Positions 1 through 53,000 of a DNA stretch of 53,000 nucleotides are shown in pieces. The DNA is taken from NCBI RefSeq assembly GCF_001642955.1, contig NZ_LWSK01000031.1, positions 1 through 53,000 on the forward strand, read 5' to 3'. The stretch comes from Rubripirellula obstinata. GTDB taxonomy: Bacteria > Planctomycetota > Planctomycetia > Pirellulales > Pirellulaceae. Made by a program: the position numbers and the translations under genes. The notes beneath the pieces were generated by a model that did not search any database, was not told the origin of the DNA, and worked only from the letters and a program-made list of their open reading frames with translations. Numbering within the stretch: the stretch's first letter is position 1; the number at the start of each line of letters is the position of its first letter.

Positions 1-9
1 GTTGCGCAC

Positions 10-44
10 ATTGCCGTAACTCGCTATGGCTCGCTACGGCCTAC
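10..44. repeat. Family A palindromic repeat, single arm
   Basis: This matches the right arm of the hairpin at 7262-7340 (ending in CGCTACGGCCTAC). The other arm probably lies outside the window. It is a REP/MITE-like intergenic element with no coding potential. Confidence 0.6.
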
Positions 45-54
45 GTGCTGGCGA

Positions 55-295
55 TCAGGGAAATGTGCCGTTGCCACGATGCTTCACAGCATTCCAGTTT
101 GTGTTGTCTGCCATGGTGCAGCTTGCCCAATTTGCTGCGTTGAAATGACTTTCATCAGGCCAGGCGATGCCCACGCGGCTAAACGAACGAATACGTATTT
201 TCCGGCACCAAAACTCTTCGCGGCGCAGACGAGTAGCCTGCAGCGAAGGCGTTAGTTTTGGCCCCGCAAAATACACTTCAGTTCGTTAGGCCGAG
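55..295. repeat. Composite repeat region beside the GH3 gene
   Basis: The 241 bases downstream of the GH3 stop codon hold repeats and no credible gene. Positions 110-142 carry a 33-bp core that recurs in inverted orientation at 52927-52959. Positions 163-226 match, in reverse complement, the family C repeat at about 7371-7430 (shared GCGTGGGCATCGCC and GAAGAGTTTTGGT stretches). Positions 246-292 look like a diverged inverted partner of that same unit. A 73-codon minus-strand ORF across 55-276 is simply a translation of these repeats. Confidence 0.6.
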
Positions 296-2656
296 TTACC
301 TGACCAGGAAGGTTTCCTTGAGTTCACTATCGAGCGAACCGCCGACGGTGAGCTCAAATTCGCCCGGTTCGGTGACTCGTTCCATCTCGATTCCGGTGAA
401 CGACAGGTCGATCTTTGGCGAAAGCTCAAAGGACAGTTCTTTTGTTTGGCCGGGTTCCAAGAACACTTTTTGGAATCGAACGAGAAGCTTTTCTGGACGC
501 ACGACCGAGGCGACTTTATCGCGGAAGTAAACCTGAACCACTTCGGCACCGGCGACCTTGCCTGTGTTTTTGACTTGGACGGAAAACTTGACGGGTTCGT
601 CCATCGCGAACTCTTGGCTTGCCAGTTTTAGATTCGACGTTTCAAACGTCGTGTAAGACAATCCGTGTCCAAACGGAAACAAAGGTCGCGAGGTTTCTTC
701 CCAGTAATCCTTGTAGAACGACGTTGCTTTCTGCGAATAGTAGACCGGCAATTGGCCGACCGATCTTGGCACGCTCAACGGCAACTTGCCGCTCGGGTTG
801 ACTTCGCCGAACAACACTTTGGCGACCGCGGTGCCGTTGGTTTGCCCGAGATAAAACGTGTTCAAAATAGCACAGGGCTGCTCTGCGATTTCCGGGATTG
901 AAAAAGGCCTGCCGCCCATCAAGACCACGACGGTTGGTGTTCCTGTTTCGATCACTCGCATCACGAGTTCTTTCTGGTTGCCCAGCAAACCCAGCGTCGA
1001 TCGGTCTCCGCGAACGCCGGGTCGGTAAAAAGCTTCGCGGGCGCTTTTTGTGTCGCCTCCGACGCAAACGATCGCCACGCCCGAATTCGCTGCCAACTTG
1101 ACTGCTTTTTCAATCATCGGAAGTTCATCTTTCAAGCTGGCCGACCGGTAACCGGACTTGGGATCAAACGTTCCCAATCCACAACCTTTTTGATATTTGA
1201 CCGTGGATGAATCGGACGCAAAGTCGGTAATGCCTTTCAGTAGGCTGACCACGTAGTCGTTTTGCATGGTGTAGTTGCCGATCAACTCAGAGGCAGCATT
1301 TGGGCCGATGACGGCGATTTGGTCCAGGCTGTCTAGCTGAAGCGGCAAAATGTTTTCGGGGTTCCGTAGCAACGTGATCGACTCAAGAGCCAACTGTTCG
1401 GCCAGTGCGACGTGCGATGGTTGTCCAACGATTTTTTCGGCGACGTCAGCGTCCACGAAAGGGTCTTCAAACAAACCCATCATGAACTTCAGCCGCAAGA
1501 TCCGTGAGACACTTTGATCCAGATAGGATTCCAATTCGGGTTCGTTCTTGATAACGGCAGTTAGTTCCTGGTAGGCGACGCCATCGGGCAGATCCAAATC
1601 CATGCCTGCAATCAGCGCCATGCGAGCGGCGTCTTGAACCGTTGCCGCGACGTGGTGGAATTCTTCCAGCCGTTTGATGTCCATGTAATCCGAAACGACC
1701 ATGCCTTTGAAACCCCATTGGTCTCGCAGCAACTCGGTCAACAACCAGCGATTTCCGTGGGCGGGAACTCCGCCGACGTCACAGTGCGATGCCATCATGC
1801 CTTGCGCACCGGCGATTTTGACAGCGACTTCAAACGGCGGCAAAATATCGTCCATCAACGTTTTGGTTTCGATCGGGGTGGCGGCAAAGTTGCGTCCGCC
1901 AACCACTTGGCCGTAACCTGCGAAGTGCTTGGGTGCCGAAACGATGTGGTCGCGCCCCGGATCGCCGCTCTTCCCGCCCTGCAAGCCCGACACCACCGCG
2001 AGCGCCATTTGGCTGACCAGGTAAGTGTCTTCGCCATAGGATTCTTCGATGCGTCCCCAGCGAGGATCGCGGCCCAGGTCCAACACGGGCGTGTGCGCTT
2101 CGTGCGATCCGCGAACTCTCGATTCGATGCCGATCGCGTTGAACGCTTCGTTGACCAGTTCGGGATTCCAACTGGACGCCATGGCCAGCGGAACGGGGAA
2201 CACCGTGGAATTGTATCCAGCATGACCGTGCAGACATTCGCTGCCGATCAAGGCGGGGATTTTTAGGCGGGTGTTGTCGATCAGGTACTGCTGCATTTTG
2301 TTCACCTGTTCGACACTCTTTCGCGGCGGACGGGGATCAAAGGTATTTTCGATCTGGCCGATACCGTTATTCAGTCGCTCCGTGATGGTCTTCTTCATCA
2401 CGACAAAGCCTTCTTGGGTAGCCGCCGAACCGCGAATGCTGATCGAATTCAATTGAGCAACTTTTTCCTCCAGCGTCATCCGGCCCAACAGATCTTCGAC
2501 GCGTTCGTCGATCGGCGCTGACGGATCTTGGTAAGCTAACGGATCTTGGTAAGTCAGTGTGGCAGTTTCAGCAGTGGCAGTTTCGGTCTGTGCGTCAGCA
2601 ACAGTGATCCAACCGGCCAGCAATGCGGCAAGGATTGGCAGGCGTGTGTTGTTCAT
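296..2656 (-). CDS. bglX: Glycoside hydrolase family 3, BglX-type beta-glycosidase, exported
   Basis: This secreted or periplasmic exo-hydrolase removes terminal beta-linked sugars (glucose or xylose) from oligosaccharides. Residues 1-22 form a signal peptide ending in VADA. The N-terminal (beta/alpha)8 domain has the conserved KHF at 243-245 and the VVSDYMDI segment, whose Asp323 fits the GH3 nucleophile. A GH3 C-terminal domain and a fibronectin-III-like tail follow from about residue 680. The 786-residue length is normal for BglX enzymes. Residues 35-45 contain a duplicated YQDP segment from a 15-bp direct repeat. It is divergent from the sugar transporter at 2997 and close to rhamnosidase and GH88 genes. 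In an ulvan-type context a GH3 beta-xylosidase is as likely as a glucosidase, so specificity is open. Confidence 0.85.
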   Translation of the reverse strand: MNNTRLPILAALLAGWITVADAQTETATAETATLTYQDPLAYQDPSAPIDERVEDLLGRMTLEEKVAQLNSISIRGSAATQEGFVVMKKTITERLNNGIGQIENTFDPRPPRKSVEQVNKMQQYLIDNTRLKIPALIGSECLHGHAGYNSTVFPVPLAMASSWNPELVNEAFNAIGIESRVRGSHEAHTPVLDLGRDPRWGRIEESYGEDTYLVSQMALAVVSGLQGGKSGDPGRDHIVSAPKHFAGYGQVVGGRNFAATPIETKTLMDDILPPFEVAVKIAGAQGMMASHCDVGGVPAHGNRWLLTELLRDQWGFKGMVVSDYMDIKRLEEFHHVAATVQDAARMALIAGMDLDLPDGVAYQELTAVIKNEPELESYLDQSVSRILRLKFMMGLFEDPFVDADVAEKIVGQPSHVALAEQLALESITLLRNPENILPLQLDSLDQIAVIGPNAASELIGNYTMQNDYVVSLLKGITDFASDSSTVKYQKGCGLGTFDPKSGYRSASLKDELPMIEKAVKLAANSGVAIVCVGGDTKSAREAFYRPGVRGDRSTLGLLGNQKELVMRVIETGTPTVVVLMGGRPFSIPEIAEQPCAILNTFYLGQTNGTAVAKVLFGEVNPSGKLPLSVPRSVGQLPVYYSQKATSFYKDYWEETSRPLFPFGHGLSYTTFETSNLKLASQEFAMDEPVKFSVQVKNTGKVAGAEVVQVYFRDKVASVVRPEKLLVRFQKVFLEPGQTKELSFELSPKIDLSFTGIEMERVTEPGEFELTVGGSLDSELKETFLVR

Positions 2657-2996
2657 CTAAGGAAGATTCCCATTTGATAGTTGAGCTCGAAGACGTGGGT
2701 ATTAATACTAACCAAAACTCGCTTGCTGCTGCCGTTGCCTACACATTCATTGTTCGCATTTTTTAGAATTTTGCCGAATGGCAATTGCGAATTGGCCACG
2801 AAGTATTTTTTCGGGAAAAACCGTGGGCCACCCCCAAATTCCGGGGTGATATTTCCACGCATTTAAAAACGCAATCTTGCATCAATGCAGTGCGGTGGTT
2901 GGCCCCGTTTGCTTTGCTGGTCTGTTAGAATCTTTTCAATACAAAAACTCGTTGATCAAACGAGTTTGGAATTCTCTTTTCTTACCGATAACTACC
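2657..2996. promoter_or_regulatory. Divergent intergenic region between GH3 and the sugar transporter
   Basis: These 340 bases separate two outward-facing genes and must hold both promoters. The clearest element is the inverted repeat at 2945-2967, listed separately. TTAGAAT at 2925-2931 could be a -10 box for the transporter, but no good -35 is paired with it. The ORFs across this stretch have no recognisable content. Confidence 0.4.
2945..2967. promoter_or_regulatory. Operator-like inverted repeat upstream of the MFS transporter
   Basis: The arms AAACTCGTT (2945-2953) and AACGAGTTT (2959-2967) are perfect 9-bp inverted repeats with a 5-bp spacer. They lie 29 bp before the chosen ATG and just after a possible -10 box, where a repressor would act. 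No regulator gene is adjacent, so the binding protein is unknown. Confidence 0.4.
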
Positions 2997-4397
2997 ATGA
3001 CAAAAAACGATTCAACCAACGTCGGCTTCGTCATTCTGATCAGCGTTGTGACGACCATCGGTGGCTTCCTGTTTGGGTTCGACAGCGGGGTCATCAACGG
3101 CACGGTTGACGGGCTGAAAACGGCGTTTAATTCGGACAGCGTTGGGACGGGTTTCAATGTGGCGTCGATGCTTTTGGGATGCGCCGTGGGTGCGTTCTTC
3201 GCTGGCACGTTGGCTGATAAAGTGGGACGCCGTAGCATCCTGATCGTTTCAGCCCTGTTCTTTACCATCAGTGCTTGGGGATCGGGGATCGCCGAATCGT
3301 CGGGCGAATTTATTGTCTACCGAATCCTTGGCGGATTGGCCGTCGGTGCCGCCAGCGTTTTGGCACCCGCCTACATCAGCGAAGTCACGCCTGCCAGATT
3401 TCGCGGGCGGATGTCATCGATTCAGCAGATTGCAATCATCTCGGGTTTGTTTTTTGCCTTCCTCAGCAACTATGTGATCGCCGGTAAAGCGGGTGGTTCC
3501 ACGATGGAGTTTGCGATGGGGTACGAAGCTTGGCGGTGGATGTTTTGGGTGGAATTGGTTCCGGCAATCACTTTTTTCATCGCTCTGTTATTCATTCCCG
3601 AAAGCCCAAGGTTTTTGGTCGCCAGTGGGAAGAAAGACAAAGCGTTGACGGTACTGAAAAGATTGATGGGCGACGATGCCGAAGGCATGCTGAAACAGAT
3701 TGACGCCTCGCTTGCGGGGGCCCAGCATCGGCCAAGCTTGAAAGACATTGTCGATAAAAAACTTGGCGTGCGACCCATTGTTTGGGTTGGTATCGGGCTG
3801 GCCACTTTCCAGCAACTCGTCGGCATCAATGTCGTGTTCTACTACGGAAGCGTGCTCTGGCAATCCGCTGGGTTTTCGGAAAGCAACGCGTTGTTGATCA
3901 ATGTCGTCAGCGGAGCGCTTAGCATCGCGGCCTGTTTGGTTGCCACGTTTTTGATTGACCGAATCGGTCGCAAGCCACTGTTGATGATCGGTTCGGTCGG
4001 GATGTCGATCACGTTGGCGGTGATGGCGTTTGTGTTCGCACAGGCTCTGGTTCAAGAAGGTGGTTCGCTGAAACTGGAAGGCCGCAATGGTCCGATCGCA
4101 TTGGTGGCTGCGAACTTGTACGTGATCTTCTTTAACATGTCCTGGGGCCCGGTCATGTGGGTCATGCTTGGTGAGATGTTCCCCAACCAAATTCGCGGGT
4201 CAGGATTGGCCGTCAGCGGGCTGGCGCAGTGGACCAGCAACTTTGCCGTGACGATGACGTTCCCGATTTTGCTGGCCAGCATTGGGCTGGGCGGTGCCTA
4301 CGGGCTGTATGCCGTGTGTGCGGTGATTTCCATCGTCTTCATCGCAAAGTTTGTGCATGAGACCAAAGGCCGAGAACTGGAAGACATGCAAGGTTGA
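2997..4397 (+). CDS. MFS sugar porter (sugar:H+ symporter, XylE-like)
   Basis: This inner-membrane transporter of the sugar porter family has about 12 transmembrane helices and 466 residues. Family signatures are GFLFGFDSGVINGT near the N-terminus, GRRSILI after helix 2, PESPRFLV at the end of helix 6, FQQLVGINVVFYYG in helix 7 and DRIGRKPLL in the loop after helix 8. I chose the ATG at 2997 because MTKNDSTN directly precedes helix 1; 40 in-frame upstream codons have no family match and would cover the operator-like repeat. It is followed by the GH78 rhamnosidase on the same strand, so it probably imports a released monosaccharide such as rhamnose, xylose or glucose. The substrate cannot be read from sequence. 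Confidence 0.88.
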   Translation: MTKNDSTNVGFVILISVVTTIGGFLFGFDSGVINGTVDGLKTAFNSDSVGTGFNVASMLLGCAVGAFFAGTLADKVGRRSILIVSALFFTISAWGSGIAESSGEFIVYRILGGLAVGAASVLAPAYISEVTPARFRGRMSSIQQIAIISGLFFAFLSNYVIAGKAGGSTMEFAMGYEAWRWMFWVELVPAITFFIALLFIPESPRFLVASGKKDKALTVLKRLMGDDAEGMLKQIDASLAGAQHRPSLKDIVDKKLGVRPIVWVGIGLATFQQLVGINVVFYYGSVLWQSAGFSESNALLINVVSGALSIAACLVATFLIDRIGRKPLLMIGSVGMSITLAVMAFVFAQALVQEGGSLKLEGRNGPIALVAANLYVIFFNMSWGPVMWVMLGEMFPNQIRGSGLAVSGLAQWTSNFAVTMTFPILLASIGLGGAYGLYAVCAVISIVFIAKFVHETKGRELEDMQG

Positions 4398-4470
4398 TCG
4401 AAAGAATCTGTAGCATTGGATCGAACAACAACGAAACACTTTTTTCATAAGTACAGCATCTGGAATCTCC

Positions 4471-7221
4471 ATGAAACGATCACGTTTGACCCATCTGGTT
4501 TGCCAACTTGCCGTTCTCTGCACCTGCGCGGGTTTGTTTTGCAGTTCGTGTAGCAGTGTCTACGCCGACGGCATCGCTCCGCATCGATTAGTCGTGGGCG
4601 CAGGTTTCGTGAACCCGCTAGGCTTCCACGACGCAACGCCAACGTTTTCTTGGCAATTGCCGGATGGCACCGAAAGCCAAACCGCTTATCAAATTGAAGT
4701 TGGCGATGTCCGCAGTGATGAAACGATCTGGGACAGCGGTTGGGTCGATTCGGATCAATCCGTTTTTGTTCCCTACGGTGGTCCGCCGCTAAGTTCGCGG
4801 CAACAACTCGATTGGCATGTTCGTTTTCGTGATCAGGATGGCGCTGAATCCGATTGGAGCGTTCCTGCCCAGTTTGAACTTGGTCTATTGTCAGCCGATG
4901 ACTGGAATGCAAAGTGGATCGCAACGGCCGATGAAAAAGACGCGGATGAGAAAAACGCAGAGCAGGAGCCCGTTGCGTATCTGCGGCGAGATTTTTCCGC
5001 GTCGGGTGACGTTAAAAGTGCTCGGCTGTACGTGACAGCACGAGGGCTTTATGAAGCGTATCTCAATGGACAGAAGATTGGCGATGACGCTTTCACGCCT
5101 GGATGGACTTCGTACTCAAAGCGAATTGACACTCAGTCTTACGACGTGACCGAGCTGGTCCAAAATGGCGGAAACACTCTGGGTGCAACGCTTGGTTATG
5201 GTTGGTACGCCGGGCATTTAGGTTGGAAAGACGGACGAAACTTTTACGGCAAGTCGCCGCAGTTGTTGATGCAGTTGGAAATCACGTATCAAGATGGAAG
5301 CAAGGAAAGAATTGTTTCGGACGAATCTTGGCGAGCAACCCTGGATGGACCAATCCGCGCCTCGAGTATCTACGATGGTGAGACTTACGATGCAGCGAAG
5401 GAAATGCCAGGCTGGAATCAGTTCGGGTTCGATGAAGCTGAATCCACCGCGCAGTGGAACTCAGTTGTTGCCAATGATGACCTGGGTTCCGCTCGATTGA
5501 CTCCCAAGCCTTTCGCGGCGGTCGGCGCGACCGAAACATTGGCGACTCAGGCGATTACCGAACCAGAACCCGGGCGTTTTGTATTTGATCTGGGGCAAAA
5601 CATGGTGGGCTGGCCGCTTTTAAACATTCCGGTCCAGAAAGGCCAAGTCATCACGATGCGGTTTGCTGAAATGCTGAATCAAGACGGCACGATGTACACC
5701 GAGAATTACCGATCGGCGAAATCGATCAACCATTACACCGCCGCTGAAACGGGCAACGTCCAGTGGCAACCGACTTTCACCTTCCATGGTTTTCGATACG
5801 TTGAGCTATCGGGTTTTCCCGACGGCACTAAGCCCAACGCTGATTGGGTGAAGGGCATGGTGCTGCATTCCAAGCTAAATCAGATTGGCAACTTTGAATC
5901 GTCGCACGCCAAGCTGAACCAATTGCAGGAGAACATTGTTTGGGGACAGCGCGGCAATTTTCTTGACATTCCGACCGACTGTCCGCAGCGTGATGAACGG
6001 ATGGGATGGACCGGCGACGCTCAAGCGTTTTGCCCAACAGCCATGTTCAATTACGATTGCCACGCTTTTTGGAAAAGTTGGCTGGAAACGATGCGAGACG
6101 ATCAGTTTAGCGACGGTCGCATTCCGCACGTCATTCCTGATGTATTGAACAACCGCGGCGGAAGTCCCGGATGGATGGATGCGGCAACAATTGTTCCGTG
6201 GGATGTTTACGTGCGAACTGGCGACACCGAAGTTCTGTCGGATAACTTTGGAATGATGGAGCAGTTGGTGCAGTGGTATCGCTCTAAATCCAAGGGCGGC
6301 ATTGTGGTCGGCGTCAAAGGTTTTGGCGACTGGCTTCAGCCCTACGCTGATGATAACAAGGGCGACACGCCGCACGACTTATTGGCGACAGCTTTCTACG
6401 CCAACAGCGTCCGAATTCTCGCTGATTCTGCTCGCGTGCTGGGTAAGACGGCGGAGGCAAAAAAATACGATGAAGAAGCGGCATCCGTTCGCGACGCTTT
6501 TGCGAAGCACTATTTCGACAGCAATGTAAAGCTACAGAATGCACCGGAAACCCAAACGGCTTACTTGTTGGCGATCACGTTTGATTTGATTCCACAAGAT
6601 CAGCACGAGCAAGCGGCTGAGCATTTAGTTCGCTTAATCGACGAAGCAGGCGGCCACTTGCGCACTGGTTTCTTGGGCACGCCGTTCATTGCCAGCGTGC
6701 TTGAACAAACCGGTCATGCTGATATTGGTTTTTCGGTCTTGTTCAAAGAGAGCTATCCGTCTTGGTTTTATTCGATCAACCAAGGTGCGACGACGATGTG
6801 GGAACGCTGGAACAGCTACAGCCATGAAAACGGCTTTGGCAACGTCGCGATGAATTCGTTCAATCACTATGCCTACGGCGCGATTGGTCAGTTTATGGTT
6901 GAGCGGATCGCGGGAATTGCACCCGATCCCGACCATCCCGGTTACAAGCACTTTTTTGTACGGCCGGTCGTCGGCGGGCCGCTGACTTCCGCCAAAGCGG
7001 AGTTGGAAACCGCTTACGGCAAGGCTTCGAGCGCTTGGACGCTGAACGGAAACGCGTTGTCGATGATCGTGACCGTTCCGCCGGGCACCACCGCGACGAT
7101 CGTCTTCCCGGACGGAACGCCGGCAAAAACCGTGTCACCGGGAAGTCACCAGTTTGAGTGTGAGGTCAACACCGCAGACGCAGCGGCAGCCGAAACTGCT
7201 GAACCGGCCGTGGTTCCGTAA
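4471..7221 (+). CDS. Alpha-L-rhamnosidase, GH78, exported
   Basis: It hydrolyses terminal alpha-L-rhamnosyl residues. The 916-residue protein has a basic, hydrophobic N-terminal signal ending near SSVYADG. Next come an N-terminal beta-sandwich, the Bac_rhamnosid domains (LYVTARGLYEAYLNG; GYGWYAGHLGW), an (alpha/alpha)6 catalytic barrel, and a C-terminal beta domain from about residue 830. The GH78 catalytic block [16 protein letters not shown] is intact, with Asp508/Glu509 in the RDE core, and the second acidic motif TMWERWNSY places Glu778. The gene starts 73 bp after the transporter stop, so co-transcription is plausible. A second GH78 enzyme lies at 17504. Confidence 0.92.
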   Translation: MKRSRLTHLVCQLAVLCTCAGLFCSSCSSVYADGIAPHRLVVGAGFVNPLGFHDATPTFSWQLPDGTESQTAYQIEVGDVRSDETIWDSGWVDSDQSVFVPYGGPPLSSRQQLDWHVRFRDQDGAESDWSVPAQFELGLLSADDWNAKWIATADEKDADEKNAEQEPVAYLRRDFSASGDVKSARLYVTARGLYEAYLNGQKIGDDAFTPGWTSYSKRIDTQSYDVTELVQNGGNTLGATLGYGWYAGHLGWKDGRNFYGKSPQLLMQLEITYQDGSKERIVSDESWRATLDGPIRASSIYDGETYDAAKEMPGWNQFGFDEAESTAQWNSVVANDDLGSARLTPKPFAAVGATETLATQAITEPEPGRFVFDLGQNMVGWPLLNIPVQKGQVITMRFAEMLNQDGTMYTENYRSAKSINHYTAAETGNVQWQPTFTFHGFRYVELSGFPDGTKPNADWVKGMVLHSKLNQIGNFESSHAKLNQLQENIVWGQRGNFLDIPTDCPQRDERMGWTGDAQAFCPTAMFNYDCHAFWKSWLETMRDDQFSDGRIPHVIPDVLNNRGGSPGWMDAATIVPWDVYVRTGDTEVLSDNFGMMEQLVQWYRSKSKGGIVVGVKGFGDWLQPYADDNKGDTPHDLLATAFYANSVRILADSARVLGKTAEAKKYDEEAASVRDAFAKHYFDSNVKLQNAPETQTAYLLAITFDLIPQDQHEQAAEHLVRLIDEAGGHLRTGFLGTPFIASVLEQTGHADIGFSVLFKESYPSWFYSINQGATTMWERWNSYSHENGFGNVAMNSFNHYAYGAIGQFMVERIAGIAPDPDHPGYKHFFVRPVVGGPLTSAKAELETAYGKASSAWTLNGNALSMIVTVPPGTTATIVFPDGTPAKTVSPGSHQFECEVNTADAAAAETAEPAVVP

Positions 7222-7261
7222 GCCGGTTTTCGCGACGAGGTGAAAATTCAACGTGTAGCAT

Positions 7262-7340
7262 GTAGGCCGTAGCGAGCTTCCAGCGAGTTACGGCATTTTC
7301 GGGCATTGCCGTAACTCGCTAAAAGCTCGCTACGGCCTAC
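7262..7340. repeat. Family A palindromic repeat (hairpin)
   Basis: Arms of about 35 bp, starting GTAGGCCGTAGCGAGC and closing GCTCGCTACGGCCTAC, flank a short loop. Copies or parts occur at 10-44 and 52171-52246. It lies between the convergent GH78 and GH88 genes, where it could act as a bidirectional terminator. Confidence 0.8.
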
Positions 7341-7367
7341 TTTGGAAATGCCAGTTAGGGTTCGGCT

Positions 7368-7510
7368 CAACGCCGTGAAGAGTTTTGGTCCCGGAAAACA
7401 CGTGTTAGTTCGTTTAACCGCGTGGGCATCGCCCCGCGCGTTTCGCCCGGCATGAACGCGCGGGGCGATGCCCACGCGGTTAAACGGTTTAGAAACCCTT
7501 CACGGCGTTG
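7368..7510. repeat. Family C palindromic repeat with nested arms
   Basis: The inner arms 7411-7440 and 7457-7486 are perfect 30-bp inverted repeats with a 16-nt loop. The outer arms 7368-7385 and 7492-7510 share CAACGCCGTGAAG. Related sequence is at 163-226 and 31781-31806. Together with the family A hairpin it fills the 327-bp space between the convergent GH78 and GH88 genes; there is no gene here. Confidence 0.8.
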
Positions 7511-7548
7511 GGTTCGGCCCGCTGAAAGTTGACACCAACACATCGCCA

Positions 7549-8955
7549 TCAGGCCAGATAGAAGGTGTGTTCGGCTTCGCCCTTCGCCATTCGCTGTACG
7601 TAGAGCGCGGCTTCGCGAATATGGTAGTCGCCCCACATGCTGCTTTCACCACAGGGGATTTTTTGTCCTGCTGGAATGTTGTCCCAACCACCGGGGCGAT
7701 GGTAGATCGAATGCAGGATCAATCCTTGGTGCGAGTCATCGGTGCTGAGGTACGGTTCGTCCAGCAGCGTTCGCAAGATGGTTAGTCCAGCGGCGGTGTA
7801 TTTGATTGCCGCATCGCTGTCGCCGCGATTACCAAGGTAGGCACCCAAACGCAGAAGTCCTTGGCAGCCGATCGCGGCGGCTGAACTGTCAACGGGTTCG
7901 TGTTCGTTGTAAGGATCAGCGGCGCGGTCGAGGTATCCGTCACCCAAGCGATGGAGTTGTGGCGCGCCGGTGTCCCAGTACGGAATCCCATCGGCCGCAG
8001 AATGATCGATGTAGAAATCGCAGGTTGCTTGAGCAGCTTTTAGCATGAACGATTCAATCGCCGCGCGGCCGCCGACCGGTTCAAGTTCTGAATCGTCCAG
8101 CGTTGCCAGGAATTGCAATTGTTCAGGGAAGCCGACCATGATCCACGCTAAGCCGCGGGTCCAGGTGGAAAACGGAGCATAACCTTGCTGTGAATTTGGA
8201 CAGCGATACTGTCCGTCGTTCAAGTTGAAAATACTCTCGTGCGCCGTCCGACCAGGGATGTCGTAGGCGTCGCGACCTTCGCCGTAATAGACCGCGAACT
8301 CGGCCGTCGTTCGGGCGTGCTGGATCACTCGATGCAATAAATTCACCTTGCGATCGTTTTCTTCCATCAAGTTGTGGCCCAGTTGATGGGCGACCGACAA
8401 CGATCGAAGTGACCGAATCGTATCAGCGAACAGGGAATGAGGCCCATTGAATGAATAGATGTATCCGGCATCGTTGTTATTCTCCGCTGGGCCGTTGGCT
8501 GCGGGAAGCGTCGTCCAACGCTTGGCTTGCACCGCGCCGGAAGCCATCAACGCCATTTCATAAAACCGCTGCTCCCAATCGTTTTGCTCGATCCGACCTT
8601 CCTGCATCAGCCGAAGCAGGTTGCCATACGTGCTGACGTTGTTAAATCCGTGATCGTGAACACCAAAGTGGGTGACGTGCGGAGCCATCTTTTCCAGCGT
8701 GTTGTTTCGTCCACGCTGAAGCATTTCTGGGTCGCCGCATGCATCGAACTGCAAGATCTCGCTGCCGTATTGGAATCCTTGCGTCCACTCGGTCCATCCG
8801 CGTGTTTGGTAGCGTCCATCGACGGTGAACACGGGCGAACCAGCAGAGGGATCGTAATCACGTTCGATGGATTCGATCTTGGATGCCGAAAGATCCCAAA
8901 AATGGTCCAGAGATTTTTGTAGCGATACAGGTGTGATTTGATCGTCAATTTTCAT
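7549..8955 (-). CDS. GH88 unsaturated glucuronyl hydrolase
   Basis: GH88 enzymes hydrate the 4,5-double bond of the unsaturated uronic acid left by polysaccharide lyases and so release it from the oligosaccharide. The 468-residue protein is a single (alpha/alpha)6 barrel with no signal peptide, so it is probably cytoplasmic. Family-typical segments are HDHGFNNVSTYGN, YSPFSTWTRGLAW-like text (here GYAPFSTWTRGLAW), YWDTGAP and the C-terminal GESSMWGDYHIREAAL. No polysaccharide lyase is in the window, so its supplier must be elsewhere. GH105 is a related alternative, but the C-terminal motif favours GH88. It is divergent from the Mrp operon. Confidence 0.85.
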   Translation of the reverse strand: MKIDDQITPVSLQKSLDHFWDLSASKIESIERDYDPSAGSPVFTVDGRYQTRGWTEWTQGFQYGSEILQFDACGDPEMLQRGRNNTLEKMAPHVTHFGVHDHGFNNVSTYGNLLRLMQEGRIEQNDWEQRFYEMALMASGAVQAKRWTTLPAANGPAENNNDAGYIYSFNGPHSLFADTIRSLRSLSVAHQLGHNLMEENDRKVNLLHRVIQHARTTAEFAVYYGEGRDAYDIPGRTAHESIFNLNDGQYRCPNSQQGYAPFSTWTRGLAWIMVGFPEQLQFLATLDDSELEPVGGRAAIESFMLKAAQATCDFYIDHSAADGIPYWDTGAPQLHRLGDGYLDRAADPYNEHEPVDSSAAAIGCQGLLRLGAYLGNRGDSDAAIKYTAAGLTILRTLLDEPYLSTDDSHQGLILHSIYHRPGGWDNIPAGQKIPCGESSMWGDYHIREAALYVQRMAKGEAEHTFYLA

Positions 8956-9131
8956 GTTGAAATTTGTTTAACAGCGTTGGAGTGAGCTTTGCGTGAAGTT
9001 GGGTAATTGGGGGTGTTGGTTTGGAGTCTAATCGATCAGAAGTTGCGCATGTTATGCCCCATCACCGCACATTCCCCTTTGTTCCGTCGGCATCCAGAGC
9101 TATATTCCCGCGATATTATTCGCCAATCGAG

Positions 9132-9665
9132 ATGCAAAGCAGGACGCTGATCTTGAAATATGTTGTCACACTAGGACTGTTGCTGCTTGCCAATTGGCTG
9201 CTGTGGTCTGGCCACTTCGAAAGCCCATTCCTGATCGGTTTGGGTGTTCTCTCATGCCTTGGTTGTCTTTTTCTCGGCGTGCGAATGCAGATCATTGATG
9301 AAGAAGGTGCGCCGGCACAGTTGGGCATTCGGCCCTTCACTCATTACGCACCATGGTTGATCAAAGAAATCGCCGTGTCGAACTGGGAAGTCGCCAAAAT
9401 CGTGATGTCACCACGGATGCCTCTGAAGCGAAATTTGATATTGGTAAACGCAAAGCAGCAGACGCCATTGGGGCGAGTGATCTATGCCAATTCAATTACG
9501 TTGACCCCCGGGACCGTGTCCGTCGAAATGCTTGGCGACAAAGTTCGCGTTCACGCGTTATCGCTAAAAGAAGCGGCCGATGAAATGTCCAGTGACATGA
9601 GTGATCGAGTGTGCCGATTAGAAGGATCAAGACCTTCTAGCGACGAATCAAGGAAGGACGTTTAA
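9132..9665 (+). CDS. mrpE: Mrp antiporter subunit E
   Basis: This membrane subunit of the multisubunit Na+(K+)/H+ antiporter is homologous to MnhE. It has two N-terminal transmembrane helices (LILKYVVTLGLLLLANWLLW and the next). A soluble part follows with the family pattern of paired Pro and Asn segments (MSPRMPLKRNLILVN; YANSITLTPGTVSVE). The ATG at 9132 (MQSRTL) gives 177 residues, close to the family length. The longer in-frame start at 9021 adds 37 residues without homology. It is the first gene of a ten-gene operon; the next start is 2 bp after its stop. Confidence 0.88.
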   Translation: MQSRTLILKYVVTLGLLLLANWLLWSGHFESPFLIGLGVLSCLGCLFLGVRMQIIDEEGAPAQLGIRPFTHYAPWLIKEIAVSNWEVAKIVMSPRMPLKRNLILVNAKQQTPLGRVIYANSITLTPGTVSVEMLGDKVRVHALSLKEAADEMSSDMSDRVCRLEGSRPSSDESRKDV

Positions 9666-9667
9666 CG

Positions 9668-10003
9668 ATGGTCTTTCTGTTCACCGCCTGTGTCGCCATT
9701 TTAGTGACGATGTCGTTCGCGTTGGTTCGCGCGATGTTGGGGCCAACGGTTTTTGACCGCGTTTTGTCGCTCAATATGTTTGGAACCAAAACGGTTTTGC
9801 TGATCTGTGTCGTCAGTTTTTTGCAGGGGCGAACTGATTTCTTGGACCTCGCGCTTCTGTACAGCTTGATGAATTTCATCGGCGTGGTCGCTCTATTACG
9901 ATTCACGACGCAGGGTGAATTTGGCGGGCAAAACCCCAACGTTGATACTCCCTTCGGTGATAAATCGATTGGGAATACGGCACTTAAAAGTGGTGGAGAC
10001 TAA
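9668..10003 (+). CDS. mrpF: Mrp antiporter subunit F
   Basis: A small three-helix membrane subunit (111 residues, family about 90). The MnhF hallmark RAMLGPTVFDRVLSLNMFGT lies between helices 1 and 2, and LALLYSLMNFIGVVALLRF forms helix 3. The C-terminal tail of about 25 polar residues is a little longer than usual. It lies between mrpE and mrpG with almost no spacing. Confidence 0.9.
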   Translation: MVFLFTACVAILVTMSFALVRAMLGPTVFDRVLSLNMFGTKTVLLICVVSFLQGRTDFLDLALLYSLMNFIGVVALLRFTTQGEFGGQNPNVDTPFGDKSIGNTALKSGGD

Positions 10004-10008
10004 TTCCA

Positions 10009-10377
10009 ATGTTTGGGGGCGAAATCTACGAAACGATTGTGTGGTTGATCAGTGGCGGATTGCTGATCAGCGGCAGTATCTTTGCAATCATCGGGGGCAT
10101 CGGAATCTGCCGTTTGCCCGAGTTCTTTTCTCGGATGCATGGTGCTGGTTTGACCGACACGATGGGGGCCGGATTGATTTTGGCGGGATTAATGGTGCAA
10201 GCCGGACTTTCGTTGGTGACATTCAAACTGGTGATCATTCTGTTTTTTGTCCTGGTCACCAGTCCTTCGTCATGCCACGCATTGGCCAGATCGGCGATCG
10301 CACACGGGCTGAAGCCTCAACTAGACGTGCCAAATTCCGACAACCAAAACTCGAATCAAACGTCGGGAGGCGAGTGA
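10009..10377 (+). CDS. mrpG: Mrp antiporter subunit G
   Basis: A three-helix membrane subunit of 122 residues in the MnhG/PhaG family. Recognisable text includes GGIGICRLPEFFSRMHGAGLTDTMG, given here as two parts (GGIGICRLPEFFSRMHG and AGLTDTMGAG), and the closing VTSPSSCHALARSA. It starts 5 bp after mrpF, and its stop codon abuts the GTG of the next gene. Confidence 0.9.
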   Translation: MFGGEIYETIVWLISGGLLISGSIFAIIGGIGICRLPEFFSRMHGAGLTDTMGAGLILAGLMVQAGLSLVTFKLVIILFFVLVTSPSSCHALARSAIAHGLKPQLDVPNSDNQNSNQTSGGE

Positions 10378-10380
10378 GTG

Positions 10381-10965
10381 ATGACCGCCATTGATGTCGC
10401 TATTCTGCTGTTCCTTGCAATCACTGCAGTCACAATCGCTCGGATTCGTGACTTGTGGGCCGCGGTCATGTTCACGGGCATCTATAGCTTTCTTTCGGCT
10501 AGTTGGATGCTGTTGCTCGATGCACCCGATGTTTCGTTCACCGAAGCGGCCGTGGGTGCAGGTATTTCAACCGTGTTGATGCTTAGCACGCTTGCCTTAA
10601 CTGGCACCACCGAAAAGGCATCCGGTGCGAAGTTCCGCCCGATCCCCTTTATGGTCGTTGTCTTGACCGGTTGCATGTTGATCTACGGCACGTTGGACAT
10701 GCCGCAGATTGGTGACCCAAGTGACCCGATCCACATCCACCCAAGCCCCAGTTTTGTTGAACGCACGCAGGGCGACATGCACGGATTACCCAATGTTGTC
10801 ACCGCTGTCTTGGGCAGCTATCGAGGCTACGACACATTGGGCGAAACGACCGTCGTGTTTACCGCCGGGATCGCCGTGTTGTTGATTCTTCGACGTGGAA
10901 AAGAGGAAGACAGCAAGACTGGTGGCCGACCAGGAAGTGCTGCTGCATCAGGAGACAACGCATGA
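10381..10965 (+). CDS. MbhD/MbhE-like subunit (free-standing C-terminal domain of MrpA)
   Basis: This corresponds to the DUF4040 and MbhE modules that form the C-terminus of MrpA in Bacillus. DUF4040 is marked by RIRDLWAAVMFTGIYSFL and the conserved FTEAAVGAGISTVLML. The MbhE part is marked by YRGYDTLGETTVVFTAGIA. About five transmembrane helices are seen in 194 residues. Either the GTG at 10378 or the ATG at 10381 could be the start; ATG is preferred. Its 3' end overlaps mrpB by 4 bp. Having this module as a separate gene means MrpA is split here. Confidence 0.8.
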   Translation: MTAIDVAILLFLAITAVTIARIRDLWAAVMFTGIYSFLSASWMLLLDAPDVSFTEAAVGAGISTVLMLSTLALTGTTEKASGAKFRPIPFMVVVLTGCMLIYGTLDMPQIGDPSDPIHIHPSPSFVERTQGDMHGLPNVVTAVLGSYRGYDTLGETTVVFTAGIAVLLILRRGKEEDSKTGGRPGSAAASGDNA

Positions 10966-11429
10966 AGACGTTCCCCATCATTCGTGTCGTCACGAAAATT
11001 CTGATCCCCTACATCCTGTTGTTTGGCTGTTATGTCCAATTTCATGGCGACTATGGTCCGGGTGGCGGTTTTCAAGCAGGCGTTATTTTTGCGTCCGGTT
11101 TAATTCTGTATGGACTGGTGTTTGGGCTCGATGCTGTTCGCACCGTTGCACCGCCACGAGTGATTGAAAAGCTAATGTCGTTGGGCGTCTTGATTTTTGC
11201 TGGCACGGGTGTGTTGACGATGTTGTTGGGAGGCAATTTTCTTGATTACGACTATCTGGAACATCATGTCTTGCCGGGCATTTTACCAACCGGCCAGCAC
11301 CTCGGCCTGTTCCTTGTCGAACTTGGTGTCGGTGTGACGGTCACGGCCGTTATGACGATGATTTTCTATGCGTTCGCTGGACGCGTCCAGGCAAAACATG
11401 TCCAGGCAAAACAGGAGCCCACGCCATGA
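10962..11429 (+). CDS. mrpB: Mrp antiporter subunit B (MnhB domain)
   Basis: A four-helix membrane subunit of 155 residues. The family signature FHGDYGPGGGFQAGVIFASG follows helix 1, and later helices include LGLFLVELGVGVTVTAVM. The ATG overlaps the previous stop (ATGA), and its own stop overlaps mrpC in the same way, implying translational coupling. The C-terminal tail holds a duplicated VQAKH/VQAKQ segment. Confidence 0.9.
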   Translation: MKTFPIIRVVTKILIPYILLFGCYVQFHGDYGPGGGFQAGVIFASGLILYGLVFGLDAVRTVAPPRVIEKLMSLGVLIFAGTGVLTMLLGGNFLDYDYLEHHVLPGILPTGQHLGLFLVELGVGVTVTAVMTMIFYAFAGRVQAKHVQAKQEPTP

Positions 11430-12034
11430 CCATGGTGCAAGCACTGGGGCTCTATAATTACTGGGTCGTTGTCTTCTTGATGATGACTGGGTTCTACATC
11501 GTTATCGCTCGGCGAAACCTGATTAAATCAATTTTGGGTCTGAATATTTTTCAGACTTCGGTGTTCTTGCTCTACATTTCGATGGGCAAGATTGACGGAG
11601 CGACCGCACCGATCGTGCCACCCGATATCGCTGCGGCAGCCGCGCATCACGGCGACCATCACAGCGACCATCACGGGCACGGTGAACACGCAGGTCATGG
11701 CGTCGTTGATCACGGTGTCGATCACGGTGTTGATGGGGCAACCGAGATCGCACACGAAGCTGCCCATTCCGCAACGGGATACGTTGCGATGACGGGAATC
11801 GATGCTGAAAACATCGTTTACTCCAATCCGCTTCCCAGTGTTTTGATGCTGACCGCGATCGTCGTTGGTATCGCGACCACCGCATTGGCGCTCGCGTTAA
11901 TTGTTCGGGTCCGCGAGGACTATGGCACTGTTGAAGAAGATGAGATTTTGCAGATCAACCAAGAAGAATGGGCCGCTGGACGAGAGCGGGCGGCGAAGAA
12001 GAAAAAGGCAAGTCCGGGGGTATCGGCAAGGTGA
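11426..12034 (+). CDS. mrpC: Mrp antiporter subunit C (NuoK-like) with a histidine-rich insert
   Basis: This is the NuoK homologue of the antiporter. Helix 1 (YNYWVVVFLMMTGFYIVIAR), helix 2 (SILGLNIFQTSVFLLYISMG) and helix 3 (PLPSVLMLTAIVVGIATTAL) match MnhC, as does the ALALIVRVREDYGTVEEDEI ending. Between helices 2 and 3 there is an insertion of about 60 residues with 13 histidines within residues 74-114. The protein is therefore 202 residues instead of the usual 110 or so. The insert should lie on one membrane face and could bind metal (inference). It overlaps the neighbours on both sides by 4 bp. Confidence 0.88.
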   Translation: MTMVQALGLYNYWVVVFLMMTGFYIVIARRNLIKSILGLNIFQTSVFLLYISMGKIDGATAPIVPPDIAAAAAHHGDHHSDHHGHGEHAGHGVVDHGVDHGVDGATEIAHEAAHSATGYVAMTGIDAENIVYSNPLPSVLMLTAIVVGIATTALALALIVRVREDYGTVEEDEILQINQEEWAAGRERAAKKKKASPGVSAR

Positions 12035-13512
12035 TCGAAGCAAACCTACCGGTCCTGTTGATCGTGATCCCAATGATCACCGCGCCGCTGTGTGTCTTGG
12101 CAGGTCGCGGGCGTATCGCCTATGCGATGTCATTACTCGCATCCGTGTTGGTGTTCGCGATCGCCGTGGCTTTGGTGATCAAAGTGGGCGACAGCGGAAC
12201 GATTCGCTATGAGCTTGGCGGCTGGGAACCGCCTTACGGCATCGAGTATGTCGTTGATCGCTTGAGCAGCTTTATGGCGATGTTTGTTTCAGCACTTGGA
12301 ATGATCGTGCTGTTCTACGCTCCGCATAGCGTCAACAAAGAAATACAGCCATCAAAGCACTATCTGTTTTACGCGACTTACTTATTGTGCATGACAGGAT
12401 TGCTGGGCATCTGTGTCACGGGCGATTTGTTCAATGTCTTTGTGTTCTTAGAAATCTCGTCGCTATCGTCGTACGCGTTGATTTCACTCGGGCGAACTCG
12501 CCGCGCACCCTTGTCGGCGCTTCAGTATTTGATTGTCGGCAGTATCGGGGCAACGTTCATTCTGATCGGAATTGGGTTGCTGTATCAGATGACCGGTACG
12601 CTGAATATGGCTGACATCGCGTCGCGAATCGACACGATTGATGGTCCACGCACGATCATGGTTGCGTTTGCTTTTCTGACGGTGGGATTGTGCGTCAAGA
12701 TGGCGGTGTTTCCGCTGCACACATGGTTGCCGGGTGCTTACACGTATGCACCGTCAGTCGTCACGTGTTTCATCGCTGCCACCGCGACCAAGGTTTCTGT
12801 TTACGCGTTCATCCGTTTGGTCTACGGCATCATGACGCCGAAGTTTGCCTTTGAATTGCTACCGCTCGATTCGGCATTGATGGTGTTTTCGCTGATCGGA
12901 ATTTTTGTGGCTTCGACCGCGGCGGTTTTCCAGGACGATGTCAAACGCTTGCTCGCCTACAGCAGCGTCGCGCAAATCGGTTACATGTTGCTTGGCGTCA
13001 GTATGTCCAACATTGATGGATTGACCGCCGGGATTGTTCACATGTTCAATCACGCGCTGATCAAGGGTGGTTTGTTTATGGTCGCGGGTTGTTTCATCCT
13101 GCGACTGGGTTCATCACGGCTAAGTGATTGGGCGGGTGCCGGTCGAACGATGCCGTGGACCGGATTCGCTTGGGCGATCGGTGGGCTGGGTTTGATCGGA
13201 GTTCCCATGACGGCCGGCTTCATCAGCAAATGGTTGCTGTTGACTGCCGCGATGCAAAACGGATGGTGGCCGGTGGCAGCCTTGATGCTGCTTAGTTCTT
13301 TGTTGGCAGTGGCCTATGTTTGGAAAGTTGTCGAGACACTGTATTTCTCGGAACCTTCGGATGCGGTCGTTGCGTCCACTGAGGCACCGGCAGGAATGCT
13401 GATTCCGACCTATGCGATTATCGGTTGTGTGGTTCTGTTCGGAATTTGGACGACTTATTCAGCGGGTCTTGCCGCAGCCGCAGCCGCTGAATTGTTGGGA
13501 GCGACACCGTGA
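12031..13512 (+). CDS. mrpD: Mrp antiporter subunit D (NuoL/M/N-like proton channel)
   Basis: A 493-residue protein with about 14 helices of the proton-conducting membrane transporter family. Channel residues are present: Glu in FVFLEISSLSSYAL (helix 5), Lys in VKMAVFPLHTWLPGAY (helix 7), Lys in AATATKVSVYAF (helix 8) and Lys in FNHALIKGGLFM (helix 12). I chose the GTG at 12031 (VIEANLPVLL), which overlaps the mrpC stop as GTGA. An upstream ATG at 11968 would add 21 polar residues lying wholly inside mrpC. Confidence 0.9.
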   Translation: MIEANLPVLLIVIPMITAPLCVLAGRGRIAYAMSLLASVLVFAIAVALVIKVGDSGTIRYELGGWEPPYGIEYVVDRLSSFMAMFVSALGMIVLFYAPHSVNKEIQPSKHYLFYATYLLCMTGLLGICVTGDLFNVFVFLEISSLSSYALISLGRTRRAPLSALQYLIVGSIGATFILIGIGLLYQMTGTLNMADIASRIDTIDGPRTIMVAFAFLTVGLCVKMAVFPLHTWLPGAYTYAPSVVTCFIAATATKVSVYAFIRLVYGIMTPKFAFELLPLDSALMVFSLIGIFVASTAAVFQDDVKRLLAYSSVAQIGYMLLGVSMSNIDGLTAGIVHMFNHALIKGGLFMVAGCFILRLGSSRLSDWAGAGRTMPWTGFAWAIGGLGLIGVPMTAGFISKWLLLTAAMQNGWWPVAALMLLSSLLAVAYVWKVVETLYFSEPSDAVVASTEAPAGMLIPTYAIIGCVVLFGIWTTYSAGLAAAAAAELLGATP

Positions 13513-15008
13513 CCGATCCCGTCAACTTGATTGTCTTGTCGCTCGTCTTGCCGCTCGTCGCGTTCGTGATGAACTTCGTGCTGGGCAATCGTCCCAACGC
13601 ACGCGAATGTTCAACGGTCGTGATCGCCACGATTTTGTTCGGTGTGGTTGGCTTGTTGGCCAGCAGCGTTTTTGACGGTCAGCGCCCCGAGTTGTTCGTA
13701 AGTGAGATGTTGCCTGGGTTCTCGATTGCATTTTCAGTCGAACCGCTTGGGATGATCTTCGCTCTGGTGGCGTCGGGGTTGTGGATTTTGACCACGATCT
13801 ACGGTGCGGGCTACATGCGTGGCCATCACGAAAAACACCAGACACGATTCTTTGGCTGCTTTGCCCTCGCGATCTTTGCCGCGATCGCTGCCGCGTTTTC
13901 ATCAAACCTTTTCACGATGTTTGTGGCCTACGAATTGATGACCGTTTCGACTTATCCCTTGGTGACGCATCATGGAACCGCGGAAGCAAAGTCGGGCGGG
14001 CGGATCTATTTGGGGATCCTGCTTTCCACCTCGATCGCGTTTTTCATGATGGCGATCGCCTGGACTTGGTCGTTGTGCGGAACGCTGGATTTCAAGCAGG
14101 GCGGGATCCTAAATGTGCCCTACGAAGCGGGTGAGATTTCGACGCTTGCGCTGGGTGTTTTGCTGGGGCTGTTCGCATTCGGTATCGGCAAAGCTGCGTT
14201 GATGCCGATGCACCGCTGGTTGCCGGCAGCGATGGTCGCGCCGACGCCGGTCAGTGCTTTGCTGCACGCTGTGGCCGTGGTGAAGGTCGGTGTGTTTTCG
14301 CTGCTGAAGGTCGTTGTCTATATCTTTGGCATCGATTTGCTTCAGGCGACGGGCGTCAATCTTTGGCTTGCGTATGTCGCCGGGTTCACGATTGTGGTCG
14401 CGTCGATCATTGCGATGACGAAAGACAACTTGAAGGCTCGGTTGGCTTATTCAACGATCGGGCAATTGGCCTACATTTCATTGGGTGCGGCACTGGCGAC
14501 GCCCGACAGCGTGATCGGTGGCGGAATGCACATTGTGATGCACGCTGTCGGAAAGATTACGTTGTTCTTCTGTGCCGGAGCGATTTATGTCGCCGCTCAC
14601 AAAAAGAACATCAGTGACATGGCTGGGTTGGGGCGACAGATGCCATGGACGTTCGGTGCCTTTTTAGTTGCTTCGGTAAGCATCATCGGGTTACCGCCCG
14701 GCGGTGGTGCGTGGAGCAAGTGGTTCCTGGCGGTCGGCACCGCGGAAACGCATCAGTACGCGTTGACGGCAGCACTGATGATCAGCTCGCTGTTGAACAT
14801 TGCCTACCTAGTCCCGATTCCAATCCAAGCATTTTTGAAGCCGCGACCGGACCGTGATTCCAATCACGATTCAGACCATTCGCACGACCACGGCGAAGCA
14901 CCGCTTGCGTGCGTGATTCCGTTGGTGATCACAGCAACACTTTCGATTGTGCTGTTCTTTGCGGCTGAACCTATTTATCAAGCTCTTTTGCCGATCGTGT
15001 CCGAGTGA
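13509..15008 (+). CDS. Second D-type Mrp subunit (NuoL/M/N-like)
   Basis: A 499-residue antiporter-like subunit. Key charges are kept: Glu in FVAYELMTVSTYP, Lys in FGIGKAALMPMHRWLP, Lys in AVAVVKVGVFSL and Lys in HAVGKITLFFCAG. The start GTG overlaps the previous stop (GTGA). Near the C-terminus a loop contains four closely spaced histidines within NHDSDHSHDHGEAP, echoing the MrpC insert. It may take the role of the NuoL-like half of MrpA, or be a paralogue of MrpD. Confidence 0.87.
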   Translation: MTDPVNLIVLSLVLPLVAFVMNFVLGNRPNARECSTVVIATILFGVVGLLASSVFDGQRPELFVSEMLPGFSIAFSVEPLGMIFALVASGLWILTTIYGAGYMRGHHEKHQTRFFGCFALAIFAAIAAAFSSNLFTMFVAYELMTVSTYPLVTHHGTAEAKSGGRIYLGILLSTSIAFFMMAIAWTWSLCGTLDFKQGGILNVPYEAGEISTLALGVLLGLFAFGIGKAALMPMHRWLPAAMVAPTPVSALLHAVAVVKVGVFSLLKVVVYIFGIDLLQATGVNLWLAYVAGFTIVVASIIAMTKDNLKARLAYSTIGQLAYISLGAALATPDSVIGGGMHIVMHAVGKITLFFCAGAIYVAAHKKNISDMAGLGRQMPWTFGAFLVASVSIIGLPPGGGAWSKWFLAVGTAETHQYALTAALMISSLLNIAYLVPIPIQAFLKPRPDRDSNHDSDHSHDHGEAPLACVIPLVITATLSIVLFFAAEPIYQALLPIVSE

Positions 15009-15018
15009 GTCAGCCCGC

Positions 15019-15384
15019 ATGAGTCAAAACGAAGAATCATTGGGCGAACACGCCGACGCCAATCCCGGCTTTTTTGAAAAGCCGCGGAACATCAACGCCA
15101 TCATCGTTGGATTGGTGGTCCTGTGCGTGCTGCTGGCGTTGGCGGATTTGTTCTACACCAATCCGCATCCACATTTTGCAATCGAAACGTCGTTTGCGTT
15201 TCAAGCTTGGTTTGGGTTTGTCGCCTTTGCGTCAGTGGTTTTCCTTGGGCGTTTACTTCGAGTGTTTGTGATGCGAAGTGAAGACTATTACGAACAGTCT
15301 ATTGATGAAGCGGTTCAAGGCAGCAAGTCGCCAGAGACAAACAAGAAGAACCGGAAGAAAGCCAAGAAGGGGAAACGGCGATGA
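15019..15384 (+). CDS. Small two-helix membrane protein of Mrp-type operons
   Basis: A 121-residue protein with a polar N-terminus, two transmembrane segments (about 27-46 and 61-80) and a lysine-rich cytosolic tail ending KNRKKAKKGKRR. The stretch FGFVAFASVVFLGRLLRVFV followed by MRSEDYYEQ resembles an unnamed small protein that I recall from Mrp-like operons of other phyla (from memory, not checked). The ATG at 15019 is chosen; a longer frame from 14947 overlaps the previous gene. Its stop overlaps the next start by 4 bp. Role unknown; assembly or accessory subunit is likely. Confidence 0.65.
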   Translation: MSQNEESLGEHADANPGFFEKPRNINAIIVGLVVLCVLLALADLFYTNPHPHFAIETSFAFQAWFGFVAFASVVFLGRLLRVFVMRSEDYYEQSIDEAVQGSKSPETNKKNRKKAKKGKRR

Positions 15385-17126
15385 TCCAAGACATTGCACA
15401 AAGTTTGCCGCCTGGCATGATCATGATGGTCGGTGCGTTGCTGTTGCCCTTCGTTGGCAAACGCGTGGCACCACCGGCGGCACTGCTGTTGTCCGTGTTA
15501 AGCCTGATTCATTTCTGCTTGATTCCCGACGGCAACCACGGGCAGATCGATTATTTGGGCGCGACGCTAAACATCACTCACATTGATTCGATCAGTCGAG
15601 TGTTTGGGTTTGTGTTTCATTTGGCTGCCGTGATGGCGTCGATCTATGCGTTGCATGTGGGCGATGTTAAACAACATGTCGCTGCGATTTTGTATGCGGG
15701 TGCGGCCATCGGCGCAGCTTGCGCGGGCGACCTGATGACGCTGTTCGTCTACTGGGAATTAACGGCTGTTTCGAGCGTTTTTTTGGTTTGGGCTTCGGGC
15801 ACGCAGCGTGCGTTCCGATCGGGAATGCGATACCTGGTCATACAAGTCACCTCGGGCGTCTTGCTGCTGACCGGTGCGATTTTGAGGTACGTGGAAACCG
15901 GCTCGCTTGAATTTGGCAATCTGCTGGTCGAAACTTCTGCCAATGACAGCGCGTTTGCCGCTCTGACGCCTGCGACATGGTTGATCTTGATCGCCTTTGG
16001 AATCAAGTGTGCTTTCCCGTTGCTGCACAACTGGTTGCAAGATTCCTATCCAGAAGCAACACCGACCGGGACCGTGTTCTTGTCAGCGTTCACGACCAAG
16101 CTGGCTGTCTATTCGTTGATTCGCGGGTTCGCCGGTTTTGAACCATTGATCGCGATCGGTTGTGCGATGACTTTGTTTCCGATCGTGTTTGCGGTGATTG
16201 AAAATGATCTGCGACGAGTGTTGGCCTACAGCCTGAATAACCAACTCGGGTTCATGGTGGTTGGCATTGGCATCGGATCAGAATTGGCGATCAATGGAAC
16301 GGTGGCTCATGCGTTTTGTCACATCATCTACAAGTCGTTGCTGTTCATGTCGATGGGCGCGGTGTTGCATCGGGTCGGAACCACCAAGGCGACCGAATTG
16401 GGTGGGCTGTATAAGTCGATGCCTTGGACCACGGTGTTTTGCATCATTGGTGCGGCGGCCATTTCGGGTTTTCCGCTGCTGAGTGGTTTTATCAGCAAGT
16501 CGATGATCATTTCAGCGGCGGCGGAAGATCACCAGTTTTGGGTTTGGATCATTTTGTTGATCGCTTCGGCAGGCGTGATGGAACACTCGGGAATCAAGAT
16601 TCCGTTCTTCGCGTTCTTTGCCCATGATTCAGGAAAACGAGTCGAGGAAGCGCCAACGAACATGTTGGTTGCGATGGCGATGGGTGCCTTCTTCTGTATC
16701 GGTTTGGGTGTCGCCTATCCGTTGCTGTACAAGTGGTTGCCAAATCCAGCGATCGATTATCACCCCTACACAGTCACTCACGTCGTCACCCAGATGCAGT
16801 TGTTGATGTTTGCGGCACTGGCGTTCGTTGTGTTGATGAAGTCAGGTTTGTATCCCGATGAAAAGCGATCGACCAATTTAGATACCGATTGGATCTATCG
16901 TCGATTGATCCCCAAGATCATGGGCGGCGTCGGCTATTGCGTCAGCAGCATCGATGGGTGGATGCGCAAAGATGCCTTGCTGGTCATCGGGTCAGTCTTA
17001 AGCAATGCGAAAAAGAACTTTGACGAAAACGGGTTGTTTGGTCGGACTTGGTCCACCAGCACGATGACATTTTGGTCAACGTTGATGTTGGCCGTTTATC
17101 TAATGATGTACTACTTGCAGCGATAG
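15381..17126 (+). CDS. Third NuoL/M/N-like Mrp subunit, long form
   Basis: A 581-residue antiporter-like subunit and last gene of the operon. Glu in VYWELTAVSSVFLVW, Lys in FGIKCAFPLLHNWL, Lys in AFTTKLAVYSLIRG and Lys in IIYKSLLFMSMGAV fit the helix 5, 7, 8 and 12 channel positions. A C-terminal extension after about residue 500 has an amphipathic stretch and a final helix (STMTFWSTLMLAVYLMMYYL), comparable to the lateral-helix ending of NuoL. All three D-type subunits thus appear capable of proton translocation. The start overlaps the previous stop by 4 bp. Confidence 0.87.
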   Translation: MIQDIAQSLPPGMIMMVGALLLPFVGKRVAPPAALLLSVLSLIHFCLIPDGNHGQIDYLGATLNITHIDSISRVFGFVFHLAAVMASIYALHVGDVKQHVAAILYAGAAIGAACAGDLMTLFVYWELTAVSSVFLVWASGTQRAFRSGMRYLVIQVTSGVLLLTGAILRYVETGSLEFGNLLVETSANDSAFAALTPATWLILIAFGIKCAFPLLHNWLQDSYPEATPTGTVFLSAFTTKLAVYSLIRGFAGFEPLIAIGCAMTLFPIVFAVIENDLRRVLAYSLNNQLGFMVVGIGIGSELAINGTVAHAFCHIIYKSLLFMSMGAVLHRVGTTKATELGGLYKSMPWTTVFCIIGAAAISGFPLLSGFISKSMIISAAAEDHQFWVWIILLIASAGVMEHSGIKIPFFAFFAHDSGKRVEEAPTNMLVAMAMGAFFCIGLGVAYPLLYKWLPNPAIDYHPYTVTHVVTQMQLLMFAALAFVVLMKSGLYPDEKRSTNLDTDWIYRRLIPKIMGGVGYCVSSIDGWMRKDALLVIGSVLSNAKKNFDENGLFGRTWSTSTMTFWSTLMLAVYLMMYYLQR

Positions 17127-17503
17127 GTTATTCGTAGGACGCCGCTGCGAACCAAGGCGGTGATTTCGAGAGTGGATGGGGTCGAAGCAGGCGGAGCGGA
17201 TTTTCGGCAATCCAACTTTGAACGACATCACTCTGGATTAGCGGCTGGGCTGATAGAAATGTCCGGGCCGGTTACCGTCGGTGGCTTGTAAACGCTTGCC
17301 CCGCTTCAAAAAGTCAGTCGCTCTGTCGCTGATCGCTTGTTATCTGCACTATCGTGCTAATTCAGAGCATAATCGTGAAGGTTTTCGCGATATCATGGGC
17401 ATACTCTGGTAAGAGCGTTCGATTCTCGCCCCGTATTCGATGATTAGGGGGGCGTGATTCGGCGAAACCCACCCCGCTTATCCCGCCTCTGAATTGACGA
17501 ATC
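17127..17503. other. Intergenic region, no gene recognised
   Basis: These 377 bases lie between the Mrp operon and the second rhamnosidase. No long hairpin or convincing terminator was seen. On the minus strand about 17240-17330 reads as roughly 35 codons with plausible composition but no start and no recognised homologue; it may be a fragment of a lost gene. The promoter for the downstream gene must lie here, but no clear box was found. Confidence 0.4.
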
Positions 17504-20500
17504 GTGAAAACTACTTACTGCTTGACCCTCTTTGTGTTTGTCCTCGCTTCCTGTTTGTCGAAGGAAGCAATGTCGATGACAACGTCACAACTACGTTGCG
17601 AATACCTGCAAAATCCTGAGGGAATCGACATCCAAAAGCCTCGGCTAAGCTGGCGTGTTGAATCGGACCAGCGAGGCCAAATGCAGACGGCGTATCGATT
17701 GTTGGTCGCATCGTCTGCGGAAAAACTCGCCAGCGATGTGGGCGATCTTTGGGATTCGGGACGAGTGGATTCGGATCAGACGCTATTTGTGACGTACGCG
17801 GGGCGGCCGCTCGAATCGCGGAGTCAGTGTTTTTGGAAAGTCAAAACGTGGTCGGCCGACGACCAAAATCCAAGCTGGAGCGAGCCCGCGTCTTGGTCGA
17901 TGGGTTTGCTAGACGAAGCGGATTGGACGGCTGACTACATCGCGTACAAAGATCCAGCCCCCGTTTATGACGATCCAAGATCGTTGCATCTGCCAGCGGC
18001 ACGCCAATATCGAAAAGAGTTTCCAGCGAAGAAGCAGATCGAGCGAGCGACGATTTATGCGACTGCCTTGGGCATCTACGAATTGCATCTCAATGGCGAA
18101 CGAGTTGGCGATGCCATGTTCGCGCCGGGTTGGACGGACTACCGGCAACGTGCTTATTACAACACGTACGACGTTACTGAAATGGTTCAGGAAGGTGACA
18201 ATGCCATCGGAGCTTGGGTGGCCGAAGGTTGGTACAGCGGGTATGTGGGATTCGGTTTGCTGACCGGCATTGGTACGGAAAAGACCGGCCGATCGACTTA
18301 CGGGAAAACCCCGGCACTGATGGCTCAACTAGAAATTCAGTACACCGACGGAACGCGAGACACGATCGGCACCGATGACACATGGAAAGTGTCCGCCGAT
18401 GGTCCGATCCAAGAAGCGGATTTGTTGATGGGCGAAGCCTACGACGCACGCAAAGAATTCAAAGGTTGGGCGACGCCTGGTTTTAATGACTCCGATTGGC
18501 AGCAAGCGATTTTCGCCAAAGACAACGGCAGCTTCAAAGCTGATTTCTACCAGTTTCGTAATCCTGAAAAGCCGGGCCAAGGAGTTCCCAAGCGTGGTGC
18601 CGAAGAAGAGTTCGGGTTCGTTCGCCCCAAGCTGGAATCGTTCCCTGGCGTGCCCGTTCGGGTGACCGAAGATATTTCGGCGAAGAAGATAACCGAGCGA
18701 GAACCGGGTACTTACATCTTTGATCTGGGGCAGAATTTTGCCGGAGTGATTCGATTGAAAGTCAAAGGACCGGCCGGTCAGCGGATTCAAATTCGTTACG
18801 CCGAAATGCTGCATCCCGATGGTCGGATGATGACGGAGAATCTTCGCAAGGCTCGTGCAACCGATTTCTATACCTGCAGCGGCGATGCAAATGGTGAAGT
18901 CTACGAACCGCGTTTCACCTTCCACGGTTTTCAATTCGTAGAAGTGTCAAACTTCCCCGGCGAAGCGACGTTGGATACCGTCACTGGATTGGTCGTTCAC
19001 AGCGACACGCCGATGACCAGCACATTTGAGTGCAGCGATCCGATGGTCAACCAACTTTACAGCAACGTGCTTTGGACACAGCGATCCAATTTCCTGGATT
19101 TACCGACGGATTGTCCGCAGCGAGATGAACGAATGGGTTGGACCGGCGACGCGCAAGCCTACGTCGCGACCGCGGCCTACAACGCTGACATCGGCGCGTT
19201 TTATACCAAGTGGTTACGCGAGCTGATGGAATCACAGCGCCCAAGCGGTGTGTTCCCCGGGTACGCGCCCTATCCGTTTCAACATGGATGGGACTTCGGT
19301 ACCGCGTGGGCTGACGCGGGCGTGATTTGTCCTTGGACGCTTTGGCAAGTCTACGGCGACACCGAAGTGATCGATACTTGCTGGGAACCGATGACCAAGT
19401 TCATGCAATGGCGAGAACAAACCAGCATTGACGACTTGGGCATTTCCCACGGGAATCCATGGGGCGATTGGCTCGCGCAGGGTGCCGAAACGCCGTTGGA
19501 TTACGTCGATACGGTTTACCTAGCGATTTCGGCAAAGATGATGTCTGAAATGGCTGCAGCGACGGGCCGCGATCAAGAAGCCGCCAAGTACCAGGACCAG
19601 TTCGACAGGACCAAAGCAGCCTTCGCAGAGAAATACTTACGGCCTGATGGCAGCGTCAACATCAACACGCAAACCGCGCAAGCTCTGGCGTTGCAAGCTG
19701 ACTTGATTCCCGAAGAACTACGCGATGCAACGGGGCAACATCTTGCCAAGATGCTTGCAGAGAATGGGAACCACATGGCGACCGGTTTCCTCGGCACACG
19801 TCCACTGTTGCCAGTGCTGTCTGCATCGGGCCAGCACGACTTGGCAACGTTCTTGCTGCAGTCACGCGAATTTCCATCTTGGGGTTACGAGATCCGAAAT
19901 GGAGCAACCACGATCTGGGAACGTTGGGACAGCTACACCAAGGAAGATGCTTTTGGACGCCATAACGCCGCGATGAATTCATTTTCGCACTATGCGTTTG
20001 GTGCCGTTTGCGAATGGATGTTCCGTACCCTGGCCGGCATCCAATCGGACGGTCCTGGATACAAGAAAATCATCATTCGTCCGACACCTCCCGCGCCGGG
20101 AAGCAATTCCATGCACGACCCGATTGATTGGGTTCGCGCTTCGTATGATTCCATTCGCGGAACCATTCGCAGCGATTGGAAACTGGTCGGCGATCGTTTT
20201 CATTTAACTGTCACCATTCCAGCAAACACAACGGCAACGGTCTATTTGCCGACCCAAGATGCGTCCAGTATCACTGAGGGCGGAAACGGAATTGATGACA
20301 ACAGCCTGATTCAAATTGTTGGGAAGGAAGGTGACTACACCGCGCTAGCCGTTCCATCGGGAACTTACGAATTTGTTTGCAACAGCGGCATTGAACCGGC
20401 TTCGGTATCGCTGAAAACGTCCAAGCCGAAAGACAATTCCGTCAACCCTGATTCGATCGACTTGGCGGACGCAAAGAAGGTTGTGACTTGGGATTTTTCC

Positions 20501-20899
20501 AGCCCAACGGATCTTCAAAAATGGAACGAGCGTGAAGATTTGGAAGTCGTCGTCCGCGACGGTAAGACGGTTTTAATTGCAGCAGGCAGCGATTCGCAAA
20601 TTGCAACAACGCTAAGCGAAAGCGTTTCTGGGAAATTAGTAATCGAGCTTCGCGCCGTGTTTGATAAGGGCGTCACCAGTCAATTCTTTTGGGCACCGCC
20701 TAACCAAGGATTCAGCGAGGGCCGTCAGTCGATTCGTCGGCTGAAATCGTCTGAACAAATGAGGAGCTATTTGTACTTGATCAAGGGCGATGGGCCCGTG
20801 CAAAAGATCCGTTTTGATCCGTTCCAAACCTATGACGAGTACGCTGATAAAGGGGAAATGGAAATCGAGTCCATTTCGATTTATCAGCTAGCGGAGTAG
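17504..20899 (+). CDS. Alpha-L-rhamnosidase, GH78, with a C-terminal accessory domain
   Basis: A second exo-rhamnosidase, 1131 residues, related in layout to the one at 4471. The GTG start gives a hydrophobic signal with a possible lipobox LASC (Cys17), so it may be a lipoprotein. GH78 modules follow, with catalytic block [16 protein letters not shown] (Asp541/Glu542) and TIWERWDSY (Glu806). After residue about 960 there is an extra domain of about 170 residues ([15 protein letters not shown] to the end) not found in the first enzyme. It resembles the tail of the neighbouring sulfatase at 21006. The gene is followed by two sulfatases on the same strand, which fits stepwise removal of sulfate and rhamnose from one polysaccharide. 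Confidence 0.9.
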
Positions 20900-20905
20900 T
20901 AAATG

Positions 20906-20961
20906 TCGCCTTTCGCTCCGCGAAAGTACGTCAGAGCACACTTTCGCGGAGCGAAAGGTGA
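20906..20961. repeat. Hairpin repeat built on CTTTCGCTCCGCGAAAG
   Basis: Two 22-bp arms with one mismatch flank a 12-nt loop. It lies in the 106-bp gap between the rhamnosidase and the sulfatase. It may be a dispersed palindrome and could attenuate transcription between the genes. Confidence 0.75.
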
Positions 20962-21005
20962 CTATAAAAAACGATCTGGAATTTCCCTCCTTAGATGTAC
21001 CAACG

Positions 21006-23006
21006 ATGAATTCAACCATTAAAAGAATCCAGAATTTTTTCCATTGCATGCTGGTGCCGGTCGCGGTGTTCAGCCTGTTGCCTTTTGCGTTTACCTGCGA
21101 GGCGAACGCAGCCGAATCGAAACCCAATGTGGTCTTTATCTTGGCGGATGATCTTGGCTTCAGCGACACGACGCTGTTTGGGACGACGAAGTTTTATCGA
21201 ACTCCCAACATGGAACGGCTTGCCGCTCGCGGGATGTTGTTTTCGCGGGCTTATTCGTCCAGCCCGTTGTGTTCTCCGACGCGCTCGAGCATTTTGACGG
21301 GGCTCAGTCCCGCTCGCACCGAAATCACCGCTCCGGTTTGTCACGTGCCAGCCGTTTCGATCAAAGCAACACCGGGTGTGGGGGCACCGCCCAACAAGAA
21401 AGCGATCCTGCCAAAATCTGCAACGCGATTCAAAACTGATCACTACACGCTTGCTGAAATGTTTCGGGACAATGGTTATGCAACAGCACACTTTGGTAAG
21501 TGGCACTTGGGGCCGGAACCGTATTCTCCGTTACAACACGGGTTTGATATCGACATTCCCCATTGGCCCGGTCCCGGACCCGCGGGCAACTACGTCGCCC
21601 CTTGGCGATACGTCGATTTCGATCCGCAGACGCCGAATGAACACATCGAAGATCGCATGGCCGAGGAAGCGGTCGCCTACATGGAAGATCACGTCGATGA
21701 ACCCTTCTTCCTGAATTATTGGATGTTCAGCGTTCACGCTCCCTTCAATGCGAAACAAGAGCTGATCGACGATTACAAAACCAGAGTCGACCCAAACGAC
21801 CCTCAGCGAAGTCCGACCTATGCTGCGATGGTCGAGAGTATGGATGATGCCGTCGGAACATTGTTGGATGCATTGGATCGATTGAAGCTGGCTGACAACA
21901 CGATCATCGTGTTTGCGTCGGACAATGGCGGCAACATGTACAACGAAGTCGATGGTACCACCGCGACCAGCAACGCGCCGTTGAAAGGCGGCAAGGCGAC
22001 GATGTACGAAGGTGGCGTTCGCGGCCCTGGAATCGTCGTCTATCCCGGTGTCGTGCAAGCGTCATCTAAAAGCGATGAAGTGATTCAAAGCAGCGACTAC
22101 TACCCAACCCTGTTGGAACTGCTGTCGATTGACGCGCAGCCTGATCAATCGTTCGACGGAATCAGCATTGTGCCAGCGCTTCAGGGTGGTGAATTGGACC
22201 GTGAAGCGATCTACACTTTCTTTCCACACAGCCCTGGAATTCCCGACTGGTTGCCGCCCGCGGTCAGTGTTCATCGATCCAACGAAAGCGGTGATTGGAA
22301 ACTGATTCGATTGTTTTACAACGGCGAAAACGGCAAGCACCGATACAAGCTGTTCAATTTGAAAGAAGACGTTGGTGAATCGAAAGACGTCTCGGCTGAG
22401 CATCCCGAAATGGTTCGTGAGCTTGACGCGATGATCGAAGAATTTTTGGTGGATACCGGTGCGGTATTGCCGCGTCCCAACCCCAAATTTGACCCTTCAA
22501 AATATGATCCAAGCAAGGAAGGGAAAGCGTCGCTAAAGGGCGGAGCGAACAAGAAACCGGCAAAACAGAAAGGCCCGCCAGCAAAGCCGGTCGCCGGCTG
22601 GCAACCGCAAGGTCCGTGCAAGCTTTCATTGGCAGATGGAAATTTACTGGTCCACAGTTCGGGTGGTGACCCACATTTTGTTTATTCGCTGCCGGATTCA
22701 GCAGTCGCGAAGAGTTCAGCGGAACGAGACCTAATCCTCCGCTTTTCCATGACCTCCGACTCGAACGGTCAGGGGCAAGTTTTTTGGAGTGAACGGGGCA
22801 GCAGACCGGCCTACATCGGCAAAAGAAGCGTTAAGTTTGACGTTGAACACGATGGTGAGTCACATCAATACGCAATTCCTTTCAGCTCGAAACAACCCGT
22901 TGTCGGAATTCGGCTTGATCCTTCCGAGGCGAAGGGGAAACTTCTAATCTGCGACATGACTTTGACGACAAGCGATGGAGAGGTTCTTTACGCTTGGAGT
23001 TTTTAA
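21006..23006 (+). CDS. Formylglycine-dependent sulfatase (S1 family) with a C-terminal beta domain
   Basis: An exported type I sulfatase that removes sulfate esters from glycans. The ATG at 21006 begins a good signal peptide ([12 protein letters not shown], ending CEANA); the in-frame ATG at 20958 would sit in the hairpin. Motifs are [12 protein letters not shown] (metal ligands), [15 protein letters not shown] with Cys89 as the residue converted to formylglycine, HFGKWHLG, and FASDNGG. After the roughly 490-residue catalytic part comes a Lys/Pro-rich linker and a domain of about 120 residues ([24 protein letters not shown]) resembling the rhamnosidase tail upstream. The substrate subfamily cannot be set by eye. 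Confidence 0.9.
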
Positions 23007-23034
23007 AAGACGTAAACTCTTGCCTTGGTAATGT

Positions 23035-24942
23035 ATGACCATTCGACTTATACGCCCGTCGATCGTGCTGGCCGCGTTTATTTTCGCTTCTAGTTTCGTC
23101 TCGGCAGCAAAGCCCAGTGTTGCTAGGCCGAACGTCATTGTGTTGATGGCTGACGACTTGGGCTATTCTGACTTGGGTTGTTACGGCGGAGAAATTGAAA
23201 CTCCCAGCATTGACGCATTGGCGGAGCAGGGAGTTCGATTCTCGCATTTTCGCGCCACGCCGATGTGCGTTACTTCTCGCATCGCACTTCTTTCTGGCAT
23301 GCCGTTTCATCGGGCGGGCGGAAATGCCTACTCGCACTCGGTGCCGCTGCCTGCGTTGTTGCAGGACGCTGGCTATCGGACTTTGATGACTGGTAAATGG
23401 CATGCAGGAACCCCGGATCCGCGATCGCCTGAATTGTTTCATCGCTCGTTTGGTTTTTTGAGCGGCATGTCTGATTGTTTCATCGGAGCGGATGACTGGT
23501 TCGAGGGTGACAAGCCGTTTAATGATTTCGATCCTGGCTTTTATTCGACGGATGCGTTTGCGGACAAGAGCATTGAGTTCATGAAGGAGTCGGCGGAGAT
23601 GGACCAGCCGTTCTTTATGTACGTTGCATTCAACGCTCCTCATCATCCCTGCCAGGCTCCCAAACCCTTGGTGGAACAGTATCAAGCAAGGTACGAGCAA
23701 GGTTACAGCAAGATTCGTCAAGCACGGTACCAGCGACAAATCGAAATGGGATTGATTGAACCGACCTGCGAACTAGCGGAAGTCAAGCAAGATGCACGTC
23801 ACTGGAATGAACTGACCTTGCACCGACAGAAAGTGGAAGCCAGTCGGATGGCGGCTTATGCAGCAGCCGTTGACGGTGTTGATCAAGCCGTGGGGCGGAT
23901 CATGGATTTTACGAAACAGTCGGGACTTGATGACAATACGCTTGTTGTTTTCTTGTCGGATAACGGGGGCGATTACAACAACGGTGGAATCAACCAGGAT
24001 GAAAAGCAGATTGCTTGGGCTCCGCATGGAAATCCTTCGTCGAGCAACGGTTGGGCATCCGTCAAAGCAACGCCGTTTAAGTACTACAAACATTCGTGCC
24101 ACGAAGGCGGTATCGCGGCACCGATGATCGTTCGCTGGCCCGCGGAAGTTCAGCGAGAAAGCGGAACCATCGTTAGAAGTCCGGCGTCGATTACTGATTT
24201 CTATCCCACGATTATGGAGCTTTCGGGTGCTGAGTATCCCGAAAGTTTCAACGACCACCAGGTTCGATCTTTGACAGGGACTTCACTAATTCCGCTACTG
24301 AAAAATGATGGAAGTCGCAAAGCGAAACCGGATTTCCAGAACTACGACTTTTCAAGAGCTTGGGTTGAAGATGAATGGAAGGTCGTCAGTCTTTACGATG
24401 GTCCGTGGGAATTATTTAACTTGAAAGACGATCGAAGCGAGCGACATAACTTGGCTAGCGAAGAACCGCAGCGATTGAAGGAACTGTCGGATCGCTGGAT
24501 CAAGGAAGCCGTCTACGCCGGTGTTCCCAACGCCTCAGCGGCGCGTCTTTCTCATCAGCATGGTTGGGGATGGCATCGGCTGAAAATGGTTTGCCCTCAC
24601 TTGGTTTCTTTAACTCCCGAAAATTCTAGCGAGCTTGGATCGACGAAGACTTTCATCAAATTGACGTTCAATAAACCGATCGATTTTACGGCGACCGAGG
24701 GCAAGAGCTTGCGTTTGTATTCGGTGTCCGATGAGAAGAATCCCATTTGGCAAGCGAGCCCCGACACTAACCACTCATCCCAGGGAACGATGGAATTAAG
24801 CTTTGATGACGTTCCTGAATTGGATCCCGATCAAGCCTACTATTTTCTTTGGGACGCCGGCTGGATCAAGGTTGGTAATCGCCCGGTTGGACGACTCAAT
24901 GACGGCGCTTTCTGGTGGCGGTTTAGAACACCGGTGCAGTGA
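23035..24942 (+). CDS. Sulfatase (S1 family) with atypical CVTSR active-site motif
   Basis: An exported sulfatase of 635 residues with signal peptide 1-25 (FASSFVSAA). Metal-site text VLMADDLGYSDLGCYGG, TGKWHAG and FLSDNGGDYNNGG are present. The activation motif reads MCVTSRIALLSGM: Cys78 and Arg82 are in place, but the third position is Thr80 instead of Pro or Ala. From about residue 525 an Ig-like domain (LVSLTPENSSELGSTKTFIK and on) replaces the tail seen in the upstream sulfatase. It starts 28 bp after that gene, so the two are probably co-transcribed. Confidence 0.87.
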   Translation: MTIRLIRPSIVLAAFIFASSFVSAAKPSVARPNVIVLMADDLGYSDLGCYGGEIETPSIDALAEQGVRFSHFRATPMCVTSRIALLSGMPFHRAGGNAYSHSVPLPALLQDAGYRTLMTGKWHAGTPDPRSPELFHRSFGFLSGMSDCFIGADDWFEGDKPFNDFDPGFYSTDAFADKSIEFMKESAEMDQPFFMYVAFNAPHHPCQAPKPLVEQYQARYEQGYSKIRQARYQRQIEMGLIEPTCELAEVKQDARHWNELTLHRQKVEASRMAAYAAAVDGVDQAVGRIMDFTKQSGLDDNTLVVFLSDNGGDYNNGGINQDEKQIAWAPHGNPSSSNGWASVKATPFKYYKHSCHEGGIAAPMIVRWPAEVQRESGTIVRSPASITDFYPTIMELSGAEYPESFNDHQVRSLTGTSLIPLLKNDGSRKAKPDFQNYDFSRAWVEDEWKVVSLYDGPWELFNLKDDRSERHNLASEEPQRLKELSDRWIKEAVYAGVPNASAARLSHQHGWGWHRLKMVCPHLVSLTPENSSELGSTKTFIKLTFNKPIDFTATEGKSLRLYSVSDEKNPIWQASPDTNHSSQGTMELSFDDVPELDPDQAYYFLWDAGWIKVGNRPVGRLNDGAFWWRFRTPVQ

Positions 24943-24952
24943 AAACGCAGAC

Positions 24953-25108
24953 GTAGCCCGGAACAAGCGAAGCGAAGTTCCGGCAATCCGAGTGCATCTT
25001 ACGGTTTGCTGAGAATGGCGGTGTTTGCCGGAGTCTAGCTGTGCGGGCTGCAAGCCAAGAAGATTGCAAAGCAATTGCCGGAACTTCGCTTCGCTCGTTC
25101 CGGCCTAC
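24953..25108. repeat. Family B palindromic repeat between convergent genes
   Basis: Arms 24953-24987 and 25074-25108 (about 35 bp, two mismatches) begin GTAGCCCGGAACAAGCG and end CGTTCCGGCCTAC, with an 86-nt loop. A closely related copy is at 31847-31935. Lying between the ends of the sulfatase and kinase genes, it could terminate both. Confidence 0.8.
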
Positions 25109-25126
25109 ATCAATCGATCGATCCTG

Positions 25127-27820
25127 CTAATCCAACGTTGCGACGAACTGTTCTAATTCTGAAACATCGACGGGTTTGACGATGTGATGCGAGAATCCGG
25201 CGCGGTCTGTTTCGTCTTGGTTGTCGCGTCCCGTTAATGCCACGAACACCGTGCTGGATTTTCCTTGGGTTTTCTTGATCGCCTCTAGCACCTCGAAACC
25301 GGTCATGTCGGGAAGCCCCAAATCCAGCAGAACGATATCGGGACAGAAGTCTTCGGCTACCTCAATCGCGGTTGCTCCATCGTACGCTTTTTCAACGATA
25401 TGGTCCTCGCATTCGAGCAACATCGCCAGCGAGTCAGCGGCCTGCACCAAATCTTCGACGATCAAGATACGACGGGGTCGCGAGATGCCTGAATCAGTCA
25501 CCGCGGCTTGGTACGACGCCAACAGATTCAGCAACACGATTCTGTCCAGTGGTTTAGTCAAATAGTCGCTGCATCCAGCCTCGATGCATTTCTGACGATC
25601 GCCTCGCATCGCGTGTGCGGTTAAAGCGATGATGGGTTTGTCGAAACCGATTGAACGCAGGTGCCGAGTTGCCTCGTAGCCGTCCATGATCGGCATTTGC
25701 ATGTCCATGATGATGGCGTCGAAGGGGTCATTTGACGCCTCGGCTTGATCAACCAGTTCAAGTGACGCCCGACCATGTTCGGCCTCTTCGACTCTTGCCC
25801 CGGCTGTTTCAAGGATGTGCTTGGCAATGTGGCGAATATCACGACGATCATCGACGACTAAGACTCTTCCAGCCACTTTGGGCATTTCGATGAACGTTTC
25901 TTGACTTGGCAGCAAGCCACGAACCGACAAATTTGGTGTGACCATCGGAACGTTCTTTGTCGAGCCAACTGCAATGTAAAGCGAGAACGTGCTGCCTTTT
26001 CCTGTTTCACTTTGCACTGAAATTTCACCGCCCAGCAATTGTGCAAGACGCTGGCTGATGTTCAGACCTAAACCAGTGCCGCCAAATTCTCGGTTCAGCG
26101 AAGAATCACCTTGCGTGAACGCCTGGAACAGTTTCCCTAATAGTTTGGGATGAATGCCTATCCCTGTGTCCACAACATCAAACGCCAGTAAACCTTTTTC
26201 GTCGAGATAGCGAACTCGTAAATCGACGGTTCCGTGTTCGGTAAATTTGATCGCGTTACCAATCAGGTTGACCAGGATTTGCTTTAAGCGTTTGTCATCG
26301 CTGCGGATGGTTCGAGGGATTTCGGTATCGAAGCTGATGTCAAGCTGTAATTCTTTTTCGGCGGCTCGCACATCCATCAGTGACCGTACGTCGGCCAACA
26401 ATTTTTCAGGCTGAAAACGTTTTTTGTGGAGCACCAATTTGCCGGCTTCAATTTTTGAAATGTCAAGAATGTCATTGATGATTTCAAGTAGGAATCGGCT
26501 GTTGTGTCGAATGATTGACACACACTTTAAGTCTTCCGGCTGGGTCAAATTTCGAGCCAAGATATCGAGGTACCCAATGATGGCGCTCATTGGCGTACGA
26601 ATTTCGTGGCTCATGTTGGCCAGAAATTCGCTCTTGGTTTTGTTGGCTGTCTCCGCCAACTTCCTCGCTTCATCGAGCGATTGCTGGTACCGTTTCTGCT
26701 CGCTTAAATCGACCAAGAACACCACGTGCTCCTCTTCATCGACGCTAACCGAACGCGAACTGATCTGAACCGGTTGCACGTTTCCGTTGCGGTGCCTGAG
26801 AAACAATTCCTGCGGCGGCATGCGTCCAGTTTGGCGAAGTTCGTCGATGATCGCTTTGGCTTTCAGTCGATCGGTTGGACGAATAGAAGTTGTCCAGTTG
26901 AAGCCCTCGCGGTCGAATTGCGACCGGGTGATGCCTAGCAGTCGCAGGGCCGCGCCATTGGCCGTCAGCACCTGTCCACGAGTATTGGCAAATGCAATTC
27001 CAACGCTGGCCCCATCGACCACACGCTGTAATCGGTGTTCATTCTCAGCGAGCTTCTGTTCGGATTGTTGCTGTTGGGTTACGTCAACAACCAACATGTG
27101 AAAACCGACGACTTGCCCTTCATCCTTGATGTCGGGCAGGTAGGTGACTTCTTGAAAAATCTTTGATTGCCGACGACGGTCATTCAGCACGAGATCAAAT
27201 TCGCATTGCTGGCCGCCGATTGCCAATTGGATCTGCTGTTCGATCTGCTGGTAGTGTTCTTCGCCCAGAATATCTTGAATCGAGCTGCCAAGAATTTCCT
27301 CGGCTTCCATACCGATTTCTTCCGCATAGGCTTCGTTGATGAATTGATAGCATTGGTCGGTGTCGATGTACGCAATACGAGTGGACATTGCGTCGGTAAT
27401 CGCGTTGATTTGCCGTCGTCCGCGATCTAATTCAGATCGTTCAGAATCCAATCCATCATAAATAAGGCCTGTTTGGCTAAGTCCAGTTCGGCTGGTTCGT
27501 GAAGACGCACTGTCAGGTGCCGACGAAGGTAATTCTAAATAAGCAACCGTGATCTCTTGTTGGTCATCGCGGCGTTTGATTTCGCGAACAAAACTTTGTC
27601 CGTTGATACCTCGCAAAACATGCTTGCTGGGTTGCCCATCCGCACTCAGCGAATCAAGAATCAGCGGCAAATCGGTTCCAGCAAGCGGTCTAAGTTCGTC
27701 CAGGCAACGTCCAATATCACAACTCCTAAGGCCGTAAAATTGGGTTGCACCTTCACTGAAGCGAACGACGAGGCCTTCGTCGTCCAAGATAATTTCACCT
27801 GCGATTGATCCCATCTGCAT
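25127..27820 (-). CDS. Hybrid sensor histidine kinase with PAS domains and two receiver domains
   Basis: An 897-residue signalling protein with no evident transmembrane helix, so a cytosolic sensor. PAS-like domains lie at about 5-95, 135-250 and 265-378. The HisKA domain has the H-box FLANMSHEIRTPMSAIIGY (His405). The ATPase domain has the N-box LVNLIGNAIKF, VDTGIGI and GGTGLGLNIS. Receiver 1 (about 651-770) has VVDD, Asp706 in IIMDMQMPIMDG and Lys757. Receiver 2 (about 784-897) has IVED, Asp833 in LLDLGLPDMTG and Lys882. There is no HPt domain or output domain, so phosphate must pass to a separate partner. The divergent small gene at 28058 is a conceivable one. Confidence 0.92.
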   Translation of the reverse strand: MQMGSIAGEIILDDEGLVVRFSEGATQFYGLRSCDIGRCLDELRPLAGTDLPLILDSLSADGQPSKHVLRGINGQSFVREIKRRDDQQEITVAYLELPSSAPDSASSRTSRTGLSQTGLIYDGLDSERSELDRGRRQINAITDAMSTRIAYIDTDQCYQFINEAYAEEIGMEAEEILGSSIQDILGEEHYQQIEQQIQLAIGGQQCEFDLVLNDRRRQSKIFQEVTYLPDIKDEGQVVGFHMLVVDVTQQQQSEQKLAENEHRLQRVVDGASVGIAFANTRGQVLTANGAALRLLGITRSQFDREGFNWTTSIRPTDRLKAKAIIDELRQTGRMPPQELFLRHRNGNVQPVQISSRSVSVDEEEHVVFLVDLSEQKRYQQSLDEARKLAETANKTKSEFLANMSHEIRTPMSAIIGYLDILARNLTQPEDLKCVSIIRHNSRFLLEIINDILDISKIEAGKLVLHKKRFQPEKLLADVRSLMDVRAAEKELQLDISFDTEIPRTIRSDDKRLKQILVNLIGNAIKFTEHGTVDLRVRYLDEKGLLAFDVVDTGIGIHPKLLGKLFQAFTQGDSSLNREFGGTGLGLNISQRLAQLLGGEISVQSETGKGSTFSLYIAVGSTKNVPMVTPNLSVRGLLPSQETFIEMPKVAGRVLVVDDRRDIRHIAKHILETAGARVEEAEHGRASLELVDQAEASNDPFDAIIMDMQMPIMDGYEATRHLRSIGFDKPIIALTAHAMRGDRQKCIEAGCSDYLTKPLDRIVLLNLLASYQAAVTDSGISRPRRILIVEDLVQAADSLAMLLECEDHIVEKAYDGATAIEVAEDFCPDIVLLDLGLPDMTGFEVLEAIKKTQGKSSTVFVALTGRDNQDETDRAGFSHHIVKPVDVSELEQFVATLD

Positions 27821-27895
27821 TCCCTCGCTCGTTGTATCCGTATGCCGAGTTCATGGCATTTTATCGCATCGATTGTCCTTGGGTATCCATGCCCC

Positions 27896-27955
27896 AATTA
27901 AATCAATCCGAGTTAAATCAATTCCATTTAAATCAATCCGAGTTAAATCAATCCG
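27896..27955. repeat. Four tandem 15-bp repeats in the kinase upstream region
   Basis: Units at 27896, 27911, 27926 and 27941 share the core TTAAATCAAT. They lie in the 237-bp gap between the divergent kinase and small protein genes. AT-rich phased repeats in a shared promoter could be regulator sites. The 15-bp spacing (about 1.4 helical turns) is not helically phased. Confidence 0.75.
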
Positions 27956-28057
27956 TGGGGCAATTGCCTGAAATTGACTCACATGATCTGTTCCATCTTC
28001 GACAAGTAATCCGAAGTTGGTATCCTTCGGCCCCGGGTATTCAAGCACCTCCAAATT

Positions 28058-28336
28058 ATGGCTAAACGCACCACAATGCCAGCACCATCTCCCAAGCAGA
28101 TTCCATGCACCGGCCCATCAGTCGATTCTGAGGTCGGTGAACAAAATGAGCAAGAGGACATGTCGCTGCGGAAGCGTAATCATGATCTCCGAAATGAGAT
28201 TAATTCAGCAAGCCTGGCGATCCATTTGTCTCAAAAACAAATGCAGATAGGGCGAGTTAAGGAAGCGGAAGAATCGCTAAGCTTAGCGATCGAAGCGTTG
28301 ACCCGCTTGGACAAGTTGATCGACCAACCGAAATAA
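28058..28336 (+). CDS. Small protein with a stand-alone H-box-like helix pair
   Basis: A 92-residue protein. The first 35 residues are polar and probably disordered. Residues 36-90 are predicted helical and hold NHDLRNEINSASLAIHL, which resembles the H-box of histidine kinases (His42, with the Asp-Leu-Arg-Asn following). A second helix EESLSLAIEALTRLDKLI could complete a two-helix dimerisation hairpin. No ATP-binding domain follows. It is divergent from the hybrid kinase, which lacks a phosphotransfer domain. The ATG at 28058 has no clear Shine-Dalgarno, and a later Met start is possible. Function is inferred only from the motif. Confidence 0.5.
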   Translation: MAKRTTMPAPSPKQIPCTGPSVDSEVGEQNEQEDMSLRKRNHDLRNEINSASLAIHLSQKQMQIGRVKEAEESLSLAIEALTRLDKLIDQPK

Positions 28337-28466
28337 GAGTGGCGTTATGTCTAGCTTGGTTTTCGGGTAACGGAACTCGCCAAGAGTTTCGGCTACGAGG
28401 GGGGGGACGCTGGGCCGATAAATCTTTGGGGTTAAAGTCATTCTTGCTTGCGCTACTTTCTTTCTC

Positions 28467-28716
28467 TACGCCAACGGCGTTAAACAACATAGCCCAGGGT
28501 TAAAGTCGTCAATCGCCTTGGCGATTTGACGCTGCAACCCTGGGTCACGGAGCACCAGCAGCCCCCCTCCCCCGTCCCCGATTTTGACGGCTTCGCCGTC
28601 AAAATCGGGGACGGGGGAGACTAATTCGTTAACGTCATCAACCCAGGGTTGCGGTTTGCTTCGCTACGCTCGCAAAACCTTAACCCTGGGCTATGGTGTT
28701 CAACGCCGTTGGCGTA
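28467..28716. repeat. Nested palindromic (MITE-like) element
   Basis: Outer arms 28467-28545 and 28641-28716 are imperfect inverted repeats sharing ACGCCAACGGCGTT, TAGCCCAGGGTTAA and CAACCCTGGGT. At the centre is a perfect 24-bp-arm hairpin (28567-28590 with 28596-28619) containing CCCCGATTTTGACGG. No coding potential was seen. The right arm runs into the 3' end of the methyltransferase remnant. The 28337-28466 stretch before it holds nothing recognisable. Confidence 0.8.
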
Positions 28717-28721
28717 CTTCG

Positions 28722-29175
28722 GTAGGGACGGAACAAAACTTGGACCTCCAATGTCCGCGTCAACGCCAAAGATTTAGCGGCCCAGGCGGTGGCCTTCTTG
28801 GTTCGCTTCGTTTTGTCATCGCCGGCGAAGGCGGTTTGAATCGCTCCATCGGGATTTTGGAAGTTGGGACGTAGCCAGCGGACGACGCTTCGCGATTCTT
28901 CTTTGGCTCGCTCGTGGTTCAGGTCGACTAGTCGCTGCAGGATCGCTTCGTCGTCCAAATCCTCAGGCCATCCGAAGGTGTTGACCACGGCGGCGTCCAG
29001 ACAATCGTGAATTTGCTTCAGTACCGACACGATCCCTTGTTCATGAATCGTTTTCTCTTTCGCCGTCAGCGTCTCGCCGGTCCGCAGTTTTTCCAGCACG
29101 TTGTACATGCTCGTCATCGTCAGCTTCGGATGTTGTTCCACCTCTGGATCAGGAAGTGTACAATGGTGAGACCTT
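28722..29175 (-). pseudogene. C-terminal remnant of an MmeI/type IIG-like DNA methyltransferase
   Basis: About 145 codons match, from memory of the family, the C-terminal part of large class I SAM-dependent DNA methyltransferases of restriction-modification type. Diagnostic text is [56 protein letters not shown] and GAIQT. An intact gene would be well over 800 codons and carry a SAM site and NPPY motif; none is present here. The reading frame stays open upstream to about 29175 ([11 protein letters not shown]), then homology stops. The 3' end runs into the palindromic element. An upstream remnant of apparently the same gene lies at 30370-30505. Confidence 0.72.
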
Positions 29176-29197
29176 CCCGCTCAGCAGAGACAATTGA

Positions 29198-29518
29198 ATG
29201 CTGCACTATACCGACCAAGACGGTTGGAACGCAATTCGGTCGCAAGTGGACTGGATGTTCCGAGCTCAACAGCCACCAAGCGATCATCCATCTGGAGCGT
29301 ACTTCACAACCCTTCCGCCCGATACAACAAACCTCGCAAAGAAACTTAGGATCCCGCGTCGAAAGATTGAGTTTGTGTTTTGTTTTTCACGAACCGACGA
29401 ACTCTCGCAGATCGCTGGAGGGCGAGGAGACTTTATTTGGTACTCGCCAAATGACTACGAGGTTAAAAAAGAACAACAAAACGACCATGGCAAGTCAGAT
29501 GAAGGAGCATGCACATGA
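29198..29518 (+). CDS. Putative HYD1-like ADP-ribosyltransferase toxin
   Basis: A 106-residue protein resembling the HYD1 signature ADP-ribosyltransferase toxin group (recalled, not searched). It has an N-terminal LHYTD (His3-Tyr4-Thr5), a central GAYFTTLPPDT (33-43), and a C-terminal block FVFCFSRTDEL-GGRGDFIWYSPNDYEV (60-89). HYD1-type enzymes modify targets with ADP-ribose from NAD. No signal peptide is seen. The stop overlaps the next start by 4 bp. The DNA here seems more AT-rich than its flanks, and the gene opens a cassette lying between two methyltransferase fragments. The family call is moderate; the fold may be shared without the activity. Confidence 0.45.
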   Translation: MLHYTDQDGWNAIRSQVDWMFRAQQPPSDHPSGAYFTTLPPDTTNLAKKLRIPRRKIEFVFCFSRTDELSQIAGGRGDFIWYSPNDYEVKKEQQNDHGKSDEGACT

Positions 29519-29898
29519 TTGGTGGCAGTGATCAAATCATCAATACCTCTTTCCCCGCCGAAATCGCCGAACACCTTTTGCGAATTATTCGGATGGAATG
29601 GAGTGAAATGGTACTAGAGAACGCGGAGACCGGAGACGATATCGAATTTCTATTTCTTGGATTTCAAAGTCTGCCAAGGGAACTGTTTGTTTATGAGAAC
29701 GCGAGAATGAAACAACACTGGGATGAAGAGGGTGCCTGCGAAGTCAATGCGAACAAAATGTTCCATATCATTTTGAAGGATCAACAGGTGACTGTTGTGG
29801 TCGATGATCCATCGGCGGCAATCAATCAAAACGTGGTCAATGCGGCGGTGCAGCTTTCAAAGGATCTATCCCTTGGTCGTCAGGAGTTTGCTGCGTGA
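29515..29898 (+). CDS. Acidic hypothetical protein, possible immunity or antitoxin partner
   Basis: A 127-residue acidic protein that I do not recognise. The ATG at 29515 is chosen because GAAGGAG at 29501-29507 is well spaced from it and the ATGA overlap with the previous stop suggests coupling; an ATG at 29509 is too near that site. Helical N-terminus (IAEHLLRIIRMEW) and mixed alpha/beta after it. Its tight linkage to the toxin-like gene is the only reason to suspect an immunity role. Confidence 0.55.
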   Translation: MIGGSDQIINTSFPAEIAEHLLRIIRMEWSEMVLENAETGDDIEFLFLGFQSLPRELFVYENARMKQHWDEEGACEVNANKMFHIILKDQQVTVVVDDPSAAINQNVVNAAVQLSKDLSLGRQEFAA

Positions 29899-30386
29899 CT
29901 GAAACAATGGAAATGGAGAAACTCTTAAAGGCTCGTGGTTTTGAGTGGGCAATTCGTGCTTACTCACCATCGGATAAGGCGGTAGCTCACTATACGGAGA
30001 AGTTTTCAGAGATTGAGAAATTTATGGTAGATCGGGGAATTGGAAATAGCGCGCCGACGTTGGACGACCTCGCGTCACTGCAAGACTCCAACCCGTTCAA
30101 GCTCGATGCTTTTTTGGAAGCGTTGGTCTCCTTAAGATCCTCCGAAATGATCGTGGGAGCCTGGAGAATGATCCAAGGAATGCAACTTCAGTCGCTTGAA
30201 TTGACCTATGAGAGCGCAGCCAGTTTTGCGTTGAAGGTCTCGTTGAACTCACCGTATGGCGAAACAGAAGTTTATTCGACGAATGATATCGACGACATGA
30301 ATTTTGTTCGTCACTTGATGAAAAGCAAATCGGGCGATCGGCCAATCATTAACGGTTTTTTTGCGCTCCGCCGACCAAAACCCTGA
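29895..30386 (+). CDS. Hypothetical protein, third gene of the cassette
   Basis: A 163-residue soluble protein with no recognised family. The GTG at 29895 overlaps the previous stop (GTGA); an in-frame ATG at 29907 is an alternative. The last residues (FFALRRPKP) run into sequence that on the other strand encodes the methyltransferase fragment, so the native C-terminus may have been altered at the junction near 30345-30370. It could be another immunity protein or an effector; the sequence does not decide. Confidence 0.5.
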
Positions 30387-30505
30387 TCCTGCATCGCCGC
30401 TGCGTAGGTTGCGTCCCATTGTTGTTGCAGCAATTCGATCACCTTGGGGATGACCAAACGCTCAACGTAAGCCCACGGCGTGTAGTGTGCGCCGGAACTG
30501 TGAGT
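30370..30505 (-). pseudogene. Internal remnant of the same DNA methyltransferase gene
   Basis: The minus strand reads [15 protein letters not shown], then [20 protein letters not shown], a close match to the conserved segment that precedes the methylase core in MmeI/type IIG-like enzymes (usual text GAHYTPRAYVERLV). Neither a start codon nor the catalytic motifs IV and X are in the window. Orientation and order agree with the C-terminal remnant at 28722-29175, so about 1.2 kb of unrelated sequence has replaced the catalytic core. Confidence 0.7.
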
Positions 30506-30529
30506 TACAAGTCGAACTCGCAGTAACGC

Positions 30530-31753
30530 TTACGCAGAAGTGTCCTGCGATCCGGCGTCTAGTGCTTCGGCCAGTGCGACGCACAATGGACCGTAGGTGG
30601 CTGTCGCTACTTGCAACTCCGCGACATTGAGGTGTTCTTGGTTGGTGTGCGCGAGGCGGTCATCGCCTGGGCCAAAGCCGACGACGGGAATGCCGGCTTT
30701 CATTAGGTGGCCGCCATCAGTCGCGAATTGCCAAACATCGCTTTGCTGATTACCAGTAGAACTTGTGATGACTTGCCCGGCCACTTCAGCCAGCCGGTCG
30801 GACGGTTGGGTGACGAACGGTGGGAAGATCGCGGCAAAATCGCGACTTGCACCGGTGTAAGTCTTGAACATTTTTCGTGTCACATTGACAACCGGCGGAT
30901 CTGAAAAGTCGGCGGTACATGACTGAGCCAAAGTGTCAATTGCTTGCTCGGCTAATTCCGGTGTTTCCGAAGGTGCATTCCGCCAATCAAGAAACAACGT
31001 CACTTCAGCGGGGATCACATTCGCACTGACTTGATCGGTCTTGTAAAGGGTTGGTGCAATCGTCGATCGACCAAGCACGGGATCATCGGCAAGCTCGATT
31101 TCGCCAAGCCGCGATAGAAATTCAGCCGCGGCAAAATGTGGATTGATGCCCAGGCTTGGTGCGCTAGCGTGTGCCGAGCGTCCAGAAAACTTCACCTGAA
31201 TTTCGATGCGACCACGATGGCCCAGTCGCAGTTGATTGCTGCTCGGTTCGCCAACAATCCCAGCATCGGCCGTGGTTTCGGTGACCAGGAACTGACTGCC
31301 TAAACCGCCAATCTCTTCCATGACCGCGACCGTCATCAAGACATCGCCGATGGGTTTTTTACCGAGTTGTTTAAACTGCGCGGCACCATAAATCATCGCA
31401 GCGACCGGCCCCTTCATGTCCACTGAACCGCGTCCCCATAGATTTCCATCGACGATTTCACCACCGTAGGCGGCATGTGGCCAACCGTCGTCGGGACCGG
31501 GATCCACCACATCCATGTGCCCATTCAACATGATCGTTGGCCCGCCGTCGCCGTTGATTTTTCCGACCAGGTTGCCGACTTGATCCGTCCAGACTTCGTC
31601 ATAGCCAAGCGATTTCATTTCAAGCAGAATCAACTTCGCAACCTCACCCTCACACCCCGAAAGGCTTGGCGAGCGAACGATCGACTGAGTAAACGAGACG
31701 AGGCGGTCCGAACGCTGCTTCGTCGCCTCTTTTGACATTTCAAGTGTGATCAT
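30530..31753 (-). CDS. M20-family metallohydrolase (ArgE/DapE/YgeY-like)
   Basis: A 407-residue di-zinc amidohydrolase. Zinc-site motifs are present: NGHMDVV (His79, Asp81), GRGSVDMKG (Asp112), MEEIGG (Glu146/147) and a late HTNQEHL. The dimerisation domain has HRGRIEIQVKFSGRSAHASAP. The frame is open upstream to 31897, but that part is only translated repeat DNA, so I start at ATG 31753; ATG 31738 is also possible. It is the last gene of the minus-strand purine-degradation set. It resembles YgeY, found with purine genes in other bacteria, more than peptidases. A role in ureidoglycolate or another late ureido compound is possible but unproven. Confidence 0.75.
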   Translation of the reverse strand: MITLEMSKEATKQRSDRLVSFTQSIVRSPSLSGCEGEVAKLILLEMKSLGYDEVWTDQVGNLVGKINGDGGPTIMLNGHMDVVDPGPDDGWPHAAYGGEIVDGNLWGRGSVDMKGPVAAMIYGAAQFKQLGKKPIGDVLMTVAVMEEIGGLGSQFLVTETTADAGIVGEPSSNQLRLGHRGRIEIQVKFSGRSAHASAPSLGINPHFAAAEFLSRLGEIELADDPVLGRSTIAPTLYKTDQVSANVIPAEVTLFLDWRNAPSETPELAEQAIDTLAQSCTADFSDPPVVNVTRKMFKTYTGASRDFAAIFPPFVTQPSDRLAEVAGQVITSSTGNQQSDVWQFATDGGHLMKAGIPVVGFGPGDDRLAHTNQEHLNVAELQVATATYGPLCVALAEALDAGSQDTSA

Positions 31754-31780
31754 AAAACTGCAATCTATGAAAATGGGTTG

Positions 31781-31806
31781 TTTGACCGCGTGGGCATCGC
31801 CCCGCG
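31781..31806. repeat. Partial family C repeat
   Basis: GCGTGGGCATCGCCCCGCGC matches the inner arm of the palindrome at 7411-7440. Only one arm is present. It lies just upstream of the M20 hydrolase. Confidence 0.6.
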
Positions 31807-31846
31807 CTCTCGGTTGCCAAACTTGCTGGGCGTCGGCCAGGATCGT

Positions 31847-31935
31847 GTAGGCCGGAACAAGCTTAGCGCAGTTCCGGCAATTTGCTTGGTACTGCATTGG
31901 ATTGCCGGAACTGCGCTACGCTTGTTCCGGCCTAC
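31847..31935. repeat. Family B palindromic repeat (hairpin)
   Basis: Arms 31847-31881 and 31901-31935 (about 35 bp, one or two mismatches) start GTAGGCCGGAACAAGC and close GCTTGTTCCGGCCTAC around a 19-nt loop. It lies between the KARI-like gene and the M20 hydrolase. With the family C fragment it accounts for most of this roughly 290-bp gap. Confidence 0.82.
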
Positions 31936-32042
31936 ATCAAGGAGCCCTATTCTTTGGCAATGGCTCGGTTGCCTTGTGTCGCAGAGCTCTACACGGCCTA
32001 CTTTTGTGAATCGCCAAAGAATCAGCAACTAAAAACGACGAA

Positions 32043-33026
32043 TCAACCTTCGCCAAATTTCTCTCGCCACTCGGCACCAGTCTGTTCCATCAAAGACTCC
32101 GCGCCGGTGCGACGCATACGATGCAACCGCGGCATCCCCAGTTCCCATTCCTGCATCCACCTCGCTGCAAACTCACCTCTTTCGGTTTCATCAAAGATGT
32201 TTTGCACCTCGTCATAGTTGACCACTCGTGGCCCGTTGGTTCGGACCGCGAATTCGCAGGTTCGGCTGGACCGGTTCGAGATGTATTCTTCGATACCGAT
32301 TTCGTCCATCACGTCAACGACCGTCCGCAATGAACGAATGGCTTTGGCATAAGCAAAGTGCGGCGGGTAGCCTCCGGCGACCATCGTGTCGAACGTTGCC
32401 TTCATCAGATGAATCACGCCGCCGTACAAAACTTGCTCTTCAAAATTATCGCCTTCAGTTTCCTGTTGAAAGGTCACGCCAACCGAACCAACTCGCAAGC
32501 TGCCGACTGACTTCGCCAACGCTAAAACCATGTCAAGGGCGTTACCGGTCACGTCTTGTTCCACTGAAATCGCGCCGTAAATCCCTGACCCGTCAAGGTA
32601 CTTTTGACGCACGGTGTGCCCGGGACCATTGGGAACGAACAACACAACGTTGACGTTCTTCGGTGGCTTGATCGCGCCATAAAGCACATTGAAACCGTGA
32701 CAGAACGCGAGCGTGCTGTTGGGTTTTAAATTGTCGTGAATCGAGTCGTAATAGATCGCGGGTTGCGGCGGATCGGCAAGCAAGATGTAAACCAGATCGG
32801 CGGCCGCTGTCGCCTCGGCGATCGAAACAGGCGTAAACCCATCGTCAATGGCCGCTTGCCACGATGGCCGAGTCTCGGACCCAATTCCGATCACAAGATC
32901 TACACCGCTATCACGCATGCACAACGCCTGCGGACGGCCTTGAATGCCGTAACCAATGATTGCAACTTTCTTGTTCTTCAAAACGTCAAGACTGACAGCA
33001 TCGTCTAAAAAAATCTGATTTTCCAT
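32043..33026 (-). CDS. Ketol-acid-reductoisomerase-like oxidoreductase lacking key catalytic residues
   Basis: A 327-residue protein aligned by eye with class I KARI (IlvC) over its full length. The NAD(P)-binding site GYGIQG (25-30), HGFN (110-113), GPGHTVR (134-140) and the metal residues Asp193 and Glu197 in ETEGDNFEEQ are kept. The usual Lys of APKGPGH is Asn133 (VPNGPGH). The two glutamates of the FECLHELKL segment are Lys228 and Ser232 in AYAKAIRSLRTVV. The isomerase reaction of branched-chain amino-acid synthesis is therefore unlikely. No other ilv gene is near; the gene sits among urate and allantoin genes, 56 bp after HIU hydrolase. It may keep only 2-oxoacid/2-hydroxyacid redox chemistry, for example on ureidoglycolate or glyoxylate (inference). 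Confidence 0.8.
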   Translation of the reverse strand: MENQIFLDDAVSLDVLKNKKVAIIGYGIQGRPQALCMRDSGVDLVIGIGSETRPSWQAAIDDGFTPVSIAEATAAADLVYILLADPPQPAIYYDSIHDNLKPNSTLAFCHGFNVLYGAIKPPKNVNVVLFVPNGPGHTVRQKYLDGSGIYGAISVEQDVTGNALDMVLALAKSVGSLRVGSVGVTFQQETEGDNFEEQVLYGGVIHLMKATFDTMVAGGYPPHFAYAKAIRSLRTVVDVMDEIGIEEYISNRSSRTCEFAVRTNGPRVVNYDEVQNIFDETERGEFAARWMQEWELGMPRLHRMRRTGAESLMEQTGAEWREKFGEG

Positions 33027-33082
33027 TTCACCGTTTCCATCAAGTGGTTTGTTAGCGTCTGTTTGTAAATGTTTCGATTCAA

Positions 33083-33424
33083 TCAGCTACCGCGGTACGT
33101 CGAATAGCCGAACGGATTCAGCAAGAGAGGAACGTGGTAATGCTGGGCCGGATCAAGCACTGTGAATTCAATCCGAATGCTCGGGTAAAACGCAGTTGCT
33201 TGCTGAGACTTGAAGTATTCAGCCACCGCAAAACTGATTCGATAATCCCCCGCCACCACGCCATCTGCAGCCAAGTCACCAACGCGTCCGTCATCGTTGG
33301 TAATTCCTTGACCGACATCAATCCAATGCGACGATGGCGCATCCATTCGTTCCAACGTTATCGCAATCCCTACGCCGGGCTTACCTTGCGAAGTATCTAG
33401 CACGTGTGATGTGATTCCAGTCAT
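33083..33424 (-). CDS. hiuH: 5-hydroxyisourate hydrolase (transthyretin-like)
   Basis: It hydrolyses the uricase product 5-hydroxyisourate to OHCU. The 113-residue length is standard and there is no signal peptide. HVLDTSQGKPG opens the protein, HYHVPLLLNPFGYSTYRGS closes it, and the terminal YRGS is the diagnostic difference from transthyretin. Active-site histidines (in HVLDT and HYHV) and Arg are visible. Its ATG overlaps the stop of the allantoinase-UraD gene by 4 bp, so the enzymes for two consecutive steps are translationally coupled. Confidence 0.95.
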   Translation of the reverse strand: MTGITSHVLDTSQGKPGVGIAITLERMDAPSSHWIDVGQGITNDDGRVGDLAADGVVAGDYRISFAVAEYFKSQQATAFYPSIRIEFTVLDPAQHYHVPLLLNPFGYSTYRGS

Positions 33425-35292
33425 ACGATCAATTTCCCCAATCGAAGCTCAGTGATTTTCAGTTGTTCAGCGGCTGCATTCTTCAGTTCTTGATCACGCG
33501 ATAATACCAAACGTTCTTCGAGAATTTGAAGCATCTGACGCGATGTCTTCCCCGTGGCGCAAACGATAAAGATGAATCCAAACTTGTCGAAGTACTCGTC
33601 ATTGGCAGCGGATAACCGTTTTAGCACTTCTTCATCAGCATCCTTGACGCCGGCTTGTTCGTTTTCGGCGATGGACTTGGTATTGGCAAATTTGGCACGC
33701 AGCGAATCGATGTCGCCGATCCTCGGGTGTGCCGAAAACGCTTCCAGCAGGTCGGGCTCACGCAAACCTTCCCAGGCTGTCTTCGCACGCAGCAGCAAGT
33801 CACTGTCGCTGGTAAACTTGCCACCGCCAATCATCCGGTTAACCCATTCCCGCGAACCACAGCATGTTTCAAGCGTCTGAAACAATTCTTGCTCTTCCAA
33901 CGAATTGAGAAACCCAGAAAGAGGTTGCGGTGATTCGCGTCGAACAAATTTTCCGATTCGATCGCCGATCAAAGATCCGTCTTCATAAATCAATGTCCCA
34001 CGAAGATAAGTGTGTTTTACGATGCCCTGTAAATTGCATCCTTCGTACGCCGTGACATCACCACGATGAAAAAGCTTTGCTCCTGAAACTTGGAACGTTG
34101 CCGAAGGATCCCAAATCACGAAGTCTGCATCGTAACCGGCTTCGATTCGTCCTTTGCTGGACTGTAAACCAAAAATCTGTGCAGGTCGCCAAGACAATCG
34201 CTCGGCAAGCAATACGGGTGACCAGCCACGATCCAACGCGATCGTCCACATCACACTCTGTGTCAATTGCAGACTCGCGATACCGCCCCAGGCTTTTGAA
34301 AAGTCACCTGAATCGATCGCCTTCAACTCGGATGGGCAAGGCGAGTGATCCGAACCGACGGTTTCGATAATCCCTGCCTCGACCGCGTCTCGTAAGGCGT
34401 CTCGGTTTGCCCGATCTCGGATCGGTGGCGCGCATTTGAAACGTGTTTCGCCGTCCTGGATTTGGGCAGAATCGAAATACAAATAATGCGGACACGTTTC
34501 GACGGTGATCGGCAGTCCTTCCAATTTCGCATCAACGATCACTGGCAACGCCTTGGCCGTCGCCAGGTGAACGATATGAATCGGGGTTTGGTACTCGCGA
34601 CACAGATCGATCAACAACTCGATCGCAGCGAGCTCGAATTCGGGCGGCCGAGAATTCGCGTAATCGTGATAGGCTTGTGGATGATCGATTTGGATTTGCT
34701 TGCCGACGATCTCAGCATGAGCAAGCAGCGGCACTCCGGTGGACTGCAACTCGCGCAGCCCTTCTCGCAAATCGGACTCGCTAGACGCTGGGAATTCATC
34801 CAAGCCCGAATCGCATAGAAAAGCCTTGACTCCCATCACTCCTTCCTCCACGAGCGAAGCGATTTCGTGATGGTTCCCAGGAACAAGACCGGCATAAAAC
34901 CCCACGTCAACGGCGCACTTCTCCGATGCAGCGGCCTGTTTTTTCTTCAACGCTGCTTTCGTCGTCGTTACCGGGCTACTGTTTAGCGGCATGTCGATGA
35001 TGGTGGTGACTCCACCGGCCGCCGCGGCAGCAGTTGCCGTTTCAAAACCTTCCCATTTCGTTCGGCCTGGTTCATTGACATGAACGTGTGCATCGATGAT
35101 TCCCGGTGAAACGACAAGGTCACCCACGTTAATGACCTGCAATCCCGCAGGAACTTCCGCGGGATCCACGACGGCCCGAATCACTTCACCCTCAACGATA
35201 ATTGCAGCGTTGATTTCTCCCGATGCCGTTACCACTCGCGTGCTACAGATTGCAAAGACAGGTTTCGATACCGCCGGTTGTTGTTCACCCAT
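33421..35292 (-). CDS. Allantoinase-OHCU decarboxylase fusion (AllB-UraD)
   Basis: A 623-residue bifunctional protein. Residues about 1-455 are a cyclic amidohydrolase: DAHVHVNEPGR (His69, His71), GVKAFLCDSG (Lys156, the carboxylated lysine), HAEIVG, HIVHLATA and GSDHSPC (Asp315). This fits allantoinase, which opens allantoin to allantoate. Residues about 460-623 are OHCU decarboxylase: AFSAHPRIGD (His522) and FGFIFIVCATGKTSRQML. UraD makes the S-allantoin that AllB consumes, so the fusion joins successive steps in reverse order. I start at ATG 35292; 92 in-frame upstream codons are the uricase gene read in another frame. It lies 5 bp after the uricase stop. Confidence 0.92.
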   Translation of the reverse strand: MGEQQPAVSKPVFAICSTRVVTASGEINAAIIVEGEVIRAVVDPAEVPAGLQVINVGDLVVSPGIIDAHVHVNEPGRTKWEGFETATAAAAAGGVTTIIDMPLNSSPVTTTKAALKKKQAAASEKCAVDVGFYAGLVPGNHHEIASLVEEGVMGVKAFLCDSGLDEFPASSESDLREGLRELQSTGVPLLAHAEIVGKQIQIDHPQAYHDYANSRPPEFELAAIELLIDLCREYQTPIHIVHLATAKALPVIVDAKLEGLPITVETCPHYLYFDSAQIQDGETRFKCAPPIRDRANRDALRDAVEAGIIETVGSDHSPCPSELKAIDSGDFSKAWGGIASLQLTQSVMWTIALDRGWSPVLLAERLSWRPAQIFGLQSSKGRIEAGYDADFVIWDPSATFQVSGAKLFHRGDVTAYEGCNLQGIVKHTYLRGTLIYEDGSLIGDRIGKFVRRESPQPLSGFLNSLEEQELFQTLETCCGSREWVNRMIGGGKFTSDSDLLLRAKTAWEGLREPDLLEAFSAHPRIGDIDSLRAKFANTKSIAENEQAGVKDADEEVLKRLSAANDEYFDKFGFIFIVCATGKTSRQMLQILEERLVLSRDQELKNAAAEQLKITELRLGKLIV

Positions 35293-35297
35293 GCGGC

Positions 35298-36146
35298 TCA
35301 ACCATCCCTGCGAATCGTCGCTTCGATTACGCCAAAGGGTTCGGGCGTCGGGACAAAGATGTCGTTGTGGTTCTGCAATCCAAGCTTGGCGATGTCGGCC
35401 GGAATGTGGTGCTGATTTGGCATGTTGAGCGTAATTTCGCTGATCGCTGGGCAAGAATCCAAGACGGCTTCCGCCATTTCGTGCAATGTTCGTTGGACCG
35501 AGGGGCTGTAACGGTGCGCGAAAATTTCCAGCAATTTCGATCGCACCAAAATTCGAATGGCGGTCCAATCTTCAGACACATTCCCGCAATCCCATTCGGC
35601 GGTGATCGTCGTTGCAAAGATCCGATCTTTCGTTTCGGCAAGCGTTGTCAGTTGATCTTTCGAGTAGCCTTCAAAACCAGACTCGGTTGTCTTCAGCACC
35701 TTCAATCCCTTCAGCCCGGAATGCATCGTGATTGAATCCGCGGAAGCACTGACGCAACACGTATTCTGTTCGCTTCCACCGCCAGTAAACGCATGTCCGT
35801 GCGGCTGACCATCGCAATCAATCCGAGTCCACAATTGTTCGGACACCGACACGGTTGCCGATTCGACCTGGTCATAAGTTTGACAGAAATGAACTGCCAA
35901 GTTTTTTGCAAAGTCCTCAATTGAATCAACGCCATGCATCCGAGCGATCGCATAGACGGTGTTCTTCATCGTATCCGTTGGCACAACCTTCGAATTGTCA
36001 TCGCTCGTGTAGGCGTCGTCGAACTTACCCTCCAGCGATATCTCTGCAGAGAGTTGAATAAAATCATGACGGTCTTCCTTGCGTGAAATATACGACAGAC
36101 AGACGTGTGATTTTCCGTAGGAATGTTTGCTAAGAGTAACAGCCAT
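35298..36146 (-). CDS. pucL: Urate oxidase (uricase)
   Basis: This cofactor-free enzyme oxidises urate to 5-hydroxyisourate with O2. The 282 residues hold two T-fold halves. Conserved text is YGKSHVCLSYI, VVPTDTMKNTVYAIA (the catalytic Thr with a nearby Lys), HGHAFTGGG, GLKGLKVLKTTESGFEGY, LNMPNQHHIPADI and the DIFVPTPEPFGVIEATI ending. It lies between AllE and the AllB-UraD fusion on the same strand. Confidence 0.95.
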   Translation of the reverse strand: MAVTLSKHSYGKSHVCLSYISRKEDRHDFIQLSAEISLEGKFDDAYTSDDNSKVVPTDTMKNTVYAIARMHGVDSIEDFAKNLAVHFCQTYDQVESATVSVSEQLWTRIDCDGQPHGHAFTGGGSEQNTCCVSASADSITMHSGLKGLKVLKTTESGFEGYSKDQLTTLAETKDRIFATTITAEWDCGNVSEDWTAIRILVRSKLLEIFAHRYSPSVQRTLHEMAEAVLDSCPAISEITLNMPNQHHIPADIAKLGLQNHNDIFVPTPEPFGVIEATIRRDG

Positions 36147-36212
36147 GATGAATCCTAAAGCAGTGAAATTTCTTGAAAGACTAGCCGGAGGTGGGCATTG
36201 AGAGAGTCGGTT

Positions 36213-36971
36213 TTAAGTCTCGCTCAATCGCTCGCGATGAATGTCTTTGTAGTACAGATAGCTGGCTGGTTTCTTGCCCATCGCAACGAACCATTGAGGG
36301 CAGAAGGATCCCATCCAGATCACATCGCCTTTGGCGACCGGGAAATGATCGGCCCCAAGCCGATAAATACCCTGGCCATCCAGCATGATTAACCCATGCT
36401 CCATGACGTGAATTTCGACTTGCGGCAACGTCGCGCCGGGTTGGTAAGTAAACAGATTGACCGCCATGTCATATTCAGGACTGATCGGCAAAAACGTTTT
36501 CAACACCGCGTCCGGGTCGCCCATGAACGCTTCGCCGGAGGTTTCATTTGCGTTGCCAACCACCATCGCTGGTGTTTCAAAATCGGGATGCGGCACATAC
36601 CGTTTGTCAAACATCACCAAGGTCGCGGACTGATCACAAACAATGCGATCTTGGGTGTCCGCAGGCAAAAATACAAAACAGCCCTCGGTAAGTTCACGCT
36701 TCGAATCCGAACTCAGCCGAACCGAACCTTGTTGAACGTAGACAAACCGCTCGATTCCCGGACCAGCAGATTCGCTTCGACCGCCGGCCGTCATGAACAC
36801 CGTGAACTGGGAAAAACGAGCTCCCATTTCAGGCGAAATGTGATGGACCGCTGTCGTGTTCTGCCAACCAACCAGCGGAGAATTGACGTGCGTGTCAGGC
36901 GTGATCAGCGCGTAGTTGTGGGTTACACGACTGCGAGTGTTGCCAAAAAGTGGGGGATCGGACGCTTCCAT
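36213..36971 (-). CDS. allE: (S)-ureidoglycine aminohydrolase (bicupin)
   Basis: It releases ammonia from (S)-ureidoglycine, giving (S)-ureidoglycolate. Two cupin domains fill 252 residues. The C-terminal cupin has the Mn ligands in VEIHVMEHG (Glu186, His188, His192) and Gln226 in CPQWF; the N-terminal cupin has degenerate ligands, as is normal for this family. SRVTHNYALITPDTHVNSP is a typical opening. Together with AllC it makes ureidoglycolate, for which no classical next enzyme is present. Confidence 0.93.
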   Translation of the reverse strand: MEASDPPLFGNTRSRVTHNYALITPDTHVNSPLVGWQNTTAVHHISPEMGARFSQFTVFMTAGGRSESAGPGIERFVYVQQGSVRLSSDSKRELTEGCFVFLPADTQDRIVCDQSATLVMFDKRYVPHPDFETPAMVVGNANETSGEAFMGDPDAVLKTFLPISPEYDMAVNLFTYQPGATLPQVEIHVMEHGLIMLDGQGIYRLGADHFPVAKGDVIWMGSFCPQWFVAMGKKPASYLYYKDIHRERLSET

Positions 36972-37025
36972 GAAGGTTTCCGTAATAGAACTTTAGTAGG
37001 TGGCAATCGAAAAAGATGAAATGGA

Positions 37026-38315
37026 TTAAGCAGTACTCGAAGCACCAACCGAACAACGATGGCCGACTCTTAGAATCGTTTTCACCATCACGTTGATTGC
37101 GACTTCGATATCGTCTAGCGAAACGGTCTCGTCGGGATGATGACTGATCCCTTGATGACAACGAATGAACAAAAGACAGGTTGCCGTGAGCTTGGTCAAG
37201 ATCATCGCATCGTGACCAGCACCGCTGACCATTGATTTCGCTTCTGAAACAACTTCGACCACTGATTGCGAAAGCTCACTCGTTAACTCTTGATCCATTT
37301 GAACCGCTGGCGTGTGTTCAACGTTGTCGATACGCCCAGCCAATTGCCGATGACCCGCGATCTCATCAACCAAGCGTTGGATTTGATCAAACGCAGCTTC
37401 CCGAACTGGATCAACTTCGTGTCGAAGATCTAGACGCAATTCCGCCGTCCCGGCAATCACGTTGGACAGTCCAGGCTTGGCATCGATGCAACCAATGGTG
37501 GCGAATAAGCCATCAGTGTTTTGTCCGAGTGATTCGATTTTCAGAATCAATTCAGCCGCCGCGGCGAGCGCGTCCCGGCGACGATCGTGCGGCACTGTCC
37601 CGGCATGTCCGGCAACTCCGTCAAAAACAATGCGAGCTCGAGTTTGCCCGGCGATCGTCGTCACCACACCGACCGGCAAGGAAGCCTCTTCCAAGACGAC
37701 GGCCTGTTCGATGTGAGCCTCCATGAAGCCAACCAAACGGCAAGCTTCGTAACTTGCCGACGCAAGATTGCCACAACCGCAACCGAACGAATCAAGCGCC
37801 GAGCGAACACTGCTGCCATTGGCATCGACACGATCCAGTTCTGATTCAGGCAACGACCCTGTGATTCCGCGTGAACCGATGAAGGGGAAACGATATCGCA
37901 CCCCTTCTTCTTCAGAAAACCCAATCACTTGCAAACTAAACGGAAGCTCAATTTTGGCCTCATTGAAAACCTCCGCTACGGCCAGCCCCAGCAGGACTCC
38001 CAACACGCCGTCGAATCGGCCAGCATTGATCACAGTGTCCAAATGCGACCCGATCAGAAACACTTCGTCGCTCGCGGTCGCCGGGCTCTTGCCGATCAGA
38101 TTACCAACGGCATCGACCTCGCACTCTAACTTTGCGGCGGTCATCCAAGCTGAAAGCTCCGCATGAAGTCGCTCCATAGCGGGGGAGCAAAACGTCCGCG
38201 TGATTCGGCCTTCTTCATCAGAAAATTCCGCCAAACGATCGCAACGGTTCGCGGTTCGTTTCGCAGCGTCTCTTAAAAGTTGCGAATCAATGTCACATGG
38301 AGTTAGATTAGCCAT
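37026..38315 (-). CDS. allC: Allantoate amidohydrolase (M20 family)
   Basis: It hydrolyses allantoate to ureidoglycine, CO2 and ammonia. The 429-residue protein has metal motifs GSHLDTV (His91, Asp93), GRFDGVLGVLLGL (Asp102), GFSEEEG, EAHIEQA, and a final HHPDE. The lid domain GVAGHAGTVPHDRRRDALAA is characteristic of the allantoate/N-carbamoyl-amino-acid hydrolase group. ATG 38315 (MANLTP) is preferred over 38390. N-carbamoyl amino-acid hydrolase is the alternative, but the cluster argues for AllC. It is divergent from xdhA. Confidence 0.88.
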   Translation of the reverse strand: MANLTPCDIDSQLLRDAAKRTANRCDRLAEFSDEEGRITRTFCSPAMERLHAELSAWMTAAKLECEVDAVGNLIGKSPATASDEVFLIGSHLDTVINAGRFDGVLGVLLGLAVAEVFNEAKIELPFSLQVIGFSEEEGVRYRFPFIGSRGITGSLPESELDRVDANGSSVRSALDSFGCGCGNLASASYEACRLVGFMEAHIEQAVVLEEASLPVGVVTTIAGQTRARIVFDGVAGHAGTVPHDRRRDALAAAAELILKIESLGQNTDGLFATIGCIDAKPGLSNVIAGTAELRLDLRHEVDPVREAAFDQIQRLVDEIAGHRQLAGRIDNVEHTPAVQMDQELTSELSQSVVEVVSEAKSMVSGAGHDAMILTKLTATCLLFIRCHQGISHHPDETVSLDDIEVAINVMVKTILRVGHRCSVGASSTA

Positions 38316-38351
38316 CGTTGGATTGTATCGGACACTCCAAAAAGTTGCTCG

Positions 38352-38400
38352 TTGATGTTCGCAGTTCGCTTGCACTATACCTATAATCAAAGTGCGGTTC
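38352..38400. promoter_or_regulatory. Putative xdhA promoter and operator between allC and xdhA
   Basis: A perfect TATAAT (38382-38387) faces xdhA. It sits inside an inverted repeat GCACT (38372-38376) / AGTGC (38391-38395), placed so that a bound protein would block the promoter. No good -35 box is at the usual distance; TTGATG at 38352 is 24 bp away. The 148-bp divergent region could serve both the xdh and all operons. Confidence 0.4.
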
Positions 38401-38463
38401 AGTGAGTCAGGCGATCACGAACGACGCTGTTACATTCTGATTGAATCCAACGAAGGTCCTGCG

Positions 38464-39963
38464 ATGCGGAATTACTCCTTAATCTTCATCAACGGACGCA
38501 AGCACGTTGTTAAGGGACGCGACGCCTTTCTGACTTTGTCAGAGTTTCTTCGCAAAACGCTGAAGCTAGCCGGAACCAAAATTGTTTGCTCCGAAGGTGA
38601 TTGTGGATCCTGCTCTGTTTTGTGCGGGAAAAACAGCGGGGAAAATAACGGTCAAGAGGAACCCATTCGGTATCAGGCGATTGATTCTTGCATTCGATTT
38701 GTGTTCCAACTAGACTGCTGCCACATCATTACTGTGGAAGGACTGGCTGAGGAACCAGATGGCAAGAAACTGACGAAAGAACCCTGCGCCGACCAGTTGT
38801 CCAATCTTCAAAAATCCATGGTCGATTGCCACGGTTCACAGTGCGGGTTCTGTACGCCCGGTTTCGTAGTCGCGATGACCGCCGTGCTAGAACAGAATCC
38901 CGATCCGTCGATCGAAGATTGGCGACACGAATTGACGGGCAATCTTTGTCGTTGCACCGGATACGCGCCCATCATCGATGCGGCTATGCAGGCGTCCACA
39001 TTGCCATCGCCGTCGTTGAACCAGCGATATCCCGTCACCAAAATGGCGGAAGCGGTTCGACTTGTCCAGGAAGACACGATTCAGATTCAAGCACAAGACT
39101 TTGAAAACGTCATGCAGACCGTTGCCTGCCCCCGAACGATCGAAGAGGCGGTGGAGTTCTTGGCCGAACATCCCGACGCAAAAATTGTCGCAGGCGGCAC
39201 CGACGTTGGCGTCCAATTCAACAAAGGATCACAGCAGCCGCAATTTTGGCTGGATCTAAATCGAGTCGAATCGTTGACAAAACTCTCCGTCACCGACCAA
39301 GCAATCCAGGCGGGCGCATGCACGACTTGGACGGATCTTGAAAACACCGTTGAAACCGTTGCACCGGAATTTCACAAGATCATTTCAGTATTCGGTTCGC
39401 CCCAGGTGCGTCATGTGGGAACCATCGGCGGCAACATCATCAATGCGTCGCCGATTGCCGATTCACTGCCTCTGTATTTTGTCTGCGATGCTGAATTGGA
39501 ACTGACCAGCAAATCGGGCACGCGAGTCGTCAACATCAATGACTTTTACCTTGGCTACAAACAGCTTGACCTTCACCCAGGTGAATTGCTGACGGGCGTC
39601 AACATCCCGCTGCCCGGACACGATACCGATTTGCGTTTGTACAAAGTATCGCGTCGCCGAGACATGGACATTTCAACGTTTACCGCCGCCATTTGCATCG
39701 AACGAAGTGGAGACACCATTGCGGAAGCTAGAATCGCTTATGGAGCAGTCGGCCCGGTCGTTCTGCGTTTGAAACAAACTGAAACGTTTCTGCAAGGACG
39801 AACTTTTGATCTGGAAACGATGCAAGCCGCTGGCGAAATTGCGGTCAAGGAAATCACGCCCATCTCAGATGTTCGCGGCGGCCAAGATTTTCGTCTGCAA
39901 CTCGCCAAAAATGTCTTGGTCAAGTTCTATCACGAAATGATGACAGAAGGAGCGATCGCATGA
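38464..39963 (+). CDS. xdhA: Xanthine dehydrogenase small subunit (2Fe-2S and FAD)
   Basis: The electron-transfer subunit of a molybdenum hydroxylase, 499 residues. The ferredoxin-like cluster is bound by Cys42, 47, 50 and 54 in CSEGDCGSCSVLC. The second cluster uses QCGFC (Cys127, Cys130) and LCRC (Cys162, Cys164). The FAD domain begins near residue 215, with IVAGGTDVGVQF and VRHVGTIGGNIINASPIADS. ATG 38464 (MRNYSLIFING) is chosen over the in-frame 38392 start, which would overlap the promoter. It overlaps xdhB by 4 bp. The purine neighbours identify it as XDH rather than a CO or aldehyde dehydrogenase. Confidence 0.93.
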   Translation: MRNYSLIFINGRKHVVKGRDAFLTLSEFLRKTLKLAGTKIVCSEGDCGSCSVLCGKNSGENNGQEEPIRYQAIDSCIRFVFQLDCCHIITVEGLAEEPDGKKLTKEPCADQLSNLQKSMVDCHGSQCGFCTPGFVVAMTAVLEQNPDPSIEDWRHELTGNLCRCTGYAPIIDAAMQASTLPSPSLNQRYPVTKMAEAVRLVQEDTIQIQAQDFENVMQTVACPRTIEEAVEFLAEHPDAKIVAGGTDVGVQFNKGSQQPQFWLDLNRVESLTKLSVTDQAIQAGACTTWTDLENTVETVAPEFHKIISVFGSPQVRHVGTIGGNIINASPIADSLPLYFVCDAELELTSKSGTRVVNINDFYLGYKQLDLHPGELLTGVNIPLPGHDTDLRLYKVSRRRDMDISTFTAAICIERSGDTIAEARIAYGAVGPVVLRLKQTETFLQGRTFDLETMQAAGEIAVKEITPISDVRGGQDFRLQLAKNVLVKFYHEMMTEGAIA

Positions 39964-42338
39964 ACAAGCTTTTTGCGTTAAGGAAAGATGGAACTGCGAT
40001 TGATCCGCGAGAAAAGGGCTCCGTCGGAAGAACGATTCCTCACGATTCGGCAATCGGTCATGTGGCCGGTTGCGCACCGTTCATTGACGACTTGCCGCGC
40101 CGCGAAGACGAACTATTCGTCGGCTTTGTGGGCAGCCCGATCGCCAGCGGAACGATCGAAGCCATCCACATCGAAGCTGCCGAAAAAGTCGATGGCGTCG
40201 TGTGCGTGCTGACTGCCAAGGACGTCGGTGAACACAACCAATTCGGCCCGATCATTTGTGACGAACCGTTTTTGGCTGATTCGGAAGTGATCTATGTCGG
40301 TCAACCGATTGTTCTGATCGCTGCCGAAACTTCGGATGCGTTGAAGCGAGCTTTGAAGCTGGTCGAGATCGAAACGGTGGCCGCGAAACCAGTGCTGACG
40401 ATCAAAGAAGCTGTCGAACAAGAATCCCACATTGGCCCGCGTCGCCAAATCCGTCGCGGCGACCCTGATCAGGCCATCGCAAACGCGACTCATCAACTCT
40501 CGGGTCAGTTCGAGATCGGTGGGCAAGAACAGTTTTATCTCGAATCACAAGTCGCTGCTTCCTATCCCGCGGAACAGGGCCAGTTGGTCGTTCATTCATC
40601 CACCCAAAACACGACCGAAATCCAGGCGGTCGTTGCGGAAGTGCTGGGCATTTCCATGCACCAAGTGGTGTGTGTGTGCAAACGAATGGGCGGAGCGTTT
40701 GGTGGCAAAGAAACTCAGGCCGTGATCCCTGCGTTGATGGTCGCTTTGGTGACCCAGGTGACCGGTCGAGCCGCCCGCATTGCGTATGACAAAGACACCG
40801 ACATGTGTGTCACAGGCAAACGTCATGCCTACCTTTGCAAATGGAGCGTGGGCTTTGATTCGGACGGAATAATCAGTGGCCTGAAATGCAATTACTTCTC
40901 CGACGGTGGTGCCACGGCCGACTTGTCCACGTCGATCATGGAACGAACGCTACTGCACACCGACAACGCGTACTACATCGAAAATTTTGAAGCAAGCGGC
41001 CAGGTCTGTCGCACCAATAAACCACCCAACACAGCCTTCCGAGGCTTTGGCGGTCCCCAGGGTGTTGCGGCAACCGAGAATATCATCGAACGAATCGCTG
41101 AACACCTAAAAATCGATGCCTTCAATGTTCGCGTTCAAAATCTGTACGGAATTGCGGATCGAAACGTCACTCCGTACGGCCAGTATTTCAGCAGCAACCA
41201 CCTGCCCGAAATTTTGAATACGCTGGCAAGCACATCGGATTACGAGAATCGCGTCGCACAGATACGAACCCGCAATCAAGAAGATCCACTTTTCTTGCGG
41301 GGCATTTCGATGACGCCGGTGAAGTTTGGAATTTCGTTTACGTCAAAGTTTTTGAATCAGGCCAATGCATTGGTCAACGTTTACACCGACGGCACTGTGC
41401 AAGTTTCCACCGGCGGAACCGAAATGGGACAGGGCCTGAACACCAAAATTCGGCAAATTGTTGCGGACGAATTCGGGATCGATTACACCAACGTCATCGT
41501 GATGCCGACATCAACGGAAAAGAACAATAACACGTCGCCCACCGCTGCATCCGCCGGAACCGATCTCAACGGCGCTGCCGCCGCCAACGCATGTGCCAAG
41601 ATCAAAAAACGAATGGCCGATTTCGCTGCGACTCTGTTTGCGTCCGCAGAAGAAGGCTTGATCCCGTCGCCTCAGCACATCGTTTTCGAGAACGGATGTG
41701 TGCGGGATAGTCGTCAGCCAACAGAAACGATTGCGTTCGCCGATCTAGCGAACCGAGCCCGTTTGGAACGCATCGATATCGGTTCGCGAGGATTCTACAA
41801 AACGCCTGGCGTTGACTTCAATCGTGACACTGGACGTGGAAACCCGTTTTTGTATTTCACTCAAGGTGCCGCGGTGGCTGAGGTCAAGATCGATCGTTTT
41901 ACGGGCGACCTAGCGGTGACACGAGTCGATTTGTTGATGGACATTGGCAAATCGATCAACCCCGGTGTCGATATGGGACAGATCACTGGCGGATTTATTC
42001 AGGGGATGGGTTGGGTGACGGCGGAGTGCTTGGTGTACGACGAACGGGGAGCCTTGCTTTCGCATTCACCGACGACCTACAAGATTCCTGCGATCACCGA
42101 TGTCCCGCCCGATTTCCGCTGCGAGATGTTTCCCAACAACGACAACCTTCATACCATTCGGCGAAGCAAAGCCGTTGGTGAGCCACCGCTGTTGCTAGGC
42201 GTTGCCGCGTGGGCCGCCGTTAAGAATGCGTTGTCTTACTTGCCTCGCACGACCGATCCACAGCTTTGCCTGCCCGCCACGGGCGAAGAAATCCTGCGTT
42301 GCATCAGTCAACAAACAGCCGGCGTATCAAGCACGTGA
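39960..42338 (+). CDS. xdhB: Xanthine dehydrogenase large subunit (molybdopterin)
   Basis: The catalytic subunit that hydroxylates hypoxanthine and xanthine to urate, 792 residues. Molybdopterin-binding text is GGAFGGKE (244-251), the TAFRGFGGPQG loop with the substrate Arg, and GGTEMGQGLNTK. The catalytic glutamate is in VGEPPLLLG (Glu741). Length and motif order match XdhB. It overlaps xdhA at its start (ATGA) and xdhC at its end (GTGA), giving a tight xdhABC operon. Confidence 0.95.
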   Translation: MNKLFALRKDGTAIDPREKGSVGRTIPHDSAIGHVAGCAPFIDDLPRREDELFVGFVGSPIASGTIEAIHIEAAEKVDGVVCVLTAKDVGEHNQFGPIICDEPFLADSEVIYVGQPIVLIAAETSDALKRALKLVEIETVAAKPVLTIKEAVEQESHIGPRRQIRRGDPDQAIANATHQLSGQFEIGGQEQFYLESQVAASYPAEQGQLVVHSSTQNTTEIQAVVAEVLGISMHQVVCVCKRMGGAFGGKETQAVIPALMVALVTQVTGRAARIAYDKDTDMCVTGKRHAYLCKWSVGFDSDGIISGLKCNYFSDGGATADLSTSIMERTLLHTDNAYYIENFEASGQVCRTNKPPNTAFRGFGGPQGVAATENIIERIAEHLKIDAFNVRVQNLYGIADRNVTPYGQYFSSNHLPEILNTLASTSDYENRVAQIRTRNQEDPLFLRGISMTPVKFGISFTSKFLNQANALVNVYTDGTVQVSTGGTEMGQGLNTKIRQIVADEFGIDYTNVIVMPTSTEKNNNTSPTAASAGTDLNGAAAANACAKIKKRMADFAATLFASAEEGLIPSPQHIVFENGCVRDSRQPTETIAFADLANRARLERIDIGSRGFYKTPGVDFNRDTGRGNPFLYFTQGAAVAEVKIDRFTGDLAVTRVDLLMDIGKSINPGVDMGQITGGFIQGMGWVTAECLVYDERGALLSHSPTTYKIPAITDVPPDFRCEMFPNNDNLHTIRRSKAVGEPPLLLGVAAWAAVKNALSYLPRTTDPQLCLPATGEEILRCISQQTAGVSST

Positions 42339-43156
42339 CACATCCAGTTTCGTATATCGAAGCGTTATCCAATCTTGCGCAAACGAGTGTGCCTTTTGTT
42401 TCCGTCACGATGGTGGAAGCAACCGGCAGCACCCCGCAAGACGCGGGTTCAAAAATGCTGGTTGATGCCTCGGGCCGACTGCATGGGACCGTCGGTGGCG
42501 GCAAGGTTGAACACCGGGCGATTGAACATGCGAAAGAGTTGCTTTTAGATCTTTCGCGATCGCGGGAACTTGTCGATTGGAACTTACAACGCGACATCGG
42601 CATGACTTGCGGCGGCTTGGTCAAGCTGTTTTTCGAGGTCTATTGCCGCGACCAGTGGGACGTTGTCGTCTTCGGAGCTGGACATGTCGCCGGAGCATTG
42701 GTGAAAGTTCTCTGCACACTCGATTGCCACGTCACTTGCATTGATACGCGTCGCGAGTGGATCGATTCGATTGACGATCACCCCAGACTAACCAAGCTTT
42801 GCGTCGATGACTTGTCGGCGGAAGCTGCGAAAAGAAAGTCCGGTGACTACGTGATTTGCATGACGATGGGTCATGCTACCGATCGCCCGGTACTTTCGAC
42901 GCTCTTCAAAAACGGTATCAAACCAGCTTACCTGGGCGTGATCGGCAGCAAGTCCAAACGAGGCGTTCTGGAACGAGAGTTACGATCCGAGGGCATCGAT
43001 CCAGAAACTGCTTCAAGCTTTCGATGCCCAATCGGATTACCAATCGGTTCGAACCAACCGGCGGAAATTGCGATCAGCATCGCGGCTCAGTTGTTGCAGC
43101 ATCGCGACGAGACCAAAAAAAATCCTTGCATCGCCGGTCAAGAAACTGCGACGTAA
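42335..43156 (+). CDS. xdhC: XdhC, molybdenum cofactor insertion/sulfuration factor
   Basis: An accessory protein that binds molybdenum cofactor and hands the sulfurated form to XDH. The N-terminal XdhC domain has ATGSTPQDAGSKML and GTVGGGKVEHRAI. The C-terminal Rossmann domain has VVVFGAGHVAGALVKVL and GVIGSKSKRG. The GTG at 42335 overlapping the xdhB stop gives 273 residues; a longer ATG start at 42266 would lie entirely within xdhB. Confidence 0.92.
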   Translation: MTHPVSYIEALSNLAQTSVPFVSVTMVEATGSTPQDAGSKMLVDASGRLHGTVGGGKVEHRAIEHAKELLLDLSRSRELVDWNLQRDIGMTCGGLVKLFFEVYCRDQWDVVVFGAGHVAGALVKVLCTLDCHVTCIDTRREWIDSIDDHPRLTKLCVDDLSAEAAKRKSGDYVICMTMGHATDRPVLSTLFKNGIKPAYLGVIGSKSKRGVLERELRSEGIDPETASSFRCPIGLPIGSNQPAEIAISIAAQLLQHRDETKKNPCIAGQETAT

Positions 43157-43211
43157 CAAAGCGAATCAGTGCTTGGAAACGGGCATTTTCTTTGTGAGCC
43201 GCTGGCGGTTC

Positions 43212-44162
43212 CTACCTTTCGCGAAACAGTTCGCTAATCGATTGGTCGTGGTGAATCCGTTTCATCGCTTCGGCAAGCAAGGGAGCGACCGATAGCTTCA
43301 CCAGCTTGGGAATTTGCTTTTCCCCTGGGATCGGAATGGTGTCGGTGACGACTAGCGAATCGATGGGAGCGTTTCGCAGTTTCTCCACGGCCGGCCCGCA
43401 AAGGACCGCGTGAGTGGTCGCGATGTGGATCTCTCTCGCACCAGCTTGGTGGACCAACTCGGCTGCACCGACGATCGAACCGGCCGTGCTGATCATGTCA
43501 TCGAACAACAATGCCACTTTGCCTTCGATCGGACCACCGATGATCGTCTTTTGCTTGACATCCAAGGCGCTACTGCGGCGTTTGTCGACGATTGCCAAGT
43601 TGCCGCCGAGTCGTTTGTTGTGGCCCAACGCGCGTTTGATGCTGCCTTCGTCGGGGCTGACGACGACAATGTCATCGCCCGTGAGCCCGAGCTTTTGGAA
43701 GTGCTCGTTTAGTACCGGTGCGGCGTAGAGGTGATCGACGGGGACGTCAAAGAAACCCTGGATTTGAGCCGCGTGTAAATCCATCGTTAGCACTCGGTCG
43801 GCACCGGCGCGAGTGATAATGTTGGCGGCCAGCTTGGCCGTGATCGGCACACGGCCTTCGTCTTTGCGATCCTGGCGTGCGTAACCAAAGTACGGAATCA
43901 CAGCGGTGATCCGTTCGGCGCTGGCACGTTTGCAGCAATCGATCATGATCAACAGTTCAAGCAAATGATCGTTGACCGGTGGCGAAGTTGGCTGCACCAG
44001 AAACACGTCGCGACCGCGGACGTCTTCGTCAAGCTTGCAATAGTTTTCACCGTCGGGAAATTTCCCAAGCGTTATTTTCGCTGGTTCCAAATGCAAATGG
44101 TTGCAAATGTCCTGCGTCAGTTGGACGTTGGCTCGGCCGCTAAAGATTTTTAGTTCACGCAT
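43212..44162 (-). CDS. prs: Ribose-phosphate pyrophosphokinase
   Basis: It makes PRPP from ribose 5-phosphate and ATP for purine, pyrimidine, His and Trp synthesis. The 316 residues match the family length. Motifs are MRELKIFSGRANVQL, YFGYARQDRK, VLTMDLHAAQIQGFFDVPVD, and the PRPP loop VALLFDDMISTAGSI. ATG 44162 is used (the frame opens at 44189). It overlaps the upstream glmU-like gene by 8 bp. A housekeeping gene next to, but probably not part of, the purine catabolic cluster. Confidence 0.96.
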   Translation of the reverse strand: MRELKIFSGRANVQLTQDICNHLHLEPAKITLGKFPDGENYCKLDEDVRGRDVFLVQPTSPPVNDHLLELLIMIDCCKRASAERITAVIPYFGYARQDRKDEGRVPITAKLAANIITRAGADRVLTMDLHAAQIQGFFDVPVDHLYAAPVLNEHFQKLGLTGDDIVVVSPDEGSIKRALGHNKRLGGNLAIVDKRRSSALDVKQKTIIGGPIEGKVALLFDDMISTAGSIVGAAELVHQAGAREIHIATTHAVLCGPAVEKLRNAPIDSLVVTDTIPIPGEKQIPKLVKLSVAPLLAEAMKRIHHDQSISELFRER

Positions 44163-44934
44163 AACCCATCGCTCGCATTTTTTCGTCAACCATTTTTAGT
44201 TCGGCCGGATTGTTAATCGACAACGATTCACATTCCTGCAGGACTGGTAATGCTTCGACTGGTTTACCCGCCTTACGAAGCAGTGCCACGCAATCGGTTA
44301 GGTAGTATTCGCCTTGGGCGTTGTTGTTATCCAATTGGCCCAGAACCGTCAGCAAATCCGCTGTCTGGAACAAGTAGGTACTCATGTTGACTTCGCAAAT
44401 CTTCAACTGATCTTCGGTCGCATCTTTGTGTTCGACGATGCTGGTGAAGTCACCCGCTTCATTGCGAACGATCCGGCCAAGACCGGTTGGATCATCTTTT
44501 TCTAACGTTCCCATCAAAAGTGATGGCTTGGCCGTTTTGAGGTGATCGAACAGCTTTTGCAGGCTGGTCGCCTGAATGAGCGGTGAATCGCCAGCGACAA
44601 CAATGGTCGGGCCAGTCTGTTTTTCAAGAGCTGCCGCACACATTTGAACCGCGTGTCCGGTCCCCAATTGCTCGGTCTGTTCGACAAATTCAATCTCGCT
44701 ATCACGCGATGCCAAGGCTTCTCGAACGGCGTCGGCTTCGTAACCAACGACCACAATCAGCCGCTTAATGCCAGCTTTTTCGAGCGAATCGAGGACAAAG
44801 TGGATCATCGGGCGATCCACGACGCTGCACAGCACTTTGGGGAGATCGCTGTTCATCCGGGTCCCTTTGCCGGCAGCCAAAACAATGGCACAGGGATCCG
44901 AATACGAGGGATCCGAGTTAGAAGGTGAAGCCAT
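44155..44934 (-). CDS. UDP-GlcNAc pyrophosphorylase-type nucleotidyltransferase (GlmU N-terminal domain only)
   Basis: A 259-residue sugar-1-phosphate nucleotidyltransferase. The signature is LAAGKGTRMNSDLPKVLCSV, and EQLGTGHAVQMC, VVAGDSPLIQ and INNPAELKMVD also match GlmU. The left-handed beta-helix acetyltransferase half of GlmU is absent, so only the uridylyl transfer step is expected. ATG 44934 (MASPSN) is chosen over 44994. Together with prs it forms a two-gene unit. Confidence 0.87.
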   Translation of the reverse strand: MASPSNSDPSYSDPCAIVLAAGKGTRMNSDLPKVLCSVVDRPMIHFVLDSLEKAGIKRLIVVVGYEADAVREALASRDSEIEFVEQTEQLGTGHAVQMCAAALEKQTGPTIVVAGDSPLIQATSLQKLFDHLKTAKPSLLMGTLEKDDPTGLGRIVRNEAGDFTSIVEHKDATEDQLKICEVNMSTYLFQTADLLTVLGQLDNNNAQGEYYLTDCVALLRKAGKPVEALPVLQECESLSINNPAELKMVDEKMRAMGYA

Positions 44935-45094
44935 GAGGTGAAATTCGCCTAATTGAGCTTGAAGTTTTTGCGTTTTCGGGGTGTGGAGCGGCATCGTCGC
45001 GCCAGTAGGGCAATCTGTCTAGCCCTTACCGCCACCTGACTTGTAAAGTGCATGGTAATCAAAGCCGTTTAGATGTCGGCAAGTTTCACAATTC

Positions 45095-46102
45095 ATGCAC
45101 ACGCCCGCGCCCTCCATGCCCCCAACTCAGGAATCCTCCACCGAGCCCCCGCCGCTTTGGCCCGATGCCGGCCCGATTTCGCTGGCGATCGACTTCGCCG
45201 CCTACAGCGTGGTTCGGATGTTGGTTGCGGTGATCGGCACCCTGCCAGTGGACATGGGCGATTCGATGTGCCGGTTCATTGCTTGGCTTGCCGCCGGACC
45301 GCTTTCCATTCGGAAAAAACAAACGGACCACAATCTGGACCTGATTTTTCCTTCGGCCACCGCGGATCAGCGAAAGCGTTTGACGTTCGCGATGTGGCAC
45401 CACTTGTTGCTGATGGTGTGTGAAATCGCTTGGGCACAACGCCGACTGCATTTGAGTAATTGGCACGAGCATGTGACGTTCCGAAACAACAAACAGATGC
45501 TGCGTTACATGCTGTCCGACCGGCCGATGGTGATGGTGACGGGACACTTTGGGAATTTTGAGATCGGTGGCTACACGTCGGGATTGATGGGGATCAACAC
45601 CCTGGCGATCGCTCGCCGATTAGACAACCGATTCCTGCACCGCTGGGTCGAACAGTTTCGAAGTGCAAAGGGCCAATTGATGGTCGATAAAGTGGGATGT
45701 GCCCAACGAGTCGACCGCCATCTTGCCGATGGCGGAATCCTTTCGCTGTTAGCCGATCAGCATGCAGGCGAAAAAGGTTGCTGGGTCGATTTTATGGGGG
45801 CCCCCGCATCGTGCCACAAAGCTCTCGCCCTATTCTCGTTGACCCAACAAGCACCGATGGTCGTCGTTTCGACGCGGCGCGTCGGCGGTAAACCGATGCA
45901 ATTCGAGGCCAGTTGCATCGCGATCGCGGATCCAGAAATCGATACTGAAATATGCAGCGGGATGAAGTCGTTAACGCAGTGGTACAACGCTCAGTTGGCC
46001 GAAGCGGTCGCCGAAGCTCCCGAGCAATACTGGTGGCTGCACCGGAGATGGCGAAAGCCGCCCGCCAAAGTCGCCAAGCGGTTGGCGAAAGCTGCCGCAT
46101 AG
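45095..46102 (+). CDS. LpxL/HtrB-type lipid A acyltransferase
   Basis: A membrane-associated acyltransferase of 335 residues that would add a secondary acyl chain to lipid A or a related lipid. The HX4E/D catalytic motif is GHFGNFE (His151, Glu156). Other family text is LADQHAGEKGCWVDFMGAPA and PEQYWWLHRRWRKPP. A hydrophobic helix lies at about 28-50. It supports an LPS-containing outer membrane. It stands alone on the plus strand between minus-strand operons. Confidence 0.88.
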   Translation: MHTPAPSMPPTQESSTEPPPLWPDAGPISLAIDFAAYSVVRMLVAVIGTLPVDMGDSMCRFIAWLAAGPLSIRKKQTDHNLDLIFPSATADQRKRLTFAMWHHLLLMVCEIAWAQRRLHLSNWHEHVTFRNNKQMLRYMLSDRPMVMVTGHFGNFEIGGYTSGLMGINTLAIARRLDNRFLHRWVEQFRSAKGQLMVDKVGCAQRVDRHLADGGILSLLADQHAGEKGCWVDFMGAPASCHKALALFSLTQQAPMVVVSTRRVGGKPMQFEASCIAIADPEIDTEICSGMKSLTQWYNAQLAEAVAEAPEQYWWLHRRWRKPPAKVAKRLAKAAA

Positions 46103-46173
46103 GGTGAAACGCGACGGATTGTCCAAGTTAGAAAAACCATGCTCGCGAAGCACCCGGCAAACGGCTTTCACCG

Positions 46174-46674
46174 CTACGCGGCTTCGTCGAACAGTCCGCC
46201 CTGACCCGTCGGGCGATGCTGTGATCCGGCGCTGTCTTTCTTGTAGGTTTCCGGAGTTTGCGATCCTGAAATGGTTTTCAGAAGATCGCTGGTCAAATCA
46301 GCGAGATGGAATTGGCAGACGAACAACGCGGTCGCTCGTTCGTGAGTCAGCTTGACTTTCTCGCTCACTTCTTCACAGCGTCGGGCTAGCCTGGCATCAT
46401 CGATGTGGAAGGTGGACTTCAGTTTTTCGGTGAGCGTTGTGCCGTTTTCAGGCGCGTCTGTTGCTCTTAGCAAGTCGTCTCGCTTGGCAACCATTGCTTC
46501 CAGTTCAACCAAGGCGACTTCCAACTGAGCCGTTGACTCGTTGATCTCCTGCGACTTTGCTCCCAGTGTCCCCATGCGGGTTTCATCCAGGATCAAATCT
46601 ATTTTTTCGGAGAGCTGATCGAGCGTTTCGACATAGTGCTCGACTCGGCTAATCCACTTTTGCTGGTTCGGCAT
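46174..46674 (-). CDS. flgN: FlgN-like flagellar export chaperone
   Basis: A 166-residue, mostly helical cytosolic protein with a long coiled-coil-like core (EINESTAQLEVALVELEAMV). FlgN binds the hook-filament junction proteins FlgK and FlgL. Sequence similarity is weak and the call rests on size, helical content and its place directly after flgJ. Its ATG overlaps the flgJ stop by one base (TAATG). Confidence 0.6.
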   Translation of the reverse strand: MPNQQKWISRVEHYVETLDQLSEKIDLILDETRMGTLGAKSQEINESTAQLEVALVELEAMVAKRDDLLRATDAPENGTTLTEKLKSTFHIDDARLARRCEEVSEKVKLTHERATALFVCQFHLADLTSDLLKTISGSQTPETYKKDSAGSQHRPTGQGGLFDEAA

Positions 46675-47057
46675 TACGCTCTCCTTTGCATGTTGAACAA
46701 TTCAAACATGGGATCCGAAAATCTGTCCGCGGACGATTCGGTCATGTCATCAACAATGTGCTGATCGAGTTGCTGTTGAAAGACTTCTTCGGTCCGACCA
46801 CCGTGCATGTAGGCGGGTTTGCCGACCGTTTTTCGCATCGACGACAACATGCTGCCGAACAACGTCTGGCCGACGAAATCGGTGAACGCTTCTCGCAATT
46901 CGGGTGAGGATGCATCAGGATCGCTAAGCGAAGCCGGCAGTTTACCGTCTTGGCTCAAGCCGTTCTTACCGGACGCATTCTGCAGCGCCGCGGATTCATG
47001 CAGCATCGGCGATTGCATTGCTGCGTTGGGCAGCATGGATCGATTTTGAATATTCAT
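46674..47057 (-). CDS. flgJ: FlgJ rod-binding domain protein
   Basis: A 127-residue protein equivalent to the N-terminal rod-binding/capping domain of FlgJ, with no peptidoglycan hydrolase domain. Typical text is FVGQTLFGSMLSSMRKTVG and the C-terminal EEVFQQQLDQHIVDDM. The hydrolase function must be supplied by another protein. It lies 31 bp after flgI. Confidence 0.82.
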   Translation of the reverse strand: MNIQNRSMLPNAAMQSPMLHESAALQNASGKNGLSQDGKLPASLSDPDASSPELREAFTDFVGQTLFGSMLSSMRKTVGKPAYMHGGRTEEVFQQQLDQHIVDDMTESSADRFSDPMFELFNMQRRA

Positions 47058-47088
47058 TTTACGTTTGTTGGTTTATGGAAAGACCACT

Positions 47089-48177
47089 TCACTGGAACAC
47101 GACTTCACCATACAGATCACCTTTTCGCTTCAGCGTCTTGATGATGGCGATCAAATCTTCGGCGGGAACATCGAGCGCGTTAAGTGCGTCAGCGAGACTC
47201 TTCAGTTTTGCGTTCGCGGGAACATCATTCTTGTCACCCACGGCCACAAACCCTCCGCCACCGCCGGCTTCGATTCGCAGGTTGCGGTGTGTCACCAGAA
47301 CGGGTGCGACTTCGACATCTTTGCCGATCACGACCACGCCATCACGTTCATTGATGACGACGCGTGACGAGTGGTTGTTAATCTGAATCGTCGTGCCCAG
47401 CAGGAACGAGATGAACTTGATTGGATTGTCGCGATACAGTTCGGGGATCAGCACCTCGATGTGCAGTTGATCGATCGCACGGGCAGACGTTCGCCCTGAT
47501 TTTCCTGTACCGGTCGCGTCACCAAGCGTCAGTGAAGACAAACCATTGATCTCGTCTTCGATTCGCTGGGCGGTGTCGAAACTGGCGAAGTCTTTTTCCA
47601 GAATCAGCGTGATCTTGCCGTCTTTTTGGTACTGGGCGGAAACACTCGCTTCCATCTTGGCACCACCTTGGATCTTTGCCGTCGTTGCTGGTCCATCCAG
47701 TGACACGTTCAGTGCGCCTTGGGCCATCGCATAGACGGTTGGATTGTCGGATCGCGGCCCCAACAAGGGTGTCAGCATCAACGTGCCACCTTCAAGACTC
47801 TTGGCGTTGATCGCGTTGATCGTCACGTTCAGCGAGTCACCGGCTTGTGCGCCGACGGCCGGTACCGTGGCGGTTACAAACACCATGGCAACATTTTTTG
47901 CGTCGGCGACGTCGTCTAGGTTTAGTTGTCCCGTTCGGTCGATCGAAATTGGACCGCCCATCAATTGCATCATTCGCGCGAGTGCTCGAGCGGTCGGGGC
48001 AGCGCCCGAATCGCCGGTGCCACGAAGACCGACAACGAGTCCTAGACCTTGCAGCGTGTTGGTTTCCTGTCCTTTGACGCGGCAGATGTTTGCGAGCCTC
48101 ATGCCTGCAGCGTCAACGCTTGTTAGCGAAGTGATGAAAACCGTTAAGGCGAGAATGAGACGAATCATTTGATTCAC
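47089..48177 (-). CDS. flgI: Flagellar P-ring protein FlgI
   Basis: It forms the periplasmic P ring around the flagellar rod. The 362 residues begin with a signal peptide (LALTVFITSLTSVDA). Family text is RLANICRVKGQETNTLQGLGLVVGL (in part), GTGDSG, SLEGGTLMLTPL, VVINERDGVVVIG and the C-terminal DALNALDVPAEDLIAIIKTL. It lies between flgH and flgJ. Confidence 0.95.
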   Translation of the reverse strand: MNQMIRLILALTVFITSLTSVDAAGMRLANICRVKGQETNTLQGLGLVVGLRGTGDSGAAPTARALARMMQLMGGPISIDRTGQLNLDDVADAKNVAMVFVTATVPAVGAQAGDSLNVTINAINAKSLEGGTLMLTPLLGPRSDNPTVYAMAQGALNVSLDGPATTAKIQGGAKMEASVSAQYQKDGKITLILEKDFASFDTAQRIEDEINGLSSLTLGDATGTGKSGRTSARAIDQLHIEVLIPELYRDNPIKFISFLLGTTIQINNHSSRVVINERDGVVVIGKDVEVAPVLVTHRNLRIEAGGGGGFVAVGDKNDVPANAKLKSLADALNALDVPAEDLIAIIKTLKRKGDLYGEVVFQ

Positions 48178-48251
48178 AGCAATGAAAGAATGGTCGTTGA
48201 TAGTTTCAGCAAAACGTTACGGAATTGTCCCAAAACAACTTTCCGACTTCC

Positions 48252-48317
48252 CAACCCGAACGCGTAAGCGAGGGATCTTGTTTGACTCGCGGATCCCTCG
48301 CTTACGCGTTCGGGTTG
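48252..48317. repeat. Perfect hairpin repeat between flgH and flgI
   Basis: Arms 48252-48277 and 48292-48317 are perfect 26-bp inverted repeats, with core CCGAACGCGTAAGCGAGGGA and a 14-nt loop. It fills much of the 191-bp gap between flgH and flgI, unlike the tight spacing elsewhere in the operon. It may attenuate or process the operon mRNA. Confidence 0.82.
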
Positions 48318-48368
48318 AGATTAGGATTGGGTGGAGGATCATTCACTTGAAATCAATAGGGTCAGTTC

Positions 48369-49145
48369 TTAAAACGGTTGCACTCGGTCGAACCAACGTT
48401 GAAACCAGCCACGTTTGTATCCGTCTCGCAAATGACCGCGATCGTCTTTGCGGATTTCTAGATCGATCAAGTCTTTACTGAGCACGACGTTGTCAGGTGC
48501 GATGTCTTGCCCCCGGCATATCCCGGTCAAAGAGGTTTCCCAGAGATTGTCGTTGACGCGAATTTGTTTGCGTGCTTCGAGTACTAACAAACCGTTGGGC
48601 CGGATGTCCACCACGGTTGCAGCGATGTTGAAGGTCATCGATTCGCGAGATTCAACGGTGGACTCGGCTCGGTTGTTGTTAATCGACTGGGTGCCCACCG
48701 CAGGGTCGCCGTTGGCTTGTTGGTCGGGACGCAGCCGAAAATCTCTCAGGCTAATCCAGTCCGTCAACACTGCCTGATAGAGCGAGATTTTGCGTGATTC
48801 AGCAGAACCTTCGGCCATCACTCGAGTGATTTCATCGACGCGAATCGTCACGACATCGTTTTTGCTATAGGTGCGAATCGCGGGTGCTGGTTGGTGTGTC
48901 CAACTAACGCGATCCAGCATCAAAGGTTGGTTCTGGTTGCCACCTACCGGGCTGGCTGCTGGACCGGTCTGTTCTATCTGTCCCGGTTGGAATACACCTG
49001 GCTGAAGACCATTTTGCACCGGGGTCGCCGGTCTTGGCGGGATCGCACGCAGCAGTGAACTGTCTTGTGATTCAGCAGGCGAGGCCATGCTGATCAGCAC
49101 GAAGGTCGCAATGGCTATGGAATAGGTTGTCGTGAATTTGTTCAT
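48369..49145 (-). CDS. flgH: Flagellar L-ring protein FlgH, without lipobox cysteine
   Basis: It forms the outer-membrane L ring. In 258 residues, the family segments VVTIRVDEITRVMAEGSAES, ESMTFNIAATVVDIRPNGLL and ICRGQDIAPDNVVLSKDLID are clear. FlgH is normally a lipoprotein, but the signal here (ATFVLISMASPAES) has no cysteine at the cleavage site. The ATG overlaps the flgA stop by 4 bp. Confidence 0.9.
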   Translation of the reverse strand: MNKFTTTYSIAIATFVLISMASPAESQDSSLLRAIPPRPATPVQNGLQPGVFQPGQIEQTGPAASPVGGNQNQPLMLDRVSWTHQPAPAIRTYSKNDVVTIRVDEITRVMAEGSAESRKISLYQAVLTDWISLRDFRLRPDQQANGDPAVGTQSINNNRAESTVESRESMTFNIAATVVDIRPNGLLVLEARKQIRVNDNLWETSLTGICRGQDIAPDNVVLSKDLIDLEIRKDDRGHLRDGYKRGWFQRWFDRVQPF

Positions 49146-50341
49146 CGAACTACGGGTGCTCTGGTAAGGATTTCGGCAACCCCGATATCTGCCACTCGGG
49201 CGACAAGCCGCTTTCTTGGGTTCATGGTTTCCAATTCGATCAGTTCGCCTTTGGCACCATTGCCCATCGCTTTGGCGTTGGTCGAAACGCTGACGCCACC
49301 GCCTAGCACGCGAATTTCGATTAGGTCACCGCGATGAATCAGAATCGGTGACCCGACATCTGATTGCGAAATCGGTTGCCCAGAACGCAGCGGGGCACGA
49401 GCTTCTTTGCCGACCAACTGAACAATCTCAGTTGCAGCATCACTGGGCATCTTGTCCGCCTGAATCGGTTTGAGTTCTAAGTCGGTTCGTCGGAGCAATT
49501 CGCCGCGACCGAGTGTGCGACTGGCGACGACAATCATCGGGTGAGCGGTCAGATTGATGGTGATCTCGCAACTGACCGGTCCCGCCAATTTTCGAGCATC
49601 GATTTTGAATCGGCACTCGCCTTCGCTGATCTCAGTGACTGGCGTAAGCCCGTTGACGCGGACGATGTGCCTGAGCGATTCAAGCGAACGTTGGTCGGTT
49701 GGAATTTCCACTTCGTAAGCGTGATCGATGTCTGGGTGAAATCTTCTTATCGCCAAGTCAATCCAATGCAGTACTTGTCGAAATTCGCTTGCGGAAAGCG
49801 GGTCAGATTCTTCGACGACTTCTGTTTCTGTCGCGACGGTTTCACCGGGAATCGCCGGGGTTTGATATGCCGTTTGCTGAAGCGGATTGGCGACCGGTTT
49901 TGCCGGAATGTTGTTGGAAGCGGCGCTGGCGTGGTAGTGAACGTGAATCGTTTCCGGCCCCATCCAATCAATCGAATGAGGCGTGGCTTCTGCACCCAGG
50001 ATGATGGATGTCAAACGATCGCGATCAATGGTCATCGCTTGCCCGCCGACCGGGACCAGACCAATCGGTGATTGCGAAAGACGCTGCCATGCGGCCAAGC
50101 CAGGATTGATCGGCTTGATCACATCACCCAGTCGGACAATCGGCGACGAAACAACCACCGACGCACGAGTTTCGAACGCCCATCGCGTTGTCGCAGTCGT
50201 TCGTGATGCATTGGTTGGCACGACGAAATCGGACCGACCTCGTTGCGCGCACGCATCATCCGCCAATCCAATCAAGCTTGCAAAAAGGATGATGGAAACG
50301 AAGGGGCGTAAAGCTTGGGTAAATCGAATGATTGAATTCAC
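49142..50341 (-). CDS. flgA: Flagella basal body P-ring formation protein FlgA, long form
   Basis: A periplasmic chaperone for P-ring assembly. The signal peptide ends near DDACAQ. The C-terminal SAF/FlgA region has VVASRTLGRGELLRRTDLEL, GKEARAPLRSGQPI and GDLIEIRVLGGGVSVST. At 399 residues it is much longer than the usual 220 or so; the extra N-terminal part includes its own SAF-like stretch (SPIVRLGDVIKPI) and a poorly conserved linker at about 145-185. It lies between flgG and flgH. Confidence 0.85.
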   Translation of the reverse strand: MNSIIRFTQALRPFVSIILFASLIGLADDACAQRGRSDFVVPTNASRTTATTRWAFETRASVVVSSPIVRLGDVIKPINPGLAAWQRLSQSPIGLVPVGGQAMTIDRDRLTSIILGAEATPHSIDWMGPETIHVHYHASAASNNIPAKPVANPLQQTAYQTPAIPGETVATETEVVEESDPLSASEFRQVLHWIDLAIRRFHPDIDHAYEVEIPTDQRSLESLRHIVRVNGLTPVTEISEGECRFKIDARKLAGPVSCEITINLTAHPMIVVASRTLGRGELLRRTDLELKPIQADKMPSDAATEIVQLVGKEARAPLRSGQPISQSDVGSPILIHRGDLIEIRVLGGGVSVSTNAKAMGNGAKGELIELETMNPRKRLVARVADIGVAEILTRAPVVR

Positions 50342-50356
50342 GGAAAGGGGTTTAAC

Positions 50357-51163
50357 TTAGAAACGTCTTAGGTTTGAAATGTTCTGCATGATTTGGTCAC
50401 CCGCCTGCACTGCCTGACTGTTCAATTCAAAGGCTCGCTGAGTGGTGATCAAGTCGATCAATTCTTGAACGGGTTCGACATTGGATGCTTCCAAACTTCC
50501 TTGGCGAATCACACCGAGCCCCTGTTCACCTGGGTTGGACAATTGCTCGGGGCCGGACGCGTCGGTTTGCGAGTACATGTTCTCACCATTTTTCAGCAAC
50601 CCGTCCGGGTTGATGAAGGTGGCCATTTGGATCTGACCTTGGATCGCAAGTTCGACCTGTCCCGGCACTCGCGTCATCACTTCGCCGTTTGCGTTGATCG
50701 AAATCGCTTCGGCGTCGTTTGGAATCGTGATTGGTGGATCGATCAATCGCCCAACCGCGGCTGAACCGATGACTAGCTGGCCGTTGGCGTTGATGTCCAG
50801 GTTTCCGGCACGCGTGTACATCGGCAATTGAGTCGATGGGTCCAGGACCTTCAGGTATCCCTTGCCTTGGATTGCAATGTCTAGTTCGCGGCCGGTTGCT
50901 TGAAGGGTTCCTTGTCGCTGATCGGTTTGCGTGCTGGTGACTCGCACACCCAAACCGGTTTGCGTACCAACAGCGGTCGGCGTTTGCGTTGCATCTTGAA
51001 CACCGGGATAGACCTGAGTTCGATAGAGTAGGTCTTCGAAGTTGGCGCGATCTTTCTTGAAACCCGTGGTGTTAATGTTAGCCAGATTATTGGCGATCAC
51101 ATCCAACTTGGTTTCCATCGCCTCCATGCCGGTGGCGGCGGTGTAAAGTGTTTGTACTGACAT
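50357..51163 (-). CDS. flgG: Flagellar distal rod protein FlgG
   Basis: It forms the distal rod. The 268 residues have the N-terminal MSVQTLYTAATGMEAMETKL and NNLANINTTGFK, and the C-terminal ASNVEPVQELIDLITTQRAF. GLGVRVTSTQTDQRQG and length identify FlgG rather than FlgE or FlgF. It is followed 15 bp later by flgA. Confidence 0.95.
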   Translation of the reverse strand: MSVQTLYTAATGMEAMETKLDVIANNLANINTTGFKKDRANFEDLLYRTQVYPGVQDATQTPTAVGTQTGLGVRVTSTQTDQRQGTLQATGRELDIAIQGKGYLKVLDPSTQLPMYTRAGNLDINANGQLVIGSAAVGRLIDPPITIPNDAEAISINANGEVMTRVPGQVELAIQGQIQMATFINPDGLLKNGENMYSQTDASGPEQLSNPGEQGLGVIRQGSLEASNVEPVQELIDLITTQRAFELNSQAVQAGDQIMQNISNLRRF

Positions 51164-51175
51164 CTGAAAAGCCTT

Positions 51176-51270
51176 TAGCGGTTAGCGGTTAGCTGATAGC
51201 TTCATTAAACGGGTTTGGTGAGGAAGGTCAGAGAAGAAAAGCTAATAGCGAAACGCTCATAGCTAATCGC
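51176..51270. other. Short direct and inverted TTAGC repeats between flgF and flgG
   Basis: GCGGTTAGCGGTTAGCTGAT near 51178 and GCTAATAGCG...ATAGCTAATCGCT near 51240-51270 form short direct and inverted repeats. They fill the 111-bp gap. No gene is present. Confidence 0.45.
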
Positions 51271-51274
51271 TCTC

Positions 51275-52027
51275 TCACTGTTGCAATACTCTTGAAATCA
51301 GGGTGCCCATAACCGAATCTTGGTTTTGGATCATGCGCACGTTGGCCTCGTAGACACGCGAAGTTTCGATCAGTTCCATCATCGCGCCGGTGGGACTGAC
51401 GGCCGATTGTTCCAGCATTCCCGAGACGACTTTTCGCTGTCCAGGCTGAACGACATCAAATTCAGCCAACGCCTTGAACTGGCTGTCGCCAAGATGCGTT
51501 AGGTCGCCCAGGTTCTTCGGTTTCGCCAACATCAATTCGTGAGTCGTTTCGCCCTGTTGAATCCGTCCGTCGGGGCCGACGTTGATCGGAATGCCGGGTT
51601 CGATTTGAATGGGTTGTCCATTGGTTGCCAAAACTTTGTCGCCATTTTCGTTGATCATGCGACCTTGCGAATCGAACAAGAAATTTCCGGCTCGGGTCAG
51701 CCGTTGTTCGTCACCTCGGCTGACGACAAAAAATGATTCTTCGTCGTTGATGGCAAAGTCAGTTTCACGGCCGGTCGCCTTCATCGGGCCTTGGGCGTAC
51801 TGAGTTTCTGACGGCCGAATGGTGACACCGCCGCCGATGTCATCCGCCCCGCCCATGCCTGGGACGACGTTGCCTTGTTCGATCATTTCGGCGAATCGGG
51901 CCTGCAAAACCGACTGTTGCGGCTTGAAACCAGGCGTTTCCACGTTAGCCAGGTTATTGCTCAGCACCTTCATGCGATGGCTTTGCGCATGAGCCCCCGA
52001 GGCAGACATGTAGACACCGTATGGCAT
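51275..52027 (-). CDS. flgF: Flagellar proximal rod protein, FlgF-like
   Basis: A 250-residue rod/hook family protein. The N-terminal MSASGAHAQSHRMKVLSNN and NLANVETPGFKP and the C-terminal MMELIETSRVYEANVRMIQ are family hallmarks. TDFAINDEESFFVVSRGDEQ and FTRAGNF-like text (here LTRAGNFLFDSQG) fit FlgF. Its place before flgG supports this. It is the first gene of the rod/ring operon. Confidence 0.85.
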   Translation of the reverse strand: MPYGVYMSASGAHAQSHRMKVLSNNLANVETPGFKPQQSVLQARFAEMIEQGNVVPGMGGADDIGGGVTIRPSETQYAQGPMKATGRETDFAINDEESFFVVSRGDEQRLTRAGNFLFDSQGRMINENGDKVLATNGQPIQIEPGIPINVGPDGRIQQGETTHELMLAKPKNLGDLTHLGDSQFKALAEFDVVQPGQRKVVSGMLEQSAVSPTGAMMELIETSRVYEANVRMIQNQDSVMGTLISRVLQQ

Positions 52028-52170
52028 TGCGTGGATTTCCTATCAGGAGTTTTTGCGAATCTTTTGCAAGATTCATTCAAGCGACCCTTTGGCGATAACA
52101 CTTCCGGGGAAACCAAGACAAGAGCGATCCGGTGTCGTGTGCAAAAACGCCTATCGGCGGAACGCTAAAA

Positions 52171-52246
52171 GTAGGCCGTAGCGAGTGAGACGAGTTACGG
52201 CAGAGCTGCACAAAATGCCTTTACTCGCTCCGCTCGCTACGGCCTA
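52171..52246. repeat. Family A palindromic repeat upstream of flgF
   Basis: Arms 52171-52202 and 52216-52246 start GTAGGCCGTAGCGAGTGAG and close CTCGCTACGGCCTA, imperfectly paired. It lies within the 366-bp gap between flgF and the DUF2780-like gene; apart from promoters, nothing else is recognisable in that gap. Confidence 0.75.
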
Positions 52247-52393
52247 AAAAAAGCCAGCCGACCAACTTTCCTGCCACCCGATTGCTTCGCTGTCATTGGG
52301 GGGTGTTGCCTTGATCAATCTTGATGCCAAAAATAATGGCCGGTCGCGATTCTGCGACGCCGAAACCCTTTCCCACGATCGAGAGATTCAACG

Positions 52394-52816
52394 GTGGACG
52401 AATTGATTCAACAACTGACAGCGAAACTTGGTATCGATGAATCGGTTGCTCAGGCGGCGACAGGCAAAGCGATGGCGATGGTCAAAGCAAATGTCGGCGA
52501 AGATCTGTTTAGCAAAATCTCCTCGGCCGTTCCGGGTGCTAGCGATGTGGCTGACGCCGGTGCAGAGGAAGCCCTGCCAAGCGAAGGCGGCGGCGGAATG
52601 CTTGGATCGCTGGCCGGTATGGCGTCAAAAGCCTTGGGCGGATCCGCTGGCAGCGGGCTTGAATTGGGCGCAGCTCTCGGTGACGCCGGTTTGCCAACCG
52701 ATCAAATGGGCAGTTTTGTTTCCACGATCGTTGAGTTTCTAAAAGACAAAGTCGGTGACGAAGTCATGGACCAAGTCTTGGCAAAATTCCCAATGCTGAA
52801 AACACTGATCGGCTAA
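52394..52816 (+). CDS. DUF2780-like protein
   Basis: A 140-residue protein with a GTG start. It has an N-terminal helix pair (ELIQQLTAKLGIDESVAQAA), a Gly/Ala-rich middle (about 55-95), and a C-terminal block FVSTIVEFLKDKVGDEVMDQ followed by PMLKTLIG. This matches the general shape of DUF2780 (VcgC/VcgE) proteins, whose function is not known. No signal peptide. It stands alone, divergent from the flagellar operon. Confidence 0.6.
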   Translation: MDELIQQLTAKLGIDESVAQAATGKAMAMVKANVGEDLFSKISSAVPGASDVADAGAEEALPSEGGGGMLGSLAGMASKALGGSAGSGLELGAALGDAGLPTDQMGSFVSTIVEFLKDKVGDEVMDQVLAKFPMLKTLIG

Positions 52817-52911
52817 GCGAATGCTTGTTCCGGCCAACGTTGGCATCAACTACTTTAAAGCCGGGCCGCGACGCGTAAGCGGCAGGGCCAACCGGATTGC
52901 CCGAGGCTAGC

Positions 52912-53000
52912 CCGATAAAATCATTGCAACGCAGCAAATTGGGCAAGCTGCACCATGGCCGACAACACAAACTGCAACGGTGGGAAACATCGTGGCGACA
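52912..53000. repeat. Repeat shared with the left end of the window, inverted
   Basis: The core 52927-52959 is identical over 33 bp to the reverse complement of 110-142, and similarity continues for about 45 bp beyond it. It runs off the window end. Positions 52817-52911 hold fragments resembling other repeat families (GCTTGTTCCGGCC; GACGCGTAAGCGGCAGG). No gene is seen. Confidence 0.65.

Follow-up and report, generated by a model that had tools for sequence, protein, structure and literature searches.

A KARI-like gene in a urate/allantoin operon

The window, the whole stretch of 53,000 nucleotides analysed from contig NZ_LWSK01000031.1 of Rubripirellula obstinata, carries a urate/allantoin operon of seven minus-strand genes in the order AllC-like, AllE, uricase, allantoinase/OHCU decarboxylase fusion, HIU hydrolase, KARI-like and M20 hydrolase. 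The sixth gene encodes a protein related to class I ketol-acid reductoisomerase (KARI, IlvC). Genes for xanthine dehydrogenase lie in the opposite orientation to this operon. The features are as follows.

37026..38390, minus strand: AllC-like allantoate amidohydrolase (TIGR01879, 325.4 bits, cut-off 204; NF006775, 473.9 bits, just under the cut-off of 479)
36213..36971, minus strand: AllE, (S)-ureidoglycine aminohydrolase, which makes (S)-ureidoglycolate (TIGR03214, 280.7 bits, cut-off 200)
35298..36146, minus strand: uricase (TIGR03383, 313.3 bits)
33421..35568, minus strand: allantoinase (AllB)-OHCU decarboxylase fusion, one ORF (TIGR03178, 512.8 bits; TIGR03180, 151.2 bits)
33083..33424, minus strand: hydroxyisourate hydrolase (TIGR02962, 130.2 bits)
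32043..33026, minus strand: KARI-like protein, 327 aa, candidate (S)-ureidoglycolate dehydrogenase (KARI_N and KARI_C domains, residues, clade and context)
30530..31897, minus strand: M20 (ArgE/DapE/YgeY-like) hydrolase, last gene of the operon (NF009555, 270.8 bits, and TIGR03526, 216.9 bits, both below cut-off)
38392..39963, plus strand: xanthine dehydrogenase small subunit (TIGR02963, 448 bits, just under the cut-off of 467)
39960..42338, plus strand: xanthine dehydrogenase molybdopterin subunit (TIGR02965, 915.8 bits)
42266..43156, plus strand: probable XdhC-like accessory protein (named by reading the ORF; a homologue, 76%, lies beside XdhB in genome G142)

The fusion ORF probably has its true start near position 35313, because its upstream part overlaps the uricase gene, and the M20 ORF probably starts near 31735. 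Two further genomes, G142 of the same genus and G067 of a different genus in the family, have the operon in the same order, and the KARI-like protein is the best conserved of the operon products, at 90 and 88%, respectively, whereas the main matches of the other products lie at 52-80%. In the comparison with G142 it also has the lowest dN of seven operon proteins compared (0.074 vs 0.147-0.295), dS being saturated.

Substitutions in the active site

The coordinates given in the initial annotation are correct, with the gene lying on the minus strand, and, as stated there, the protein aligns with class I KARI over its full length. A Pfam scan returned KARI domains only (KARI_N, 190.8 bits; KARI_C, 96.1 bits) and no homology to Ldh_2 (PF02615, the AllD family), and identity to class I KARIs is approximately 40% over residues 4-324. 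A monomer model (pLDDT 84.6, pTM 0.76) matches KARI structures with a TM-score of ~0.8 and an rmsd of ~8 Å, a comparison that bears on the fold and not on the dimer site. The protein passes the ilvC equivalog TIGR00465 (278.6, cut-off 226.15) and scores 320.5 with NF004017, below the cut-off of 336.

Alignment also bore out the residues that had been read from the single sequence. GYGIQG, H110, D193 and E197 are retained, and N133, K228 and S232 occupy the positions of Lys, Glu and Glu of IlvC. All three substitutions, including the change of the PKGPGH-motif Lys to Asn, are invariant in the 36 full-length members of the clade described below, which also keep H110, S254, D193 and E197; conservation of the last two is partly selected, as both lie within the patterns used in the genome scan (EGDNFEE/MDEIGIE), and none of the three substituted positions lies inside them. 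The corresponding residues in canonical KARIs are Lys (52/52), Glu (52/52) and Glu (51/52), and the single exception, L097 (K/E/S), has two KARI_C matches, so that this column may not be comparable. No homologue in the same gene context keeps the Lys and both Glu residues (0/36), an arrangement that had been named as contrary to a loss of KARI activity. The dinucleotide-binding glycines G25, G27 and G30 are intact in all 36 members; the loop columns that would bear on a preference for NAD or NADP vary. With thresholds of 95% in the clade and 85% in 50 canonical rows, 17 positions are fixed differently, namely N133, K228, S232 and 14 others. Those near the active site include 131, 192, 194, 196, 201, 227, 231 and 234, and residues 246 and 324 of the clade have no counterpart in the 50 canonical rows.

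According to PMC5940873 and PMC8615647, D191/E195 ligate Mg(I) and D191/E227'/E231' ligate Mg(II) in class I KARI structures, and the alkyl migration is Mg-dependent. These residues correspond to D193/E197 and K228/S232 of the KARI-like protein. Of the residues that make up the two-Mg site (Asp, Glu and two Glu from the partner subunit), D193 and E197 are present, and the partner glutamates are replaced by K228 and S232 (36/36). The initial annotation had placed the loss at the binding of both Mg ions. The partner ligands of site II are indeed gone, but the site I pair is kept, and only site II appears to be affected: judged from the alignment, it is without its two partner ligands and has gained a positive charge, and D193/E197 remain.

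Distribution and phylogeny

A scan of 84,980 species genomes, selected on the two motifs given above, yielded 35 loci in about seven phyla, with titles naming Planctomycetota, Chloroflexi, Spirochaetes, Verrucomicrobia, Clostridia/Bacillota, Dethiosulfovibrio and Desulfovibrio/Deltaproteobacteria. In a few loci gene calling chose shadow ORFs over the KARI gene. The clade is sparse within these groups. A search of the family matched 192 of 199 genomes and, among the matches listed, only the window's genome (G000), G142 and G067 reached at least 88% identity, the others lying at 36-43%. Only G000 stood out among 392 genomes of the phylum, where identity was 40-42% in the five further matches at E <= 1e-72, and the class of G587 has a clade member in 2 of 298 genomes.

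The prediction that homologues beside allE or uricase genes would form one clade with the same Asn/Lys/Ser substitutions held. All 36 clade rows fall on one side of a branch (support 100/99) that separates them from 50 canonical rows in an unrooted tree; among the canonical rows, L094 has a very long branch. The fragment L076 was excluded from residue counts and tree, and L092 (truncated) and L097 from the tree and the fixed-position comparison; eleven rows belong to neither residue-count group, namely nine clade duplicates (L098-L106) and the second KARIs L095 (K/E/E) and L096 (K/E/S). The window's protein groups with Chloroflexi proteins and one Spirochaete protein (12 rows, 100/96), apart from the other Planctomycetota proteins. 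This grouping, together with the rare but broad occurrence of the clade, suggests horizontal transfer of the KARI-like gene. Three other ideas about its history were rejected. A plasmid-borne paralogue conflicts with a plasmid tblastn search, in which the 117 records matched all lay under 60% identity and the eight listed bore the label ilvC. Joint travel of the M20 gene with the KARI gene from Chloroflexi conflicts with the two M20 groups, which fall into separate clusters under stricter thresholds. A decaying pseudo-IlvC conflicts with the lowest dN among the seven operon genes compared and with substitutions fixed across phyla.

A second, canonical KARI in carrier genomes

A separate canonical ilvC, which the initial annotation had proposed to look for, is present on another contig of the window's genome, directly preceded by an ORF that, from its reading, is presumably ilvN (AHAS small subunit). 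At least one further KARI_C match over cut-off was found in 22/22 clade genomes tested, the match in G585 being weak (66.9 bits). Among the 21 second KARIs that were read (L077-L097), 19 are K/E/E and two are K/E/S, with K133 and E228 in all 21. In 7 of these 22 genomes an AHAS-like match lies on the same contig as the second KARI; in none does one lie on the contig of the clade member. L096 and L097 (G592 and G599, titled Spirochaetaceae and Spirochaetales) are class II-like KARI frames with two KARI_C matches and K/E/S.

AllE as the constant partner

Whole-genome searches drew on 22 of the 35 scan loci. All 25 clade genomes tested for AllE have a match above cut-off, located on the contig of the KARI gene in 24; its background frequency is 9/392 in the phylum and 12/298 in the class of G587. 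At the level of loci, AllE was seen in 32 of 36, and by distance it ends no more than 300 bases upstream of the KARI gene in 26 of 36, an adjacency that holds also where no uricase is seen nearby. Of the four loci without AllE, L044, L053 and L076 begin near the gene, and the genome of L063 has AllE on another contig. L052, which lies outside the adjacency count, has a gap of 1661 bases with one 489-aa ORF between AllE and KARI, unlike its relatives. The co-occurrence and adjacency of AllE across clade loci led us to reject a chance neighbourhood with purine genes.

The urate/allantoin operon that the initial annotation described is real, and its order is kept in the two further genomes, but uricase is present at only 14/36 loci; none was seen within the stretch at loci titled Desulfovibrio, Dethiosulfovibrio, Clostridia, Brevefilum and Anaerolineae, presumed anaerobes. 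Since AllE occurs in 25/25 genomes tested, the constant partner of the KARI-like gene is allE, the maker of (S)-ureidoglycolate, and not uricase. In two loci glycine cleavage genes lie nearby: the P protein gene directly follows KARI at L063, and a GcvPA match lies downstream of KARI at L049, among ORFs resembling further gcv genes.

Carbamoyltransferases are found in 9/36 KARI loci (OTC-like in seven, ATC-like in six) and carbamate kinase in six, as expected for a route from oxalurate through carbamoyl phosphate to ATP. The oxalurate branch of E. coli uses such enzymes, and AllFGH performs the carbamoyl transfer (PMC11326118, in part). No carbamoyltransferase was seen in the other 27/36 loci, and AllG, a subunit of the E. 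coli enzyme, occurs in 5/22 clade genomes and 0/3 Pirellulaceae genomes; both observations count against a dehydrogenase. In the Pirellulaceae loci L038, L039/L043, L042, L044 and L076, the KARI gene is followed by an M20 hydrolase. That of the window may act on oxalurate or ureidoglycolate, and is a candidate for the step after oxalurate; its use of ureidoglycolate would weigh against a dehydrogenase.

Replacement of AllD in AllE clusters

Nine AllE loci without a clade member were examined in the phylum. AllD is present in five of these, with 52-61% identity to the E. coli protein; an ATC-like gene accompanies it in three and a carbamate kinase in two. Three others have a second AllC-like hydrolase, by inference ureidoglycolate amidohydrolase-like, and one contig ends early. 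The clade locus L047 has the order AllE-ATC-KARI, and L151 and L154 have AllE-ATC-AllD. AllD and AllA were found in 0/36 KARI loci and, genome-wide, neither AllA nor Gcl above cut-off was found in any of the 25 clade genomes. The window's genome has no AllD family protein, AllA, or Gcl above cut-off, and no Ldh_2 protein was found in it or in G142. Some Ldh_2 protein does occur in 12/25 clade genomes, which counts somewhat against a replacement, as an AllD may exist there; the best per genome has 26-40% identity to AllD of E. coli. Within the AllE cluster, KARI occupies AllD's position.

In the class of G587, 12 AllE loci from ten genomes are without the clade; a second-type AllC-like gene lies by AllE in three and an AllC-like match in one, and neither AllD nor KARI was found in the stretch (0/12). 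One locus of this class, L200 (genome G765), has genes for an AllE-like cupin, OTC-like and ATC-like proteins and a ThiO-like FAD dehydrogenase, and no KARI. The ThiO-like flavoprotein might perform the oxidation there; the AllE/OTC/ATC module does not always need KARI. An ATC-like paralogue is present in the AllE/AllD clusters L151, L154 and L158 (Planctomycetota), accompanied by FdrA/AllG in L151 and L154.

Proposed reaction and alternatives

The product of KARI is (2R)-2,3-dihydroxyisovalerate. When hydroxyl, carboxylate, side chain and hydrogen are mapped on one geometry, this compound and (S)-ureidoglycolate have the same arrangement despite their R and S descriptors, because side chain and carboxylate exchange their CIP priorities. 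Oxalurate is N-carbamoyl-oxamate, an N-substituted oxamate, and N-hydroxyoxamates bind and inhibit KARIs, as indicated by titles (PDB 6bul; a reference in PMC8615647). By this analogy, the KARI fold looks suited to the ureidoglycolate/oxalurate pair. Oxidation of (S)-ureidoglycolate to oxalurate is the AllD reaction (PMC3527362, in part). The initial annotation had offered this oxidation and glyoxylate handling side by side; the former is favoured here, because KARI stands in AllD's place, neither AllA nor Gcl above cut-off accompanies it in the clade genomes, and the stereochemistry would fit.

The substrate, direction and metal use that we infer are as follows. AllE would supply (S)-ureidoglycolate to the KARI-like enzyme, which would bind it as KARI binds 2,3-dihydroxyisovalerate, transfer the C2 hydride to nicotinamide, and release oxalurate (2-oxo-2-ureidoacetate). 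The reductase half of KARI alone would thus be kept, running in reverse, and the isomerase half would have been lost, as both partner glutamates of Mg site II are gone. The ammonium group of the invariant Lys228' would sit at the former Mg(II) place and hold the substrate carboxylate, and the retained D193 and E197 may coordinate one metal or serve as base. The protein is probably a member of a separate KARI-fold subfamily working as an NAD(P)+-dependent (S)-ureidoglycolate dehydrogenase, an AllD analogue without homology to AllD. With somewhat less assurance, we favour the wider reading of a widespread, unnamed family in about seven phyla, which passes as IlvC and in which a KARI fold became a one-step (S)-ureidoglycolate dehydrogenase with a partner-subunit lysine in place of the second Mg2+ and its ligands, providing an AllD-independent oxalurate branch. 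None of the texts seen in searches of the open-licence PMC library describes such an enzyme, and a search there for KARI mutagenesis gave no usable paper.

Two alternatives keep the protein near the same metabolic node. After another enzyme, in the window perhaps the M20 hydrolase, has split ureidoglycolate, the KARI-like protein could reduce a downstream 2-oxo acid such as glyoxylate, hydroxypyruvate or tartronate semialdehyde. KARIs are described as promiscuous reductases (PMC4353338), and the second M20 hydrolase that follows KARI in Pirellulaceae operons would supply such an enzyme. The genome-wide lack of AllA and of Gcl above cut-off speaks against this, as does KARI's standing where AllD would; moreover, AllE and KARI are retained in loci outside the Pirellulaceae even though these, within limited contigs, show no more than a single AllC or M20 hydrolase and nothing else known to act on ureidoglycolate. 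We regard this alternative as unlikely, and reject its variant of a tartronate-semialdehyde reductase on the Gcl result (0/25 genomes). It is just as improbable that the protein acts on ureidoglycine, before or beside AllE, or in a redox-neutral manner on ureidoglycolate, as a lyase or epimerase with bound nicotinamide. Close pairing with AllE suits any enzyme at that node, and many loci are missing an oxalurate sink, but ureidoglycine is already handled by the AllE kept in every genome tested, and the redox chemistry of KARI is hydride transfer at a C2 carbonyl or hydroxyl.

That the protein is still a ketol-acid reductoisomerase, placed in a purine operon by chance, seems very improbable. 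Its TIGR00465 score would allow it, but NF004017 places it below cut-off, all 36 members are without the motif Lys and the Mg(II) partner ligands, and the second KARI, found in its own genome and in all 22 clade genomes tested, retains K133 and E228 wherever read.

Relation to known systems

The clade shares with IlvC its fold, length, Rossmann motif, H110, D193/E197, Ser254 and approximately 40% identity. It differs in having N133, K228' and S232' for Lys, Glu and Glu, in forming a separate clade, in lying beside allE, and in coexisting with another KARI. With AllD, an L-sulfolactate dehydrogenase-like (Ldh_2) (S)-ureidoglycolate dehydrogenase, it would have in common the place in the AllE cluster and the proposed reaction (PMC3527362, in part), but the two belong to unrelated protein families, and the window's genome has no Ldh_2 protein. 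A parallel is BurG of malleicyprol biosynthesis, a KARI relative recruited to other chemistry that gives a 2-hydroxy acid (PMC12790350, in part). Its structure (7pco) is matched by the KARI-like protein more distantly than the best KARI chain (140 vs 300 bits), and its substrate and pathway are different. IlvC paralogues of Streptomyces have likewise diversified or specialised by gene context; the S. viridifaciens paralogue favours valine precursors (PMC4353338, in part), whereas the clade is without the isomerase residues.

If the proposed reaction is correct, the purine operons of these bacteria would no longer lack an enzyme for ureidoglycolate, and a natural KARI with its reductase half split from its isomerase half would offer a direct test of the role of the second metal. 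The automatic annotation as IlvC would then be wrong; because the protein clears the curated ilvC equivalog TIGR00465, annotation errors are likely in carriers, together with misreadings of their BCAA and purine pathways. KARI also serves as a target for herbicides and drugs, and its oxamate inhibitors resemble the proposed product.
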